This document shows positions 1 through 64,000 of a DNA stretch of 64,000 bases, piece by piece (within the stretch, counting starts at the first letter, position 1; the number at the start of each line of letters is the position of its first letter). The translations under genes and the position numbers were made by a program. Below the pieces are notes generated by a model. That model did not search any database. It worked only from the letters and a program-made list of their open reading frames with translations, and had not been told where the DNA came from. This stretch comes from Pseudomonadota bacterium (GTDB lineage: Bacteria; Pseudomonadota; Alphaproteobacteria; Rhizobiales; Beijerinckiaceae). Where the stretch lies: positions 62,001 to 126,000 of the forward strand of contig JAIUNR010000003.1 of NCBI GenBank assembly GCA_020161575.1. The letters run 5' to 3'.

Positions 1-619
1 GCATCACGAGCCCGGGAATACGCTCGTAACCCGGCCAGGACGTGTCGGACACGATGGTCCAGCCCTCCCTGGTCGCGACCTGCGCCGCCTCCAGAACCGA
101 ATCGTCGTAAGTTCCCTCGACCCGGATCATCCGAGCGCCAAAACGTCCGATGGCGGCCACGCGCTCGTCGCTGACGCCGGCATGGACGAAAACACTCGAG
201 CGTGCACCGACAAGCCCCGCCCCCATCGCCACGGATCGCCCGTGATTGCCATCGGTCGCGCAGGCGAAGGTCATCGCGGAAGTGATCGCGCGTATCTCGG
301 GGGCGTTGATCTCGGCGATGTCCACGTGACGGCCGAGATGCCGGCCCGCCTCCTCGAGCGCGAGCAGGATCACCGCATACGCGCCGCCAAGCGCCTTGAA
401 ACTGCCCAGCCCGAGACGAAAGCTCTCATCCTTGATGTGCAGCGCGCCGATACCCAGCTCGGCGGCGAGCGACGGGAGAGCATGGAGCGGCGTTGGCACA
501 TGATCCGGGCGTATCGCCAGGATCCGCTCGACACCCGCGGCAGCCTCGGCACCCAGGGTTTTGGCGTCAATTGGATCAAGCGATTGGCGATAATCCGGGT
601 GATGATTGGGTAGAAACAT
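1..619 (-). CDS. dpaL: Diaminopropionate ammonia-lyase, N-terminal part (runs off the window)
   Basis: PLP enzyme that splits 2,3-diaminopropionate into pyruvate and two ammonia. Only the first 206 codons are present; the gene continues past base 1. It begins MFLPNHHPDYRQSLDP, and the family's PLP-lysine motif SFKALGGAYA follows, with Lys75 as the Schiff-base residue. The segment reading FACATDGNHGRSVA is the glycine/asparagine region that holds the cofactor in fold-type II enzymes. The ATG at 619 is the first in frame and fits the family N-terminus. It is transcribed away from the Lrp-type gene at 695, across a 75-base gap containing an inverted repeat (628-646), so Lrp control is likely. 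A threonine-dehydratase-like relative is the alternative, but the N-terminus is characteristic of this lyase. Confidence 0.85.
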   Translation of the reverse strand, partial: MFLPNHHPDYRQSLDPIDAKTLGAEAAAGVERILAIRPDHVPTPLHALPSLAAELGIGALHIKDESFRLGLGSFKALGGAYAVILLALEEAGRHLGRHVDIAEINAPEIRAITSAMTFACATDGNHGRSVAMGAGLVGARSSVFVHAGVSDERVAAIGRFGARMIRVEGTYDDSVLEAAQVATREGWTIVSDTSWPGYERIPGLVM

Positions 620-627
620 CGTCGATT

Positions 628-646
628 TCCATCTGTAAGTGATGGA
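628..646. promoter_or_regulatory. Inverted repeat in the dpaL/Lrp divergent region
   Basis: TCCATC, seven bases, then GATGGA: a perfect 6-bp inverted repeat in the short gap between the divergent dpaL-like gene and its Lrp/AsnC neighbour. It sits where an autoregulating Lrp-family dimer would be expected to bind. Operator function is inferred from position only. Confidence 0.35.
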
Positions 647-694
647 GATATATTTCGTCCTGCTCGATCAAGGCGCTCTTTTTTCAAAGAACAA

Positions 695-1210
695 ATGCAA
701 GAATCTTTCATGACGAGAAACCCGATGCCGAAATCTCCGCCTTCGGTTGCCCTGGATTCCTTCGACTTCGCGATCCTGCGAATGCTGCAACGCGACAATG
801 CAACGCCCCAGCGTGTGATTGCGGAAGCCGTCAACCTTTCCGCGCCCAGCGTCCAGCGCCGCATCCGGCGCATGGAGGAAACCGGCGTCATTCAGGCAAA
901 TATCGCGGTTATCGACCCGCAGAAGATCGGGCAATCCATCACCATTTTCGTCGAAGTCGAGGTCATCAGCGAGACCGCGGAACTGATCGATGCCGCAAAA
1001 CGTGAACTCGCGGCGGCACCGGAGGTGCAGCAATGCTACTATGTCACCGGCGAGGCAGATTTCGTGCTTGTCGTGGTCGTGCCCACAATGAGCGACTACG
1101 AGGCGCTGACCCGGCGTCTGTTCTTCGGCAACAACAATGTGAAACGCTTCCGCACCTTCGTGGCGATGGACCGGGTGAAGGTGGGGCTGAGCGTGCCTTT
1201 GGTTGAATGA
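695..1210 (+). CDS. Lrp/AsnC family transcriptional regulator (probable dpaL regulator)
   Basis: A 171-residue regulator with the usual Lrp layout. An N-terminal winged helix-turn-helix starts near residue 20 (FDFAILRMLQRDNATPQR...) with a recognition helix around SAPSVQRRIRRMEE. A RAM/AsnC ligand-binding domain follows, with the typical stretch QQCYYVTGEADFVLVVVV. Lrp proteins form dimers to octamers and sense amino acids; the divergent diaminopropionate ammonia-lyase suggests it responds to that substrate or a related amino acid. The start is uncertain: ATG 695, 710 and 725 are all in frame and none has a strong ribosome site. The protein is slightly longer than the usual 150-165 residues, so 710 or 725 may be the true start. 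Confidence 0.85.
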   Translation: MQESFMTRNPMPKSPPSVALDSFDFAILRMLQRDNATPQRVIAEAVNLSAPSVQRRIRRMEETGVIQANIAVIDPQKIGQSITIFVEVEVISETAELIDAAKRELAAAPEVQQCYYVTGEADFVLVVVVPTMSDYEALTRRLFFGNNNVKRFRTFVAMDRVKVGLSVPLVE

Positions 1211-1227
1211 TCTCGCCGGAAAACCGG

Positions 1228-1244
1228 GCGCAGCTATCCTGCGC
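1228..1244. other. Small stem-loop between convergent genes
   Basis: GCGCAG-CTATC-CTGCGC is a perfect 6-bp stem in the 84-base gap between the convergent Lrp gene and the IalB-like gene. It lacks a T tract on either side, so it is at best a weak bidirectional terminator. Confidence 0.25.
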
Positions 1245-1294
1245 GGCGCCCATCACCGCGAGGTCGTGGCCTATGCGGCGGAAAACGACCGATT

Positions 1295-1942
1295 TCAGCG
1301 CGACAGCGCGCTAACCCGATCAAGAGCGCTGGCAAAGCCTTGCAGCGAGATCGAGAGCTGCATGGCGTTCCCGCCATCGGCCGTGGCCTTCAGCTTGAGC
1401 GCGTTGGCCGTACGCAACATTGCCAATGTCGGCGCATCGAAGGCGATATTGACGATACAGCCGATGGGCACGCAGGTGCGAAAGCGCAGCACAGGCATCG
1501 CGGGCTTGTCATCGATCTGCAAGATCACGCCGGAATCAAGCGCAAGGCCGAATGGCATGGCCAGCGTGCCCGAAACAGAGTTGCCATTCGGCGCGTTCAG
1601 CTCGATTGCGAGCACGCGCTGGCCGTTCTGCTGCGCCTGGACTTGTGAGAGCACGCAGCGCTTTGCCGTTCCCTGCAAGACGCAAGCGACCGCCCAGTCC
1701 TTGTGCGCTTCATTCAGCGATGATGCGCCCCCCGGAAGGCCGGACGCGCCTGCACCACCAGCCGGCGCCTGAGCGATCCGATCGCGCTGCGGTGCAGCGA
1801 GCGTGTCCGCATCGGTGATCGTGGTGTCCGGCTTTGAAGGCGGAAGAGGACTGGCTGAAGCGGCGTATCCGGCCCACCCGGCGAAGACCACCTGCAAAGC
1901 GACGATACCCGCAAACCTCAAACAACCCTCGCCGACCCGCAT
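1295..1942 (-). CDS. Invasion-associated locus B (IalB) family secreted protein
   Basis: A 215-residue exported protein. A hydrophobic signal segment (IVALQVVFAGWAGYAASA) is followed by a low-complexity Pro/Ala/Gly linker to about residue 75. The IalB domain then begins near HKDWAVACVLQGTAKRC. The family's two cysteine pairs are visible: C..C in ACVLQGTAKRC and FRTCVPIGC, probably forming disulfides in the periplasm. IalB-family proteins are widespread in alphaproteobacteria and were first linked to erythrocyte invasion in Bartonella; outside pathogens the role is undefined, possibly in the envelope. It lies 32 bases upstream of the stop of the large autotransporter gene on the same strand. 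Confidence 0.8.
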   Translation of the reverse strand: MRVGEGCLRFAGIVALQVVFAGWAGYAASASPLPPSKPDTTITDADTLAAPQRDRIAQAPAGGAGASGLPGGASSLNEAHKDWAVACVLQGTAKRCVLSQVQAQQNGQRVLAIELNAPNGNSVSGTLAMPFGLALDSGVILQIDDKPAMPVLRFRTCVPIGCIVNIAFDAPTLAMLRTANALKLKATADGGNAMQLSISLQGFASALDRVSALSR

Positions 1943-1974
1943 ATGACCGTTCTCACCCTTCGAATCACTGTACT

Positions 1975-4900
1975 TTAGAATTTGATGTTGAAGTTAAATC
2001 GAGCCGATTGATCGGACAATCCTGAGCTGAACTGACCCCCATAGGAGAGGCCGAGGGTGGCATTCGGAGTCATCGCGTAACTGATACCGGCCTCGATGAT
2101 CGCAACATCGCGGGAAACAGGTGCCCCTGCAATCGCAAAAGAGCTTCCGCCGCTTGCAAAACGCATGGTGGAAATCGGCGCCTTGGGACCGAAAGCATGA
2201 CGCCAGCCAACCATGCCGGTTGCGGTGAACGTGCTCCCGCCGATTCCAAAGGCCGTCGAGGCCCGCAGACCGAGTGTCGCGAAGGTCGTGTTGGTCGCGT
2301 TTGAGGCACTGGTCAGCGCGGCAGCCCCGCCACGCTCTGTAAACCGATCAGTGCTGAAATTGATGTGAGCAAGATTGGCAAAAGGCTCGAATCGCGCGCC
2401 TGCAGCGCTGAAACCATAGGCGAATTCGCCGAACATCTGCGCGGTGGCAGCCTTGTAATCGCCCTTCATGCGATCGCTGAACCCGATGAAGGCCACGTCC
2501 CTGCCGGTTGAAATATCGTGCCAGGCATAGAACGCACCTGTTCGGAGGGCAAAATTACCCCAGGTCGATCCGCCATAGAATCCGACGTGATAATTGTCGC
2601 TGGTCCCGGAGGATTGGCGTCCCCTGACGTCGAAAGACGTCTGGCTGTAACCGGCAACGGCACCGAAACGCCAGGCATCGAAAGCCGGTGCATCCGCGCC
2701 GATGAAGAAGCCGCCGCTGTTTCGGCTGAGGGCTGCGGCGTTGCCATCGCCATTCGTACGACTCAATGAGCCAAAGCTCTGCCCCCAGAACGTGAAATTG
2801 CCGCGAATCGACGTCGGGCCTGTCGCGCCGGCGTCATCAAACGCCATGCGGATACGGTCATTGGCGGCGTTTCGAATGAAGTGGCTATCCTCGATCAGCG
2901 CGGTTTTGGCCGATGCATGGACCTCGCCCGAGAGCTGGTCGAAAGCCTGCCGCGCCTGTGGTGCCGACGAACCAAGGATCGCGTCGTAAATCGGGTTGCC
3001 CCAGCCGAGGCTCTGGATGCCGCTGCCAGCGGCGATCTGGTTCCGGCTCAGGGCGATCGCCGCGAAGTTGGTGTCGTTGCGGGTCATCGTCAGATAGACA
3101 TTGTTGGCGTCATAACTGAGCGTGGGATCGAGAAAGGCGAGGTTCGAGGTCACGCCACCGAACGTGCCGGTTCTCCCCCCGCCGGCGGTGAGGATCGTGT
3201 ACTGCGTCTGCGGGGCGTATTTGATCGGCCCCACCCCCGCCAGCACCGTCACCGAGCCGCCATTGATCGTGGCAGCACCAGTCGCGGCAATTCTGTCGGA
3301 TTGCCCCGCCGAATCGATCTCGACCGCATAGATCGAACCGGGATTGAAAGTGACGCTGCCGGCGACATTGAGCGTCCCGATGGAGTTTCCGGGGGCGATG
3401 GTGCCCGAAACGCTCATATTCCCCACCGTGCCGCTGCCCTGCAGCCGGCCATTCGTCAGGATATCGAGCGTGCCACCGATCGAGCCGTTCACCGCCAGCA
3501 CGCCGTTCGAGATCGTCGTGCCGCCGCTATAGGTGTTGGCGCCGGTCAGGGTCAGTGTGCCGGTGCCGGTCTTGACCAACGAGCCGGTGCCGGAAATCAC
3601 GCCGCTTACTGTCGTCGAGAGGTTGTTCGAACCGACGGTCAGCGCGTTGGCGCCGAGGATGTAGCTGCCAGCGCCGGCGATCGACCCCGCGCTCAGCCTG
3701 TTGTCCATGGCCGGGCCGTTGCTGGCCGCGAAACTGACAATGCCTCCGGCGTTGTTGATGAGGGCGGCGCTTCCGGCCGTGGCGCCCTGGACAAAATGCA
3801 AGGTGGCGTTGTTCGTGATGGTGGCGCTGTCCGCATTGCTGAGGTGGGAGAACAGCATGGCGCCGTTGTTGACAATGGTGGCGCTGCCGGCCCTGCTGGA
3901 GCCGCCGAATGTCAGGTTGCCCGTGTTGGCGATCGTGGCGCTGCCGGCTGTGCTGGAATGACCAAAAAACATATCGTTGTTGTTGGTGATGGTGGCATTG
4001 CCGGCTGTGCTGGCATTCTCAAAACCCACGGTTCCCGTGTTGATGATTGTGGCGCCGCCGGCCGTGCTGGAATCGTGGAAACTCATGCCGCCATTGTTGG
4101 TGATTACGGCATTGCTGGCAGTGCTGGTTTGGTAGAAATCCAAGGTGCCAACAGCGTTGTTGATGAGGGTCGCGCTGCCTGCGGTGCTGGCGTCGTAGAA
4201 GAGCAAGGCGCCGCTGTTGGTGATGGTGGCACTGCCCGCAGAGGTGTTTTCGGAGAATGACCCAAGGCTGTTGTTGACGATGCTGGCGCTTCCCGCCGAG
4301 CTCGTGCCGTAGAGCTGTAGAAAGCCGTTGTTGGTGATAGTCGCGCTGCCCGCTGTGCTGGCGTTAACGAATGAGAGGCCGCCATCGTTCGTGATGGTCG
4401 CGCTACCGGCCGTGCTGGCGTTGTTGAAACTCAGGCCGCCAGCCGTGTTGTTGGTGATGGTGGCGCTGCCCGCCGTGCTGGTGTTGTAGAAGCTGACATA
4501 GCCACCGTTGTTCGCGATCGTCGTGCCGCTCGTATCGGCGTTGACGACGGCGAGCGTCGACCAATTGCCGACATTGACCGCCCCCTGGATGGAGCCGGCG
4601 CGGCTGGCAGTGCCGAGCTGCACCGTGCTGCGGCTGCTGGAGGAGGCGCTGGTGATGATGGTGCCGCCGGTATAGGTGTTGGCGCCGGTCAAAGTCAGCG
4701 TGCCCGAACCGGTTTTTTCCAACCTGCCTCCGGTGCCGGAGATCACGCCGCTCACTTCGGTCGAAAGGTCGTTCGAGCCGACAATCAATCGATTGGAGCC
4801 GAGGATGAAATCGCCGGCCCCGGCGATCGAGCCGGCGGTCGTCGATGTGTCGACACCCGAGATGTCGACCGTGCCTCCCGCCTGGTTGATGATCGCGGCA

Positions 4901-5766
4901 TTGCCGCCCGAACTGACATCGAGGAATCGCAAGGTGCCGCTATTGGTAATGGTGGCGCTGCCCGCCGTGCTGGCGTCACGAAACTCAGCGACTCCGATAT
5001 TTGTGATGCTGGCGGTACCCGCTGTGCTGTTGTCGCGGAAAATCAGGGTGCCGCTATTGGTGATCGTGGCGCTGCCAGCCGTGCTGGAATTGTGGAAATT
5101 CAGATTGCCAATGCTTGAGATAACAGCGCTGCCCGCCGTGCTGTTATCGAGAAAAGCCAGGCCGCCATTGTTGGTGATGGCGGCGGTTGCAGCCGTGCTG
5201 CTACCGTAGAAAAGCAGAGCGCTGTTATTGGTTATGGCGGCGTTGCCTGCCGTGCTCGTCTCGAAAAAATTCAGGGCGTTGTTGTTGGTGATGGTGGCGC
5301 TGCCGGCCGTGCTGCTGTTGCGAAACTCCAGAGAGCCAATGTTGGTGATGGTGGCGGCGCCGCCATTGATCGAGATGCCGGTTCCCATGAAGCTTTGGGT
5401 CGTGCTGGCCGAGACCGTAAACGTGTAATTCGAGGCCCCTGCGGCAAGTGTCCAGCCGTCGAAAGTCGCGGAGGAACCCAGCGTCAAAGCGGTCGTGCTT
5501 GATGTGCCGAAGGTCGCCGTGCCGGTCGGCACGCTGCCGGGAGTCCAGTTACTGCCGTCGAAAAAGTCACCTGACCCAGGATTGGTCTGCCAGGTGGCAT
5601 TTTGCGCGCATGCCGGCCCCGCGATGTGCAGAATCGGTGTCACCACGAGGGCAGTGCATGCCAGCAGAACGGCACGTGACGCGGCGCCTTTATTGCCGAG
5701 CGGGTCAACGATGCGCCTTGCGCGCGAGACGCCCCGTGCCAAGCCCGAAGATGCTCTGAAATCCAT
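1975..5766 (-). CDS. Large autotransporter with 19-residue passenger repeats
   Basis: Type Va autotransporter of 1263 residues. From ATG 5766 the order is: a long basic N-region and signal peptide (about residues 1-52, ending near GPACAQNA), a passenger of about 900 residues, and a C-terminal beta-barrel (about the last 280 residues) ending in Phe (FNFNIKF), as outer-membrane barrels do. The passenger holds two arrays of near-identical units of the type STAGSATITNNG-hydrophobic-F. Each array is followed by a passenger-associated transport repeat with SGTGSLVKTGTGTLTLTGAN-like sequence. Such passengers fold as beta-helices. The in-frame region upstream of 5766 has no signal peptide; 5766 is preceded by GGGGAACC and starts directly into the export signal. 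It is divergent from the CadC-like regulator at 6016. Confidence 0.85.
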   Translation of the reverse strand: MDFRASSGLARGVSRARRIVDPLGNKGAASRAVLLACTALVVTPILHIAGPACAQNATWQTNPGSGDFFDGSNWTPGSVPTGTATFGTSSTTALTLGSSATFDGWTLAAGASNYTFTVSASTTQSFMGTGISINGGAATITNIGSLEFRNSSTAGSATITNNNALNFFETSTAGNAAITNNSALLFYGSSTAATAAITNNGGLAFLDNSTAGSAVISSIGNLNFHNSSTAGSATITNSGTLIFRDNSTAGTASITNIGVAEFRDASTAGSATITNSGTLRFLDVSSGGNAAIINQAGGTVDISGVDTSTTAGSIAGAGDFILGSNRLIVGSNDLSTEVSGVISGTGGRLEKTGSGTLTLTGANTYTGGTIITSASSSSRSTVQLGTASRAGSIQGAVNVGNWSTLAVVNADTSGTTIANNGGYVSFYNTSTAGSATITNNTAGGLSFNNASTAGSATITNDGGLSFVNASTAGSATITNNGFLQLYGTSSAGSASIVNNSLGSFSENTSAGSATITNSGALLFYDASTAGSATLINNAVGTLDFYQTSTASNAVITNNGGMSFHDSSTAGGATIINTGTVGFENASTAGNATITNNNDMFFGHSSTAGSATIANTGNLTFGGSSRAGSATIVNNGAMLFSHLSNADSATITNNATLHFVQGATAGSAALINNAGGIVSFAASNGPAMDNRLSAGSIAGAGSYILGANALTVGSNNLSTTVSGVISGTGSLVKTGTGTLTLTGANTYSGGTTISNGVLAVNGSIGGTLDILTNGRLQGSGTVGNMSVSGTIAPGNSIGTLNVAGSVTFNPGSIYAVEIDSAGQSDRIAATGAATINGGSVTVLAGVGPIKYAPQTQYTILTAGGGRTGTFGGVTSNLAFLDPTLSYDANNVYLTMTRNDTNFAAIALSRNQIAAGSGIQSLGWGNPIYDAILGSSAPQARQAFDQLSGEVHASAKTALIEDSHFIRNAANDRIRMAFDDAGATGPTSIRGNFTFWGQSFGSLSRTNGDGNAAALSRNSGGFFIGADAPAFDAWRFGAVAGYSQTSFDVRGRQSSGTSDNYHVGFYGGSTWGNFALRTGAFYAWHDISTGRDVAFIGFSDRMKGDYKAATAQMFGEFAYGFSAAGARFEPFANLAHINFSTDRFTERGGAAALTSASNATNTTFATLGLRASTAFGIGGSTFTATGMVGWRHAFGPKAPISTMRFASGGSSFAIAGAPVSRDVAIIEAGISYAMTPNATLGLSYGGQFSSGLSDQSARFNFNIKF
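3735..4495 (-). repeat. Passenger repeat array B, about 13 units of ~57 bp
   Basis: Thirteen consecutive copies of a roughly 19-residue unit (A/S-S-T-A-G-S-A-T-I-T-N-N-G then a variable hydrophobic patch). The unit core is nearly invariant and the last six to eight residues vary. The array ends at the second transport-repeat module. Confidence 0.85.
4870..5370 (-). repeat. Passenger repeat array A, about 8 units of ~57 bp
   Basis: Eight copies of the same 19-residue unit found in array B, separated from it by a transport-repeat module (GSGTLTLTGANTYTGGT). The pair array-plus-module appears twice, suggesting an ancient segmental duplication inside the gene followed by expansion of array B. 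Confidence 0.8.
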
Positions 5767-5880
5767 GGTTCCCCAACCCGCTGAGAGGACGTGCGGTTTC
5801 CGGATGCTTTTTATTCTCCACACGCCGTCGAGGTTACCTGCCACTACAAGCCGCAGGCGTCTTGAACCGAGGGCTGTGAA

Positions 5881-5909
5881 TTTCTGAATGCTTCCGTTAT
5901 TTTCTGAAT
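5881..5909. promoter_or_regulatory. Direct repeat TTTCTGAAT x2, 20-bp period
   Basis: TTTCTGAAT occurs at 5881-5889 and exactly again at 5901-5909, in the 249-base divergent gap between the autotransporter and the CadC-like regulator. Identical half-sites on one DNA face, two helical turns apart, suit an OmpR/CadC-type winged-helix regulator. Binding is inferred. Confidence 0.4.
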
Positions 5910-6015
5910 CGACGGCACCAGACGGCAATTTTTAGGATAATTCGATCCATTTTCGCGGCTTTCGACGTAAGGGCATTCTTCCGCTGCAAAGGGAGCAAGA
6001 GGAGCAGGACGGGGC

Positions 6016-7647
6016 GTGTTGCGGTTTTTGGGGTTTGAGCTGGATGAACAACGGGCCGAATTGAGAGGGCCCGATGGCTCGCCCATCCGGATTCGTCTCA
6101 AAAGCCTTGAAATGCTTAAACTCTTCGCCGCGAATCCCGGGCGCGTCCTCAGCAAGCAGGAACTGATGGAGGCGATCTGGCCGGGCCTCCATATTGGCGA
6201 AGACAGCCTGTTCCAGTCCATCCGCGAGCTTCGTGCCGCCTTGGGAGACGAGCAGCGGCAGATCATCAAGCTGATGTCAGGCCGGGGCTATCTTTTCGCC
6301 GCCGTGGTTTCCGGTGCGGCGGAAGCACCGCAAAGCGGCGCAAATGGAATGGAAGGCAAGCAGAACCCGGCCCGACGCGGCTTCAGCATGACGCGCCGCG
6401 CCGCGTTTGCGGTTATTGCCGGGCTCGGCCTATCGGCTCTGGCGATTGCGCAATGGCCCCCGAGATTCTTTTCAGGCCAGCCGGTTTCCGTCGCCGTTCT
6501 TCCTGTCGCGACAGAGTCTGACGATCCTCTTGCAACCCGGATGGCCACCAGCGTTACGAGCGACCTTATCGATGGATTGGCGAAAATCGAGGCGATCCGC
6601 GTGATGCTTCCATCCGACAAGGCATCAAAGGCCGATTACGTCATCAGCGGCGAGTTGGGAAGAACCGAAACCGCCTGGACTCTTCGCGCGCGCATGAGTG
6701 AACCCGCGACCGGCACGATCAAATGGGCGACATCGCTCTCCATTGTTCGCTCGGATGCCGATCCGCAACTTCAGCAGACCCGCTTGACCGCCGGCATCGG
6801 CCACCCGCTGGCGCAGCGCATCAACACGCTGGTCAAGGCTGGCGAGCGTGCGGGCGAGCGCTTGCCGACCGGCGCGGCCAAGATCGCGATCGAGCAGGCA
6901 ACGGCCTCGATCAATCACACGACGCCGGAACGCTTCGGCGCTGCCCTGGCGATGCTCGAAAAGGCTCTGGCCGATGAGCCACTCGACATCGACCTGCAAG
7001 TCGCCCTGGCGGCATTTCAGCTTCGCGGCATGCAAATGACCTGGTTCCCTGCCGCCGAGCGCGAGGCAGCCGAAAACAATATCGGCGCCGTCATGGCACG
7101 CGCCTTGAAAGCGCGTCCCGACTATATCCCCGCACTGGAAACGCAGTGTCGGTTCCTGGCGACGACCAACCATTTTGTTGAAAGCCTGGTGACATGCGGC
7201 AAGGTGCTTTCTCACGACCCATGGAATGGCGTCGCCTTGTATCTCATGGGATTATCTCAGGTTTTCCTGGGGCGCTTTGACGATGCATTGGCCTCGTTCG
7301 AACGCGCCACCCACTTCGATACGCCCCAGGTCGCGCGCTGGACATGGGCGCTCGGCATCGGCTGGACCTATCTTCTGACCGAGCGCGCGGAAGAAGCGAT
7401 ACCCTGGCTGCAGCGCTCCATCGCTATCACGCCGGGGACCGGACGCACGCATATGGCCCTGGCTGCCGCCTACCAGCAATTGAGCCGCAATGAAGACGCC
7501 AAAGCCGCAATGACTGCGGCGCTGGCGCTGAGGCCGGGCTCGACCGCACGTAACATTCTCCCTCCGGCCAAGAACAACAGCGCGGTTTATCTCAAGGCGT
7601 ACGAGCGGGTCCTGAGCCTGATGGTTGCCGCCGGGTTGCCCAAGTAG
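6016..7647 (+). CDS. CadC/ToxR-like transmembrane winged-helix regulator with periplasmic TPR domain
   Basis: A 543-residue one-component regulator. Residues 1-100 are an OmpR/PhoB-type DNA-binding domain (FLGFELDEQRAEL..., LSKQELMEAIWPG, ending in MSGRGYLF). A single membrane helix lies at about 128-147. The C-terminal part is predicted periplasmic: first a TolB-like segment (SVAVLPVATESDDPLATRMA), then several tetratricopeptide-like helices around residues 290-520. Proteins of this type read a periplasmic signal and bind DNA from the membrane. The start is GTG 6016, preceded by GGAG, and the family motif begins at once. It lies between two autotransporter genes, one divergent and one 178 bases downstream in the same direction, and may control either. 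Confidence 0.8.
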   Translation: MLRFLGFELDEQRAELRGPDGSPIRIRLKSLEMLKLFAANPGRVLSKQELMEAIWPGLHIGEDSLFQSIRELRAALGDEQRQIIKLMSGRGYLFAAVVSGAAEAPQSGANGMEGKQNPARRGFSMTRRAAFAVIAGLGLSALAIAQWPPRFFSGQPVSVAVLPVATESDDPLATRMATSVTSDLIDGLAKIEAIRVMLPSDKASKADYVISGELGRTETAWTLRARMSEPATGTIKWATSLSIVRSDADPQLQQTRLTAGIGHPLAQRINTLVKAGERAGERLPTGAAKIAIEQATASINHTTPERFGAALAMLEKALADEPLDIDLQVALAAFQLRGMQMTWFPAAEREAAENNIGAVMARALKARPDYIPALETQCRFLATTNHFVESLVTCGKVLSHDPWNGVALYLMGLSQVFLGRFDDALASFERATHFDTPQVARWTWALGIGWTYLLTERAEEAIPWLQRSIAITPGTGRTHMALAAAYQQLSRNEDAKAAMTAALALRPGSTARNILPPAKNNSAVYLKAYERVLSLMVAAGLPK

Positions 7648-7690
7648 CCGATGCACCCCTGCTAGGGAGCTTCGAAGGCCACTCAGGTTG

Positions 7691-7730
7691 TGTTGCTCCT
7701 GCGCAACAGAAATTCGGATCAAATCCGAAT
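7691..7730. promoter_or_regulatory. Two adjacent palindromes upstream of the second autotransporter
   Basis: TGTTGC-N6-GCAACA (7691-7708) is followed within four bases by ATTCGGAT-CAA-ATCCGAAT (7712-7730), a perfect 8-3-8 palindrome. They lie between the regulator gene and the autotransporter gene. No T tract follows, so an operator or a leader RNA structure is more likely than a standard terminator. Confidence 0.4.
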
Positions 7731-7825
7731 GGGACAGCAGGACGATTGCTGAGACTCTGAGACTAACGGTCTCGGGCCCGGATTGCTACGCCACCTGAAA
7801 AACAAGCTTTCGGGGGCACGTTTCC

Positions 7826-10800
7826 ATGCGTTTTCTGTCTCAGAGCCTCTTGCGGGCAGGACGCTCTATCCTTGCGTGCCTGGCCCTTCTCACGGCGCTT
7901 TGCCTTTCGGCCGCGGCGCAGACGCCCTACACCATCGCCCTTGACCCTGCCCCCGCCAGCATCACGATTGGCTCGACAGCCTCTTTCCGGGCCACGGTCC
8001 GTGATTCCGGCGGCAACCTGGCACCAGGCGTCACGGTCCTGTTCAACGTGCGCGGGAAAACCGTCACGTTCTCTGCCACGCAAGCCGCCGACGGCACAGG
8101 CGTTGCCACGCTGGCCTGGAACTTTTCTCCGCCCGGCGATTATGACCCGACAACCAATGTCACTGCCGCCGTATGGCTGGGTTACATCGCGAGCAACATC
8201 GAGGCCAGCCCCACGATCAATCTGGTCGCCGGCAACAGCCTTCCCGGCCCTCCCACCGGGGTTTCCGCGTCGGTGATCAACGCGCCTACCGCGCAGGTCG
8301 ATGTCTTCTTCACGCCGCCGGGCTATACCGGAACCCCTGCCGCGACGGACTACACCGTGACCGCTTCGCCCGGCGGCGCCAGCGCGACCTGCCCCGGTTC
8401 GCCCTGCCGCGTCAGCGGGCTAACCTTCGGCACCACCTATACCTTCACTGCCCGCGCGAACAATACCGCCGGCGCCGGGCCGGAATCGGCCCCTTCAGCC
8501 TCCGTCACCCCGCTTTCCGGCAACAACAACCTCTCCGCCCTGAGCGCGAGTGCCGGCACGCTCTCGCCGGCTTTCAGCCCCGCAACCAACGTCTATTCGA
8601 TCAGCGTTGCGAATGCGGTTTCCAGCATCGATCTCTTCGCGACGCCGGACGACGCGAATGCGACATTGCTGCTCGGTGGATCGCCCGTCGCTCCCGGCGC
8701 GCCGATGACGCGCAGCCTCAATGTCGGCATCAACAACATGTTCTTCTCTGTCCGGGCGGCAAATAGCACGCTCAGGAACTATCAGGTCTCGGTGACCCGC
8801 GCGCCCTCAAGTGACGCGACGCTGGCGAGCCTGACCTTGAGTACCGGCGCGCTCTCGCCCGCCTTTTCGGCGGGGGTGACGAGCTATACGGTGAACGTGC
8901 CCAATGCGACGGCATCGCTTTCGCTGACCCCCGTTTCAGCCTCTCCGACGGCGAGCATCCGGGTCAATGGCGCGAGCGTTGCAAGCGGTGCAACCGTGCC
9001 GGCTTCCCTCGTTGTCGGCGCCAACACCGTCGCCGTTCAGGTCACGGCGCAGGATGGCACGACCATTCAGACCTATACCGTCACGATCAACCGCGCGCCG
9101 TCGAGCAACGCGACGCTCGCAAGCCTGAGCTTGAGCACGGGAACGCTCTCGCCCGGCTTTTCCGCCGGCGTTACGGATTATACCGTCAATCTTCCCTTCG
9201 GCGCCACCGCGCTGTCGCTGACCCCCTCGGTCAGTGATCCCACGGCGACCCTCCAGGTCAACGGCGCGCCCGCAACCTCGGGGAGCGTGGCGGGACCATT
9301 CCCGCTTGCGCTTGGCGCCAACACCATCACCATTCAGGTCACGGCGCAGGACGGCACGACGCGCACGACCTATCGCGTTGTCGCGACGAGGGCGCAGGCA
9401 ATCGGCGCGCTGGTGCTCAGCGCTTCCACGGGTTCGGCCTTTCAGGGCGCGAGCATCACCCTCACCGCGACCTATACCGGCCCTGTCGCAGCGACGGGAA
9501 CCGTCACCTTCTTCAATGGCGGATCAAGTCTTGCGACCTTGCCGCTATCGGGCAACCGCGCCGAATTGACGCTTTCCAGCCTGCCGGCCGGCAATCTGAG
9601 CCTGACAGCCCGTTACAACGGCGATGCCAGCAATCAGGCCGTCACGTCATCCCCGATCTCGGTCCTCATCAATGCGCGCCCCAACCCGGCGAGCGATCCT
9701 TCCGTCAAGGCCATGGTCTCTGCACAAATGGCTTCCGCCATGCGTTTCGGGCAGGCGCAGATCGACGGGATCGCCAATCGGCTGGAACAGCTGCATGATC
9801 AGGGTGAAAACGCAACGCAAGATGGCCCGATGGCGGCGGAACGTGGCGGGGGCGGCACCCCAACCGGCATGACCGGCCCGCTTTCACGCTTCGAAGGCGT
9901 GGCACGGGTGGATGATCCGCTGCCGCAATCCGCCTCCCGGCAGGGTAGCGATCTCGGCCGCGGCCTCCAGCAGATGGCGATGATGCTGCCAAGCCTGGCG
10001 CAGGCCGTGAACAAGCGCGCCAACTTGCCCTTCGAGATCTGGACCGGAACCGCGCTCAGCGTCGGGCGCGCCCGGCAGGATGGCAGCTACAACCAGCGTT
10101 TCAACAATGCGCATCTCGTGATTGGCGCCGATCGCCGCTTCTCGCCTGATCTGCGCATCGGTTTCGCGGTTTCCGTCACGATCGACAATCTCGACATCGG
10201 CCGCGACGGCTCCCGTATCCGGGGAAGTGCGCCGAGCTTCGCGCTTTACGCTTCGTGGCGCATGATGCCGCAGACCTATCTCGACGTGCTCGGCGGTTTT
10301 GGCACGATGCGCTTGCAGTCACGTCGCTACTCGACGGTTGGCGGAGTCATGCTCGACGGAACCCGGACGGGACGCGATGTCTTCGGCTCCCTAGCCCTCA
10401 CGCGGCGCTTCACCGCCGGAAACTGGAACGCCGCGCTTTTCACGCGCTTCGACATGGTCACCGCCTGGCTCGATGGCTATGCCGAGCGTGGCGATCCGCT
10501 CTGGACGATCCGCTATGGCGCGACAACGAGCACGAGCTATGCGGCGGTCCTGGGCGGGCGGATCGGCTACGACATCAGGCTGGATTGGGGTACGCTCTCC
10601 CCCACCCTGCGGCTTGAATATCGCCGCAACTTCCAGGGCAGCTACAATCAGGATGTGGGGTATACCGACGGCGCCTCCTCGGGTGTCATCGTCGGGGCCG
10701 GCACCATGCGCAGCCAGTTCTCCGCGGGCCTGGGGCTGCGCGCCCGCCTTGAGAACGATCTCGCATTTGAGCTCGGCTATCTGCTCTCGGGCTCGTCGCG

Positions 10801-10849
10801 CGGCATCAATGGACAGCGCTTCTCGGGCGCGATGCGTTACAATTTCTGA
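7826..10849 (+). CDS. Autotransporter with Ig-like, FN3 and cadherin-like modules
   Basis: A 1007-residue surface protein. A signal peptide (about 1-31, ending AAAQ) leads to an invasin-type Ig-like domain (about 32-135), a fibronectin type III domain (about 138-232, holding a close cysteine pair CPGSPC) and three cadherin-like beta-sandwich repeats (about 233-325, 325-423, 423-520). These repeats share the unit SNATLASLSLSTGTLSPGFSAG. A bacterial Ig-like domain (525-617) follows, then a linker and a C-terminal autotransporter barrel (about 735-1007) ending MRYNF. This modular passenger differs from the beta-helix passenger of the first autotransporter. Role is probably adhesion or surface display. 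ATG 7826 is chosen because the signal peptide begins there. A strong stem-loop follows the stop codon. Confidence 0.85.
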   Translation: MRFLSQSLLRAGRSILACLALLTALCLSAAAQTPYTIALDPAPASITIGSTASFRATVRDSGGNLAPGVTVLFNVRGKTVTFSATQAADGTGVATLAWNFSPPGDYDPTTNVTAAVWLGYIASNIEASPTINLVAGNSLPGPPTGVSASVINAPTAQVDVFFTPPGYTGTPAATDYTVTASPGGASATCPGSPCRVSGLTFGTTYTFTARANNTAGAGPESAPSASVTPLSGNNNLSALSASAGTLSPAFSPATNVYSISVANAVSSIDLFATPDDANATLLLGGSPVAPGAPMTRSLNVGINNMFFSVRAANSTLRNYQVSVTRAPSSDATLASLTLSTGALSPAFSAGVTSYTVNVPNATASLSLTPVSASPTASIRVNGASVASGATVPASLVVGANTVAVQVTAQDGTTIQTYTVTINRAPSSNATLASLSLSTGTLSPGFSAGVTDYTVNLPFGATALSLTPSVSDPTATLQVNGAPATSGSVAGPFPLALGANTITIQVTAQDGTTRTTYRVVATRAQAIGALVLSASTGSAFQGASITLTATYTGPVAATGTVTFFNGGSSLATLPLSGNRAELTLSSLPAGNLSLTARYNGDASNQAVTSSPISVLINARPNPASDPSVKAMVSAQMASAMRFGQAQIDGIANRLEQLHDQGENATQDGPMAAERGGGGTPTGMTGPLSRFEGVARVDDPLPQSASRQGSDLGRGLQQMAMMLPSLAQAVNKRANLPFEIWTGTALSVGRARQDGSYNQRFNNAHLVIGADRRFSPDLRIGFAVSVTIDNLDIGRDGSRIRGSAPSFALYASWRMMPQTYLDVLGGFGTMRLQSRRYSTVGGVMLDGTRTGRDVFGSLALTRRFTAGNWNAALFTRFDMVTAWLDGYAERGDPLWTIRYGATTSTSYAAVLGGRIGYDIRLDWGTLSPTLRLEYRRNFQGSYNQDVGYTDGASSGVIVGAGTMRSQFSAGLGLRARLENDLAFELGYLLSGSSRGINGQRFSGAMRYNF

Positions 10850-10859
10850 ATATGCTTCT

Positions 10860-10887
10860 CTGCCCATGCGGAGAACAGCATGGGCAG
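10860..10887 (+). terminator. Stem-loop after the second autotransporter
   Basis: CTGCCCATGC, an eight-base loop, GCATGGGCAG: a perfect 10-bp stem starting 11 bases after the autotransporter stop. There is no T tract, so it may stop transcription weakly or protect the 3' end. Confidence 0.45.
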
Positions 10888-11021
10888 GGGCTGTATTGAC
10901 GGAAAACCCCGCCCGCTGGGCTGATATCCGCAAAATATCGCCGCTCTTTGCGCGCCCTGCTGCGCGAGCCCTCGAATCTGTCGTAACGTGGCAAAGCCAT
11001 CCTTGAAAAGGCGGAGTTGCC

Positions 11022-11735
11022 GTGCCCGCGATCCTGATTGTCGATGACGACCGCGACATCCGCACCCTGCTTGCCGCCTTTCTGGCCGCGAATGGCTATA
11101 CCGCGCAGACCGCGCAGGATGGTGCCGAGATGCAGGAGAAACTGTCTCGTACGAGCTTCGACCTCGCCATTCTCGACCGGATGCTCCCCGGCACGGACGG
11201 GCTCGCCCTTTGCCGGCAGATCCGGCAATCGAGCACGATGCCCATCATCATGCTCACCGCACGCGGCGAGGATGAGGATCGTATCGCCGGACTGGAGACC
11301 GGCGCGGATGATTACGTCACGAAACCCTTCAACCCGCACGAGCTTCTGGCGCGCATCCGGGCGATCCTGCGGCGCGCCGGGCATTCCGGTGCCCAGACAG
11401 CGCCGGAATCCCTGATCCGCGCCTATCATTTCGAAGGCTGGAACCTCTCCCTCGAACGCCGGGAGCTTGTAAACCCTGAGGGGGTGATGGTCGATCTTTC
11501 GACAGGGGAATACGATCTGCTCGTCGCCTTTCTGGAATCGCCCAACCGGATCCTCTCGCGCGATCATCTTCTGGAAGCGGCGCGCAGCCAGCCAGAAGCC
11601 ATTTTCGACCGCGCGATCGATGTGCAGGTCAGCCGGTTGCGCAAGAAAATCGAGCCGGGCGAGGCAAGCCCGCCGCTCATCCGCACGGTGCGCGGCGCGG
11701 GTTATCTTTTCGTGCCGAAGGTGACCCGCCTGTGA
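11022..11735 (+). CDS. OmpR-family response regulator
   Basis: A 237-residue two-component response regulator. The receiver domain (1-115) has the acidic pocket DDD at 8-10, phospho-acceptor Asp52 (LAILDRMLPG), Thr79 and Lys101 (YVTKPF). The C-terminal winged helix (about 135-232) has STGEYDLLVAFLESPNRILSRDHLL and ends VRGAGYLF. It starts at GTG 11022 with GGCGGAG upstream. Its stop overlaps the GTG start of the histidine kinase by four bases (GTGA), so the two are translationally coupled. The pair precedes an RND metal-efflux operon, and tandem TGAAACAATC repeats sit at the end of the kinase gene, so its likely target is that operon. Confidence 0.92.
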   Translation: MPAILIVDDDRDIRTLLAAFLAANGYTAQTAQDGAEMQEKLSRTSFDLAILDRMLPGTDGLALCRQIRQSSTMPIIMLTARGEDEDRIAGLETGADDYVTKPFNPHELLARIRAILRRAGHSGAQTAPESLIRAYHFEGWNLSLERRELVNPEGVMVDLSTGEYDLLVAFLESPNRILSRDHLLEAARSQPEAIFDRAIDVQVSRLRKKIEPGEASPPLIRTVRGAGYLFVPKVTRL

Positions 11736-13066
11736 GACGATGGCTCGACACGCTTGCCGCGCGCACCATGCTCCTGATGCTGATCGGCGTCGGGATCGTG
11801 CATGTCGCGAGCCTGTATGCCTATCAGCATGCCCTTAACCGCGAGATGGGGCTCGCGAACGAGACTCGCCTCGCCGATCGCCTGCTCACCATCCGCCGCT
11901 CGGTGATGCGCGTGGTTCCGGGCGAACGCGAGAGCGTGGCGCATGAAGTATCGGGCGGCCCGGTGGAGGCCCATTGGAGCGCCACCGAACATGCACGCTC
12001 CGGCGGGCCGGGCATGGCGCTGTGGGAAGGGCTGCGCCAAAGGCTCGTCGTGACCTCCGGCGATCTGCTGGATGAGGATATTGTCATCGGAGCAAACAGG
12101 AAGTCCGAGGCCGATCCGCATTTCGTTTTGGTATCGCTGCGCCTGCCGGATCAAAGCTGGGTGAATATCACGCTCTTCGCGCCAGAGGCCAAACCGCAAA
12201 CAGGCCATGGAACGGTTCTTTCCACCACCTTGATGGCATTGGGCGTGCTTCTCGTGTCGATGCTGGTCATCCGCTGGATGACGACACCGCTTCAGCGTTT
12301 TGCCCATGCGGCGCGCACCCTTTATCACGGAACGGACAGGGCGGAGGTGCCCGAGACCGGGCCGCGCGAATTTCGCGATGTCGCCAGAGCCTTCAACGAG
12401 ATGCAGGGACGCATCCGGCAATTGATCGCCACACGTGTCCAGACCCTCGCCGCCGTCTCGCACGACCTGAAAACGCCCCTCACCCGCATGCGCCTGCGGG
12501 CGGAAACACTCACCGACCGCGCCGCGGCGACGGGATTGATCCGCGATATCGAGGATATGGAGCGCATGCTCGAACAGACGCTCACGCATCTGCGCGGCGA
12601 CCGCAAGGATGAGGAGATGCGCACCCTCGATCTCGCCGCCCTGCTCACCACGCTGGTGAACGAGGCGATCGACCGGGGCGCGCGGGCCACGATCATTGCC
12701 GGCTCATCCGCGATCCTGGATGGGCGTCCGCTCGCGCTCAAACGGGCTTTCGGCAATCTCATCGACAACGCGGTGAAATATGGCGGCGATGTCACGGTCG
12801 CGATCGCCGACACGGGCAGCGAAATCCGGACCGAGATCGCGGATACCGGGCCGGGAATCCCCGAGGCGCGTCTGGAAGAGATGCTCCAGCCCTTCACACG
12901 GCTCGACCCTTCCCGCAATCCCGATCTCGGCGGATTCGGCCTTGGGCTTTCGATCGCGAAGGAAATCATGGAAGGGCATGGTGGCCGGATTGCATTAAGC
13001 AACCGTCCGGGCGGCGGGCTTCTGGTCCTTGCGGTGCTGCCGAAGCACGCTTCCGCCCAGCGCTGA
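11732..13066 (+). CDS. Sensor histidine kinase (HAMP, HisKA, HATPase)
   Basis: A 444-residue membrane histidine kinase partnered with the preceding regulator. TM1 is at about 11-31, a periplasmic sensor region at about 32-162, and TM2 at about 165-185. A HAMP linker follows, then a HisKA dimerisation helix with His244 in LAAVSHDLKTPLTRMR, and a HATPase domain with N box (LIDNAVKYG), G1 box (ADTGPGIP) and G2 box (GGFGLGLSI). The sensor domain lacks an obvious His/Met metal cluster. Genomic linkage to an RND pump and a multicopper oxidase makes a copper/silver or other heavy-metal signal plausible, but it is not proven. Its stop codon is the first base triplet of a tandem 10-bp repeat. Confidence 0.9.
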   Translation: MRRWLDTLAARTMLLMLIGVGIVHVASLYAYQHALNREMGLANETRLADRLLTIRRSVMRVVPGERESVAHEVSGGPVEAHWSATEHARSGGPGMALWEGLRQRLVVTSGDLLDEDIVIGANRKSEADPHFVLVSLRLPDQSWVNITLFAPEAKPQTGHGTVLSTTLMALGVLLVSMLVIRWMTTPLQRFAHAARTLYHGTDRAEVPETGPREFRDVARAFNEMQGRIRQLIATRVQTLAAVSHDLKTPLTRMRLRAETLTDRAAATGLIRDIEDMERMLEQTLTHLRGDRKDEEMRTLDLAALLTTLVNEAIDRGARATIIAGSSAILDGRPLALKRAFGNLIDNAVKYGGDVTVAIADTGSEIRTEIADTGPGIPEARLEEMLQPFTRLDPSRNPDLGGFGLGLSIAKEIMEGHGGRIALSNRPGGGLLVLAVLPKHASAQR

Positions 13067-13083
13067 AACAATCTGAAACAATC
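13064..13083 (+). promoter_or_regulatory. Tandem 10-bp repeat TGAAACAATC x2 (candidate response-regulator box)
   Basis: TGAAACAATC at 13064-13073 is repeated without a gap at 13074-13083, just upstream of the RND adaptor. Head-to-tail half-sites with a 10-bp period are typical of OmpR-family regulator boxes. The first copy overlaps the kinase stop codon. Confidence 0.45.
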
Positions 13084-13112
13084 GCGAAATCCGCCTGACT
13101 CACGTTTCTGGC

Positions 13113-14582
13113 ATGCCCAAGGCAGGACATGAACCATGGGATTCGCGCGTGCCGAACAAACCGGGGATGATATTGGCGGGGCTGCTGGCCTTCGTCGCGC
13201 AAAGCCAGCCGCTTACCGCCCATGAGGGGCATGACCACGGCGCGCCTCCGCCTCCCGTCTCCGCGACAATCGCGCCGCGCTTCGAGGCTTCGTCGGAAAC
13301 CCATGAGCTGGTGGGCGTGCTGCGCGAAAACGGCCTCATCCTGTTTCTCGATCTGTTCCAGGGCAACCGACCTGTCGGAGATGCGGAGATCGAGGTGGAA
13401 ACGCCCGGAGGGTCATTGAAGGCAAAGCCCCTCGGTGACGGCAGCTACCGGATCGCCGCGCCCTTCGCGGCAACGCCAGGGCGCTACGATCTGATCGCGA
13501 CCGTGATGCGGGGCGTCGAGATCGACATTCTCACCGCCACGCTGAACGTCGCCGCGGCCAACCCTTCGGCGCCAAAGCCGGGCGCCACGGACCTCGCCCA
13601 GCGCTTGCCCGATGGCGCGCTTTTCGTGCCAAAGCCAAGCCAGCGCATTCTCGGCCTCGAAAACATCAGGAGCAGCCGGGAAAGCCACCGGGCCAGCATG
13701 ACATTGCCGGGCCGCATCATCCCCGATCCCAATGCGAGTGGTGTCGTTCAGGCGGCTGTTGTCGGGCGGATCTCCCCGCCGCCGGGCGGCTTCAAAAGGC
13801 TGGGCGCAAGGGTCAGGGCCGGTGATCTGCTCGCCCTTGTGCAGCCCGCGGTTTCCGCCGCGGATCTCGCGTCGCAAGCCCAGTTGCGAGGCGAGATCGA
13901 GCAGCAGATCACGCTTGTCTCCCGGCGTCTTGAGCGCTTCCGGCAGATCAGCGCCGGTTCCATCACCCGTGCCCAGGTCGAGGATGCCGAACTCGAACTC
14001 GCCGGGCTGCATGCGCGCCGCGAGGCGATGGAGCAGACACGGCGCGCGCCCGAGCGCTTGATCGCGCCGGTCGACGGGGTGCTGGCGGCGGCGAATGTCC
14101 TCGCCGGGCAGATGGCGGACCCGAACGCGATCCTGTTCCAGATCATCGAGCCATCGCGGCTCTGGGTCGAGGCGCTCAGCCATGGCGGCCACGGCATGGG
14201 CAAGACCGGAAGCGCGCTCTTGCCGGATGGAAGGCGGCTTGGCTTGCGTTTCGAGGGCGCCGGCCTCTCGGAGCGCAATCAGGCCGTCCCACTGCATTTC
14301 TCGATCGAGACGGCGGATGATCACCTGCAACCGGGCCGGCTGGTGACGGTTCACGCGGAAACCGGCGAAAGCCGCGAGGGAATCGCCCTGCCCCGCGCGA
14401 GCGTGATCCGCGCCGCCAACGGCACCATGCTGGTCTACGAGCAATCTGGGCCGGAACGTTTCGTCGCGCGCGAGGTACGGGTCGAACCGCTCGATGCCAG
14501 CCGCGTTCTGGTGATCTCCGGTCTCGAAAGCGGCAGCCGCATCGTCACGACCGGCGCGGAACTGCTCCATCAGGTGCGCTGA
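13113..14582 (+). CDS. RND efflux periplasmic adaptor (CusB/CzcB-type membrane fusion protein)
   Basis: A 489-residue adaptor linking an inner-membrane RND pump to an outer-membrane channel. After a short hydrophobic export segment (MILAGLLAFVAQS) comes a His-rich patch HEGHDHGA, a likely metal-capture site. A beta domain (about 55-150) follows, similar to the N-terminal domains of CzcB-type adaptors. Then come the barrel-sandwich/hairpin region (PGRIIPDPNASGVVQAAVVGRI; coiled-coil about 245-310) and the membrane-proximal domain ending IVTTGAELLHQVR. The stop is three bases before the pump gene. The start is uncertain: ATG 13113 gives an unusually polar beginning, and GTG 13149 would place the signal segment nearer the N-terminus. 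Confidence 0.88.
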   Translation: MPKAGHEPWDSRVPNKPGMILAGLLAFVAQSQPLTAHEGHDHGAPPPPVSATIAPRFEASSETHELVGVLRENGLILFLDLFQGNRPVGDAEIEVETPGGSLKAKPLGDGSYRIAAPFAATPGRYDLIATVMRGVEIDILTATLNVAAANPSAPKPGATDLAQRLPDGALFVPKPSQRILGLENIRSSRESHRASMTLPGRIIPDPNASGVVQAAVVGRISPPPGGFKRLGARVRAGDLLALVQPAVSAADLASQAQLRGEIEQQITLVSRRLERFRQISAGSITRAQVEDAELELAGLHARREAMEQTRRAPERLIAPVDGVLAAANVLAGQMADPNAILFQIIEPSRLWVEALSHGGHGMGKTGSALLPDGRRLGLRFEGAGLSERNQAVPLHFSIETADDHLQPGRLVTVHAETGESREGIALPRASVIRAANGTMLVYEQSGPERFVAREVRVEPLDASRVLVISGLESGSRIVTTGAELLHQVR

Positions 14583-14585
14583 GCG

Positions 14586-17500
14586 ATGTTCCGCTTTCTT
14601 GTCACGCAATCGCTGAAGAACCGGCTGCTGGTCCTCGCCTTCGCCGCCATCCTGATGCTCTACGGGATGTTCAGCCTCACCCGCCTGCCGGTCGATGTGC
14701 TGCCCGACCTCAACAAACCGACCGTCACGATCATGACCGAGGCGGAAGGGCTCGCGCCGCCAGAGGTTGAGCAATCCATCACCTTCCCGCTCGAAACGCA
14801 GATGAACGGCGTGCCCGGCGTCAGCCGCGTGCGTTCGGTTTCGGGGATCGGGCTCTCGATTGTCTATGTCGAGTTCGATTGGGGCACGGATATCTATCGC
14901 AATCGCCAGCAGATCGCCGAGCGCCTCGCCCTCGTGCGCGATCGCCTGCCGGCCAATGTCACGCCGCAGATGGGGCCGATCTCCTCGATCATGGGGCAGG
15001 TTCTGATGATCGCGATGACGGGGCCGGATACGCTCTCGCCGATGCAGATGCGCGAGATCGCGGATTTCACCGTGCGCCCGCGCCTGCTCTCCGTTCCGGG
15101 CATCGCGCAGGTCATTCCGATGGGCGGGGAGGTTCGGCAGTACCGCGTTTCGCCCAACCCGGCCGCGATGCGCGCGCTGGGCGTGACATTGGAAGAGATG
15201 GAACGCGCGCTCGCCGCTTTCGGCGGCAATACGGGCGGCGGCTTCTCGGATCAATATGCCCGCGAATTCCTCATCCGCAATGTCGCTCGTTCGCTCCGGA
15301 TCGAGGATCTCGCGGGGCTCGTCGTCGCGATCCGGCGCGATGCGCCCGTCCGGCTCGATCAGGTCGCCGAAGTGGGTTACGGCGCGCGCCTCAAGCGCGG
15401 CGACGCGGGCTTCATGGGCAAGCCAGCCGTGGTGCTCTCGATCGAGAAACAGCCGGATGTCGATACCCTGCGTCTCACACAGGAACTCGAAAACACGCTG
15501 CGTGATCTCTCCCGGACCCTGCCGGCAGGCGTGAAAGTCGACAACATTCTCTTCCGGCAGGCGAATTTCATCGAAACCTCGATCAGCAACCTCAAGAAGG
15601 TGCTGGTGGAGGCGATCATCGTGGTCGCGATCGTGCTGTTCCTGTTCCTGCTCAATACGCGCACCACCCTTATCTCGTTGACCGCGATCCCCGTTTCCGT
15701 TCTCGCAAGTGCGATCGTGTTCCACGCCATGGGGCTTTCGATCAACACCATGACCCTGGGCGGGCTGGCGATCGCCATCGGCGAGCTTGTCGATGACGCC
15801 GTGGTCGATGTCGAGAACATCTTCCGTCGCCTGCGGGAGAACCGCGAGGCGGGAAACCCGCGCAGCACCTTCGATGTCGTGGTCTCTGCGAGCCAGGAGG
15901 TACGCTCGGGGATCGTCTATGCCACGGCCATCATCGTGCTGGTCTTCGTGCCGCTCTTCGCGCTCTCGGGCATCGAGGGACGCCTTTTCGCGCCGCTCGG
16001 CAAGGCCTACATCATCTCGATCCTGATGAGCCTCCTTGTCTCGATCACGCTCACGCCGGTCATGGCCTATTACATGCTCCCCAACCTGAAGCGCTTCGAG
16101 CATGGCGATAGCGCGCTGGTGCGTTGGCTCAAGCGCGCCAATGCCGCCCTGCTCGGGCTGGCCTTCCGCGCGCCGCGTATGCTGATGCTGGCGGCCGCGA
16201 TGATGGTTGCGGGGGCGCTGTGGACGGCATTCCAATTGCCGCGCGCGTTCCTTCCGCCCTTCAATGAAGGCACGTTGACCATCAACACGCTGTTCAACCC
16301 CGGTATTTCCCTCGCGGAGAGCCAGCGCATCGGGTTGATCGCCGAGCGCCTCATCCTCGATGTGCCGGAAGTGAAGCAGGTGGGGCGGCGAACCGGGCGC
16401 GCCGAGCTGGATGAACATGCGGAAGGCGTGCATTCCTCCGAGATCGAGGTCGAGCTGCGCCCTTCGGAACGCGGCAAGGAAGCCGTGATCGCCGATATCC
16501 GCGCGCGCCTCGCCGTGCTGCCACTCGTGACGAATGTCGGCCAGCCGATCTCTCATCGGCTGGACCATATGCTCTCTGGTGTCAGGGCGCAGATCGCGCT
16601 CAAGATCTTCGGGGAAGATCTCGACCAGTTGCGTCGCATAGCTGAGGAGCTGCGGGGCAAGATGGCGCTTGTGCCGGGGATCGTCGATCTTCAGGTCGAG
16701 AAACAGATCCGCATCCCGCATCTCGACATCACCCTCGATTACACCCGCGCCGCTCTGCACGGCGTCACGCCGGCTGCCATCGCCGAACAACTCGAACGTC
16801 TCTCGAACGGGCGGGTCATGTCCCGCCTCGTGGATGGCGCCCGCCGTTTCGATCTCGTGCTCCGGCTCGAGGACCCCGCACGCACGACGAACGCGCTCGC
16901 GCAAATGCTGATCGAAACGCCGCGCGGCTGGGTTCCCCTCTCGGCGCTGGCCGATCTGCGCGAGACCGACGGCCCGAACCAGATCCTGCGCGAGAACGGG
17001 CGGCGTCGGATCGTCGTTCTCGCGAATTCGGATGGCCGGACCGACATGGCCGCGATCATTGCCGATCTCCGTCGCATTCTGGGCGAACATGCCCTGCCTG
17101 CCGGAAGCTTCGCCATGCTTGAGGGCACGTTTCAGGCGCAGGAAGAGGCGAGCCGGATGCTGGGCATGCTGTCGCTCGCCTCGCTCGCGATGATCTTCGC
17201 CTTGCTCTATTCGCGCTATCGTTCGGCGCGCCTGGCGCTCATCATCATGGGCTCGGTGCCTCTCGCGCTGATCGGCTCCGTCGCGGCGCTCTGGCTCGCG
17301 GGGCAGCCGCTCTCCGTCGCGTCGATGATCGGGTTCATCACGCTCACGGGCATCGCCGCGCGTAACGGGATCCTGAAAATCAGCCATTGGATCAACCTGG
17401 CGATCGAGGAGAACATGCCCTTCGGGCGCGATCTCGTGCTGCGTGGCAGCCTCGAACGCCTTACACCGGTGCTGATGACCGCCCTTTCCGCCGGAATCGC

Positions 17501-17723
17501 GTTATTGCCGCTGATGATCGACGCCCATGCGCCGGGCAAGGAGATCCTTCATCCCGTCGCCATCACGATTTTCGGCGGGCTGATCACCGCCACGCTGCTC
17601 GACATGCTGCTTACGCCGGTGCTTTTCCTGCGTTACGGCGCCGCTCCGCTCGCACGCCTCGTCGCCGCGAGCCGCGAGCAGGCACTCGCCACCCCCGATC
17701 CTGCCTTTCGTGAAACCTATTAG
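14586..17723 (+). CDS. Heavy-metal RND efflux pump (CusA/CzcA-type permease)
   Basis: Inner-membrane proton-driven pump of 1045 residues with the usual duplicated six-helix layout and two large periplasmic loops. TM1 is at about 11-30. The central helix block contains [21 protein letters not shown], with Asp403/Asp404 where this family has its proton-relay acidic residue in TM4. The second block carries [21 protein letters not shown]. Length and the [20 protein letters not shown] start are typical of the heavy-metal group rather than the drug (HAE1) group. The substrate ion cannot be read directly; the neighbouring multicopper oxidase favours copper or silver. No outer-membrane factor gene is in the cluster, so an unlinked TolC-type channel must serve. 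Confidence 0.92.
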
Positions 17724-17733
17724 GAGAACCGCG

Positions 17734-18102
17734 ATGCGCGCACTTTTGGCCTCTCTGCTGCTCGCTCTTGGGCTTGCCGGCGCTTCCGCCCACGAACAGC
17801 GGATCGGGCCGCGCGGCGGCATGCTGGTGGATGCGGGCAGCTACCATATCGAACTCGTCACATCCGAGACGATGGTCGAGATCCATCTCAGCGACGCTCA
17901 AGACAAGCCCCTGCCCGCCGCCGGCTTCAAGGCGCTGGCCATCCTGGCGGTGGATGGAAAATCCGCGAGGATCACGCTTGAACCCGCGCCGGATGGCGCA
18001 AAGCTCGTCGGAAAAGCAAGCGACGCACTTCCGAAGCGCGTGAAAGGCGCCGTCCAGCTTACCGCGCCGGATGGCCGGACCTCCACCGGCCGGATCAATT
18101 GA
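17734..18102 (+). CDS. Small exported protein of the metal-efflux cluster
   Basis: A 122-residue protein with a clear signal peptide (MRALLASLLLALGLAGASA, cleavage before HEQ). The mature part starts HEQRIGPRGGMLVDAGSYHIELV and is otherwise a small beta-rich domain with few charged clusters. The GPRGGMLVDAG...HIELV stretch resembles the N-terminal domain seen in some CzcB-type adaptors, so it could be a free-standing version that hands metal to the pump; this is inference. ATG 17734 is preceded by TAGGAGAACCGCG, a strong ribosome site, and lies 10 bases after the pump stop, so it belongs to the same operon. An earlier in-frame start inside the pump gene lacks this site. Confidence 0.75.
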   Translation: MRALLASLLLALGLAGASAHEQRIGPRGGMLVDAGSYHIELVTSETMVEIHLSDAQDKPLPAAGFKALAILAVDGKSARITLEPAPDGAKLVGKASDALPKRVKGAVQLTAPDGRTSTGRIN

Positions 18103-18197
18103 CGCGGCGCCGCGAAAGACACCGCGCCTCGTAAACCCGACATCCCGCCGCTTGCCCGCGGCGCCTCCCCTTCCTTCGAGAATAAACGGAGCCCTCC

Positions 18198-19700
18198 ATG
18201 CCGATGAACCGCCGCCATTTTCTTTCCAGCTCGGGCGCGCTCGCGCTCTCCCCGCTCCTGCCTGCTTTTTCCGCCCGGGCTCAGGCGCCGCTCCTTACCG
18301 TGTCGAGCCGGGTTATCGAGGTCGGCGGAAAGGCCGCCAAGGTTTTCGGCATCAACGGCCCCAACGGGAAACCGGGTATCTTTGCACCCGCCGGGACACG
18401 CTTCTCCGGCGCAGTGCGTAACGAGATCGGCGCGCCGCTCACCCTGCACTGGCACGGGCAGGTCTTCGCGCCGGCCGAGCAGGACCGCTCCCGCCCCGGT
18501 GGCGGCGCCATCGAGCCCGGTGCCAGTGATCAACATGATTTCCTGCTCACACCGGGCACACACTGGATGCATTCGCACCAGCTCAACGAACAGCAATTGC
18601 TCGCCGCCCCGATGATCGCCCGTGAAGAGGATGCCGGCGATGTGCAGGATGTGGTGGTGATGCTCCACGATTTTGCCTTCCGCACCCCCGAGGAGATCCT
18701 CGCCGAACTCGGTGGTTCCAGCGCCCATGGCGGCCATGGAATGCAAGGCGGCGCGCCGAACCGCGCGCCGCCCGCCGCGGGCGCCCACGCCCATATGGGC
18801 CATGGTGCAGCGGGCCATGGCCCGGCCGGTCATGGTGCGGCGGGACATGGTGCGGCGGGACATGGCCATATGGGCCATGGAGGCGGCCGGATGATGATCC
18901 ACGCCAATGACGTGCGCTACGATGCCTACCTTGCCAATGACCGCACACTCGACGATCCCGAGATCGTGCGCGTCGCCCCCGGTCAGCGGGTGCGCCTGCG
19001 CCTGATCAACGGCGCGACCGCGACGGTCTTCTTCATCGATACCGGTGCCCTGAAGGCCGAATGCATCGCGGTGGATGGCTCACCCTGCCAGCCGGTCGAA
19101 GTCAAGCAGGCACCGCTGGCGCAGGGGCAGCGCATGGACCTTCTCGTCACCATCCCGCGTGAGGGTGGTGCCTTCCCGATCCTGGCGCAGGTCGAGGCGG
19201 ATCGCCGGCGCACCGGAATCGTGCTGGCAAGCGAAGGCGCGCGCGTGACGAAGCTGGGCGGAACGGCGAGCGCGCAGGCGCCGCACAGCACCCTCGATCT
19301 CGATCTCTCGCTGCGCGCCCTCCGCCCCCTTCCCGCCCGGAACCCGGACCGCGCCTATATGCTGATGCTCGGCGAGGAGGCCGGATACCGCTGGACGATC
19401 AACGGGCGTATCCACGGCGAACATCAGCCGCTCGAAGCAAAAAAGGGCGAACGGGTCGCGCTGACCTTCATGAACCCCACGAGCATGATGCATCCGATGC
19501 ATCTCCACGGACATCATTTCCAGGTCGTGGGTTCGCGCCGTGGCGCTTTCGCGGGGCCCCTGCGCGATACCGTGATCGTGCCGCCGCACACCCCCGTGAC
19601 CGTGATCTTCGACGCAGACAAGGCCGGCAGCTGGTATCTGCATTGCCATCATCTCTACCACATGGCGACCGGCATGATGACCGAGCTGAAGGTGGATTGA
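18198..19700 (+). CDS. Multicopper oxidase with His-rich insert, Tat-exported
   Basis: A 500-residue periplasmic multicopper oxidase. A Tat signal (NRRHFLSSSGALALSPLLPAFSARA) precedes three cupredoxin domains. All four copper-binding segments are present: LHWHG (His84, His86), HWMHSH (His122, 125, 127), HPMHLHGHH (His432, 435, 437) and HCHHLYHMATGM (His482, Cys483, His484, His488, Met493). Together these are a complete type 1 site and trinuclear cluster. Between domains 1 and 2 lies a low-complexity insert (about 176-232) of GHGAAGHG-type repeats rich in His, Gly and Met. Such enzymes oxidise Cu(I) or other metals/phenols and protect the periplasm. ATG 18198 follows a GGAG site. It is 95 bases after the small exported protein, probably the same transcript. 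Confidence 0.92.
   Translation: MPMNRRHFLSSSGALALSPLLPAFSARAQAPLLTVSSRVIEVGGKAAKVFGINGPNGKPGIFAPAGTRFSGAVRNEIGAPLTLHWHGQVFAPAEQDRSRPGGGAIEPGASDQHDFLLTPGTHWMHSHQLNEQQLLAAPMIAREEDAGDVQDVVVMLHDFAFRTPEEILAELGGSSAHGGHGMQGGAPNRAPPAAGAHAHMGHGAAGHGPAGHGAAGHGAAGHGHMGHGGGRMMIHANDVRYDAYLANDRTLDDPEIVRVAPGQRVRLRLINGATATVFFIDTGALKAECIAVDGSPCQPVEVKQAPLAQGQRMDLLVTIPREGGAFPILAQVEADRRRTGIVLASEGARVTKLGGTASAQAPHSTLDLDLSLRALRPLPARNPDRAYMLMLGEEAGYRWTINGRIHGEHQPLEAKKGERVALTFMNPTSMMHPMHLHGHHFQVVGSRRGAFAGPLRDTVIVPPHTPVTVIFDADKAGSWYLHCHHLYHMATGMMTELKVD
18723..18895 (+). repeat. In-frame His/Gly/Ala/Met repeat within the multicopper oxidase
   Basis: Tandem near-copies of the five-residue unit GHGAA/GHGPA (about 15 bp), with HMGHG at both ends. 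It encodes roughly 18 histidines in 57 residues and is a potential copper-loading or storage segment. Confidence 0.75.
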
Positions 19701-19763
19701 CGCCGCCAGCACAGATGGATAGCGCTCGCCCGCAACGGCTGCGACGAGAGGGAAGCAGGCAGT

Positions 19764-20201
19764 ATGGAAGACCTCGCCGCCTATGGCGGGCTTTTCGTGG
19801 CGGCCTTTGCCGCAGCGACCATCCTGCCGGCGCAATCCGAGCTGGTTCTGGCGGGGCTGCTGCTCGCCGGCAAGTACAATGATGCGCTGTTGTTGCTTGT
19901 CGCGAGCATCGGCAACGTGCTTGGCTCGCTCCTCAACTGGGCCCTGGGCCGGGGCGTCGAGCATTTCCGGCACAGGAGCTGGTTTCCCGTTTCCGCGGCG
20001 GATCTCGACAAGGCGCAGGCCTATTATCAGCGCTGGGGATATTGGTCCTTGCTCGCAAGCTGGGTGCCGCTGATCGGCGACCCGCTGACCGTGGCGGCCG
20101 GGGTGATGCGCGAGCCGCTCGTGCGCTTTCTCCTGCTTGTCAGCCTCGCCAAGACGGGGCGCTATCTCGCTCTCTATCTCATCTTGCGTCAGGCAAGCTG
20201 A
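19764..20201 (+). CDS. YqaA-family (DedA/SNARE-associated) membrane protein
   Basis: A 145-residue inner-membrane protein with about four hydrophobic segments. It opens with MEDLAAYGGLFVAAFAAATI, followed by LPAQSELVLAGLLLAG, the VTT/DedA-type re-entrant region with Pro and Glu. A GNVLGSLLNWALGRG segment, a soluble loop of aromatic residues (AQAYYQRWGYWSLLASWVPLIGDP) and a final helix follow. YqaA proteins are small relatives of the DedA family; some DedA proteins act in lipid scrambling or metal tolerance. Sixty-three bases after the multicopper oxidase and in the same direction, so probably co-transcribed. The specific role is unknown. Confidence 0.8.
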   Translation: MEDLAAYGGLFVAAFAAATILPAQSELVLAGLLLAGKYNDALLLLVASIGNVLGSLLNWALGRGVEHFRHRSWFPVSAADLDKAQAYYQRWGYWSLLASWVPLIGDPLTVAAGVMREPLVRFLLLVSLAKTGRYLALYLILRQAS

Positions 20202-20258
20202 AATCGCCCCGATCCGCCGGTTCCTCCGATCTGATTGACAGGCCCCGGATCACCCTCT

Positions 20259-20278
20259 ACCCCTTGCCGCCAAGGGGT
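20259..20278. promoter_or_regulatory. TACCCC/GGGGTA palindrome upstream of chrB-like gene
   Basis: ACCCCTTG-CCGC-CAAGGGGT is a perfect 8-bp palindrome, flanked so that it reads TACCCC...GGGGTAT. This shape recalls operators of the CsoR/RcnR metal-sensor family. A TTGACA hexamer lies just upstream at 20235. No CsoR/RcnR gene is in the window, so a trans-acting regulator or ChrB itself would be needed. Confidence 0.4.
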
Positions 20279-20352
20279 ATATCGCGAAGACCCCGTGAGG
20301 CTCAGGCCCAACTTTCGCGTCCTTGGTCTCACGCGATGAGGATTGGACGCCC

Positions 20353-21189
20353 ATGCCCCTGCCCACCGAAATCACCCCCTCCCAGCTTGCCCGCCTGATC
20401 GGCACGCCCGAAGCGCCCGTTCTTGTCGATGTGCGTATCGACGAGGATTTCGCTGCCGATCCCGTTCTCCTGCCCGCCGCCTTTCGCCGGGATCATCGCG
20501 ATGTCGCCCGCTGGGCGCCGTCCCTGGCCGGGCGACGGGTTGTCGTGATCTGCCAGCGCGGTCACAAGCTCAGCCAGGGCGCCGCTGCCTGGCTGCGTCA
20601 TGCCGGCATTCACGCGCTTACGCTCGAAGGCGGGTTCGAAGCCTGGCGGGCGGCGGCTGGATTGACGATCCGCCTTTGCGAGCATGTCGCGCGCGATGAA
20701 GCGGGCCACATGGTCTGGGTCACGCGCGCGCGCCCGAAAATCGACCGGATCGCCTGTCCGTGGCTGATCAGGCGCTTTGTCGATCCGCAGGCGGTATTCC
20801 TTTTCGTCGCCCCTTCCGAGGTCGAGGCTGTCGGCACCCGTTTCAACGCCACGCCTTTCGATGTGGATAGCGCGTTCTGGAGCCATCGCCATCCCGTGGA
20901 TTCTCCCGATCACACCTGCACCTTCGATACGATGCTGGACGAATTCGGCCTCACCTCGCCTGCGCTCGCGCGCCTTGCGGCCATCATCCGCGCGGCGGAT
21001 ACGGACAGGCTCGATCTCGCGCCACAGGCCGCCGGACTTCTGGCGGCCTCGCTGGGGCTTTCGCGCATGTTCAGCGACGATCTCGCCCAGCTCGATGCCG
21101 GCATGATGCTCTACGACGCTTTTTATCGCTGGAGCCGCGAGGCGACGGAAGAAACCCATAACTGGCCCAACCCCGGCAAGCGGAGCTGA
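20353..21189 (+). CDS. Rhodanese domain plus ChrB C-terminal domain protein (chromate resistance)
   Basis: A 278-residue cytoplasmic protein. Residues 1-115 are a rhodanese-like domain: VLVDVRIDEDF, then the active-site loop VVVICQRGHKLSQG with the catalytic cysteine, and the closing EGGFEAWRAAG-type motif. Residues 120-278 are the ChrB C-terminal domain, with MVWVTRARPKIDRIACPWLIRRFVDP and HTCTFDTMLDEFGL. ChrB-type proteins act as chromate-responsive regulators or sensors next to ChrA; the fused rhodanese may handle sulfur or metal redox. ATG 20353 follows GAGGATTGGACGCCC, and its product begins exactly at the rhodanese fold. It is three bases upstream of the chrA-like gene, so the two form one operon. 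Confidence 0.85.
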   Translation: MPLPTEITPSQLARLIGTPEAPVLVDVRIDEDFAADPVLLPAAFRRDHRDVARWAPSLAGRRVVVICQRGHKLSQGAAAWLRHAGIHALTLEGGFEAWRAAAGLTIRLCEHVARDEAGHMVWVTRARPKIDRIACPWLIRRFVDPQAVFLFVAPSEVEAVGTRFNATPFDVDSAFWSHRHPVDSPDHTCTFDTMLDEFGLTSPALARLAAIIRAADTDRLDLAPQAAGLLAASLGLSRMFSDDLAQLDAGMMLYDAFYRWSREATEETHNWPNPGKRS

Positions 21190-21192
21190 GAC

Positions 21193-22593
21193 ATGCAGAC
21201 CGAGGACACGCCAAACCAGGATGCGCGCGAGCAAATCGCCCTCTGCTCCCTCCCCGCACCACCCGGTTTCGGCGAGGCGCTCGCCGTCTGGATGAAGATC
21301 GGCCTGTTGAGTTTCGGCGGCCCGGCCGGGCAGATCGCGCTGATGCACCGCATTCTGGTGGAGGAGAAGCGCTGGGTCGGCGAGCAGCGTTTTCTTCGCG
21401 CGCTCAATTACTGCATGCTCCTGCCAGGCCCGGAGGCGCAGCAGCTCGCGATCTATATCGGCTGGCTTCTGCACGGCACGCTCGGCGGAATCACCGCGGG
21501 CGTGCTTTTCGTGCTTCCCGGGTTCTTCGTCATCCTCGCGCTCTCGACGCTCTATGCCCTGTTCCAGAGCACGGCATGGTTCGCGGCGCTCTTTTTCGGG
21601 TTGAAGGCCGCTGTTCTGGCGGTGGTGATCGAGGCTCTGATCCGCGTCGGCCGGCGCGCGCTCGCGAACGGGGCGATGCTGGCCATTGCCGCGGCGGCCT
21701 TCCTCGCCATCTTCGCCTTCAACGCGCCGTTCCCGCTCGTCGTGCTCGCCGCCGCCCTTGTCGGCTGGGCGGGCTCGCATGTGAAACCCGCGCTTTTCGT
21801 CGCGGGCGGACATGGCGGCGGCGCGCCGGAAGACCGGCTCTCCGGCATGCCGGTGCGCGAGGGCGATCTCGGGCTTGCCCGTGCGCTCAAGGTGATCGGG
21901 ATCTGCGGCGCGCTATGGATCGCGCCCGTCCTGCTGCTGGGGCAGCTCTTGGGCTGGAGCAGCGTTTTCATGCCGATCGCGGTCTTTTTCTCCAAGATGG
22001 CGGTGGTCACCTTCGGGGGCGCCTATGCGGTCCTTTCCTACGTGGCGCAACAGGCGGTGGAGAATCTCAACTGGCTCAAACCCGGCGAGATGCTCGATGG
22101 CCTCGCCATGGCCGAGACAACGCCGGGACCGCTCATCCTCGTGCTCGTCTATGTGGGTTTTCTCGCGGCCTTCCGCGACCCCGGTATCCTTTCACCCCTT
22201 GCCGCGGGCGTGACGGGCGCCGCCCTGACAACATGGGTTACCTTCATTCCCTGCTTCCTGTGGATTTTCCTCGGCGCGCCGCATGTCGAGCGCCTCTCGG
22301 GCAACCGGGCGATCGCCGCGGCATTGCGAGCGGTGACGGCGGCGGTGGTCGGCGTCATCCTCAATCTCGCCGTCTGGTTTGCGCTTCACACGCTCTTCCG
22401 CGAGGTCGGGGCCGTGAAAGCCGGCCTTCTCGATCTGCCAATGCCGGCCTGGCGCAGCCTCGATCCCTGGGCGGCGCTTCTCGCGCTGGTCGCGCTTTTC
22501 TCGCTTTTCCGCCTCAAGCTCGGAATGATTCCGACGCTGGCGCTCTGCGCGGGACTGGGGCTCGCGATCCGCCTCCTTCCCGCGCTGGCGTGA
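21193..22593 (+). CDS. chrA: ChrA chromate transporter
   Basis: A 466-residue CHR-superfamily transporter that exports chromate across the inner membrane. The two homologous CHR halves are clear. The first contains MKIGLLSFGGPAGQIALMHR and LPGPEAQQLAIYIGW; the second contains FFSKMAVVTFGGAYAVLSYV and AETTPGPLILVLVYVGF. About ten hydrophobic helices are expected. The F-GGP and PGP signature motifs are intact in both halves. It is translated directly after the rhodanese-ChrB gene. A small hairpin (22591-22610) covers the stop codon, where it converges with the deacetylase-like gene 34 bases on. Confidence 0.93.
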   Translation: MQTEDTPNQDAREQIALCSLPAPPGFGEALAVWMKIGLLSFGGPAGQIALMHRILVEEKRWVGEQRFLRALNYCMLLPGPEAQQLAIYIGWLLHGTLGGITAGVLFVLPGFFVILALSTLYALFQSTAWFAALFFGLKAAVLAVVIEALIRVGRRALANGAMLAIAAAAFLAIFAFNAPFPLVVLAAALVGWAGSHVKPALFVAGGHGGGAPEDRLSGMPVREGDLGLARALKVIGICGALWIAPVLLLGQLLGWSSVFMPIAVFFSKMAVVTFGGAYAVLSYVAQQAVENLNWLKPGEMLDGLAMAETTPGPLILVLVYVGFLAAFRDPGILSPLAAGVTGAALTTWVTFIPCFLWIFLGAPHVERLSGNRAIAAALRAVTAAVVGVILNLAVWFALHTLFREVGAVKAGLLDLPMPAWRSLDPWAALLALVALFSLFRLKLGMIPTLALCAGLGLAIRLLPALA

Positions 22594-22627
22594 GAGAGCA
22601 TGGCCTCTCACGCGGTGGATGGCCGGT

Positions 22628-23527
22628 TCAGCGCCCCGCGGCGCGCAAACCCGCCGCCTGCGCACAATGACGCGCGATCTCGGCATGGGTGGCGAACCAG
22701 CAATCGCCCGTCGCCTTCATGTGCCGGATCAGTTCCTCAAGGATGAACATCCGCGAGCGGTAGCCGATGACATGCGGGTGCATGGTAAGCAGGAACAGAC
22801 CGCCCTCCCGCCGGGCGCCTTCGAATTCCCGCACGAAGATATCGAGCACGGCCGGCGGCGGCGTATACGGGCGCAGGGCATGGAAACGGTTCATGTTGAA
22901 ATAGGGCGCGTCGTCGCGGATCCATTCAACCGGAAGCTCCACGATGCCGGTCGCCTCGCCGTTTTCGACAAGCTCGTAGGGATCGTTATCCGCCATCAGG
23001 GAGGAATCGTAGAGCAGCCCCAGCTCGCGCTGTATTTTTAGCGTCGCGGGAGAAAAATCCCACGAGGGCGTGCGCATCCCCACCGGGCGTTGCCCGGTAA
23101 TGGCCTCGAGCGTATCCGCGGCGCGGAAATGCAGATCGCGCTCGGCCTGCTCGGGCAGGATGGAATTGAGTTCATGGATCCAGCCATGCAGGCCGATTTC
23201 ATGCCCTTCCGCGATGACGCGCTTCTGCTCCTCGGGATGGAGCAAGGCCGCGACAGCGGGGACGAAAAAGCTCGCCCTTACATCCTCACGACGCAGGAGA
23301 TCGAGAATTTTCGGCACGCCGACACGATTGCCGTATTGCCCCCAGGAGAGGCGCCCCACCGAGGCGCCACCATCGCGCAGCTCGTTGGTTTCATGGTCGC
23401 TGTCGAAGGAGAGCGCGACGGCGCAGCGCTTTCCGCCCGGCCAGGATGATGGCTTCAGGGACCGCCCGGCGCGCACCTGATCGACGCAACCGCGCCAGCG
23501 TGTTTCGGGCCATTCCCAGGGTTCCAT
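22628..23527 (-). CDS. Polysaccharide-deacetylase-fold hydrolase (NodB homology)
   Basis: A 299-residue NodB-fold metal hydrolase. Metal-site and catalytic motifs are visible: SFDSDHETNEL for the Asp-Asp motif, the H-x3-H motif in HEIGLHGWIHE, RTPSWDFSPATL, and the late TMHPHVIG. Cytosolic members without a signal peptide often act on small cyclic imides, allantoin or peptidoglycan fragments rather than polymers. No signal peptide is seen. The ATG at 23527 has a perfect GAGGAGGTCTCG upstream; in-frame sequence further upstream lies in the intergenic region and is excluded. It is the last gene of the minus-strand ABC importer operon, 10 bases after the ATPase stop, so it probably processes the imported compound. 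Confidence 0.85.
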   Translation of the reverse strand: MEPWEWPETRWRGCVDQVRAGRSLKPSSWPGGKRCAVALSFDSDHETNELRDGGASVGRLSWGQYGNRVGVPKILDLLRREDVRASFFVPAVAALLHPEEQKRVIAEGHEIGLHGWIHELNSILPEQAERDLHFRAADTLEAITGQRPVGMRTPSWDFSPATLKIQRELGLLYDSSLMADNDPYELVENGEATGIVELPVEWIRDDAPYFNMNRFHALRPYTPPPAVLDIFVREFEGARREGGLFLLTMHPHVIGYRSRMFILEELIRHMKATGDCWFATHAEIARHCAQAAGLRAAGR

Positions 23528-23537
23528 CGAGACCTCC

Positions 23538-24530
23538 TCAAGAGATGAGCGGAAAGTGACAAGCCACCGGATGCATGCCGCCCTGCGAGTCGCTTGCGGG
23601 CACGATTTCCCGGCACACGGCCTGCGCATGGGGGCAGCGCAGGTGAAAATGGCAGCCCGGCGGCGGCGAAAGCGGCGAAGGCAATTCCCCCGCAATCGCC
23701 TTGAAGCTCACCAGTTCCTCCGAATCCGTCACCAGCTTGGGCACGCTGTCCAGCAGGGCGCGTGTATAAGGATGGCGCGGCGCCGCAAAGACGGCCTCCG
23801 TCTCGCCCGTCTCGACGATCCGGCCGAGATACATGATCGCGATCCGATCGGAGATGTGCCGCACGATGCCGAGATCATGGCTGATGAACAGCATGGTCAG
23901 CCCCAGCTCGCGCCGGAGCTTGAGGAAGAGATTGACGATCTGCGCCTGAATGGAGACGTCGAGAGAAGCCACGGGCTCGTCGCAGACCAGAATATCCGGC
24001 TGCATGGCCAGCGCGCGGGCAATGGCGACGCGCTGACGCTGACCGCCCGAGAATTGATGCGGGAAACGCTCCGCCGCCTCAGCCGGGAGACCGACCGCGT
24101 CGAGCCAGCGCGCGACCTCGGCCCGTGCGTCGGCCTTGCGCATCAAGCCATGCGCCAAGGGCCCTTCGGCGATGGCCTCACCGATACGGATGCGCGGATC
24201 GAGCGAGGCGAAGGGGTCCTGGAACACGGTCTGGATCCGGGTCGTGCTCTTGCGCCCCTCCCGCATCACGCTTTCACCCCCGATCGTCACCTGCCCCGCG
24301 CTTGGCGGATGAATGCCGGCAATGACCCGGCCCAGGGTCGATTTTCCGCAGCCGGATTCCCCCACCAGCCCGAGAACCTCCCCCTTCGCGATGGCAAGGG
24401 AAACATTGTCCACGGCGTGCACCGTCCGGGTTTCGACCGGCGAGCCGAGCTTCGCGGCGATCCGCTCGCCCAGACCAAGACGGGGTGCGAAGCGCTTCGA
24501 GACATTCTGCGCCAGAACGAGCGGTGTCAT
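23538..24530 (-). CDS. Peptide-type ABC importer ATPase, DppF-like
   Basis: A 330-residue ATPase subunit of a peptide/opine/nickel-type ABC importer. Walker A GESGCGKSTLGR, Q-loop [12 protein letters not shown], signature [15 protein letters not shown], Walker B ILVCDEPVASLD and the switch His in LFISHDLGIVRHISD are intact. The C-terminal oligopeptide/dipeptide extension ([14 protein letters not shown]...[14 protein letters not shown]) has the cysteines that in some homologues hold an iron-sulfur cluster. The start ATG overlaps the stop of the upstream ATPase gene by four bases. It forms the heteromeric pair with the DppD-like protein. Confidence 0.93.
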   Translation of the reverse strand: MTPLVLAQNVSKRFAPRLGLGERIAAKLGSPVETRTVHAVDNVSLAIAKGEVLGLVGESGCGKSTLGRVIAGIHPPSAGQVTIGGESVMREGRKSTTRIQTVFQDPFASLDPRIRIGEAIAEGPLAHGLMRKADARAEVARWLDAVGLPAEAAERFPHQFSGGQRQRVAIARALAMQPDILVCDEPVASLDVSIQAQIVNLFLKLRRELGLTMLFISHDLGIVRHISDRIAIMYLGRIVETGETEAVFAAPRHPYTRALLDSVPKLVTDSEELVSFKAIAGELPSPLSPPPGCHFHLRCPHAQAVCREIVPASDSQGGMHPVACHFPLIS

Positions 24531-25516
24531 CGCGCTTCCTCCATCCCGCGCGGATGATGACAGCGCCAGCCGCGCGGGCCGGCATGGTGCAGGGCCGGCG
24601 CCTGGGCGCAGGCCGCGCTTGAAAACGCGCAACGCGGCGCGAAGGCGCATCCGGGCGGCAGGTCGAACAAGGAGGGCGTCGCACCGGGAATCTGCCGGAG
24701 TTCGCGCCCCGGCTCCGCATTCGCCGGCAGGGAGGCGATCAGCCCCGCCGTATAGGGATGGCGCGGATGGCGCAGCACATCCGCGACGGGCCCTTGCTCG
24801 ATGATCCGGCCGGCATACATGACCAGAATGCGCCTTGCGAGCGAGGAAACGGTCGCCAGATCATGGCTGATCCAGATCATCGCCGTGCCGAGATCGCGGG
24901 CAAGCGCCTTCATCTCGGCAAGGATCTGCGCCTGGATGGAAACATCGAGCGCCGTCGTTGGCTCATCGCAGATGATCAGCGAGGGTCGGTTCAGCAACGC
25001 GATGGCGATCGCGACGCGCTGGCGCATGCCGCCAGAGAACTGATGCGGATGAGCATCAAGCCGGCTTCGGGCATCGGGAATGCCGACGCGGGCAAGCACC
25101 TCGGCGGCACGCGCCCGCGCGGCGGCCTCGCTGGTCTTTTCATGGGCGGCGATCGCCAGATGCATCTGCGTGCCGATCGTCAGAACCGGGTTGAGCGTGG
25201 CCGAAGGGTCCTGGAACACCATGGAGATGGCTTTGCCGCGGATGGCGCGCAATTGTGCCGGCGGCAGGCCGACAAGCTCACGCCCGCCGAGACGGACGGA
25301 ACCGCCGGCGATCCGCCCCGGCGGATCGATCAACCCGAGGATGGAAAAGCCGGTGACGCTTTTGCCCGAACCGGATTCCCCGACAAGCCCGACGATTTCT
25401 CCGGCTTCAATGGCAAAGCTCACCTTGTCCACCGCGCGCAGGATGCCCTTGCGGGTGGCGAATTCCGTCACGAGATCCGTGACCTCGAGAAGCGGGTTGC
25501 GCATGGTTCCGCTCAT
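24527..25516 (-). CDS. Peptide-type ABC importer ATPase, DppD-like
   Basis: A 329-residue ATPase partner. It shows Walker [17 protein letters not shown]-loop MVFQDPSATLNP, signature FSGGMRQRVAIAIAL, Walker [13 protein letters not shown] and switch His ISHDLATVSS. The C-terminal extension GCAFAPRCAFSSAAC has the three-cysteine pattern of the family. ATG 25516 overlaps the permease stop by four bases; a second in-frame ATG at 25504 is possible. Together with the DppF-like protein it powers the two permeases encoded upstream. Confidence 0.93.
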   Translation of the reverse strand: MSGTMRNPLLEVTDLVTEFATRKGILRAVDKVSFAIEAGEIVGLVGESGSGKSVTGFSILGLIDPPGRIAGGSVRLGGRELVGLPPAQLRAIRGKAISMVFQDPSATLNPVLTIGTQMHLAIAAHEKTSEAAARARAAEVLARVGIPDARSRLDAHPHQFSGGMRQRVAIAIALLNRPSLIICDEPTTALDVSIQAQILAEMKALARDLGTAMIWISHDLATVSSLARRILVMYAGRIIEQGPVADVLRHPRHPYTAGLIASLPANAEPGRELRQIPGATPSLFDLPPGCAFAPRCAFSSAACAQAPALHHAGPRGWRCHHPRGMEEAR

Positions 25517-26400
25517 CGGCGCAACCTCGGATTGAGCTGATCGCGGATCTGGTCGCCGACGAGATTGATCGCCACGATCAGGAAGATCAGCGCGATGCCG
25601 GGATAGATCGAGATCCAGTAGCGGCCCGAGAGCATGTATTGAAATCCGTTGGCGATCAGCATCCCGAGCGAGGGTTCGCTGACGGGCAGCCCGAGCCCGA
25701 GAAAGGAGAGCGTCGCCTCGAGCGCGATCGCGCTCGCGATCTGCACCGTGGCGACCACGATGAGCGGCGGCAGGCAATTGGGCAGGATATGGCGGAACAC
25801 GACGCGGCGCGGCGAAAGCGGCGTCGAAAGCGCGGCTTCGACATATTCCTTCGAGCGCTCGGCCGAGGCGGCTCCATGCGCGGTGCGTGCGAAATAGGCG
25901 TATTGCGCGGTGACCAAAGCGGCGATCAGCGGCCATTTGCCCTGCCCCAGCACCGCCGCGAGGACCAGCGCGAGCAGGATGGCGGGAAACGACAATTGCA
26001 GATCGATCACGCGCATGATCAGCGCTTCGACCCGTCCGCCAGCATAGGCCGCGAAGGCGCCGAGCGTCGCGCCCAACGTGAAGGCGATGGCGCCGGCCAT
26101 GACGCCGATCTGGATGGAAATCCGCAGCCCGTAGAGAATGGCGGAGAACAGGTCGCGCCCCTGCGCGTCCGTGCCCAACCAGTGGACATAGCCGCCCGAG
26201 CCCACAAAACCGGGCGGGCGGCGGGCATCGGCGAGCGAAAGCTTCGATAGATCATAGGGGTTCTGCGGCGTGATCCATGGCGCCAGCAGCGCGATCACGC
26301 CGATGATCGCCACCACGCCGAGCGCGATCACCGCGACCCGGTTGCGGCAGAATTCCTCGCGGAAAACGGCGAAGGGGGTTGCTTCACGGGGTGTGCTCAT
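25513..26400 (-). CDS. Peptide-type ABC importer permease, DppC-like
   Basis: A 295-residue inner-membrane permease with an N-terminal extra helix (AVIALGVVAIIGVIALLAPWI) and the GTDAQGRDLFSAILYGLRIS segment diagnostic of DppC/OppC proteins. Five further helices follow. The cytoplasmic EAA-type loop is at RSKEYVEAALSTPLSPRRVVFRHILPN. The start at 26400 overlaps the DppB-like stop by four bases, so subunits are made in fixed proportion. Confidence 0.93.
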   Translation of the reverse strand: MSTPREATPFAVFREEFCRNRVAVIALGVVAIIGVIALLAPWITPQNPYDLSKLSLADARRPPGFVGSGGYVHWLGTDAQGRDLFSAILYGLRISIQIGVMAGAIAFTLGATLGAFAAYAGGRVEALIMRVIDLQLSFPAILLALVLAAVLGQGKWPLIAALVTAQYAYFARTAHGAASAERSKEYVEAALSTPLSPRRVVFRHILPNCLPPLIVVATVQIASAIALEATLSFLGLGLPVSEPSLGMLIANGFQYMLSGRYWISIYPGIALIFLIVAINLVGDQIRDQLNPRLRR

Positions 26401-27371
26401 GCCGCCCTCCTCGCGCGCAGGCGCGGATCGAGCGCGGCATAGGCGATATCGACCGCGAAGTTGATCAGGATGAAGAAGAACGAGACGAGCATGAGATAGG
26501 CCGCCATGACCGGACGATCGAGCGAGGAAATGGAATCGATGATCAGCTTGCCGAGACCGGGCCAGGAGAAAATCGTCTCCGTCACCACCGCGAAGGCGAG
26601 GGTAGAACCGAGTTCGAGCCCGAAAACGGTGACGATCGGAATGGCGATCAGCCTGAGCACGTGACGCGACAGGATGGTCCATTCGCTTTCTCCCGCGGCG
26701 CGGGCGAAACGGACCGTATCGGTCAGCATGGTCTCGCGCGTGCCGGCGCGGGCAAGACGCACCATCATCGCGAATTTGAACAGCGAGAGATTGAGCGCCG
26801 GCAGGAAGAGATGCGTAAGCCCGTTAAGGGTGAGAAAGCTCCATTCCACCCCGAACAGGCTCACCGTCTCGCCGCGTCCGCCCGCAGGAAACCAGCCGAG
26901 CTGGACAGCGAAAGTGAAGATGAGCACGAGCCCGATCCAGAAAGTGGGCACGGAAAAGCCGAGGATCGAAAGCGCCATCACCAGCCGGGAAAACAGGCTC
27001 TCCGGCCGGTAGCCGGCATAGATGCCGAGCGGAACGCCGAGCAGCGTCGCCCCGATCACCGCGCTCAGCGCAAGCTCTGCCGTCGCGGGCAGGCGCGAGC
27101 CGATCAGCTGAAGCACAGGCATGTTATAGACGAAAGAGCGTCCGAAATCGCCCGAGAGCAACCGGCCAAGAAAGTCGAGATATTGCTTCCACAGGGGCTG
27201 ATCGAGCCCGTAGGCGCGGATCGCCTCGGCGCGGATCGCCTGCGTTGCATCCGGTGAGATGAGCAGGTCGATCGGATTGCCGATGGCATGCACGCCCGCA
27301 AAGACGAGCATCGAGATGACCAGCATCACGATGAGCGCCTGCGCCAACCTCTGGATGACAAAACCAAGCAT
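26397..27371 (-). CDS. Peptide-type ABC importer permease, DppB-like
   Basis: A 324-residue permease. It starts MLGFVIQRLAQALIVMLVISMLVF, the standard DppB/OppB first helix, and includes the periplasmic loop LGRLLSGDFGRSFVYNMPV. The EAA loop is AGTRETMLTDTVRFARAAGESEWTILSRHVLR. ATG 27371 has GGAAGG upstream and the preceding in-frame residues are not family-like. First gene of the four-gene transporter block; the creatininase-like gene ends 28 bases before it. The matching solute-binding protein is encoded divergently at 28821. Confidence 0.92.
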   Translation of the reverse strand: MLGFVIQRLAQALIVMLVISMLVFAGVHAIGNPIDLLISPDATQAIRAEAIRAYGLDQPLWKQYLDFLGRLLSGDFGRSFVYNMPVLQLIGSRLPATAELALSAVIGATLLGVPLGIYAGYRPESLFSRLVMALSILGFSVPTFWIGLVLIFTFAVQLGWFPAGGRGETVSLFGVEWSFLTLNGLTHLFLPALNLSLFKFAMMVRLARAGTRETMLTDTVRFARAAGESEWTILSRHVLRLIAIPIVTVFGLELGSTLAFAVVTETIFSWPGLGKLIIDSISSLDRPVMAAYLMLVSFFFILINFAVDIAYAALDPRLRARRAA

Positions 27372-27399
27372 CAGCGCGCCCTTCCGCGATCCCCGGCCA

Positions 27400-28101
27400 T
27401 CATGCCCAGCCATCCGTGATCAGCGCGCGGGTCTCGGCGATGGCCACCTGCCAGATCTCCGCCATTTCGGCATCGGAGCGCTGGTAGAGACCGCCGTAAT
27501 TGCCATCCCCGAGGGCCTTGCGCTTCTCGCCGGGATCGCACAGCGCGATACGGTCGAGATCAGGCATCGGCTTCTGCTCCGCCGGCATTTTCACGTTGGC
27601 GAGGCGCGTCCAGGGGAAGTTCTCCATCCAGGAGGCATGCGAGGCGACGGGATCGATCGCCTTCACCTTGCCCATGGTCGCCGGCGCGTTCCACCAATTG
27701 TGCCAGCGCACCTGACAGCCGCGATTGGCTTCCAGCCAGTCATAGACCGCGCCATGCGCGGGCGAATTGCCGCCATGGCCGTTGACGATGAGAATACGGC
27801 GGAACCCCGCCTGGCGGATCGAGGAGAGGATCTCGCCGAGCATCGCGCAGTAGGTTGCCATGCGCAAAGTCACGGTGCCGGGAAATTCCGAGAAATTGGG
27901 CGTCAGGCCATAGGGCACCACCGGAAAAACCGGAATGCCCATCCCCTCGGAAGCGTCGAGCGCGATCTTCTCCGCGAGGATCGTATCGACGGCGAGGCTG
28001 AGGTAGGCGTGCTGTTCGGTGGACCCCAAGGGAAGGATCGCACGGTCCTCGCGCCTGGCGAGTTCCTCGACCTGCATCCAGTTCAAATCCGCAATCCGCA
28101 T
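27400..28101 (-). CDS. Creatininase-family amidohydrolase
   Basis: A 233-residue metal amidohydrolase. The creatininase metal-binding set is visible: Glu29, His31 and Asp39 in LPLGSTEQHAYLSLAVDT, and the central NGHGGN loop. The family includes creatinine amidohydrolase, mycofactocin maturation factor MftE and FAPy deformylase, so the fold predicts ring-opening or amide hydrolysis but not the substrate. It lies between the MarR regulator and the transporter genes on the same strand, pointing to processing of the imported compound. A cyclic amide substrate would fit with the NodB-fold enzyme at the operon end; this is inference. Confidence 0.88.
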   Translation of the reverse strand: MRIADLNWMQVEELARREDRAILPLGSTEQHAYLSLAVDTILAEKIALDASEGMGIPVFPVVPYGLTPNFSEFPGTVTLRMATYCAMLGEILSSIRQAGFRRILIVNGHGGNSPAHGAVYDWLEANRGCQVRWHNWWNAPATMGKVKAIDPVASHASWMENFPWTRLANVKMPAEQKPMPDLDRIALCDPGEKRKALGDGNYGGLYQRSDAEMAEIWQVAIAETRALITDGWA

Positions 28102-28104
28102 CGA

Positions 28105-28683
28105 TCAATCCACTTCCGCTAGATCCGCCGCGCCTTCCGAGGCGTCGGCCTTGAACATCGAGACCACCACCTTCGCCAGAAGCATCGAGAGCATCTCGCG
28201 CTCGACGAGGTTGAGGGGGGCCAGCATTTCCTTCTCCAGCCCCTCGAAACGCGGCAGCGCTTCGTCATAGATCGCGCGGCCAGCCGGGGTGAGCGAGAGA
28301 ATCTTGGCGCGGCGATCGCCGCCATTCGCCTCCGCGTGGATCAGGCCGAGCTTGAGCAGCCGGTTCACGGCCCGGCTCAGCGTGTTCTTGGGAAAGGCGG
28401 TGGAGGAGGCGATTTCGCTCGCCGTGAAAGGCCCCGCGACCGCGAGGTTGTAGATCACCACGAATTCAATGCGCGAGAGATCAAACCGCTCCTTCACCCA
28501 GCCATAGAGCGGCACGTTGTAGCGCAGGGCGAGATAGTTGAACCGTGCCGCGAATCCGCAGGGATTGCGCCAGAGCCGCGCCTCGGTGAGCGCGTCGAGC
28601 CGGCGACGATCGAGCATCTCCTCGCCGGCCGGCGCCGCGTCTTCGATCTGCGGGCGCATTTCGGGCACGTCATATTGTTCCAT
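28105..28683 (-). CDS. MarR-family transcriptional regulator
   Basis: A 192-residue winged-helix regulator. The DNA-binding core is FTASEIASSTAFPKNTLSRAVNRLLKLGLIHAEANGGDRRAKILSLT, cut here into its helix-turn-helix and the wing with the conserved DRRAK. The protein has a longer than usual N-terminal helix region (about 50 residues) before the fold. It is divergent from the solute-binding protein operon and upstream of the creatininase and importer genes, the normal position for a repressor of both. ATG 28683 has AAAGG upstream. The effector is unknown; a transported substrate is the natural guess. Confidence 0.88.
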   Translation of the reverse strand: MEQYDVPEMRPQIEDAAPAGEEMLDRRRLDALTEARLWRNPCGFAARFNYLALRYNVPLYGWVKERFDLSRIEFVVIYNLAVAGPFTASEIASSTAFPKNTLSRAVNRLLKLGLIHAEANGGDRRAKILSLTPAGRAIYDEALPRFEGLEKEMLAPLNLVEREMLSMLLAKVVVSMFKADASEGAADLAEVD

Positions 28684-28723
28684 ATCGAACCTTTTTTGTA
28701 TCGAGAGCCACCATACACAACAA

Positions 28724-28770
28724 AATTAGTTCCACAAGGAATTGACTCGCGGAATTTGCTGTCCTTCAAT
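28724..28770 (+). promoter_or_regulatory. Predicted sigma-70 promoter with overlapping imperfect inverted repeat
   Basis: TTGACT (28742-28747), a 17-base spacer and TTCAAT (28765-28770) match the housekeeping pattern ahead of the solute-binding protein gene. An imperfect inverted repeat AATTAGTTCC-ACAA-GGAATTGACT (28724-28747, 7 of 10 positions paired) overlaps the -35 box and is a candidate MarR operator. Confidence 0.45.
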
Positions 28771-28820
28771 GCGCCAAAGCCGGGCCACGAAGGTTGCGGC
28801 ACGAGCAAGGGAGGCTCCGC

Positions 28821-30410
28821 ATGCGTGCTCATCATTCCGGACGTTCGATCGCCTTCGGGCTGGCCTGCGCGACCGCGCTTGCCTCGCCCCTCTTCGCGCA
28901 GACGCTGACGATCGGCGTGCGCGGCGGGCCTGATTCCATCGATCCCCATTTCACCGCAAGCGGCACCCATGCGGAAGCGCTCAAGCATGTCTTCGACACG
29001 CTGGTCTGGTCTGGTGACGGCCTTGAGCTGGAGCCCCGCCTCGCCGAGAGCTGGAAGGCGGTCAACGACACGACCTGGGAATTCAAGCTGCGCAAGGGCG
29101 TGAAATTCCATGACGGCTCAGATTTCACGGCCGAGGATGTGAAATTCTCGATCGAGCGCATCCCCACCGTTTCCGGCCCCAATCCGACGACGATCTATGT
29201 GCGCCGCGTCAAGGACATCAAAATCGTCGACGCCCACACGATCCAGATCGGCACGGACGGACCGGCGCCGAATCTGCCGAACGACTTCATCCGCCTCTTC
29301 GTCGTCTCGGCCAAGGCAGCCGCCGGGCTGACAAAGGAAAGCGCCAATCCGGCCTTCAACACCGGCAAGGCGGCCATCGGCACCGGGCCTTACAAATACG
29401 TGTCATGGGAGCCCAAGGGCGATCTCGTGCTCGACCGTTTCGACGGCTATTGGGGCCCGAAAGAGCCCTGGGCGAAGCATATCCGCAAGGAAATTCCCAA
29501 TGATGCCGCGCGCGTCGCGCAGCTCAAGGCCGGTCAGCTCGACCTGATCACCCGCGTGCCGGGCACCGACATCTCGATGCTCAGGCGCGATCCGAAGGTC
29601 AATGTCCAGACCATCGACACGGTCTATGTCTACAATATCGAGTTCGACATGCGCGACAAGCCGCAGGGCGTGGTCGCGAAGGACGGCTCGCCCCTTGAAA
29701 AGAGCCCGCTCCAGAACGTGAAGGTACGCGAGGCGCTCGATCTCGCGATCGACCGCGCGGCGCTCGCCGAGATCGCGATGGAAGGGCTGGGCAAGCCCGT
29801 CAACCAGATGGTTACCCCCTCCATCTTCGGCTTCAACAAGAAGCTGCCGCCGCGCGAATACAACCCCGCCAAGGCCAAGGCCCTGCTGGCGGAAGCGGGC
29901 TATCCCAACGGGTTCAAGCTGCAGTTTTCCTTCACGAAGGACCGCCTGCCGGGAGATTCGATCGTCGGCACCTCCATCGCGCAGATGTGGGCGGCGATCG
30001 GCGTCGATGCAGCGCCGAACGCGCAGCCCGCGACCGTGTTCTTCCCGGCCCGCACGCGCGCCGAGTATTCGGTATCGATGTCCGGCTGGGGCACGCTGAC
30101 GGGCGAAGCGCATTACACGCTCTCCTCGCTCGCCCATTCCAACGACAAGGACAAGAAGATGGGCGCGTTCAACGTGCTCGGCTACAACAATCCCGAGATG
30201 GACAAGCTCCTTCAGGGCGCCGCCATCGAAATGGACGAGGCCAAGCGGCGCAATCTGCTGGAGGAAGCCAACGCCCTCGTGCTCAAGGATCGCCAGCGCC
30301 TGCCTATCCTCGCTGTCGGCTCGGCCTGGGCGATGCAGAAGGGCAAGGTTGTCATCAAGCCGCGTGTCGATGAGGATACGCTCGCCATGAACATCAAGCC
30401 GGCCCAGTAA
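28821..30410 (+). CDS. ABC transporter solute-binding protein, family 5 (peptide/opine type)
   Basis: A 529-residue periplasmic binding protein (SBP_bac_5). A signal peptide (RSIAFGLACATALASPLFAQ) precedes the mature start TLTIGVRGGPDSIDPHF. Family landmarks are LEPRLAESWKAVNDTTWEFKLRKGVKFHDG, DFTAEDVKFSIERI and the later VREALDLAIDRAALAE. It delivers substrate to the DppBCDF-like importer encoded divergently. ATG 28821 follows GGGAGGCTCCGC, a good ribosome site; the in-frame ATG at 28794 does not. The stop is one base before the isoaspartyl peptidase gene. Confidence 0.93.
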   Translation: MRAHHSGRSIAFGLACATALASPLFAQTLTIGVRGGPDSIDPHFTASGTHAEALKHVFDTLVWSGDGLELEPRLAESWKAVNDTTWEFKLRKGVKFHDGSDFTAEDVKFSIERIPTVSGPNPTTIYVRRVKDIKIVDAHTIQIGTDGPAPNLPNDFIRLFVVSAKAAAGLTKESANPAFNTGKAAIGTGPYKYVSWEPKGDLVLDRFDGYWGPKEPWAKHIRKEIPNDAARVAQLKAGQLDLITRVPGTDISMLRRDPKVNVQTIDTVYVYNIEFDMRDKPQGVVAKDGSPLEKSPLQNVKVREALDLAIDRAALAEIAMEGLGKPVNQMVTPSIFGFNKKLPPREYNPAKAKALLAEAGYPNGFKLQFSFTKDRLPGDSIVGTSIAQMWAAIGVDAAPNAQPATVFFPARTRAEYSVSMSGWGTLTGEAHYTLSSLAHSNDKDKKMGAFNVLGYNNPEMDKLLQGAAIEMDEAKRRNLLEEANALVLKDRQRLPILAVGSAWAMQKGKVVIKPRVDEDTLAMNIKPAQ

Positions 30411-30411
30411 G

Positions 30412-31368
30412 ATGGCCGATATCACGATCGGGCTTCACGGGGGAGCCGGCGCGCTGCCGCGCGACCAGCTCTCCGAAGCCGAATGGGCGCAAGCGCGGGC
30501 GGATATGAAAGCCGCGCTTCTCGCCGGCTGGAAGATCCTCAGGGCAGGTGGCACGGCGCTCGACGCCGTGGAGGCCTGCGTCATCGTCCTGGAGGATTCA
30601 CCGCATTTCAACGCGGGGCATGGCGCCGCGCTCAATGCGGATGGCGAACACGAGCTTGATGCCGCGATCATGGACGGCGCCACGTTCCGCGCCGGGGCGC
30701 TGGCGGGCGTACGGCGCATCCGCAACCCGATCAGCGCCGCGCGTCGCCTGCTCGAACAGGATGACACCGTGCTGCTCGGCGGCGCGGCCGGCGACGCTTT
30801 CGCCGCCGGCGAGGGATTGGCGATGGTTGATCCCGCCTATTTCACCACAGAGCGCCGCGTGAAAGCGCTGGCGAGCCTGAAGGCCCGCGCCTTGGCGGGA
30901 ACCGTCGCGCAGGCGTCGGAGGGCGAGAAACACGGGACGGTGGGCGCCGTCGCGCGCGACAGCCGCGGCAATCTCGCCGCGGCGACCTCGACCGGCGGGT
31001 TCAACAACAAGCCCGTCGGGCGCATCGGCGACAGCCCGATCATCGGCGCCGGAACCTATGCCGAGAATGGCATCGCGGCGGTTTCCGGCACGGGAAGGGG
31101 CGAGGTCTTCATCCGCCGCGTCGCCGCGCATGAAGTTGCCGCGCGCATCCGTCTCGGCGGCGCGGAAATCGGAAAGGCCGCCCATGGCGTGATCCATGAC
31201 GTGCTCTCCCCGCATGGCATCGGCGCGGGCATGATCGCGCTCGGCGCGGCGGGCGATCCGGTCGCGCCCTACAACACGCTGGGGATGCATCGCGGCTGGA
31301 TCACCACGGCAGGCGCGATCTTCGCCGGCTCGCATGAGGATATGGTAGCGATGGGGCTTGCGCCATGA
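30412..31368 (+). CDS. Isoaspartyl peptidase / L-asparaginase (Ntn hydrolase)
   Basis: A 318-residue plant-type asparaginase / isoaspartyl dipeptidase. It is made as a precursor that cleaves itself before the catalytic threonine: Thr176 in the hallmark HGTVGAVARD. The N-terminal GLHGGAGALPRDQL and the glycine-rich FNAGHGAALNADGEHELDA are family signatures, as is the STGGFNNKPVGRIGDSPIIGAGTYA region after the nucleophile. It removes ammonia from asparagine or cleaves beta-aspartyl peptides. Placed straight after a peptide-type binding protein and overlapping the next gene by four bases, it probably degrades an imported beta-aspartyl or amide compound. Confidence 0.93.
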   Translation: MADITIGLHGGAGALPRDQLSEAEWAQARADMKAALLAGWKILRAGGTALDAVEACVIVLEDSPHFNAGHGAALNADGEHELDAAIMDGATFRAGALAGVRRIRNPISAARRLLEQDDTVLLGGAAGDAFAAGEGLAMVDPAYFTTERRVKALASLKARALAGTVAQASEGEKHGTVGAVARDSRGNLAAATSTGGFNNKPVGRIGDSPIIGAGTYAENGIAAVSGTGRGEVFIRRVAAHEVAARIRLGGAEIGKAAHGVIHDVLSPHGIGAGMIALGAAGDPVAPYNTLGMHRGWITTAGAIFAGSHEDMVAMGLAP

Positions 31369-32405
31369 ATGCGCCCCGCATCCTGATCTGGGGCGCCGGC
31401 GCGATCGGCGGCGTACTCGGCGCCTATTGGCGGCGTGCCGGGCTCGACGTCACCATGGTCGATGTCGTGGCTGAACACGCCGAGGCCTGCTCGACGCGCG
31501 GTCTTTCCATCACCGGGCCGGTGGAGGAATTCCGCCAGATCGTGCCGACGCTGACGCCCGATTCCGTATCCGGCACCTGGTCTGTCGTCGTTCTCGCGGT
31601 GAAAGCCCATGCGACCGAGGCGGCACTCGCCATGCTCGAACCGCATCTCGATGCGGATGGCTATGTCCTCTCCGCCCAGAACGGGCTCAATGAAATCGCC
31701 ATCGCGCGCAGGATCGGCGCGGCGCGGACCATGGGCTGCTTTGTCAATTTCGGCGCCGATTGGCTCGGCCCCGGCGAAATCCTGTTCGGAAACCGCGCGG
31801 CGCTGGTTGTCGGCGAAATCGACGGAACGATCCGGGATCGCACGCGGCAAATGCATGAATGGATGCGGATCTTCGAGCCGCAGGCCGTGCTCAGCGACAA
31901 TATCTGGGGCTATCTGTGGGGCAAGCTTGCCTATGGCGCCATGCTCTTCGCGACCGCTCTAACCCCGGATTCGATGAGCGATAACTTCGCCGATCCGCGC
32001 CGGAGCATCGTCTTCGAGCGGCTCGGGCGCGAGGTGATGGCCGTGGCGAAAGCGCGCGGCGTGACGCCGATCGGCTTCAACGGGTTCGACCCCGAATGTT
32101 TCGCCCCCGGCGCCTCCGGGCAGGCGGCGCAGGCCTCCATCGCGGCGCTGGCGGAGTTCAACCGCCATACCGCCAAGACCCATTCCGGCATCTATCGCGA
32201 TCTCGCGGTGCGCAAGCGCAAGACCGAGGTTGATCCGCAGATCGGCGTGATCGCCGAGCTGGGCCGGGAAGCGGGCATCGACACGCCGACGATACGGCAT
32301 CTCGTCGCCCTGATCCACGATATCGAGGAGGCAAGGCGGCCAATGGCCTTCGAAACCTTCGGGAGCCTGATCGAGACATGCAAATCCGCTTCGACAATCG
32401 CGTAG
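31365..32405 (+). CDS. Ketopantoate reductase-like (PanE/ApbA family) oxidoreductase
   Basis: A 346-residue NAD(P)-dependent reductase. The N-terminal Rossmann motif is ILIWGAGAIGGVLGAYWRRAG, followed by VVVLAVKAHATEAAL and ALVVGEIDG. The C-terminal helical domain contains NIWGYLWGKLAYGAM, where the family keeps its catalytic lysine. Proteins of this group outside pantothenate operons reduce various 2-oxo acids, so a role in the catabolic pathway of the imported compound is more likely than vitamin synthesis. Overlaps the asparaginase gene by four bases and the SDR gene by 28. Confidence 0.85.
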   Translation: MNAPRILIWGAGAIGGVLGAYWRRAGLDVTMVDVVAEHAEACSTRGLSITGPVEEFRQIVPTLTPDSVSGTWSVVVLAVKAHATEAALAMLEPHLDADGYVLSAQNGLNEIAIARRIGAARTMGCFVNFGADWLGPGEILFGNRAALVVGEIDGTIRDRTRQMHEWMRIFEPQAVLSDNIWGYLWGKLAYGAMLFATALTPDSMSDNFADPRRSIVFERLGREVMAVAKARGVTPIGFNGFDPECFAPGASGQAAQASIAALAEFNRHTAKTHSGIYRDLAVRKRKTEVDPQIGVIAELGREAGIDTPTIRHLVALIHDIEEARRPMAFETFGSLIETCKSASTIA

Positions 32406-33133
32406 CCCTCGTCACCGGCGCGGCGCAGGGCATCGGCCAGGCCATCGCGCGGGCGCTCCATGCATACGGCGCCAGAGTGGTGGTCGCGGATATCGACGCC
32501 ACGCGCCTCGACGGGTTCGCACGCGAGAACGGCTTCGACCCGATCAGCCTTGATGTCGGCGATCGCGCCTCCTGCCACGCCGCGGTTGACGGCGTGGTTG
32601 CCCGTCACGGGCGGCTCGATATCCTCGTCCACGCCGCCGGCGGCGTGCGCGGGCAGGTCGGCCGCCCGATCGAGACGGTCAGCGAACAGGATTGGCGTGT
32701 CATCTTCGAGGCGAATGTCGACGGCGCCTTCTGGCTGGCGCAAGCCGCCGCGAAGCCCATGCGCGAGCACGGCTATGGCCGCATCATCCCGATCGCTTCC
32801 GGCGCGGGACTCCGCCCGAGCCTTACCGGCATCCAGGCCTATACGGCGGCCAAGCACGCGCTTGTCGGCCTCACGAAACAGCTCAGCCAGGATCTCGGCC
32901 CGCTTGGCATCACCTGCAACGCGGTCGCGCCCGGCTTCGTGCGCTCGAACCCGGCGACCGAGCGGCAATGGGAAAGCTACGGCCCGGAAGGGCAAGCGCG
33001 CCTCCTTACTTCGATCCATACCCGCCGCCTCGGCACGCCGGAGGATATCGCCCACGCGGTGCTGTTTCTCGCCAGCGAGGAAGCGGGCTGGATCTCGGGG
33101 CAGATCCTCTCGGTGGATGGCGGGCGCTCCTGA
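32378..33133 (+). CDS. Short-chain dehydrogenase/reductase
   Basis: A 251-residue classical SDR. The cofactor motif is VTGAAQGIGQAIA, the Asp after beta-2 (VVVADIDA) suggests NAD preference, and DILVHAAGG replaces the common NNAG. The catalytic Ser lies in PIASGAG and Tyr155/Lys159 in YTAAK. The C-terminus ILSVDGGRS is typical. It starts inside the 3' end of the PanE-like gene and ends the operon that begins with the solute-binding protein. It likely oxidises a hydroxy intermediate. The exact substrate cannot be told from sequence. Confidence 0.92.
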   Translation: MQIRFDNRVALVTGAAQGIGQAIARALHAYGARVVVADIDATRLDGFARENGFDPISLDVGDRASCHAAVDGVVARHGRLDILVHAAGGVRGQVGRPIETVSEQDWRVIFEANVDGAFWLAQAAAKPMREHGYGRIIPIASGAGLRPSLTGIQAYTAAKHALVGLTKQLSQDLGPLGITCNAVAPGFVRSNPATERQWESYGPEGQARLLTSIHTRRLGTPEDIAHAVLFLASEEAGWISGQILSVDGGRS

Positions 33134-33206
33134 GCGCCGTCTGATCCCCATAACAGGGCCAAAAAACCCACCCTTTCCGGCCAAAAGCTGCTAGAGGCAT
33201 TCCCCT

Positions 33207-33236
33207 CCGGCGCCGCCTTCCCTTTTCTGGCGCCGG
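33207..33236 (+). other. Stem-loop in the helicase leader
   Basis: CCGGCGCC, a 14-base pyrimidine-rich loop, GGCGCCGG: an 8-bp GC stem 20 bases before the TTG start of the DEAD-box gene. It could modulate translation or end upstream transcription. Confidence 0.35.
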
Positions 33237-33255
33237 CAACCGAGAATGTTCCCGC

Positions 33256-35097
33256 TTGTCCGATTTTGCTCTCTCGCAGCGCAAGCTGCCTCCTCCCCTC
33301 GCCGAAGCCCTGCGCAAGAAGGGTTACGACTCGCTGACCGCCGTGCAGGCAGCGGTGACCGATCCCAAACTCGCCGACCGGGACATGCTGGTTTCCTCGC
33401 GCACGGGATCGGGCAAGACGGTCGCCTATGGCCTCGGCATGGCCACGACTTTGCTCGCCGATGCCCTTCCGGGACAGGAAGAGGCCGGCGCTCCCCTGCC
33501 GCCGGCGGGAAAGCCGCTGGCGCTGATCATCGCGCCGACGCGCGAGCTTGCGCTCCAGATCCAGCGCGAATTGCGCTGGCTCTACGAGGAGACCGGCGCC
33601 ATCATCACGACCTGTGTGGGCGGCATGGACCAGCGCGCCGAGCGCAAGCATCTCGAACGGGGCGTCCATATCGTTGTCGGAACACCGGGGCGGCTCGTCG
33701 ATCACCTCTCGCGCAAGGCGCTGGAGCTCGATTCCCTCGCCGTCGCGGTGCTCGACGAAGCGGACGAGATGCTCGATCTCGGGTTTCGCGAGGATCTTGA
33801 AACGCTGCTTGGCGCCACGCCGGAAACGCGGCGAACCCTGCTTTTCTCGGCCACGTTGCCGAAGGGAATCGTGGCGCTGGCCGCGCGTTTCCAGCGCAAT
33901 GCGGCGCGCATCGAGGTAATGGGCGACAGCACCGGCCATGCCGATATCGAGCATCGCGCCGCCATGGTCCGGCCGAACGCCATCGAGCATGGTGTGATCA
34001 ATCTCCTGCGGCAGAGCGATTCCCCGGCCGCCCTTGTTTTCTGCAATACGCGCGACGCCGTGCGCCATCTGCACGCGACGCTGGTGGAACGCGGATTTTC
34101 GGCGGTGATCCTCTCGGGCGAACTCGGCCAGCACGATCGAAACCAGGCGCTTCAGGCTTTGCGCGATGGCCGCGCGAAGGTCTGCATCGCCACCGATGTC
34201 GCGGCGCGCGGCATCGATCTTCCCCATCTCGGCCTCGTCATCCATGCCGATCTGCCCCATGACGCGGAAGTGCTCCAGCACCGTTCCGGGCGCACGGGGC
34301 GCGCCGGGCGCAAGGGCGTCAGCGTCATGCTGGTGCCGCCGACACGCCGCGCCAAGGCCCTGCGACTCTTCGCCGAAGGTGGCATCGCACCGCAATGGGT
34401 GATGCTGCCCGGCGCGGAGGAGATCCGCGCGCTCGATCGCGACCGGCTTCTCGCCGACGAGACGGCCTTCGCGGATCTGAACGATCAGGACCGCGAATTG
34501 GGCGCGGCCTTTCTCGGCGTCCGTTCTGCCGAGGAGATCGCCGCCGCCCTCGCCCGCATCTTCCGCGCCCGTCTGCCTGAACCCGAGGAAATCGACCCTC
34601 TTCCCGTCGAGGAAGCGCGTTTCGGCAAGAAGGGCAAGCCCGCGCCGGACGGCCAACCGCCGCAGGAATATCGCTGGTTCGAACTCAATGTCGGCCGCGC
34701 CGATCGCGCTGATCCCAAGGGAATCCTGCGCATGCTCACCCGCAGCGGCGGCGTCGAGCGGCGATTCATCGGCGCCATCCGCATTCACGATCAGACCTGC
34801 CACGTCCAGATCGCCACAACGGCCGCCGAGCGTTTTGAACGCAAGACGGCCAATCCTGCGCCCGACGAGATCCGCGTCAGGGCGATCGAGGAGGCGGCGC
34901 CCAAGTCGCGCATGCACCGCAAGGCGGGCGGAAAAGCCCCCGCAGCCAAGCCTGAAAAAACCGCAAGAACCAGCGGTGAATTCGAGAAAGACCGCACGAA
35001 GCCCTGGAAATCCGGCCCCAAGAAAAGCGGCGAGAAGAAAAGCGGCGAGGCCAAGCCCGTGGACAGGCCGCGAAAGAAGCCACGCCGGGATCGCTAG
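33256..35097 (+). CDS. DEAD-box RNA helicase with DbpA-type RNA-binding domain
   Basis: A 613-residue ATP-dependent RNA helicase. Core motifs in order: Q motif region (LTAVQAAV), motif I SRTGSGKT (Lys54), Ia PTRELALQIQ, GG/TPGR (VVGTPGRLVDH), II DEAD (167-170), III SAT, and in the second RecA domain FCNTRDA, ATDVAARGID and HRSGRTGRAGRKG. A DbpA RNA-binding domain (about 475-540, YRWFELNVGRADRADPKGIL) is followed by a lysine-rich disordered tail. Family members work in ribosome assembly and cold adaptation. Translation appears to start at TTG 33256, giving the common N-terminus MSDFALSQRKLPPPLAEAL. The tail is unusually long and basic. Confidence 0.92.
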   Translation: MSDFALSQRKLPPPLAEALRKKGYDSLTAVQAAVTDPKLADRDMLVSSRTGSGKTVAYGLGMATTLLADALPGQEEAGAPLPPAGKPLALIIAPTRELALQIQRELRWLYEETGAIITTCVGGMDQRAERKHLERGVHIVVGTPGRLVDHLSRKALELDSLAVAVLDEADEMLDLGFREDLETLLGATPETRRTLLFSATLPKGIVALAARFQRNAARIEVMGDSTGHADIEHRAAMVRPNAIEHGVINLLRQSDSPAALVFCNTRDAVRHLHATLVERGFSAVILSGELGQHDRNQALQALRDGRAKVCIATDVAARGIDLPHLGLVIHADLPHDAEVLQHRSGRTGRAGRKGVSVMLVPPTRRAKALRLFAEGGIAPQWVMLPGAEEIRALDRDRLLADETAFADLNDQDRELGAAFLGVRSAEEIAAALARIFRARLPEPEEIDPLPVEEARFGKKGKPAPDGQPPQEYRWFELNVGRADRADPKGILRMLTRSGGVERRFIGAIRIHDQTCHVQIATTAAERFERKTANPAPDEIRVRAIEEAAPKSRMHRKAGGKAPAAKPEKTARTSGEFEKDRTKPWKSGPKKSGEKKSGEAKPVDRPRKKPRRDR

Positions 35098-35199
35098 GCC
35101 GCGTGCAGCAGGCAGGGCGGACCTGATTTCGCGTCGGATAAGACCGCCCTACCCCCGCGATCGGCTTGGCGCAGAAGGCATAAAACGCTATCGGAGGCT

Positions 35200-35218
35200 G
35201 ACCGGGCGTGGCCCGGTC
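35200..35218 (+). other. Stem-loop ahead of the Cache sensor gene
   Basis: GACCGGG-CGTGG-CCCGGTC, a perfect 7-bp stem about 30 bases before the ATG at 35250. It may end the helicase transcript or lie in the leader of the sensor/channel operon. No T tract follows. Confidence 0.3.
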
Positions 35219-35249
35219 TCCCCTGCCCGATCACGAGTGCCCTTCCGCC

Positions 35250-36284
35250 ATGTCTCATCTTTCCGATTTGAATGCCGAGACGCCGGTTTCCGATCCGCGC
35301 CTCACCCGCCTCGCGCGCCTGATCGCGCTGGCGATGACCGCGATCCTCGCCGTGGTTCTCGGGACCATGTTGCTGCTTCAGGAACAGCACCGCGACGCGG
35401 TGACCGCCCGTGACCGCGAGGCGCAGATGCGCCTGACCGCCGGCGCGCTGAGCAGTGCCTTCGATCAGGCCGGCAAATTCGCGCTCTCCCTCGCGGAGGT
35501 CTCGGCACGGCGCCCCGACATCGCCGCCGCCCTGCATGCTGGCGAAAAGGGCAAGCTTCAGGCGCTCTCGCAAGCTTCCTACGATTATCTCGCGCGACAG
35601 GCGGGTGTTCAGATCTATGGCTATCACAGCCGCGATATCCGTTACCTGCTGCGCATGCACCGCCCGGAAACGGCGGGCGATGACATTTCCGGCTTCCGCC
35701 CGATGGTCGTTGCGGCCAACAAGCTCCAGCGCCCGCAATCCGGCCTCGAGATCGGCATTGCCGGCATCGGGATCCGCGGCATCACACTCGTGAACCATGC
35801 CGAGGGCGGCGCGCCCCCCGCCTTTGCCGGGACGATGGAAGTCGGGCTCGATACGCGCCCGATCCTCGATCTGGTCAAGGCCTCTACCAATGCCGATATC
35901 GCGATCCTGATCGCGCCCTCGATGAGCGGTGTCGCCCTCGATCCGAAACTGCCCGTCTTCGGCGATCTCGCGCTGGCCGTCTCGACCGATGACGCGTTGC
36001 TCACCACCTTCCTCAAGGCAGGCCTTCTGAAGACCACGCGCGGGATTGAAATCCGCGAGGCCGTGGTCAGTGGCCACAACCATGTCTTCATCTCGCAGCC
36101 GCTGATCGATTTCTCGGGCAAGCTCGTGGGAACGGCGGTCGCGATCCGGGAAATCTCCCTCTCCGATTCTCGGCGCATCGATACCGAATTGCTCGTGGCC
36201 GCGCTGGTCGGGCTGATCCTCGCCTTCGTGGCCTTCATGGTGCTGACGAAGGTCGCGCTCGCGAAACTGGGGAAAGCGGCATGA
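35250..36284 (+). CDS. Membrane-anchored double-Cache (dCache_3-like) sensor without an output domain
   Basis: A 344-residue protein. TM1 is at about 24-43 (LIALAMTAILAVVLGTMLLL), a large periplasmic domain spans about 45-310, and TM2 lies at about 314-334 with only some ten residues left in the cytoplasm. The periplasmic part reads as a double Cache domain of the dCache_3 type: LARQAGVQIYGYHSRDIRYL, then GDDISGFRPMVVAANKLQ, then SGLEIGIAGIGIRGITLV. These segments are familiar from chemoreceptors and diguanylate cyclases. There is no HAMP, kinase, methyl-accepting or GGDEF domain after TM2. The stop overlaps the start of the ion-channel gene by four bases (ATGA), so the channel is the natural output partner. 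ATG 35250 is preferred; GTG 35208 lies inside a hairpin. Confidence 0.85.
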   Translation: MSHLSDLNAETPVSDPRLTRLARLIALAMTAILAVVLGTMLLLQEQHRDAVTARDREAQMRLTAGALSSAFDQAGKFALSLAEVSARRPDIAAALHAGEKGKLQALSQASYDYLARQAGVQIYGYHSRDIRYLLRMHRPETAGDDISGFRPMVVAANKLQRPQSGLEIGIAGIGIRGITLVNHAEGGAPPAFAGTMEVGLDTRPILDLVKASTNADIAILIAPSMSGVALDPKLPVFGDLALAVSTDDALLTTFLKAGLLKTTRGIEIREAVVSGHNHVFISQPLIDFSGKLVGTAVAIREISLSDSRRIDTELLVAALVGLILAFVAFMVLTKVALAKLGKAA

Positions 36285-37348
36285 GGCGCCTTCTCGCTTT
36301 CGTGCTCCTGCTGCTCGCGCAGGTTTCCGGCCAGGGCATCGGCGCCCATGCCGCGGCGGGCGATACCAGCCTTCCCTCCGGCGCGGAAACGCCGGTGCGC
36401 GTGCGTGTTCAGCTGCGGGTGCTCAATATCCTTGAAATCAAGGAAGTCGCCGGCCAGGCCCGGTTTCACATCGAGGTCGCGCAGAACTGGGGCGATTCAC
36501 GCCTCGCTTTCGATGCCGTCGCGACCGGGACGGGCCGCGTCGACCGGATCGGCGATGACGCGGACGAGTTTCTCAAGACGATCTGGGTGCCAGGCCTCGC
36601 CATCGACAATCAGGTCGGCGACAAGGATTCGCGCATCGTCGCCGTATCCGTCCATGCCACGGGCGAGGTCATGCTGATCGAGCGCTTCGAAAGCGACTTC
36701 CGCTTCCGCATGAACATGGATGCCTTTCCCTTCGACCGGCAATCGCTCTCCCTCCCGCTCTCGCTGCCGCGTTATTCGAAGCAGGAGGCGATCCTCATCG
36801 CCACCGAGGCGGACAGGCAGGTATCCGGCCTCGAGAAGGACCTCGCGGTGGTCGATTGGAAACCCGTGCGGCTGAGCTTCTCCAACGAGGAAAGCATGGG
36901 CTGGAACGCGCGTTCCTATTCGCGCCTCAACGCGGTCGTGGATCTATCCCGCCACTCCGAGCGCTATCTGCTGCGGATTTTCGTGCCGATCCTCGCCGTT
37001 CTGGCGGTCTCGATCTTCATCCTGTGGTCGCCGGGTCTGCGCGAGCAGGACAAGGGCGGCCACATCTTCTCCTCGCTCCTCGCGCTGGCGGCGATCAGCT
37101 TCACCTTCGAGGCGAGCTTTCCCGGCTCGATCTCGCTCAACACGCCGATCGCGCAGATCATCTCGCTTGGCTATCTCTATCTCGTGGCGGTCCTGATGCT
37201 GGAAATGGCGCTCGCGAAACCGATCGCCAATCCATCCTCGCGCCATCACGTCATGGCGCAGGAGCTGCGCCGTCAGATCAAATGGGCGCTGCCCGTCATC
37301 ATGATCATCATTTGTATCGGCGCGGCGTACCGGGCGATACCGGGCTAG
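36281..37348 (+). CDS. Prokaryotic pentameric ligand-gated ion channel (GLIC/ELIC-type, Cys-loop superfamily)
   Basis: A 355-residue channel subunit. A signal peptide (about 1-25) precedes a beta-sandwich extracellular domain (about 30-225) with the superfamily landmarks IWVPGLAIDN and the Pro-loop core FPFDRQ (149-154). No cysteine pair brackets the Pro-loop, as in other bacterial members. Four membrane helices follow: TM1 229-249 (with Pro236), the pore helix TM2 about 259-276 (GGHIFSSLLALAAISFTF), TM3 290-310 and TM4 about 330-349. By eye, TM2 aligns without gaps to GLIC back from the TM2-TM3 proline (Pro281), matching Glu at 19', Ala at 13', a hydrophobic 9' and Ser at 6'. It is translationally coupled to the Cache sensor. 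Its last 41 bases overlap the convergent RpiR gene. Confidence 0.9.
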   Translation: MRRLLAFVLLLLAQVSGQGIGAHAAAGDTSLPSGAETPVRVRVQLRVLNILEIKEVAGQARFHIEVAQNWGDSRLAFDAVATGTGRVDRIGDDADEFLKTIWVPGLAIDNQVGDKDSRIVAVSVHATGEVMLIERFESDFRFRMNMDAFPFDRQSLSLPLSLPRYSKQEAILIATEADRQVSGLEKDLAVVDWKPVRLSFSNEESMGWNARSYSRLNAVVDLSRHSERYLLRIFVPILAVLAVSIFILWSPGLREQDKGGHIFSSLLALAAISFTFEASFPGSISLNTPIAQIISLGYLYLVAVLMLEMALAKPIANPSSRHHVMAQELRRQIKWALPVIMIIICIGAAYRAIPG

Positions 37349-38357
37349 GCGCGCGCGCCGTATCCTCCTCGAACATCTGCCGCCAGCCGGTATGGAGGAT
37401 CGAGGGATCGGCGCCGTCAACCGAATGGTTCTTGAGCACCTCGTGCGTTTCGTTCATGCGGCGCACGAGGCCCGGCCCCTGAAACTGGCCGACAAGGATC
37501 ATCAGGATCTCGATGGCGATGAGCTGGACGACATAGGCATCGGTCCCCACCAGCATGGTGACATCGCCCGGCACGTCCATCGGCAGCAGGATATGGGCGA
37601 GGCGCGCGAGGGTCGTATCGGCCTGCGTCAACGCGATGATCGTCGCGCCGCGCTTGCGGGCAAGTTCGACCGCCCGCAGCAGGGTCGGCATGCGTCCGAC
37701 AAAGGAAATGGCGACCATGACATCGCTTTCCCCCATCGAGCCGGCGGCGATGAGCTGGAAATGCGCATCGGCGAAGGAATTCGCCCTCAACCCGAGGCGA
37801 AACAGCCGGGCGTAAAGATCCTGCGCCAGAAAATGCGAGGTGGCGCCGGTGCCGAGGCAGTCGATGCGGCGGGCGCGGTGGATCGCCTCGGCCGCGCGCG
37901 CAAAGGATTCAGGGGCAATGCGCCGCTGCCAATCGGCCAGCACCGCGCTCATCGACCCCGTGACATTGCGGATGACTTCCGCCGGGCTGTCGCCGGTATG
38001 CACGGCGCGATGGAGGAAGGGCGTGGCGCGCGCCATCGAGCCGGCGATACGCAATTTGAGATCGCGCAGCCCCTCGCAGCCGACCTGCCGCGCGAAACGA
38101 ACAATTGTCGGCGCCGAAACACCGGCGCGCGCGGCAAGATCAAGCACACTCGCGGAGACCGCCCAGGCGGGCTCTTCGAGGAAGATCGTGCCGACGCGCT
38201 GCTGGTTGCCGGACATTTCCGGCAGCATGGCGCGGATCAACGCAAGAATATCGCCCGAAACCTCGATTCCCGGCATCTCCGCGCCGGCGGCGCGTTGCCC
38301 CGCCCCTTCGGGGGGCGATGCGGAAAACCGATCGGTTTTCTGGCGAGCTTTCTTCAT
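37308..38357 (-). CDS. MurR/RpiR-family transcriptional regulator
   Basis: A 349-residue regulator with an N-terminal RpiR helix-turn-helix domain (about 35-110: NQQRVGTIFLEEPAWAVSAS, then VSAPTIVRFARQVGCEGLRDLK) and a C-terminal SIS sugar-isomerase domain (about 150-290: IDCLGTGATSHFLAQDL, ISFVGRMPTLLRAVELARKRG). SIS domains of this family bind phosphorylated sugars. It heads the minus-strand end of the second importer cluster, whose divergent operon contains KDG kinase and KDPG aldolase genes, so KDPG or a sugar-acid phosphate is a plausible effector. ATG 38357 has AGGAGATCCTGGG upstream. The tail of about 30 residues overlaps the channel gene on the other strand. Confidence 0.9.
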   Translation of the reverse strand: MKKARQKTDRFSASPPEGAGQRAAGAEMPGIEVSGDILALIRAMLPEMSGNQQRVGTIFLEEPAWAVSASVLDLAARAGVSAPTIVRFARQVGCEGLRDLKLRIAGSMARATPFLHRAVHTGDSPAEVIRNVTGSMSAVLADWQRRIAPESFARAAEAIHRARRIDCLGTGATSHFLAQDLYARLFRLGLRANSFADAHFQLIAAGSMGESDVMVAISFVGRMPTLLRAVELARKRGATIIALTQADTTLARLAHILLPMDVPGDVTMLVGTDAYVVQLIAIEILMILVGQFQGPGLVRRMNETHEVLKNHSVDGADPSILHTGWRQMFEEDTARAPSPVSPGTPRRYK

Positions 38358-38404
38358 CCCAGGATCTCCTTCACCCCTTGGGCTTGTTCATCCCGGGGGC
38401 TCCG

Positions 38405-39385
38405 TCATCCGAGGCTCTGCGGGGCAAGATCGAAATGGCAGGCGAAACGGTGCGCCCCTTCCCCCCGTAACACCGGGACCTGATCGGCGCAAACCGCCTG
38501 CGCATGCGGGCAGCGGGTGCGGAACACGCAGCCGGAAGGCGGCGAAAGCGGCGATGGTAGCTCGCCGGTCAGCGCGACGGGCACGCGCGTCGCGTCCGGA
38601 TCGGCTTTCGGCGAGGCGGCGATCAAGGCGCGGGTATAGGGATGGCGCGGCGCGGCGACGATATCCGCCGCCGGCCCCTGCTCCATGATCCGCCCGAGAT
38701 ACAGCACCGCGATGCGGTCCGACATCAGCTCGACCACATCGAGATCGTGGCTGATCAGGATCATCGCGAGGCCGAGCCGGTGGCGCAGCTCCTGCATCAG
38801 ATTGAGCACCTGCGCCTGGACGGAGACATCGAGCGCGGAAACCGGCTCATCCGCCACGATCAGCTTGGGTTCCACGGCCAGCGCACGGGCGATCCCGATG
38901 CGCTGACGCTGGCCGCCGGAGAATTCATGCGGATAACGGCCCATCGCCGAGGCCGGCAGACCGACCATTTCCAGAAGATCGCCGATCCGCGCCCGCCGCC
39001 GCGCGCCACGATACAGGCCATGGGCGTCCAGCGCCTCGCCGATGATCGCCTCGACATCAAGGCGCGGGTTCAGGCTGGCGAAGGGATCCTGAAACACCAT
39101 CTGCGCCTTGCGCCGGAAGGGCTTGAGCTTGCGCTCGCTGATCCCGGCGATGCTCTCGCCCTCGAAGACGATGTCGCCGGCGCTGGGCTCGATCAGCCTC
39201 AGCACCAGCCGGCCGATCGTGCTCTTGCCGGAGCCGGATTCGCCCACCAATCCCAGAACCTCGCCGGGATAGACCGCGAGATCGACATCCTGCACGGCCC
39301 GCACCACGCGGTTTCCGGCCCCGAAGGCGCGCGACAGGCCGCGCGTTTCCAGCAAGGGCCGCGCGAAATTTTCCTTGTCGTCCAT
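38405..39385 (-). CDS. Second peptide-type ABC importer ATPase, DppF-like
   Basis: A 326-residue ATPase with Walker [14 protein letters not shown]-loop [12 protein letters not shown], signature [15 protein letters not shown], Walker [13 protein letters not shown] and switch His [14 protein letters not shown]. The oligopeptide/dipeptide C-terminal extension ends with [18 protein letters not shown] 39385 shares one base with the stop of the preceding ATPase gene (TGATG). Last gene of the minus-strand transporter operon; the RpiR gene starts 48 bases downstream. Confidence 0.93.
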
Positions 39386-40380
39386 CAGGCGACCTCCTGC
39401 CAGCGATGACACCGGATCACCCGCCCGTCCTCCGCCTCGAGCGCGGGCGCGACCTCATGGCACCATGCGCGCGCATGCACGCAGCGCGGCGCAAAGCCGC
39501 ACCCCGCCTTGACCGGCGCCACCTGCCCCGGAATGGGATTGAGGATCCGCCGGTTGTTTTCGTCGCGTTTCGCGCGCGCAGGCAGGCAATCAAGCAGCGC
39601 GCGCGTATAGGGATGGCGCGGGGCATGAAAGAGCGGGCGCTTCTCGGCGCTTTCGACCACCTCGCCCGCATAGAAAACGCTGACCCGATTGGCGATCTCG
39701 GCCACCACCCCGAGATTATGCGTGATGAACAGCACGCCCATGCCGGTTTCAAGACGCAGCCGGTCGATCAGCTTGAGCACCTGCGCCTGAATGGTGACGT
39801 CGAGCGCGGTCGTCGGTTCATCGGCGATGAGCAGGGCCGGATTGCAGGACATGGCGAGCGCGATCATCGCGCGCTGGCGCATGCCGCCCGACATGTGATG
39901 CGGATAATCATCGGCCCGCCGTGCGGCATCGGGGATCTCGACCAAAGCCAGCATTTCCACGGCCCGCGCCTTGGCGCGGGCGCGGTCATAGCCGAGATGC
40001 AGCCGGACGGCCTCCGCGATCTGCTCACCGATCGTGAGGACCGGATTGAGGCTCGTCATCGGCTCCTGGAAGATCATGGCGATCTCGGCGCCGCGCAGCC
40101 GGCGCATCTCGCCATCGGAGGCATGCGCGAGATCACTCGTCAGCCCGTCGCGGCGGCGATAGCGGATCGCCCCGCCCGAGATACGGCTCGATGCCTTCGG
40201 CAAAAGACCCATAACCGCAAGCGAGGTCACGGATTTGCCGGAGCCGGACTCGCCGACCACCGCATGGGTTTCGTTCGCGTTCACGCTGAGCGACACCCCG
40301 CGCACCGGGGTGCTCTCTCCGGCTTCGCCACGGAAGGTCACGGAAAGATCCGTGATTTCGAGAAGAGGAGCGCTCTCCAT
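39385..40380 (-). CDS. Second peptide-type ABC importer ATPase, DppD-like
   Basis: A 331-residue ATPase with Walker [16 protein letters not shown]-loop [13 protein letters not shown], signature [15 protein letters not shown], Walker [13 protein letters not shown] and switch His [11 protein letters not shown], where Asn replaces the usual Asp after His. The C-terminal extension keeps the cysteine pair ([15 protein letters not shown]). ATG 40380 shares its first base with the permease stop (TGATG); an in-frame GTG three bases earlier is also possible. Confidence 0.93.
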
Positions 40381-41258
40381 CACAGCGCCTTTCTGAGCTT
40401 GGGGTCGAGCATGTCGCGCAGGCCATCGCCAAGGATCTGGAGCGAAAGAGCCACGAGCACGATCGCGAGACCGGGGAAAAGCACCACCCAGAAAGCACGG
40501 TCGGCATATTGCTGCCCGGAGGCGATCATCGTGCCCCAGGTGGGGATATCCGGCGGCACGCCCGCGCCGAGGAAGGACAGCCCCGCCTCCGCAAGCACCG
40601 CATAGGCGAAGATGAAGGTAGCCTGCACCAGAATGGGCGAGGCGACATTCAGCAGCACGTGCACGAAGAGAATGCGATGCAGGGACACACCAAGCGCGCG
40701 CGCGGCCTCGACGAAGGGCAATTCGCGCACCACCAGCGTCGAGGCGCGCACGACACGGATGACCCGCGGCGTATAGACGATCGCGAGCGCGAGGATGACG
40801 TTGAATGCGCTCGCGCCGAGCACCGCGACAAGGAAAATCGCCAGAAGGATATCCGGCAAGGCCATCAGCGCGTCGACAATCCGCATGATCACCGCGTCAA
40901 GCCGGCGGAAATATCCGGCCAGAAGGCCCAGCAGCCCGCCGATCGAGACCGAGAAGATCACCACCGCCGCGCCGATGCCGAGCGACGCACGCCCGCCCCA
41001 GATGATGCGCGAGAACACATCGCGGCCAAGCTCGTCGGTTCCGAACCAGTTGACCCCGTCGGGCGCCCGCAGGCGGCGTGCCACGCGCATCGCGCCGGGA
41101 TCGAACGGCGTGATCAGCGCTGCGAACAGGGCCGCGACGATGGCGATCAGGAGGATGATGGCCGCCGCCAGAACCAGCTTGCGCCGGAAGAGGCGACGGA
41201 AGAACAAGGCCGCGCCAGTGGCCGGCATGACCGAGGAAAGACTAGCCGCCATGCTCAC
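40380..41258 (-). CDS. Second peptide-type ABC importer permease, DppC-like
   Basis: A 292-residue permease. It has an N-terminal helix (LVLAAAIILLIAIVAALFAALI), the diagnostic WFGTDELGRDVFSRIIWGGRAS, four to five further helices and an EAA loop near VRELPFVEAARALGVSLHRILFVHVLLN. It starts at GTG 41258, overlapping the DppB-like stop by four bases (GTGA); ATG 41252 is an alternative. Forms the channel with the next protein. Confidence 0.93.
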   Translation of the reverse strand: MSMAASLSSVMPATGAALFFRRLFRRKLVLAAAIILLIAIVAALFAALITPFDPGAMRVARRLRAPDGVNWFGTDELGRDVFSRIIWGGRASLGIGAAVVIFSVSIGGLLGLLAGYFRRLDAVIMRIVDALMALPDILLAIFLVAVLGASAFNVILALAIVYTPRVIRVVRASTLVVRELPFVEAARALGVSLHRILFVHVLLNVASPILVQATFIFAYAVLAEAGLSFLGAGVPPDIPTWGTMIASGQQYADRAFWVVLFPGLAIVLVALSLQILGDGLRDMLDPKLRKAL

Positions 41259-42196
41259 ATCCTCACGCGCGGATCGATCAACGTATAGAGGACATCGATC
41301 GCAAGATTGATCAGCACATAGATCGCCGCGACGACGAGCAGCGCGCCCTGGATCACCGGGTAATCGCGCCGGAGCACCGCGGAGACGACGAGATTGCCGA
41401 TTCCGGGCAGGCCGAACACGGTCTCGGTGACGATCGCCCCGCCGATCAGCAGGGCGAGCGTCAGGCCCAGCACGGTGACGATCGGCACCAGCGCGTTGCC
41501 GAAAGCATGGCGCAGGATCACCTTGCGTTCGGGCAGGCCCTTGGCACGCGCGGTGCGCACGAAATCCGCATCGAGAACATCGAGCATCGAGGCGCGGGTA
41601 AAGCGCGTGATCAACGCGGAATTGACGATTCCCAGCACGCTTGCCGGCAGCAGGAGATGGCGCAGCCGCTCAAGAAGCCCCGCATCCGGCGAGCCGTAGC
41701 CCGCAACGGGGAAAAGACCGAGGCGCACCGAGAAGATCTGGATGAAGATGAGCCCCAGCCAGAAGCTTGGAATATTTGCCGCGAGCATCGCAAAACCGCT
41801 GATCGCCTGATCTGCCATGCGTCCGCGCCAGACCGCAGAGGCGATGCCGGCGGGAATGCCGATGCAGGCCGCGATGAGAAGCGAGAAGACGGCGAGGAAG
41901 AAGGTCGGTTCGGCACGCTCGGCAAGCGCCTGCGTCACCGGCCGCTGAAGGAAAATCGAATGGCCGAGATTGCCGCTGAACACTTCCTTGAGCCATAGGC
42001 CGAACTGAACAAGAACAGGCCGGTCCAGCCCGTAGGTTTCACGCAGCTTGGCGATATCCTCCGCGCTGGCCTGATCGCCGAGCATGAGCGCGGCAGGATC
42101 GCCCGGCGCGAGGCGGGTGAGGAAAAAGACCATCGCGCCCACGATGGCGAGCACGATGGCCAGGCCGAAAGCCCGGCGCGCGATTACCTTGAGCAT
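41255..42196 (-). CDS. Second peptide-type ABC importer permease, DppB-like
   Basis: A 313-residue permease beginning MLKVIARRAFGLAIVLAIVGAMVFFLTRLAPGDP, here quoted only as far as needed to show the first helix and the conserved APGDP. The loop LKEVFSGNLGHSIFLQRPV and EAA segment DADFVRTARAKGLPERKVILRHA are typical. Start ATG 42196 has GGAAG upstream; longer in-frame forms would begin at rare codons. A strong hairpin separates it from the solute-binding protein gene. Confidence 0.92.
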   Translation of the reverse strand: MLKVIARRAFGLAIVLAIVGAMVFFLTRLAPGDPAALMLGDQASAEDIAKLRETYGLDRPVLVQFGLWLKEVFSGNLGHSIFLQRPVTQALAERAEPTFFLAVFSLLIAACIGIPAGIASAVWRGRMADQAISGFAMLAANIPSFWLGLIFIQIFSVRLGLFPVAGYGSPDAGLLERLRHLLLPASVLGIVNSALITRFTRASMLDVLDADFVRTARAKGLPERKVILRHAFGNALVPIVTVLGLTLALLIGGAIVTETVFGLPGIGNLVVSAVLRRDYPVIQGALLVVAAIYVLINLAIDVLYTLIDPRVRM

Positions 42197-42257
42197 GTCG
42201 GGCTTCCACGGGTACAAAGGAAGGGCCGGTTGTCGTCGGCCCGAAAGGGAGACCGGA

Positions 42258-42281
42258 CGGGGCCGGAAGCATCCGGCCCCG
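42258..42281 (-). other. Intercistronic stem-loop between binding protein and permease genes
   Basis: CGGGGCCGG-AAGCAT-CCGGCCCCG: a perfect 9-bp, all but pure GC stem directly after the binding-protein stop codon and before the permease genes. It has no T tract. In binding-protein operons such hairpins commonly protect the upstream message, giving excess binding protein over membrane subunits. Confidence 0.6.
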
Positions 42282-42286
42282 CGGGG

Positions 42287-43849
42287 TCATTTCGCGAGAT
42301 CAACGTTCCAGAAGGCAGGCCACGGCATCGGCTGATAACCGCTCATCTTGCCCGAGATCCCCGCCAGCGCGGCGAAGTTGCCGGCACGGATATAGGGCAC
42401 CTCATCATAGACCACCTGCTGAACCTTGGCCCAGAGCGCGCCGCGCTTTACCGGATCGGTTTCGGCATTGAAAGCGGCAAGCACCTCTTTCTTCGCCGGC
42501 GAATCCCAGCCGCCCGGCGCACCGGAGCCGAGCTGCGGTGGCGAGAGCATCGGCTCGGGCAGGAAGGCCGAATGGGTGATGAACACATCCCAGACATTCG
42601 GGTCGGCACGGCGCTGCACGAGCGTTGCCCAGTCGACGACATCGAGCTGGACCGCGAAGCCAGCGGCCTTCAGCTGCTCCGCCATGGCGAGCGCCATGCG
42701 GTGGTGGAAGTCATATTGCTTCGAATTGAGGATGCGGACCGGGCTGCCGTCATACTTGGCTTCGGCCAGGAGCTTCTTGGCGCCCGCCGCATTGCCGCGA
42801 GAATATTTGTCCTTGCCGGCATCCGAATGGAAGGGCGAGCCTTTCGGGAAATGCTCGGGCGCGAGGCTGTAGAAGGACTTTTCGCCAAAGCCCGCCATCA
42901 GGATCTCATCGAGATCAAGCGCCATCTGGAAGGCCTGGCGGATCTTCTGATCGGCCATCATGCCCTTGGCCGTATTGGTCGGGAAATACGGGAAGCCGTA
43001 CGGCATGGTCAGAACCGTCTTGGCGGCCGGGGAATCCTTCACCTTCCGCAGGCTTTCGACCGGCAGCTGATCCGCGAACTGATATTGCCCCGCCGCGACA
43101 CCCTCCACCCGGGTATTCGGGTTCGGAACCGGGATGAAGCGCAATTCGGGGATCTTGGCCTCGCGCTTGCCGGCATAGCCGGAAGCTGCCTCGGCCCGCG
43201 CGGAATAGGTATCGTGCTTGATGAGAACGACGAACTGATCCGGCCGGCGCTCGCGGAATTTGTACGGCCCCGTTCCGACGAACTGGACGAGCGGCGTCGC
43301 GAGGCTTTCCTTCGCCATGATGGCGGCAAAGCCGGAGGGCAACGCGAGATGCGCGAGCAAAGCCGGCTCGACCTTCTTCAGGACGATTTCCACCGTGTTC
43401 GGCCCGGTGGCCTTCAGGCTTTCGAGGGAGGTCGCGATTCCCTTGCCGCGCGGCGTCATCTCCATCCAGCGACGCAGCGAAGCCACCACGTCCTCGGCGT
43501 CGAGATCGCGGCCGGAATGGAGCTTCACACCCTTGCGGATCGCGATGGTGTAGGTCTTGCCATCAGCCGACATCGTCGGCATGGACTCGGCCAGCATCGG
43601 CTGGATCGCCCATTTGGCATCGAAGGTATAGAGCGGCTCGTAGACATGCTGCATGATCGTGCCGACGAGATCCGCCGTCGATGCCATCGGATCGAGGGAT
43701 TGCGGCTCGCCAACCATGGCAAGATCGGCGCTCTGCGCGCCCTGCGCTTTCACCGCGACGGGCGATAGCATGGTCGATGCTCCGAGCGTCAGGGCGAGAA
43801 GCCCAAGGCCGCGACGCGTCGCATTTCCGAAAAGACTGGTTCTTTCCAT
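42287..43849 (-). CDS. Second ABC transporter solute-binding protein, family 5
   Basis: A 520-residue periplasmic binding protein. Signal peptide ATRRGLGLLALTLGASTMLSPVAVKAQ is followed by mature sequence SADLAMVGEPQSLDPMASTAD. Family marks are PMLAESMPTMSADGKTYTIAIRKGVKLHSG, DLDAEDVVASLRRWMEM and KIRQAFQMALDLDEILM. First gene of its operon, feeding the DppBCDF-like importer. ATG 43849 follows AAAAAAGGGAGTGAAGCCG, a good ribosome site, and a strong predicted promoter lies upstream. The substrate is unknown; the divergent catabolic genes suggest an N-acylated amino-sugar acid or related compound. Confidence 0.93.
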   Translation of the reverse strand: MERTSLFGNATRRGLGLLALTLGASTMLSPVAVKAQGAQSADLAMVGEPQSLDPMASTADLVGTIMQHVYEPLYTFDAKWAIQPMLAESMPTMSADGKTYTIAIRKGVKLHSGRDLDAEDVVASLRRWMEMTPRGKGIATSLESLKATGPNTVEIVLKKVEPALLAHLALPSGFAAIMAKESLATPLVQFVGTGPYKFRERRPDQFVVLIKHDTYSARAEAASGYAGKREAKIPELRFIPVPNPNTRVEGVAAGQYQFADQLPVESLRKVKDSPAAKTVLTMPYGFPYFPTNTAKGMMADQKIRQAFQMALDLDEILMAGFGEKSFYSLAPEHFPKGSPFHSDAGKDKYSRGNAAGAKKLLAEAKYDGSPVRILNSKQYDFHHRMALAMAEQLKAAGFAVQLDVVDWATLVQRRADPNVWDVFITHSAFLPEPMLSPPQLGSGAPGGWDSPAKKEVLAAFNAETDPVKRGALWAKVQQVVYDEVPYIRAGNFAALAGISGKMSGYQPMPWPAFWNVDLAK

Positions 43850-43917
43850 CGGCTTCACTCCCTTTTTTGTCGCGCAACGACCGGATTCTCTGGCCTTGCG
43901 TCTTGGTTGTGAATGTA

Positions 43918-43945
43918 ATTTTATTTTTTTTTCGCCCCGCGTCAA
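43918..43945 (-). promoter_or_regulatory. Predicted sigma-70 promoter of the second importer operon
   Basis: On the minus strand TTGACG (43945-43940), 16 bases and TAAAAT (43923-43918). It lies about 70 bases upstream of the binding-protein ATG, in an unusually A+T-rich stretch. Confidence 0.55.
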
Positions 43946-43994
43946 TCCGGTTTTTTGCTCGTTTTTGGGGATAAAACTGCTGATCTATTGCCGA

Positions 43995-44023
43995 TTGACA
44001 CCAAATATGTAATCAAGTTTCAT
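43995..44023 (+). promoter_or_regulatory. Predicted sigma-70 promoter of the amidohydrolase operon
   Basis: A consensus TTGACA (43995-44000), 17 bases and TTTCAT (44018-44023). Transcription would begin near 44030, giving a leader of about 38 bases to the TTG start at 44068. It is back-to-back with the minus-strand promoter; the two -35 regions form an inverted pair (GTCAATCCGG / CCGATTGAC). Confidence 0.5.
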
Positions 44024-44067
44024 ATTGGTAGTGCCGAATGGAGAGCGTCGCAAATGGAGGGCGTGGA

Positions 44068-45189
44068 TTGTTTGATCTCGTTCTGAAAGGCGGTCGCCTG
44101 CTCGATCCTGCCCAAGGGCTGGACCGCGTGACCGACATCGCCTTCTCCGAAGGGCGCATTGCCGCGATCGGCGACGGGCTCCAGGGCCGCGCTACGGAGA
44201 ATGTCGCGGGACTGATTGTCACGCCGGGCCTCATCGATCTTCATACGCATGTCTATTGGGGCGGCACCTCGCTCAGCGTCGACCCGATGATCCTCGCGAG
44301 GCGCGGCTGCACCACGCTGGTCGATACCGGCAGCGCAGGCCCGGGCAATTTCGCCGGTTTCCTCGAACACGTGATCAAGCCCTGCCCGATCAGGATCGTT
44401 CCCTATCTCAACCTCTCCTTCGCGGGGATCTACGCCTTTTCGAAGCATGTAATGGTTGGGGAAAGCGGCGATCAGCGCCTGCTTTCGCCGGCGGATGCCG
44501 CATTGACCATCGAACAGCACCGCGACGTGATCGCGGGGTTGAAGGTTCGCGTCGGGCGCCATGCCTCGGGCGAGGCCGGGCTCGTGCCGCTTGATATCGC
44601 GCGCCAGCTCGCGGATCATCTCGGCATCCAGATGATGGTGCATATCGACCATCCGCCGCCGACGCTTGATCAGGTTTTGGCGCGCCTTCGTTCCGGCGAT
44701 ATCCTCACCCATTGCTTCCGCCCCTTCCCCAATACGCCGGTGACCGGCGACGGCAAGGTGCAGCCATGCGTGCTCGATGCGCGCAAACGCGGCGTGTTCT
44801 TCGACATCGGCCACGGCATGGGCTCGTTCTCGTTCGAGGTCGCGCGGATCATGCTCGCGAACGGGTTTCCGCCCGATGCGATTTCATCCGATGTCCATGC
44901 CTTGTGCATCGAGGGACCGGCATTCGACCTGCTCACCACCATGTCGAAATTTCTCTGCCTCGGCATGAAGCTGGAGGACATCATCCTCCGCACCACCGCC
45001 ATGCCTGCCGTCGCCCTGCGACGGCCTGATCTCGGCACGCTCGCGCCGGGCGCCGCCGGTGATGTCAGCCTTGTGGATATCGAGCACGGCGCGTTTGACT
45101 ATGAGGATTCAACCGGCGCCATCTTAAAGGGGACCGAAAGGCTCCGTCCACGTGGCATCGTCTTCGCTGGCCATCTCCACCTCACCTGA
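44068..45189 (+). CDS. Amidohydrolase/deacetylase family metallohydrolase (dihydroorotase-like fold)
   Basis: A 373-residue TIM-barrel metal hydrolase. Metal-binding motifs are LIDLHTHVYWG, AGLKVRVG (position of the bridging lysine), MVHIDHPP, ILTHCFRPFPNT and the catalytic SDVH. This subgroup includes deacetylases of N-acylated amino acids and amino-sugar acids. The TTG at 44068 is preferred: it is preceded by GGAGG at seven bases and yields MFDLVLKGGRLLDPAQGL, a normal family start. The in-frame ATG at 44038 has no ribosome site and would leave a leader of only a few bases from the predicted promoter. First gene of an operon with RidA, KDG kinase and KDPG aldolase, which points to a deacylation feeding that route. 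Confidence 0.87.
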   Translation: MFDLVLKGGRLLDPAQGLDRVTDIAFSEGRIAAIGDGLQGRATENVAGLIVTPGLIDLHTHVYWGGTSLSVDPMILARRGCTTLVDTGSAGPGNFAGFLEHVIKPCPIRIVPYLNLSFAGIYAFSKHVMVGESGDQRLLSPADAALTIEQHRDVIAGLKVRVGRHASGEAGLVPLDIARQLADHLGIQMMVHIDHPPPTLDQVLARLRSGDILTHCFRPFPNTPVTGDGKVQPCVLDARKRGVFFDIGHGMGSFSFEVARIMLANGFPPDAISSDVHALCIEGPAFDLLTTMSKFLCLGMKLEDIILRTTAMPAVALRRPDLGTLAPGAAGDVSLVDIEHGAFDYEDSTGAILKGTERLRPRGIVFAGHLHLT

Positions 45190-45200
45190 CAGGCAATAAA

Positions 45201-45662
45201 GTGACCCCCGAACAGCGCCTTGAAAAACTCGGCATCGTACTCCCGCCCTGCCCCGTTCCCGTTGCGAACTACATCCCGTTCCGCATCACGGGGAACCTGC
45301 TCTATGCCTCGGGCCAGGGGCCCAAGCAGGAGGACGGCACGTATAAGGAGGGCCGCCTTGGCCTGACCATGGATATCGCGCAGGGCTATGAGGAGGCGCG
45401 CCTTACGGGCCTCCATCTGCTCGCCGTGTGCAAGGCGGCGCTTGGAGAGCTTTCGCGCATTGAATCCGTGGTCAAGCTGCTCGGTATGGTCAATGCCGAG
45501 CCGGATTTCGGCGACCATCCGAAGGTCATCAATGGCTGTTCGGATCTGTTCGTCGAAGTTCTCGGAGAAGCGGGCCGCCACGCCCGCTCCGCGATCGGCA
45601 TGGGCTCGCTCCCCAACCGCATGGCGGTCGAGGTCGAGGCAATCTTCCAGATCCGGCTCTAA
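45201..45662 (+). CDS. RidA-family enamine/imine deaminase
   Basis: A 153-residue RidA/YjgF-family protein. Visible marks are YIPFRITGNLLYASGQGP near the start, the QGYEEARLTGLHLLAVCKAALG helix, and the C-terminal ARSAIGMGSLPNRMAVEVEAIF. The last of these places the active-site arginine that binds the substrate carboxylate. RidA proteins hydrolyse reactive enamines/imines released by PLP-dependent dehydratases and lyases. Its presence in this operon suggests that an ammonia-releasing step of that type belongs to the pathway, although no such lyase is encoded here. It starts at GTG 45201, 11 bases after the amidohydrolase stop. Confidence 0.9.
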   Translation: MTPEQRLEKLGIVLPPCPVPVANYIPFRITGNLLYASGQGPKQEDGTYKEGRLGLTMDIAQGYEEARLTGLHLLAVCKAALGELSRIESVVKLLGMVNAEPDFGDHPKVINGCSDLFVEVLGEAGRHARSAIGMGSLPNRMAVEVEAIFQIRL

Positions 45663-45663
45663 G

Positions 45664-46623
45664 ATGCCGACGCCCGCTGCCGCCTTCCCGGATCTCATCG
45701 CCTTCGGCGAGGCGATGATCGAGTTCAACCAGCGCGGCGGGGCCCAGAGCCGTGACTTTCTGCAAGGCTTCGGCGGCGACACCTCGAATGTGGTAATTGC
45801 CGCCGCCCGGCAGGGCGCGCGGACGGGCTATGTCTCCGCGCTCGGCGAGGATACGTTCGGCGCGATGCTGCGCCAGCTCTGGGCCCGCGAGGGCGTCGAC
45901 ACGCGCGGCGTCCTCGGCGATCCCGATGCGTTCACCGCCTGCTATTTCGTCACGCATGACGAGGCGGGGCATCATTTCGAGTTCCGGCGCAAGGGTTCGG
46001 CAGCCAGCCGCCTCGGCCCGGACAGGCTGCCGCGCGACCTGCTCGGCAAGGCGCGCATCCTCCATCTCTCCGGCATTTCGCTGGCGATTTCGCCCGAGGC
46101 CTGCGATGCGGGTTTCACAGCCATGGCGGAAGCGCGAAAAGGCGGCGCGCAAATCGCCTTCGATACCAATCTTCGCCTTCGCCTCTGGCCGAAGGATCGC
46201 GCCCGCGCGGTGATCTCGGAGGCGATCGCGCAATGCGACATATGTCTTCCCGGTCTTGAGGACATGGCCGCGCTGACCGGGCTTTCAGAACCCGATGCGA
46301 TTTTCGACTATTGTCACGCGCGCGGGCCGTCGCTTGTTATCCTGAAGCTCGGCGCGGAGGGCGCGCTGGTTTCGGAGAAAGGCGCGCTCACGCGCATCCC
46401 GGCGCATCCGTGCCGCCCGCTTGATGCGACCGGCGCGGGCGATTGTTTCGCCGGTGCTTTCCTCGCGCGGCTTCTGGCGGGCGATACGCCGGTGCAGGCT
46501 GCAAGCTATGCCGGCGTGGCGGCGGCACTCTCGACCGAAGGGTACGGCGCCGTCGAACCGATCCCGTACGCGGCCACCGTGCTTGCCGCGATGGCGGGCA
46601 GAGCTGGGCAACCCACCTCATGA
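45664..46623 (+). CDS. kdgK: PfkB-family sugar kinase, probable 2-keto-3-deoxygluconate kinase
   Basis: A 319-residue ribokinase-fold kinase. The N-terminal substrate motif is FGGDTSNVVIAAARQGA, characteristic of KDG kinases (GGD-x-NVA). The C-terminal PfkB signature LDATGAGDCFAGAFLARLLAG holds the catalytic base Asp260. It would phosphorylate 2-keto-3-deoxygluconate to KDPG. The ATG at 45664 is one base after the RidA stop; in-frame sequence upstream lies wholly inside the RidA gene. The aldolase that cleaves KDPG follows 13 bases after its stop, which strongly supports the assignment. Confidence 0.88.
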   Translation: MPTPAAAFPDLIAFGEAMIEFNQRGGAQSRDFLQGFGGDTSNVVIAAARQGARTGYVSALGEDTFGAMLRQLWAREGVDTRGVLGDPDAFTACYFVTHDEAGHHFEFRRKGSAASRLGPDRLPRDLLGKARILHLSGISLAISPEACDAGFTAMAEARKGGAQIAFDTNLRLRLWPKDRARAVISEAIAQCDICLPGLEDMAALTGLSEPDAIFDYCHARGPSLVILKLGAEGALVSEKGALTRIPAHPCRPLDATGAGDCFAGAFLARLLAGDTPVQAASYAGVAAALSTEGYGAVEPIPYAATVLAAMAGRAGQPTS

Positions 46624-46636
46624 GGAGAACCGCGCC

Positions 46637-47269
46637 ATGACGGCCTTTTCACCGAACACACCGGGCTGGCGCGAACAGGGGATCATCCCGGTTCTCACGA
46701 TCGACGACCCGGACATCACGGTTGACCTCGTGGAGACGCTGAAAGAGGCTGGCCTCCCGATTGTCGAGATCACCCTGCGGACAGCCGGAGCGTTGGAGGC
46801 GATCCGACGCGCGAAACAGGTCAAGGGCGCGACAATCGGCGTCGGCTCAATCCGCACCCCCGATGATCTCTCGAACGCCGTCGCGGCCGGCGCCGACTTC
46901 CTCGTCTCCCCCGGCCAGACCGACCGCCTCCTCGCGGCGGGCCTCGCGGCGGCGGTCCCGTATTTTCCCGGCGCCGTGACGGCCTCGGAGATGATGCGCG
47001 CTTTCGACGCCGGTTATACATGCCTGAAATTCTTCCCCGCCGAGGCTGTTGGCGGTGCAAAGGCGCTGTCGGCCCTGGCCGCGCCGCTCGCCGGGCTGCA
47101 CGTCATGCCCACCGGAGGAATTACCCTGGCCAACCTGTCGGGTTATCGCGCGCTGGCCTCGGTTATCGCTTGCGGCGGCTCGTGGATGGTTCCGGCGGCA
47201 GCGCTCGCGGCGCGTGATTTCGCCACGATTGGTGCCGCGGCGCGCGCCGCGCGGGATGCCGCATCCTGA
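46637..47269 (+). CDS. eda: KHG/KDPG aldolase
   Basis: A 210-residue class I aldolase that splits KDPG (or 4-hydroxy-2-oxoglutarate) into pyruvate and glyceraldehyde-3-phosphate (or glyoxylate). Schiff-base Lys131 lies in CLKFFPAE, and Glu44 in VEITLRT is the family's acid/base residue. The phosphate-binding TGGI segment is present (MPTGGITLANLSGY). The ribosome site GAGGAGAACCGCGCC precedes ATG 46637. With the preceding kinase it completes the lower half of an Entner-Doudoroff-like route. A 20-base palindrome follows the stop. Confidence 0.92.
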   Translation: MTAFSPNTPGWREQGIIPVLTIDDPDITVDLVETLKEAGLPIVEITLRTAGALEAIRRAKQVKGATIGVGSIRTPDDLSNAVAAGADFLVSPGQTDRLLAAGLAAAVPYFPGAVTASEMMRAFDAGYTCLKFFPAEAVGGAKALSALAAPLAGLHVMPTGGITLANLSGYRALASVIACGGSWMVPAAALAARDFATIGAAARAARDAAS

Positions 47270-47286
47270 TCACGCCGGCATGAAAG

Positions 47287-47306
47287 GCGCGGCGGATCCG
47301 CCGCGC
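47287..47306 (+). terminator. GC palindrome after the aldolase gene
   Basis: A perfect 20-base palindrome centred on GGATCC, starting 18 bases after the stop codon. It would form a strong hairpin at the end of the catabolic operon. No T tract follows, so termination is only probable. Confidence 0.4.
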
Positions 47307-47431
47307 TGATTGTCTGAAAAGCCGCGCACTAGCTCATCGGTATCGCTTCGATGAACCGCGCGGTAAAACCGGGCGTTAACTCGCAGCTGTTATATTAGCT
47401 TTGAAAAAAGTTCCTCGAAGAGAGGGAAACA

Positions 47432-48577
47432 ATGGCGGCTTGCAGAAGCGAAAAGCCTGTTGAACGACCCATGGCAAGAGCGACCAGACCATGGGTCGCG
47501 ATTGGCGCGAGGCTTTGCCTTGGTTTACTGCCGGGTCTCTGGATGTCGCTTCCTGCCCAGGCCAGCGCTGTCCGCCTGCAGGTCATTGGCGGGTTCTCAG
47601 CGCTTCATCAGTTCAGAAAGCAGGAAGAGCCGTTCTGGCGTTCGGAGATCAACCGCTATTCGGGCGGACGGATAGAAGCGGATATCCGGCCACTTCACCA
47701 GCTCGGCATTCCCGGTTCGGAAATGCTTCCACTGATGAAGTCCGGCGTCGTCTCCTTCGGGAGCATTCTTCTGTCGCTTCACGCCGGCGATGACCCAGAA
47801 TTATCCGCCATCGACCTTCCGGTTCTCAGCCCGGACATTCCCACACTCCGCAAGACCGCGGCCGCCTTCCGTCCACGCCTGAAGCAAATTCTCGAACAGC
47901 GCTACAATATCGAGCTGCTGGGGCTTTATATCCTTCCCGCACAGGTGATCTTCTGCAAGAAGCCATTCTCCGGTCTCGGGGATCTCAAGGGGCGACGCAT
48001 CCGCACCTCTTCGGTCGGACAGTCAGAAGCCGTAGAAGCCCTGGGTGCGATGCCCGTGAAGACGACTTTTGCGGAAATCGTTCCCTCGGTCACGCGCGGC
48101 GTGGTCGATTGCGCCATTACCGGTACCATGAGCGGCAATGAAATCGGTCTTGCCGGGGCGACGACGCACATGCACTCTCTCGCCATCACCTGGGGGGTTT
48201 CCGCTTTTGGTGCCAACCGCACGGCCTGGGACAGGCTGCCGAGCGATATCCGTGGCATTCTCACGCGCGAAGTCGCACGGTTCGAAGAGCGGATCTGGGA
48301 AGCGGCCCACGCGGAAACGCTCAACGGAATCGCCTGCAACATCGGGTCCAGCGCCTGTTCAGATGGAGTTCCGTTGCGATTGACGCAGGTTCCTCATAGC
48401 GAGGCCGATGAAATATTGCGGCAACGCCTCCTGCGCGAAGTGGTGCTGCCCCTCTGGGTAGAACGTTGTGGATCGTCCTGCATCGAGATCTGGAACCAGA
48501 CGATCGCGCCACAGCACGGCCTTTTCATCACCAATGACCGGCGCACCATGGAACGCCAGTCAGGAACGCAACCATGA
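47432..48577 (+). CDS. TRAP-type (DctP) solute-binding protein
   Basis: A 381-residue periplasmic binding protein of the DctP family. Signal segment VAIGARLCLGLLPGLWMSLPAQA precedes a mature domain with family marks: RSEINRYSGGRIEADIRPLHQLG, LMKSGVVSFGS, LKGRRIRTSSVGQSEAVEALGAMPV (the stretch with the carboxylate-binding arginine) and RGVVDCAITGT. No DctQ or DctM membrane subunits are nearby. Instead the stop overlaps the start of a GGDEF-EAL protein by four bases (ATGA). It may therefore act as a sensor subunit rather than in uptake. ATG 47432 follows GAGAGGGAAACA. A six-base TATATT box at 47391 could be part of its promoter. Confidence 0.88.
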   Translation: MAACRSEKPVERPMARATRPWVAIGARLCLGLLPGLWMSLPAQASAVRLQVIGGFSALHQFRKQEEPFWRSEINRYSGGRIEADIRPLHQLGIPGSEMLPLMKSGVVSFGSILLSLHAGDDPELSAIDLPVLSPDIPTLRKTAAAFRPRLKQILEQRYNIELLGLYILPAQVIFCKKPFSGLGDLKGRRIRTSSVGQSEAVEALGAMPVKTTFAEIVPSVTRGVVDCAITGTMSGNEIGLAGATTHMHSLAITWGVSAFGANRTAWDRLPSDIRGILTREVARFEERIWEAAHAETLNGIACNIGSSACSDGVPLRLTQVPHSEADEILRQRLLREVVLPLWVERCGSSCIEIWNQTIAPQHGLFITNDRRTMERQSGTQP

Positions 48578-51500
48578 CATCGCCGAGCCCGAACAAAACA
48601 TCGGCGCAAGTGCCCTCCCGTCGTCAAAGCATGCAGGACACGATGCGCACCCACCGGGGGCACCCGGAGCAGGAGGAGCTCAAATCCCGTTTCATCCGTC
48701 GCGCCCTTGGCACGGGAGCGCTGTGCGCGACACTGGTTCTCGCTGGAGCCACGGCCTTCCTGATCGAGCACACCCGCAAGAATGCCCTTGAGCGCGCGGA
48801 AACGGTGCTTGATCACAATGCCAGAAACATTGAGGGCGTGATCAATCGCCAGTTCATCCAGACCGAGGGTGCGCTGGCGCAGATTCCGCTCCTGCTCGCG
48901 GATGGTTTGGTGGCAGCGGATGCAGAGCGCAGCCGGGATGTCGCGGCCAGACTTCTTCAGGGCCTCAATTTCCAGAACCTGGTGTTCCGGGATCTGGTCC
49001 TCGCGAAACCATCGGGGGAGATCTGGGCGGCAGCCCGCACCCGTTCACCGGAACTCGCCTTTGCAGGCGATGCGATGCTGCGTCTTTCTGTCTCCGGCAC
49101 CAGCCTTCTGATCGGCCCGAACCGCAACCGGATGACAGGAGACTGGAACTGGCATCTTGTCCGCAAGATCAATCTTCCTGGCCAGAATGTCATGCTTGCC
49201 GCGGCGGAGATCCCGATCGCGGCGTTCCTCACGGGGCTTCTGGACAATGTCGACATCACCAAGCTGGATATCCATATCGAGCGGGCCAATGGCCGGCGCA
49301 TCGGAAGCTTGCCGCATGACGAGATGATGATCGGGCGTATCCCCGCCGAGGTGATACGCGAGCAGGCACAATCTCTTCCGAACGCGGCAGCGTCTTCTCC
49401 AACGCCGAAGCTCGAACTCGCCAGGACGCTTCTTCTGCCCGATTTAGTCCTGCGCGTCAGCATGAGCCAGGAAGATGCGCTTTCGGATTGGCGGGAGGAA
49501 AGGTCTCGCTTCATCCTGCTGGGGACAGGCGCAAGCACGCTTATCCTGTTGATCGCGCTCGGCATCATCCGGCTCATGGAGCGTGATGAGAGCCTCTCCC
49601 GCGAGCGCCGCCGCGCGCGCGTCCTGCTGATCGAATCGATCGAAGCCATGTCCGACGGTTTCGTGATGTGGGACGAGCAGGACAGGCTCGTGATGTGCAA
49701 CAACAGGTTCCGCGAACTCTATGCTTTGAGCGCGGAATTCCTTGTTCCCGGCGCGACATTCGAGGATGTCATCCGCAAGGGCGCCGCGCGCGGGCAATAC
49801 CCTCAGGCACAGGACGATGTCGAAGGGTTCGTGAATCGCACGCTCGCCTGGCATCGAGCCGCCTCCAGCACCGTGGAACGGCTCCTCCCCGACGGACGCT
49901 GGCTCATGATCTCGGACCGGCGCACGCCCAGCGGTGCCATTGTCGGGATTCGCACCGACATCACGAGCATGCGTTCAATGCTCGACGAACTCGGTATCGC
50001 CAATGCCCGCATCCGTGACACCGCGGCTGATCTGGGCATCCGCAACAAATTGTTCGATGCCGCCGTCAACAACATGTCCCAGGGCCTGCTCATGGCCGAT
50101 GGTTCGGGCAGGGTGATTGTCCATAACGCGCGTTTCGCTCAGCTCCTGGGCATACCGGATTGGGATGACAGCGAAGGGCTCGCGCTCACCACCCTCTTCG
50201 CACGCATTGAGGAAGGCAGCGCGCTGGCCTCGTCCTTTTCCCGACTTGTCGAGTGGCAGAGTGACCTTGCCACCGCCGGGCAATCCGGCCGCGAGGTTCT
50301 CTGCGGGGCCGAAGGGCGCTACTTCGCGATTGTGCAGCAACCGCTCGATGGCGGTGGCTTTGTCGCGACCTATGACGACGTGACCGACAGGCAGGCGGCA
50401 GAGGAACGTATCCGTTTCCTTGCGCACCACGATTCACTCACCGAACTGCCCAACCGCGTCCTGTTCAGGACCGGATTGGCGACGCGGGTTGCCGCTTTGG
50501 GCCGCTCGCGCCAAGGGCTGGCGATCCTTTACCTCGACCTCGACAAGTTCAAGGATGTCAACGATACGCTCGGCCATCCCGCCGGGGATGCCCTGCTCGG
50601 CATCGTCGCGCGGCGGCTGCGTGCGTGCCTGCGCGACAAGGATCTTGTGGCAAGGCTGGGCGGAGACGAATTCGCCGTGGTTATTTCGGGCGCGAATATC
50701 GCGGAGAAAGCGGAACAGCTCGCGCGCCGCATCATTCCGACGCTCAGCGCACCATACGAGCTTGATGGCCAGCTTATCCATATCGGCGTCTCGATCGGGG
50801 TTGCCATTACCGAATCCAAGACGGCGAATTGCGATACCCTGATCCGCAATGCGGATATGGCGCTCTATGAAGCCAAGGCGAAAGGGCGCGGTGGCTATTG
50901 CCTGTTCGAGAGCGGAATTGAAGCGCGATTGTTCACCCGCCTCGCGACGGAGCGCGATCTTGGTGGCGCGGTCGCCGGCGACCAGTTCGAACTCGCCTAT
51001 CAACCGCTGATCGAGATGGCCAGCGGGCGCACCATCGGCTTCGAGGCCCTCCTGCGCTGGAACCACCCGACGCGCGGATTGCTCGGGCCCGGCCACTTCA
51101 TCCCGCTGGCGGAAGAGACCGGCCTCATCCGCGAGATCGGTGCCTGGTGCCTGCGCCGCGCCACGCACGATATGGCGCAATTGCCGCCGGAGGTGAAAAT
51201 CGCGGTCAATCTCTCGCCGGTCCAGCTGAAGGCGGATTCCATCGTCAGCCAGGTGCTGGACGCGCTCCGCGACAGCGGACTGGCGCCGGGACGGCTCGAA
51301 CTGGAAATCACGGAATCGGCGTTGCTCGACGACGACGAGCGGATCGTGGGGCATCTCCACAAGTTGCGCGAGGCGGGGGTGCGGATCGTGCTGGACGATT
51401 TCGGCACCGGCTATTCATCGCTGAACTACCTGCGCCGCTTCCCCTTCAACAAGATCAAGATCGACAAGGTTTTCGTCGCCGAGGCCACCACGCGGCACGA

Positions 51501-51738
51501 TTGCAAGGTGATCGTCTCCTCCACCATCGAACTCGCGCGCCAGCTCGGCATGTCGACGACCGGGGAAGGAATCGAAACTGCGGAGCAGTCCGAATTGCTG
51601 CGACAGCTCGGCTGCACCGAGGGACAGGGTTATCTCTTCGGCAAGCCCGCGCCGCTTGCCGCCGCGCTCGCCCGTTTCGAGGACAGGAACATCATCCCCT
51701 TCGACCCCAAACGCGCGCAGGGCCAGCGCGGGAGCTGA
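48574..51738 (+). CDS. Membrane c-di-GMP enzyme: periplasmic sensor, two PAS, GGDEF and EAL domains
   Basis: A 1054-residue protein. TM1 is at about 45-65, a periplasmic sensor region at about 66-310 and TM2 at about 313-333. Two PAS domains follow (about 350-470, IEAMSDGFVMWDEQDRLVMC; about 485-610, MSQGLLMADGSGRVIVHNA). The GGDEF domain has an intact GGDEF motif (696-700) and an RDKD inhibitory site exactly five residues before it. The EAL domain has EAL at 824-826 and DDFGTGYSS at 941, so both synthesis and breakdown of c-di-GMP look possible. It is translationally coupled to the TRAP-type binding protein, which is the likely ligand carrier for its periplasmic region. Confidence 0.93.
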   Translation: MTSPSPNKTSAQVPSRRQSMQDTMRTHRGHPEQEELKSRFIRRALGTGALCATLVLAGATAFLIEHTRKNALERAETVLDHNARNIEGVINRQFIQTEGALAQIPLLLADGLVAADAERSRDVAARLLQGLNFQNLVFRDLVLAKPSGEIWAAARTRSPELAFAGDAMLRLSVSGTSLLIGPNRNRMTGDWNWHLVRKINLPGQNVMLAAAEIPIAAFLTGLLDNVDITKLDIHIERANGRRIGSLPHDEMMIGRIPAEVIREQAQSLPNAAASSPTPKLELARTLLLPDLVLRVSMSQEDALSDWREERSRFILLGTGASTLILLIALGIIRLMERDESLSRERRRARVLLIESIEAMSDGFVMWDEQDRLVMCNNRFRELYALSAEFLVPGATFEDVIRKGAARGQYPQAQDDVEGFVNRTLAWHRAASSTVERLLPDGRWLMISDRRTPSGAIVGIRTDITSMRSMLDELGIANARIRDTAADLGIRNKLFDAAVNNMSQGLLMADGSGRVIVHNARFAQLLGIPDWDDSEGLALTTLFARIEEGSALASSFSRLVEWQSDLATAGQSGREVLCGAEGRYFAIVQQPLDGGGFVATYDDVTDRQAAEERIRFLAHHDSLTELPNRVLFRTGLATRVAALGRSRQGLAILYLDLDKFKDVNDTLGHPAGDALLGIVARRLRACLRDKDLVARLGGDEFAVVISGANIAEKAEQLARRIIPTLSAPYELDGQLIHIGVSIGVAITESKTANCDTLIRNADMALYEAKAKGRGGYCLFESGIEARLFTRLATERDLGGAVAGDQFELAYQPLIEMASGRTIGFEALLRWNHPTRGLLGPGHFIPLAEETGLIREIGAWCLRRATHDMAQLPPEVKIAVNLSPVQLKADSIVSQVLDALRDSGLAPGRLELEITESALLDDDERIVGHLHKLREAGVRIVLDDFGTGYSSLNYLRRFPFNKIKIDKVFVAEATTRHDCKVIVSSTIELARQLGMSTTGEGIETAEQSELLRQLGCTEGQGYLFGKPAPLAAALARFEDRNIIPFDPKRAQGQRGS

Positions 51739-51747
51739 GCCGCAGCC

Positions 51748-52176
51748 TTAACCCCGCGCCGATGATGCCGCCTCGCGGATCGCCCGCAAGGCGGTAAACG
51801 TCTCGGCGTTGATGCAATATTCCTCGAAATGGGCCGCGGCTTCACCGGCATCAAGATCGGAGCGGCAACGCTCCTTCGAGCCGCAGCGCGCGCAGGCGAT
51901 CTCGATATCGCGCATGAGGTGGGCGTCGATATCATGCGCCTTATCCAGCCCGAGCGCCGTCATCATGCGCGGCGCCTCCTCGGCGGCGTTATCACCGCGC
52001 GCGGCCAAGTCATGGAGATCCTCGGCGCTCACGCCCAGATCATGCGCCATGCGCGCCAGATCCTCGCCCGAGAAGGCCGCAAGCGCCGCGAGATCCTGCC
52101 GGCGTTTGCGGTAATCCCGCCACCAATGCCCGACCGCCTCAAGAATTCCCTCGTGGTTAGCCCTGCCTTCGATCAT
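51748..52176 (-). CDS. Small four-cysteine protein (DUF6455-like)
   Basis: A 142-residue cytoplasmic protein. The N-terminal half is a short helical region (HWWRDYRKRRQDLAALAAF) like the small arginine-rich DUF1127 proteins of alphaproteobacteria. The C-terminal half has the pattern C-x2-C-x5-C-x16-C (CARCGSKERC ... EEYC), suited to zinc or an iron-sulfur cluster. I place it in the DUF6455 group by this pattern with moderate confidence; no function is known. ATG 52176 has GGAGG six bases upstream, which settles the start. Its gene converges with the GGDEF-EAL gene. Confidence 0.75.
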   Translation of the reverse strand: MIEGRANHEGILEAVGHWWRDYRKRRQDLAALAAFSGEDLARMAHDLGVSAEDLHDLAARGDNAAEEAPRMMTALGLDKAHDIDAHLMRDIEIACARCGSKERCRSDLDAGEAAAHFEEYCINAETFTALRAIREAASSARG

Positions 52177-52356
52177 GCGACGCCTCCATTCACGTGAAGG
52201 ATCGCAGGAATGCATCGATCTGCATTGATTGGCATCAACAGCCCATCACGTGGGGAGCGCGGGCCTGCCAAGGTTTACACGCGGTCCCCACACCCGGACC
52301 CTATCTTCAAATAATGATAAATAAATTAGGTCGCATTTTATTGAATATTTCTACGA

Positions 52357-52385
52357 TTGTTAGGGATATCCGTTATCTTTAAAAT
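52357..52385 (+). promoter_or_regulatory. Predicted sigma-70 promoter in an A+T-rich gap
   Basis: TTGTTA (52357-52362), 17 bases, TAAAAT (52380-52385), with an inverted repeat GGATAT/ATATCC (52364-52389) across the spacer and -10 box. The surrounding 52300-52420 is strikingly A+T-rich against the GC-rich background. The 286-base gap holds no other gene. Confidence 0.5.
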
Positions 52386-52462
52386 ATCCATCTGCTTTGC
52401 TTTGTTAGAATTTGAGCTAAATCCCGAACATCTGTTCCCCTCACAACAGGCAAGGTGACGAT

Positions 52463-53401
52463 ATGGCTGAAGCGATTTTTCGGAACTGGACGCAGCAGCA
52501 CTCGGACGATTGGGGCCACAAGCCCGTGCTCGCGCATCACAACCTGCATGAAAATCCGCTTTTCACCCGTGAGGCGCTCGCAGCCTTGATCGAGTCCTAT
52601 CCGGTCGATCATTACGCGCTGGTCCATGTCAGCCATCGCGCGGACAAGAGCCGTGTCTGGCGTGAGGGCGAGCGGGGCGAGCTTTCAGGTACCGAGGTGA
52701 TCGACTGGATTGCCGCCGGCAAGCTTTGGCTCAACCTGCGCCGCGTGGCGGAGGTGGACAGCCGTTACCGCGACCTGCTCAATGCCGCTTTTGATGAAAT
52801 GGAAGCGCGTATCCCCGGTTTTTCGACCTTCGACCGCTCGATGGGCATCCTGATCTCCTCGCCCAACGCCTCGGTCCCCTATCACAGCGACCTGCCCGGT
52901 CAGTCGCTGTGGCAGATCGCGGGCTCGAAGCGGCTCTATCTCTACCCGACCGATGAACCCTATCTGCCGCAGGCGGAACTGGAGCGCATCGCGCTTTACG
53001 GGATCGAGGTCGATATGGGCTACGATCCGAAATTCGATCGCGAGGCGCTGATCGTCGATCTCCAGCCCGGCCAGATGATGACCTGGCCGCTGAACGCGCC
53101 GCACCGTGTCGAGAACCATGATTGCCTCAACATCTCGGTGACGACCGAACATTGGACCGCCGATATCCGTCGCCAGCAGCAGGTGACCATGGCGAATGGC
53201 GTGCTGCGCAATTTCCTTGGCATCCGTCCGCGCTCGCGCCGCATCTCCGGCCCGGGCTTCGCCGCCAAGGCGGCGCTTCAGGCCGCCTTCCGCCGCACGC
53301 CGTGGCTCAAGCAGCAGCGCCGCGCGCGCCGCCCGATCGATTTCCGCCTTGCGCCGCAAAAGCCGGGCGAGATCCTCGACATTCCCGCCTACACTCGCTG
53401 A
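52463..53401 (+). CDS. Cupin-like HxD...H protein, possible Fe(II)/2-oxoglutarate oxygenase
   Basis: A 312-residue cytoplasmic protein. The centre has PYHSDLPGQSLWQIAGSKRLYLYPTD and, some 80 residues later, MMTWPLNAPHRVENHD. This gives a His-x-Asp ... His triad inside the jelly-roll (WQI-GSKR-LYLYP is common in JmjC/cupin-like folds), so an iron-dependent oxygenase is plausible. The C-terminal 60 residues are basic (RRTPWLKQQRRARRP) and may bind nucleic acid or membrane. It is 13 bases upstream of a FemAB/GNAT-type acyltransferase, so both may modify the same amino-acid or surface product. The substrate is unknown. Confidence 0.7.
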   Translation: MAEAIFRNWTQQHSDDWGHKPVLAHHNLHENPLFTREALAALIESYPVDHYALVHVSHRADKSRVWREGERGELSGTEVIDWIAAGKLWLNLRRVAEVDSRYRDLLNAAFDEMEARIPGFSTFDRSMGILISSPNASVPYHSDLPGQSLWQIAGSKRLYLYPTDEPYLPQAELERIALYGIEVDMGYDPKFDREALIVDLQPGQMMTWPLNAPHRVENHDCLNISVTTEHWTADIRRQQQVTMANGVLRNFLGIRPRSRRISGPGFAAKAALQAAFRRTPWLKQQRRARRPIDFRLAPQKPGEILDIPAYTR

Positions 53402-53414
53402 AGGCACCTGTTGA

Positions 53415-54578
53415 ATGCGCCTCCCGCGTTACCATGCCACGATCATTCGAGCTTTCCCCGGTCTTGGCGAGGCATGGGCGCGGCACGAGATCGGCGTGCC
53501 GCCGACACCGTTCCAGAGCCGGGAATGGCTCGAAGGCTGGTACGCGGCTTTCACCGGCACGAATGCGATCTCGCCGCTTCTGATCGAGCTGGTGGACGAG
53601 GAGGGCCGGCTGGCCTATCTCCTGCCGCTGATCCTGCGGGAAGAAGGCAATCTCCGGCGGATTGAATTCGCGGATTTCGGCGCGACCGACTATAATCTCC
53701 CGGTACCCGGCATCGCCTTTCCAACGGGGCCGGCAGCCGCCCGGGCCGCCTGGCTCGCCGTGAAAAGCGTCCTTCCCGAGGCGGATATCTGCCATTTCGT
53801 CAAGATGCCCGCGATGGCGGGCGAAATGCCGAACCCGATCCTTGCTGCGATCGGCGGCGACGAATCCCCGCTCATCGCCTCGCATGTGGCCATGAGCGAC
53901 GATTATGACCAGTGGCTGAAGGAAATCGGCCGTCACGCGCGCAAGGAATTCGGCCGCTTCTGGCGTGTCTTCACACGAACGGAAGGAACCCGGTTCCTCC
54001 GGGTGACGGAGCCCGCCGAGGCGGAACGCCTGCTTCGCTGGATCGAAGCGCAGCAAAATGAACGTGCGACGCGCCTTGGACTCTCCCCGGATGAATTCCG
54101 CCTCGATCGCCCCGAATTCGTCGCGTTTTATCGCAAGCGTCTCGCGGCAGGGCTGACGGGCGGTTCCGTGATCCTCACGGCCCTCATGGCGGGAAGCGAG
54201 ATCGTCGCCGGCCTCTATGGCCTCTCGGACGGCATGCATTACGCCATGGTGCGCATCGCGGTTGCCGGGGGCGAATGGGCGCAATGCTCGCCGGGCAAGC
54301 TCGTGATCGAGCGCTCGATCCATCACCTGCACCAACAAGGTTATCGCTGGTTCGATTTCACTACTGGCGACTACACGTACAAGCGCGCTTTCAACACCAA
54401 GCCGGTTGCGCTTTTTGACCGCGCGATCGCCCTGACAATGCGCGGCCTGCCCAAGGCCGGACTTGCGAACGCGAAGGCCTTCATCCGCAAGCGCCCCGCC
54501 CTTGCCGGTTTCGCCCGCAGGATCCTGGCGCTTGGCCGTCGTCCTGCTCATACAGGCAGCGAGGAACGCGCGGCCTAG
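53415..54578 (+). CDS. GNAT/FemAB-like acyltransferase (CelD/BcsL type)
   Basis: A 387-residue protein with two GNAT-like folds. The first (about 20-170) contains PFQSREWLEGWYAAFTG and LAYLLPLILREE. The second (about 190-340) contains QQNERATRLGL, the core strand GSEIVAGLYGLSDGMHYAMV, and SPGKLVIERSIHHLHQQGYRWFDFTTGDYTYKRAF, where the DFTTGDYTYK end is typical of the CelD/BcsL group. Such proteins acylate polysaccharides or cell-wall precursors, often in exopolysaccharide loci. Co-transcribed with the HxD protein. The in-frame extension of the next gene's reading frame into this gene is not real. Confidence 0.82.
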   Translation: MRLPRYHATIIRAFPGLGEAWARHEIGVPPTPFQSREWLEGWYAAFTGTNAISPLLIELVDEEGRLAYLLPLILREEGNLRRIEFADFGATDYNLPVPGIAFPTGPAAARAAWLAVKSVLPEADICHFVKMPAMAGEMPNPILAAIGGDESPLIASHVAMSDDYDQWLKEIGRHARKEFGRFWRVFTRTEGTRFLRVTEPAEAERLLRWIEAQQNERATRLGLSPDEFRLDRPEFVAFYRKRLAAGLTGGSVILTALMAGSEIVAGLYGLSDGMHYAMVRIAVAGGEWAQCSPGKLVIERSIHHLHQQGYRWFDFTTGDYTYKRAFNTKPVALFDRAIALTMRGLPKAGLANAKAFIRKRPALAGFARRILALGRRPAHTGSEERAA

Positions 54579-54744
54579 GAGCATTTTCCGCTTCTGTGGA
54601 TACCGGCTGATCAGTATTGGCGCCAAGCCGCTGGCAACCTTGGTGACGCGGCTGGAGCGAATTGCCAGCGCGCTCCTTCTCGGGCAGTTTCGGATCAACC
54701 GGGGCCGTGCTTTGCCGGCCCGCATCCAACGCTCGAAGGCCGGC

Positions 54745-56160
54745 ATGTCTCACCTCATCGAAAAAACCGCCATTGAAACGATCACCCTGCTTCAAAAGGG
54801 CGAGATCACCCCGCTCGATTGCCTGGACGCGCTTGAATCGCGGATCGGAGCGGTCGAGAAGGCGGTGAACGCCTTGCCCATCCTGTGTTTCGAGCGCGCA
54901 CGCGCCGCCGCGAGAACCGTGATGGCGAGGCCGAAAGAGGCGCGCGGCCTGCTCGCGGGACTTCCCGTCGCGATCAAGGATCTCAACGAGGTCCGTGGCG
55001 TGCGCACCACGCATGGCTCGCCGATCTTCGCGAACTTCGTGCCGGAGAAATCCGATCCGCTCGTCGAGCGGCTCGAAGACGAAGGCGGAGTGATCTATGC
55101 GAAATCCAACACACCCGAATTCGGCGCGGGCGCCAATACCTTCAACGAGGTCTTCGGCGCGACGCTGAACCCCTGGAACACCGCGCTCTCCGCCGCCGGC
55201 TCCTCGGGCGGCGCGGCGGTCGCACTGGCGACAGGCACGGCCTGGCTTGCGCATGGCTCGGATCTCGGCGGCTCGCTGCGCAATCCCGCGAGCTTCAATG
55301 CCATTGTCGGGATGCGCCCCTCGCCGGGGCGCGTCGCGACCGAGGCGGGCCCGCCCATCGACCGCCAGCTCGGCGTGCAGGGGCCGATGGCGCGCAATGT
55401 CGAGGATTGCGCGCTCTTTCTCGATGCGCTTTCCGGCGAGGATATCCGCGATCCCGTCTCCCTGCCCCGGCCGCAGACCTCGTTCCTTGACGCCGCCCGC
55501 TCGGGCTGGAAGCCGAAGCGGATCGCTTTTTCCGCCGATCTCGGCATCACCCCGGTGGATTCGGAAGTCGCGGAAATCTGCCGGCGCGCGGCCCTGCGTT
55601 TCGCGGAAGCCGGCACCATCGTCGAGGAGGCGCATCCCGATTTCTCGGAGGCGCATGATACGTTCAACGTGCTGCGCGCCCGGAATTTCGCGATTTCGAA
55701 GAAGGCCCTGCTTGAAAAAAAGCGCGACCTTCTCAAGCCGGAGGTGATCTGGAACATCGAGAAGGGCCTCGCGCTCACGATGGAGGACATCACCCGCGCG
55801 GAAACGCAGCGCGCGGCGCTCTACCGGCGCAGCCTTGCCTTTTTCGAGACCTATGATCTCCTGCTCACGCCGGCAACCATCGTTCCACCCTACCCGGTGG
55901 AACAGCGTTATGTGGAAAGCTGCAACGGAATTGCCTTCGACAATTACGTGCATTGGCTGGCGATCGCCTATGCGATCACGCTCGTCTCCTGCCCTGCGAT
56001 CTCGATCCCCTGCGGTTTCACCAAGGCAGGCCTGCCGGTCGGGCTCCAGATCGTGGCGCGCCCGCGCGCCGACGCCCGCGCGCTTGCCGGTGCGAAGGCG
56101 ATGGAGGATATCCTCGCCCTCGGCCGGATAACCCCCATCGATCCGCGCCCGGCGCGCTGA
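54745..56160 (+). CDS. Amidase (amidase-signature family)
   Basis: A 471-residue serine amidase. The Ser-cisSer-Lys triad is complete with family spacing: Lys78 (PVAIKDLNEV), Ser153 (AAGSSGGAAVALATG) and nucleophile Ser177 (GSDLGGSLRNPAS). The substrate may be an aliphatic or aryl amide; fine specificity cannot be read. The family includes GatA, but no GatB/GatC neighbours are present, so a catabolic amidase is likely. ATG 54745 lies just after the last stop-free but non-family sequence and yields MSHLIEKTAIETITLLQKG, a normal start. It converges directly on the fusion gene, whose stop is one base away. Confidence 0.9.
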   Translation: MSHLIEKTAIETITLLQKGEITPLDCLDALESRIGAVEKAVNALPILCFERARAAARTVMARPKEARGLLAGLPVAIKDLNEVRGVRTTHGSPIFANFVPEKSDPLVERLEDEGGVIYAKSNTPEFGAGANTFNEVFGATLNPWNTALSAAGSSGGAAVALATGTAWLAHGSDLGGSLRNPASFNAIVGMRPSPGRVATEAGPPIDRQLGVQGPMARNVEDCALFLDALSGEDIRDPVSLPRPQTSFLDAARSGWKPKRIAFSADLGITPVDSEVAEICRRAALRFAEAGTIVEEAHPDFSEAHDTFNVLRARNFAISKKALLEKKRDLLKPEVIWNIEKGLALTMEDITRAETQRAALYRRSLAFFETYDLLLTPATIVPPYPVEQRYVESCNGIAFDNYVHWLAIAYAITLVSCPAISIPCGFTKAGLPVGLQIVARPRADARALAGAKAMEDILALGRITPIDPRPAR

Positions 56161-59100
56161 TCAGCGCCGTGTCTCGCGCAGAGCCTGCGTGAGCACGCCG
56201 ATCAGAAGATCGGAATGCGCGCGCCGGAAGGTCATCGGCGGGCGCAGTTTGATGACGTTGTCGTGGGGGCCATCGGTCCCCGCGAGCACACCGAGATCGC
56301 GCATCCGCATCACCGCCGCACCGGCGCGGGCGCCATCATGCGCCTTGCTTAAACGGTCCTTGACCATCTCGATACCGAGGAACAGACCCCGGCCACGCAC
56401 ATCGCCGATGCCGGCATCCTCCGCCATCAAGGCCCGGAAGGCTTCGAGCAGGTATTGCCCCTCGCGCGCCGCATTGGCGAGCAACTTCTCGTCCTCCAGC
56501 ACATCCAGCACCGCGAGCCCCGCCGCGCAGGAGACGGGGTTACCGCCGAAGGTGTTGAAATATTCCATGCCGTTGGCGAAAGCCTCGGCAATCTCGCGCC
56601 GCACCGCGACGACGCCCATCGGGTGCCCGGCACCGACCGGCTTGCCCATGGTGACGATATCGGGAACCACGCCGTGTTCCTCGAAAGCCCACATCGCATC
56701 GCCGACCCGGCCGAACCCGACCTGCACCTCATCGGCGATGCATACGATTCCTGCCGCCCGCGCCTGGCGGTAGACTTCGGCCATATAGCCTTCCGGCAGG
56801 AAGACCTGCCCGGCGACGGAGGGAATCGTCTCGGCGATGAAAGCGGCGGGAACGCGCTTCTGCGCCACGAGAGTGTCGATGATCTCGCCCGCCATCGCGG
56901 CGTATTTGGGCCCGATTTGCGCGGGCGCCCAATCCGCCGGTGCGCGATAGGTCTCCGGCAGCGGCAGTTCATGCGTCCCCGCCGGGCGCCCAGCACCGCC
57001 CTTGCGCTTGTATTTATAGGGGCTGATATCAATCAAGGTCTGCGTGGTGCCATGATAGGCCCAATCGATCACGAGCATGTCGCGCCGGCCGGTAAAGGCG
57101 CGTGCCATGCGGATCGCGACCTCGTTCGCCTCGCTCCCCGAGGCGGTGAAATAGAAGGTGTCGAGCCCCGCCGGCATCAGCGCCTTCAGGCGTTCCGCAT
57201 AGGTGACGATGTTGTCATGGAGGTAGCGGGTGTTGGTGTTGAGCCGCCCCACCTGCTGCTGGATCGCGCGCACGACGCGGGGATGGCAATGACCGACATG
57301 CGCGACATTGTTGTAGCAATCGAGGTATGCGCGGCCATCCGCGTCGATGAGCCAGACATCCTCCCCCCGCACGATCTTCAGCGGATCGGCGGAATAGGAA
57401 ATCGAGAGGTTGGGCCCCAGAAGCCCCTTGCGGGCCGCCAGCAGCACCTCTTTCGGCCGACCGCTTTTGTCGAAGGTCTCGGCGGGCAACCCGGCGAAAT
57501 CGTAGGCATGGGGATAGAGTTCGGCCCAGACAGGCTCCAAAGCCGCTTCTCCCACGCCCGGAACGATCGACGGATCGGCATAGGGCGGTACAACGAGCTG
57601 GAGATGGATATGCGGCAGCCAGCCGCCATTCTCCGGGAAATCCCCCAGCCAGGCGACGCGGTCGCCCGCCTTGAGCTTCTGCCCCAGCGACAGCACCCGC
57701 ACGGATTCATGCGACAGATGCCCCCAGAGCGAGAGGAAGCGCAGCCCCGGCTCGGGCTCATGGGCGAGCATGATCAGCCCGCCGTAATCGAGCGGATCGG
57801 GATTGATCGTGAGCCCCACCACCGTGCCATCAAGCGGGGTGAACATCTCTGTTCCCGCCGGCGCGAAGATATCGAGGCCCAGATGCATCCGGCGACGCTC
57901 GCCGGCGATCAGCTTCGAGGCGAAAAACGGCGCGGAATAGACATACCGGACCTCGCCCCAGGGGCCCATCCCCAACTCGAAACCCTGCTCCGCCTGCTGC
58001 GCGTCGTAAAGGCGCGCCGCGCCGGCATGGTCATGCGTCGCGCTGGCGACGACGAGCGGCGATCCGGGGGTCGCGAAATCGATCCAGCCCTTTTTCGCGC
58101 GCGCCGGATGCGGATGCATGACCGGCGGCAGGCCCGCGCGGTGGCGGGCCAGCCATTCGATCACCCGCCGCGCGCCCGGCGCCGCCTCAAGCCCGCAGGC
58201 ATGGCGCCAGATCCCGCTGACAATGTGATTGTCGAGCCCGGAAAGAATTTCGATCAGCGCCCAGGCCGGCTTTTCCGAGACAAGCAGATAGGGGTTGTCC
58301 TCGGCCTCGCGCGCCCGCATGGCGGAGAGCGTGACGGAGATAGCAAGACGCGCCGCCACCAGATCGGGAAGGACGGCGAATTCGGCATCCGAGAGCGGCA
58401 TTTCGGTGTGAAAGCCAGCCACCAGCGGCGCGACCGCCAGAACAGGGTTTTCGCGGTCGAGCATCGCATAGGCAAGCGCCACCGCCAGTTCCGCGACACG
58501 CGGACCATGCAGCGCGTCGCCGAAATCGATCAGCCCGGAAACGCGGCCATCCGCATCAAGCAGGATGTTCCAGTCATTGGCATCGTTATGGATCACGCCG
58601 GCGGGAAGCTTCGGCAGAGCCGGGGCGACATGCGCGTCGAAGCGATCAAGAATCGCCGCGATCCTGTCACGCCGCGCGGCATCGGCGATCGCGCCGAGGC
58701 GCGCACGGGCGCGCGGTGTCTCGCGGATATCCCAATCGAAGGCGCGATGCGCGCCCGGATGCCCGAATCCCTGAAGCGCACGCGCGAAACGTCCCAGCGT
58801 CGCCCCGAGATCGCGCAGGGTCGGCTCGCCCACCTGCCGCTGCGCCATCGGCTGCCCGGCGAGATAGGTGACCAGGCGCAGCGCGTGTTGCGCTCCTTCA
58901 GCCCCTTTCACCTTGAACATGCGTTCGCCCCCGTTTCCGGGCACGAGGCGCGGCGCCGACAGGTCCGGTGCCGCAGCTTCGAAATGCGCCAGCAGCGCGT
59001 TCTGGAAGGCGAGGCTTTCAGCCGGTTCGCCGCTATTGGCGATCTTCAGCGTGAAGCCAGCCCCATCCGGGGTCACGACATGGAAATTCTGGTCACGCTC

Positions 59101-59202
59101 GCTGGGCAAGGGCGAGAGCTCGGCCTTCATCCCGTAATGCGCGAAGAGAAAGGCCGCAGCCTCGTCGATCGTGAAGCGGGGCGCTGCGTCGCTCTGGGAC
59201 AT
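56161..59202 (-). CDS. Three-domain fusion: APH-type kinase, M23/LytM domain, class III aminotransferase-fold lyase
   Basis: A 1013-residue fusion. Residues 1-330 are an aminoglycoside-phosphotransferase-fold kinase with catalytic loop VIHNDANDWNIL (His205, Asp207, Asn212) and LIDFGD. Residues about 370-560 are an M23/LytM fold with both zinc motifs (His440/Asp444 in HLGLD; His531/His533 in HIHLQ). Residues about 575-1013 are a class III PLP enzyme with YHGTTQTLIDISPYKYK and PLP-Lys854 in MGKPVGAGHPMG, the signature of AGXT2L/ETNPPL phospho-lyases. In animals a separate kinase of this type phosphorylates hydroxylysine and an AGXT2L enzyme then cleaves the product, so domains 1 and 3 could form a kinase/phospholyase pair for an amino alcohol. 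The divergent Lrp gene fits amino-acid control. Confidence 0.9.
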   Translation of the reverse strand: MSQSDAAPRFTIDEAAAFLFAHYGMKAELSPLPSERDQNFHVVTPDGAGFTLKIANSGEPAESLAFQNALLAHFEAAAPDLSAPRLVPGNGGERMFKVKGAEGAQHALRLVTYLAGQPMAQRQVGEPTLRDLGATLGRFARALQGFGHPGAHRAFDWDIRETPRARARLGAIADAARRDRIAAILDRFDAHVAPALPKLPAGVIHNDANDWNILLDADGRVSGLIDFGDALHGPRVAELAVALAYAMLDRENPVLAVAPLVAGFHTEMPLSDAEFAVLPDLVAARLAISVTLSAMRAREAEDNPYLLVSEKPAWALIEILSGLDNHIVSGIWRHACGLEAAPGARRVIEWLARHRAGLPPVMHPHPARAKKGWIDFATPGSPLVVASATHDHAGAARLYDAQQAEQGFELGMGPWGEVRYVYSAPFFASKLIAGERRRMHLGLDIFAPAGTEMFTPLDGTVVGLTINPDPLDYGGLIMLAHEPEPGLRFLSLWGHLSHESVRVLSLGQKLKAGDRVAWLGDFPENGGWLPHIHLQLVVPPYADPSIVPGVGEAALEPVWAELYPHAYDFAGLPAETFDKSGRPKEVLLAARKGLLGPNLSISYSADPLKIVRGEDVWLIDADGRAYLDCYNNVAHVGHCHPRVVRAIQQQVGRLNTNTRYLHDNIVTYAERLKALMPAGLDTFYFTASGSEANEVAIRMARAFTGRRDMLVIDWAYHGTTQTLIDISPYKYKRKGGAGRPAGTHELPLPETYRAPADWAPAQIGPKYAAMAGEIIDTLVAQKRVPAAFIAETIPSVAGQVFLPEGYMAEVYRQARAAGIVCIADEVQVGFGRVGDAMWAFEEHGVVPDIVTMGKPVGAGHPMGVVAVRREIAEAFANGMEYFNTFGGNPVSCAAGLAVLDVLEDEKLLANAAREGQYLLEAFRALMAEDAGIGDVRGRGLFLGIEMVKDRLSKAHDGARAGAAVMRMRDLGVLAGTDGPHDNVIKLRPPMTFRRAHSDLLIGVLTQALRETRR

Positions 59203-59260
59203 CGTTCATATCCTGCATTGTCTGGAAGCGGGCAATCTGACATGGAAGTGTGGCGGCGGG

Positions 59261-59281
59261 CAGCCGCCATTTCGGCGGCTG
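59261..59281. promoter_or_regulatory. Inverted repeat between the fusion gene and its Lrp regulator
   Basis: CAGCCGCC-ATTTC-GGCGGCTG, a perfect 8-bp inverted repeat in the 110-base divergent gap. A related CATTTCGGCTG follows at 59288, making a partial direct repeat. Candidate Lrp operator. Confidence 0.35.
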
Positions 59282-59312
59282 GACCGTCATTTCGGCTGCG
59301 GGACAAAGGAAA

Positions 59313-59747
59313 ATGGACGAGATCAACCGCCGCCTGCTGGCGCTGCTCAGCGAGAATGCACGCCTTCCCATCAAGAGCCTTGCCGCCGAAGTCGGGCTGG
59401 CGCGCTCCTCCGTGCGCGAGCGGATCGCACGGCTCGAGGCGGAAGGCGTGATCCGCGGTTACCGCGCCGAAATCGCGCCGCAGCCGGAGGGGGCGCTCCT
59501 CCGGGCGTTTCTCATCGTGAAACTCGCGAAAACGCCGGCGCGCGAGCTTGTCGCACGCATCGCGCGGATGCCGGGCGTGCGCCAATGCCTTTCGGTCAGC
59601 GGGGAAATCGATGTCGTGGTCGAGATCGCCGGAGAAAACACCGGCGCCCTCAACGCGTTGCGCGACGCGATCTCCGTGCTGCCGCAGGTGGCGGATCTGA
59701 CAACGGCCATCATCCTGAAGGATGAGATGGCGGGGTTGGCACGATAA
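59313..59747 (+). CDS. Lrp/AsnC-family regulator next to the kinase-lyase fusion
   Basis: A 144-residue Lrp-type protein. The winged helix-turn-helix at about 1-60 (MDEINRRLLALLSENARLPIK, ARSSVRERIARLEAEGVIRGYRAEI) is followed by the AsnC ligand domain with GVRQCLSVSGEIDVVVEI. Short form with no tail. Divergent from the three-domain fusion gene, which it probably controls in response to an amino acid. ATG 59313 follows GGACAAAGGAAA. It converges with the alanine dehydrogenase gene, whose terminator lies just past its stop. Confidence 0.92.
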   Translation: MDEINRRLLALLSENARLPIKSLAAEVGLARSSVRERIARLEAEGVIRGYRAEIAPQPEGALLRAFLIVKLAKTPARELVARIARMPGVRQCLSVSGEIDVVVEIAGENTGALNALRDAISVLPQVADLTTAIILKDEMAGLAR

Positions 59748-59757
59748 CCCACCGCCA

Positions 59758-59786
59758 ACAAAAAAGGCCGCGAATACCGCGGCCTT
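59758..59786 (-). terminator. Rho-independent terminator of alanine dehydrogenase
   Basis: On the minus strand a perfect 9-bp stem AAGGCCGCG/CGCGGCCTT with a five-base loop is followed by TTTTTTGTT. It sits 20 bases after the ald stop codon. The best intrinsic terminator in the window. Confidence 0.85.
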
Positions 59787-59805
59787 ACGTTCAGATTCGC
59801 GCGCG

Positions 59806-60921
59806 TTACGCCGTGATCGCCTTCTCCGCCGGCACATAGGCGAGACCAAGACTCTCCGCGACCGCGCGATAGGTGATCTGCCCCTTGTGGACATTCAGGC
59901 CGTTGCGCAGGTGCACGTCATCCGCCAGCGCCTTCAGGCCCTTGTTCGCCAGCGCGAGACCGAAGGGAAGCGTCGCGTTGTTGAGCGCGTGGCTTGAGGT
60001 CAGCGGCACCGAACCCGGCATGTTGGCGACGCAATAATGGATCACGTCATCGACCACATAGGTCGGGTCGGCATGGGTGGTCGCCTTCGAGGTCTCGAAG
60101 CAGCCGCCCTGATCGATCGCGACATCAACGACCACCGCGCCCTTCTTCATCTTCGAGAGCATCGGGCGCGTGACCAGCTTCGGCGCGGCGGCACCCGGCA
60201 CGAGAACGGCACCAACAACGACATCCGCTGCGAAAACCTCGTCCTCAAGCGAAGCGATGGAAGAAAAGCGCGTGCGCACGCGGCCTTCGAAGAGATCATC
60301 AAGCTCGCGCAGGCGCGGCAGCGAACGATCGAGAATGGTAACCTCGCAGCCGAGGCCCGCCGCCATGCGCGCGGCATGGGTGCCGACGACACCGCCGCCG
60401 ATCACGACGACGCGCGCGGGTTTCACGCCCGGCACACCGCCGAGCAGCAGGCCGCGACCGCCATTCTGCTTGCGCAGGCTGATGCCCGCCGCCTCAATCG
60501 AAAGCCGCCCCGCGACCTCGCTCATCGGGGCGAGCAGCGGCAGGCCGCCGCGCGCATCGGTCACGGTTTCGTAGGCGATCGCGGTACAGCCGGAGGCGAC
60601 GAGGCCCTTGGTCTGCTCGGGATCGGGCGCGAGATGGAGATAGGTATAGAGAATCTGGCCTTCGCGCAGGCGCTTCCACTCGACAGGCTGCGGCTCCTTC
60701 ACCTTCACGATCATGTCCGCTTTGGCGAAAACCTCGTCCGCGCTCGACAGGATTGTGGCGCCGGCCGCCTTGTAGACCGCATCGTCGGCGCCGATGCCAC
60801 CGCCCGCCTGGGTCTCGACGAATACCTGATGACCCGCAGCAACATATTCGCGCGCGGCGTCGGGCGTCAGGCCCACACGATATTCATGCGTCTTGATTTC
60901 CTTCGGAACGCCGACCTTCAT
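59806..60921 (-). CDS. ald: Alanine dehydrogenase
   Basis: A 371-residue NAD-dependent alanine dehydrogenase: L-alanine + NAD + water gives pyruvate, ammonia and NADH. The N-terminus [20 protein letters not shown] is the family signature, with the substrate arginine. [10 protein letters not shown] supplies the conserved lysine region, and the Rossmann motif is [41 protein letters not shown] and the conserved [20 protein letters not shown] complete the match. ATG 60921 follows GGGGAGAAAAGGCC. Divergent from an Lrp-type gene, as in many bacteria where AldR/Lrp activates ald with alanine. Confidence 0.97.
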
Positions 60922-61013
60922 GGCCTTTTCTCCCCGCGAGATGTTTATTTCGCAAGGATAAAACCAATTTTTCTTCTTTTCCCGGCAAATATGGGCTACA
61001 TTTTAAGCATTGA

Positions 61014-61028
61014 CGCTCGTTTCGAGCG
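61014..61028. promoter_or_regulatory. Inverted repeat in the ald/lrp divergent region
   Basis: CGCTCG-TTT-CGAGCG, a perfect 6-3-6 palindrome located 33 bases before the regulator ATG (61061) and about 95 bases upstream of ald. A TTGACG hexamer overlaps its left edge (61010-61015). Candidate operator for the Lrp/AldR protein. Confidence 0.4.
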
Positions 61029-61060
61029 ATTTTCACTACTATAGCGCCGGAAAGACGCAC

Positions 61061-61546
61061 ATGCGCCTGGACAGTTTCGACCTCGCCCTGCTTAAGGAAC
61101 TCACCCGCGAGGGGCGCGCGAGCCATGTCGAGATCGCCGACAGGATCGGCCTTTCAAGCACCGCCTCGGCGCGCCGTCTCAAGGCGATGGAGGAAGCGGG
61201 GCTGATCAAGGGTTATTCCGCCGCGCTTGATCTGAACCGCTTCGGCCTCGGCGTGACGGTTCTGGTGCGCATCACGCTCGAGAGTCAAAGCGAGGAAGTA
61301 CTGGAAGCCTTCGAGCGTGAGGTGGTCAAATGCCCCTGGGTGGTGCGCTGTTTCCTGATGTCGGGCTCGGATGACTACCTCGTGACCGTTCAGGTCCGGG
61401 ACATCGCCGATTTCGAGCATATTCATAAGACTCATCTTTCACGCCTGCCCCGCGTCGCAAGGATGCAATCCAGCTTCGCGTTGCGCGAGGTGATCAACCG
61501 GGCGATCCCCCCAGCGATTTTCGATCAGCGGGTCACGCATAAGTGA
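61061..61546 (+). CDS. Lrp/AsnC-family regulator, probable AldR-type activator of ald
   Basis: A 161-residue Lrp-family protein. The helix-turn-helix domain ([42 protein letters not shown]) is followed by the RAM ligand domain ([21 protein letters not shown]). Standard family length when started at ATG 61061; upstream TTG/ATG options add non-family sequence. Position opposite alanine dehydrogenase is the well-known arrangement for alanine-responsive activation, so that is the likely role. The 3' end is followed by a 128-base gap before the YkuD gene in the same direction. Confidence 0.92.
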
Positions 61547-61674
61547 GAATAGGTGTTGCCGGTTTACATCGGCGTTGCCGCAAATCGGCCACAAGCGAAA
61601 GGGAACAGGGAACAAGGTCGTTGCTGGCCTGTTATTCCCGCTCTTCCTCTCCTCCTTCTCCGCCGAAAACAGTG

Positions 61675-62385
61675 ATGCCCCCTGCCCTTACCTCCGTTTC
61701 TGATGCTGCCCGCCTCAACCGTCGCACCTTCCTCTCGCTCGCAACCGCCGGAAGCGGCGCGATGATGCTTGCTGGCTGCGCAACACGTGGCGATGTGGGC
61801 CATCCCCCAGAGACGCTTCATCGCACCCGGCCGCACCTGCCCGAGCACGTACGCATGTATAGCGAATTGCCGGACGAGCGTTTCCCCATTCCGGCGGTCG
61901 ATCTCGATGAGGTTGAGGAAGGCGCGCTGCGCCGTATCGTGCGGTACGAAACCACGGAATATCCGGGCACCCTGGTGGTGGATACGCGCGAACGCGCGCT
62001 CTTTCTGGTGCTCGAAGGCGGCGAGGCGCTCCGTTACGGCGTCGGGGTCGGCAAGGACGGGCTCGCCTGGGGCGGACGCGCCGTTGTTGGCCGCAAGGCG
62101 GAATGGCCGCGCTGGACTCCCACACCCGCGATGATCGCGCGCGAACCCGAGCGCAACAGGCCCTGGGCAGGTGGTATGCCGCCCGGGCTGGAGAACCCGC
62201 TCGGCGCACGGGCACTCTATCTTTATCGCAACAATGTCGACACGCTCTACCGCATCCATGGCACGAACGAACCGTGGAGCATCGGCCAATCGGTGTCGAG
62301 CGGCTGCATCCGCATGATCAACCAGGATGCGATCGATCTCTACCGGCGCACGCCGGTCGGAACGCCGGTGGTGGTGAGGCTCTGA
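61675..62385 (+). CDS. YkuD-type L,D-transpeptidase, Tat-like lipoprotein
   Basis: A 236-residue periplasmic enzyme that cross-links peptidoglycan or attaches proteins to it. The N-terminus has an RR-containing export signal ([18 protein letters not shown]) ending in the lipobox LAGC (Cys35), so it may be both Tat-exported and lipidated. The YkuD domain (about 100-236) has [16 protein letters not shown] and the active-site pair His195 (IHGTNEP) and Cys211 (SSGCIRM). Other alphaproteobacterial YkuD proteins with the same RR-start are common. ATG 61675 gives the export signal at once; longer in-frame forms add an arginine/serine-rich stretch unlikely to be translated. Confidence 0.9.
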
Positions 62386-62407
62386 GCCCACCGGAAATCG
62401 GGTGGGC
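62386..62407 (+). terminator. Stem-loop after the YkuD gene
   Basis: GCCCACC-N8-GGTGGGC immediately after the stop codon, followed by a second small stem GCGC-TTTT-GCGC. No long T tract. Probable transcript end, but weak evidence. Confidence 0.4.
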
Positions 62408-62462
62408 AGCCGCGCTTTTGCGCGCTTATGGTTGCGTTTAACCGCCCACCCGGATTTCGATC

Positions 62463-62702
62463 ATGCCCACGCCGCTCTCCGAGACCGCCTCGCTGCTTTC
62501 CGATGCCCAATGGCAGGCGCTTGCCTCCCGCGACAGAGGAGCGGACGGCTCGTTTTTCTACGCCGTGACAACGACGGGCGTGTTCTGCAAGCCCTCCTGC
62601 CCCGGCAGGCCGCTGAGGAAAAACGTCTTGGCATTCGAATGCACCGAGCAGGCGCTGATGGCCGGCTTCCGCCCCTGCAAGCGCTGCCGCCCGCTAGGGT
62701 AA
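62463..62702 (+). CDS. Stand-alone Ada zinc-binding domain protein
   Basis: A 79-residue protein made only of the N-terminal metal-binding domain of Ada. It has the pattern VFCKPSC...FRPCKRC, giving the zinc cysteines Cys42, Cys46, Cys72 and Cys75. In Ada one of these accepts the methyl group from methyl-phosphotriesters in DNA and turns the protein into an activator. Here both the AraC-type DNA-binding part and the methyltransferase part are missing, and no remnant follows. It could be a small methyl sensor/scavenger or a decayed gene; the open frame and intact cysteines favour a functional protein. ATG 62463 is 78 bases after the YkuD stop. Confidence 0.78.
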   Translation: MPTPLSETASLLSDAQWQALASRDRGADGSFFYAVTTTGVFCKPSCPGRPLRKNVLAFECTEQALMAGFRPCKRCRPLG

Positions 62703-62715
62703 ACCGGCCCGGCGA

Positions 62716-63888
62716 TCATCCCGCCGCGCGCCGCATTGCCTGATCAATATCCGCGTAAAGATCATCGACCGCCTCGATCCCGGTCGAGAGACGCAGGAGA
62801 TCGAGCGGGCATGGCGTCCCCGGTCCCTCGATCGAGGCGCGGTGCTCGATGAGGCTTTCCACACCGCCGAGCGAGGTCGCGCGTTTCCAGAGCGCTACTT
62901 TCGCGGCTGTGGCGATGGCATGGGCCTCCCCGGCGCGCAGCCGGATCGAGAGCATGCCGCCGAAACCGCCCCTCATCTGCCGCGCCGCGAGCGCGTGGCC
63001 GGGATGGCTCTCGAGGCCGGGATAAAGCACTTCCGACACCATCGCATGGTTCGCCAGCCGCGTTGCCAGCGCCATCGCGTTGGCGGAAGCGGCCGTCACC
63101 CTCAGCGCCAGCGTCCGCATCCCCCGGATCAGCAGGAAAGCCTCGAACGGACCGAGGATAAGCCCCTGGATCGCGCGCACGCGCCGGATCCGGGCCCAGA
63201 ATTCATCATCCGCGTTGGTGGCGAGCGCCCCCGCCAGCACATCCGAATGGCCGTTGAGGTATTTCGTCGCGGAATGCATGACGATATCTGCGCCGAATTC
63301 CAGCGGTCGGGTGAGGATCGGCGTCGCGCCGGTGGAATCCACCGCGACCCGCGCGCCGGCTTCATGCGCGATCTCCGCCACGCCCGCGATATCCGTGATC
63401 GTCCAGAGCGGATTGGCCGGCGTTTCCAGCCAGACGAGCTTTGTCTCGCCAGGTCGAACCGCCGTCCGCACGGCATCGAGATCGGCGGTATCGACGAAAT
63501 CGGTGCGTAAACCCCATTCCGCGGCATCGTTCATGAGCCAGTTGCGCAGGGCCCAATACATCACCTTGGGCGCGATGACATGATCGCCCGGCTTCAGCGC
63601 CAGGAAGACCGCGACCGCCGCGGACATGCCCGAGCCCAGTACCAGCGCGTGCTTAGCCCCTTCCAGCGCGGCGATCACCGACTCGGCCTCGCGCACGGTC
63701 TCGTTGTCGGGACGGCCATAGATATTGCCGGAGCGATATTGGTTGTCCGGATCACGGATGAAGGTGGAGCTGATATGGATCGGCGGCGTCACCGCGCGGC
63801 TCTTCTCGTCGATATGGCCCAACGCCTGGGCGGCCAGCGTCGCTGCTGACCAGTTTGCTGAAATATCGGGTCGGGTTTTGTCGCTCAC
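62716..63888 (-). CDS. Cys/Met-metabolism PLP enzyme (cystathionine gamma-synthase/lyase family)
   Basis: A 390-residue fold-type I PLP enzyme. Family marks are YGRPDNETVREAESVIAALEGAKHALVLGSGMSA at the cofactor phosphate site (YGR, GSGM), WLETPANPLWTITDI, VDSTGATPIL and HSATKYLNGHSDVLAG with PLP-Lys209. The family covers cystathionine synthase, beta- and gamma-lyases and methionine gamma-lyase. The changed VDSTGAT (usually VDNTFAS) and the absence of Met-cycle neighbours prevent a precise name. It starts at GTG 63888 with AAGGA upstream; an ATG at 63893 is out of frame and meets a stop at once. Confidence 0.88.
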   Translation of the reverse strand: MSDKTRPDISANWSAATLAAQALGHIDEKSRAVTPPIHISSTFIRDPDNQYRSGNIYGRPDNETVREAESVIAALEGAKHALVLGSGMSAAVAVFLALKPGDHVIAPKVMYWALRNWLMNDAAEWGLRTDFVDTADLDAVRTAVRPGETKLVWLETPANPLWTITDIAGVAEIAHEAGARVAVDSTGATPILTRPLEFGADIVMHSATKYLNGHSDVLAGALATNADDEFWARIRRVRAIQGLILGPFEAFLLIRGMRTLALRVTAASANAMALATRLANHAMVSEVLYPGLESHPGHALAARQMRGGFGGMLSIRLRAGEAHAIATAAKVALWKRATSLGGVESLIEHRASIEGPGTPCPLDLLRLSTGIEAVDDLYADIDQAMRRAAG

Positions 63889-63936
63889 GACATTGTCCTT
63901 TCACCGGCCAAGGTGCCGGAAATCACTGTTGAACCG

Positions 63937-63965
63937 AGCCTATTGACGCGCTGCAACGAAATCAA
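63937..63965 (-). promoter_or_regulatory. Possible promoter of the Cys/Met-type PLP enzyme
   Basis: Minus-strand TTGATT (63965-63960), 17 bases, TAGGCT (63942-63937), about 50 bases upstream of the GTG start. The -10 match is poor. Nothing else is recognisable between 63889 and the window end. Confidence 0.3.
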
Positions 63966-64000
63966 TTCCGCGTTTATGCGTGTTTGAGCTTGGCGTTGCG

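Follow-up and report, generated by a model that had tools for sequence, protein, structure and literature searches.

A conserved two-gene module of an output-less dCache_3 sensor and a pentameric ligand-gated ion channel

Introduction

In the window (the whole 64,000-nucleotide stretch of DNA analysed here), the gene for a membrane-bound sensor of the dCache_3 type without an output domain overlaps the gene for a pentameric ligand-gated ion channel (pLGIC), and together they are a real, conserved two-gene receptor module. Bacterial nicotinic-type channels are workhorse models for receptor gating, and to our knowledge their physiological job is largely unknown. In this analysis one channel branch always came with a chemoreceptor-type sensor gene, which points to a definite role and a ligand class for it, and the pair is a two-protein system open to direct testing. 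We favour, with moderate confidence, the reading that the Cache protein serves the channel as an auxiliary sensing subunit and that both genes belong to one receptor system. The sensor probably works through the channel because the genes stay together throughout the branch and the sensor has no internal signalling part of its own. The genes and their junction are as follows.

35250-36284, + strand: gene for an output-less dCache_3 membrane protein (344 aa ORF)
36281-37348, + strand: gene for a pLGIC subunit (355 aa ORF)
36281-36284, + strand: ATGA, Cache stop codon over channel start codon, a four-base overlap read from the sequence

The two proteins of the window

Pfam dCache_3 (PF14827) matches residues 59-303 of the 344-aa ORF at E=6.6e-12, with a score of 46 bits where the cut-off is 25.7. 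No output domain reaches the Pfam cut-off, and HAMP and MCPsignal, which define methyl-accepting chemoreceptors, are both missing from the Pfam result for this protein. Its layout comprises a short N-terminus, TM1 at about residues 17-43, a periplasmic double Cache region at about 44-304, TM2 at about 305-337 and a C-terminal tail of 7 residues, so the output-less double-Cache membrane protein of the original prediction is borne out. In the AlphaFold2 model (mean pLDDT 88.4) a long helix (16-86) is followed by two alpha/beta Cache lobes, and the chain ends in a C-terminal helix (305-343); as modelled, the protein matches the dCache_3 sensor type, whose double Cache fold is carried by a long helix and lies between two transmembrane helices. 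Sequence search returned no solved-structure relative, and the best profile-search match was unrelated (E 0.14).

The 355-aa ORF matches Neur_chan_LBD at E=1.7e-18 (67.3 bits against a Pfam cut-off of 26). GLIC is its closest solved structure by sequence (PDB 3tlt, E=9.6e-18, channel residues 31-346 of 355); the alignment runs into M4, and the Pro-loop FPFDxQ residues P150, F151, D152 and Q154 are kept. The subunit plan is that of GLIC, the proton-gated channel of Gloeobacter, with a ligand-binding domain and four transmembrane helices, and is preceded by a probable signal peptide at the N-terminus. Judged by domain content and GLIC alignment, this is a complete pLGIC subunit, as had been predicted. 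It is also the single PF02931 match in its genome. The EQDK motif at the start of M2 suggests a cation-selective pore in the window channel. Charge selectivity fixed across the paired branch was considered and dropped because the acidic residues next to M2 vary. An AlphaFold2 model of the channel was set aside at a mean pLDDT of 64.3. The final 41 bases of the channel gene are shared with a convergent gene (37308-38357, - strand) that resembles an RpiR-type regulator.

Conservation of the pair across genomes

When only the channel was used as the query, 19 named loci came back, Bradyrhizobium sp. and Rhodoplanes among them, with a Cache homologue directly upstream in 19/19. In an even sample of the order (397 genomes), 27 channel genes were found in 24 genomes, the Cache gene lying directly upstream of 11 and being absent there in 16. 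The phylum sample (249 genomes) contributed four further channel-bearing genomes, including one locus (L128) with an output-less dCache_3 gene directly upstream of the channel, and the class sample (385 genomes) another four, where 0/3 examined are paired. After removal of duplicates there are 30 pairs, all with the Cache gene directly upstream and one from outside the window's class; these are not independent, since a single group, Bosea with its near relatives, accounts for twelve. The unpaired channels outside this branch have a Cache gene upstream in 0/21 cases, 20 of which can be judged; the remaining locus, L129, is counted as unpaired, but its upstream gene is out of sight because the channel sits only 429 bases from the contig start. 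Left out of these counts were L005 (same MAG as L003), L102 (same as L022), L131 (broken channel frame, no Cache match) and G422 (below the cut-off).

The association can also be approached from the Cache side. Among the 397 genomes of the order, with at most five candidates scored per genome, there are 11 short, complete, output-less Cache relatives, and 11/11 adjoin a channel. The other Cache-profile matches from the same scoring comprise 19 proteins with MCPsignal, one histidine kinase, 48 proteins with 240-453 residues beyond the profile end (judged by length only) and four that run off their contigs, tail lengths being measured from the best match per protein. The Cache-channel pair therefore recurs far beyond chance and does not consist of chance neighbours; the conservation that the original prediction called for was found in 30/30 relatives of the channel branch. 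The module is nevertheless patchy in distribution, the channel occurring in 2/17 genomes of the window's own genus, and no channel homologue was found on plasmids at an E limit of 1e-5. One genome (G088) carries two separate pairs, L096 and L097, from different subgroups.

A maximum-likelihood channel tree (midpoint root, several long branches) places the 30 paired channels on one side of a branch with support 100/99, and the 21 unpaired channels plus GLIC on the other. The Cache tree and the channel tree share subgroups, in keeping with the predicted linkage. In the Cache tree, 19 chemoreceptor-type homologues and the truncated L071 form one group, and the histidine kinase L109 sits on a very long branch with no firm place.

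Gene overlap and genomic neighbourhood

The ATGA junction noted earlier for the window is present, and in 29/30 pairs the Cache stop and an in-frame channel start overlap by four bases or by one, the exception being L101. Such an overlap suggests coupled translation, as predicted; the fixed protein ratio that had been drawn from it does not follow from the overlap. By the operon criterion of Tasneem et al., the window pair, a pLGIC gene and a stand-alone Cache gene overlapping on the same strand, counts as a predicted operon. A consensus scan, which says little in this group, matched no terminator and no + strand promoter.

With the Cache gene first and its stop overlapping the channel start, the arrangement would suit co-translational assembly, and the Cache protein could then serve the folding, insertion or clustering of the channel instead of sensing. 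We consider this quite unlikely: channels outside the branch manage without a Cache protein, and the outer-lobe residues described below are kept as in true chemoreceptors, which would not be required of an assembly factor.

Across 29 loci and the window, no third gene keeps a fixed position next to the pair. Recurrent neighbours in this set are AraC-type regulators, RF3 genes, ABC ATPases and antisense frames, together with genes present at the three Rhodoplanes loci and nowhere else. AraC-type family members lie within about 5 kb of the pair in 10/29 loci (L009, L011, L012, L014, L015, L018, L019, L097 with two, L098 and L099), in varying place and orientation; five of these ten loci are Bosea relatives, and domains were checked in six proteins from five loci. 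They are possible regulators of the pair. In L099 one such gene precedes the Cache gene on the same strand, at a distance of about 350 bases; the flank of the pair in the window showed no AraC-type gene.

Signature residues of the paired channels

Channel positions are named here by alignment to GLIC and by nicotinic numbering. Three features distinguish the paired branch, GLIC differing from it at each.

36473-36475, + strand: E65, loop D (beta2) position; E or D in 30/30 paired channels and 0/22 others including GLIC
36899-36928, + strand: loop C signature GWNARSYSRL, residues 207-216; G207 and W208 each in 30/30 paired channels
37124-37126, + strand: G282, one-residue insertion in the M2-M3 coupling loop; a residue in 30/30 paired channels and a gap in 22/22 others

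Outside the branch, the loop C glycine is found in 1/22 channels and the tryptophan in 0/22; within it, N209 is kept in 29/30. The extra residue of the M2-M3 loop, which couples the binding domain to the pore, is glycine in 28/30 paired channels. These residues mark a single branch and may therefore reflect shared descent and not contact with a partner.

Conservation was also compared in sequence pairs matched for overall identity, the sequence pairs not being independent. In all six identity bins, conservation of loop C is higher in paired channels than in controls. The values are 0.76 versus 0.40 at 0.5-0.6 identity, where as in every bin above 0.4 the control pairs number just 1-6, and 0.33 versus 0.15 in the lowest bin, which has 164 of them. 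Cache TM2 likewise exceeds its chemoreceptor counterpart in four of four bins (0.56 versus 0.38 and 0.75 versus 0.57, with 6-7 control pairs each); the difference is small, 0.27 versus 0.21, in the bin with 128 control pairs. M4, the lipid-facing helix that one might expect to touch a membrane partner, had no unusual conservation in the matched-identity comparison. Channel loop C and, less firmly, Cache TM2 thus look unusually conserved, making them candidate contact or ligand surfaces.

The channel has its own conserved interface pocket and so might sense without help from the Cache protein. Alternatively, then, the Cache protein could capture or concentrate a ligand at the membrane and pass it to the channel's own site, a functional pairing without lasting contact; a ligand hand-over of this kind was suggested by Tasneem et al. 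(PMC549065) for fused and operonic sensor domains. The strong conservation at E/D65, G207, W208 and N209 speaks for such a scheme, which we still judge unlikely. Mere capture needs neither the two membrane helices that the Cache protein keeps nor a TM2 somewhat more conserved than in chemoreceptors, and a soluble binding protein would suffice; one other channel, in L130, adjoins the gene for just such a protein.

Relationship to chemoreceptors

The nearest Cache homologues with an output are methyl-accepting chemoreceptors, with dCache_3 in 19/19, MCPsignal in 19/19 and HAMP in 18/19. These controls are 19 of the 21 loci L058-L078, L068 (the Cache of pair L095) and the truncated L071 having been removed. 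Positions at least 90% conserved with the same residue in paired Caches and chemoreceptors number 21; conserved-but-different positions number 0. The channel-paired Caches differ from them in lacking the output. Twenty-three core pairs have 6-8 residues after TM2 and seven distant pairs have 48-60, so that no paired Cache has more than 60 residues beyond TM2 and the predicted lack of output extends across the branch; Pfam was run on 6/30, and in the others the absence rests on tail length. We read the tails of the seven distant Caches as beginning HAMP-like, a HAMP scan of five of them giving one weak match below the cut-off (E 0.0057) and none in four. We propose that the Cache protein descends from, or is sister to, a chemoreceptor sensor without the cytoplasmic signalling half.

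In another reading, the Cache protein is only co-regulated with the channel, sharing its operon and acting elsewhere; it might, for instance, pair with chemoreceptors by means of its Cache domain or, in distant pairs, of the HAMP-like tail. In favour of this reading, chemoreceptor signalling domains occur in 12/12 pair-bearing genomes tested and flagellin in 11/12, and the seven distant pairs do have the HAMP-like tail. However, the 23 core pairs keep just their few residues after TM2, the order survey (at most five candidates scored per genome) contained no complete output-less Cache relative away from a channel, and the pair genome G188 has a single chemoreceptor domain match and no flagellin match. 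We regard this explanation as very unlikely. Chemotaxis as the sole output was set aside because of the same genome, G188.

Candidate ligand site and proposed mechanism

The outer Cache lobe carries a signature that is kept in channel-paired Caches and in the 19 chemoreceptor homologues.

35643-35777, + strand: outer-lobe signature, residues 132-176 (R135, H137, D144, D145, R150, N157, E167, R176)

In alignment, the R/H/R set falls at the carboxylate-binding positions of DcuS and CitA. R135/H137/R176 align with DcuS R107/H110/R147, its carboxylate-binding Arg, His and Arg; there is one residue fewer between Arg and His, and the alignment is weak by score. Profile matches to DcuS and DpiB are likewise weak (probability 13 and 7%; E 0.0005 and 0.0014, as single comparisons). 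H137 is missing in 3/30 pairs and R176 in 2/30. The outer lobe probably binds a carboxylate, and the literature searched held nothing usable on a known dCache_3 ligand.

Under the auxiliary-subunit reading, a GLIC-type pentameric channel, probably cation-selective, would share one membrane with the Cache subunit, whose double Cache domain would face the periplasm. A small molecule, probably a carboxylate, would bind the outer lobe, and the resulting movement would be passed to TM2, which may pack on or near the channel and so change the ease of pore opening. Physical contact, carboxylate ligand, cation selectivity and gating are what we infer. If the sensor does gate the channel, this would be an auxiliary-subunit mechanism for the receptor superfamily in bacteria, with ion flux replacing a kinase or second messenger. 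More tentatively, a chemoreceptor-like sensor may have lost its cytoplasmic half and been recruited by a nicotinic-type channel as its obligate gating subunit, linking a periplasmic carboxylate directly to membrane potential. If true, such a recruited gating subunit would be the bacterial counterpart of the auxiliary subunits that animal calcium channels build from Cache domains.

Known systems

Cooperation between a Cache protein and such a channel, the central idea of the original prediction, is already published. In 2004/5, Tasneem, Iyer, Jakobsson and Aravind placed a Rhodopseudomonas channel in a predicted operon with a stand-alone Cache gene and wrote that the two 'may similarly cooperate functionally' (PMC549065). 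Other channels were described there as fused to Cache or beside periplasmic binding protein genes, in pairs that may cooperate as chemoreceptors. By description, the Rhodopseudomonas ART-LGIC/Cache operon is like the window pair, with a pLGIC gene and a separate Cache gene; the report concerns one bacterium, and the passages available make no mention of the dCache_3 type, channel branch, overlap or output loss. PMC4795631 does not mention Cache or operon. The literature searched, with subscription papers mostly outside its reach, held no test of the cooperation and, by title or abstract start, no paper on a Cache partner. What this analysis adds is the extent of the pairing over a whole branch, the missing output, the signature of the channels and the prediction of a ligand class.

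Other systems bear a partial likeness. DeCLIC and other pLGICs with extra N-terminal domains also combine a prokaryotic channel with an extra periplasmic modulating part, but in DeCLIC this is a fused domain of two jelly-roll lobes (PMC12664993) and not a separate Cache protein. The alpha-2-delta subunit of animal voltage-gated calcium channels is likewise an auxiliary channel subunit built on Cache domains, as described in PMC549065 and PMC4822843. However, its Cache type is another and its channel family unrelated, which makes this an analogy and not a homology of the pair; the table in PMC4822843 has ion-channel entries under dCache_1 and none under dCache_3.

Other sensor-channel neighbourhoods

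A different channel group, from four genomes of one genus (L088-L091; for example L089:3444-7293), lies in a tight cluster. Upstream of the channel is a pyridoxal-dependent decarboxylase gene (identified by Pfam in L089); after it come the gene for a two-helix protein of 450-477 aa and then a many-helix transporter-like gene. In the two-helix protein, Pfam on the L088 copy gave a PDC sensor domain (E 3.4e-6), the cytoplasmic half being without a family match, and the cluster is a second sensor-channel pairing. In L130:503-6013 (- strand), the gene after the channel encodes a phosphonate-type periplasmic binding protein (Pfam E 1.9e-65) and the next one a membrane protein of 1032 aa, an arrangement that recalls the binding-protein neighbours of channels in PMC549065. 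Finally, the distant-pair channel of L095:4570-5937 (- strand) has about 100 extra Pro/Ala-rich residues before its ligand-binding domain.
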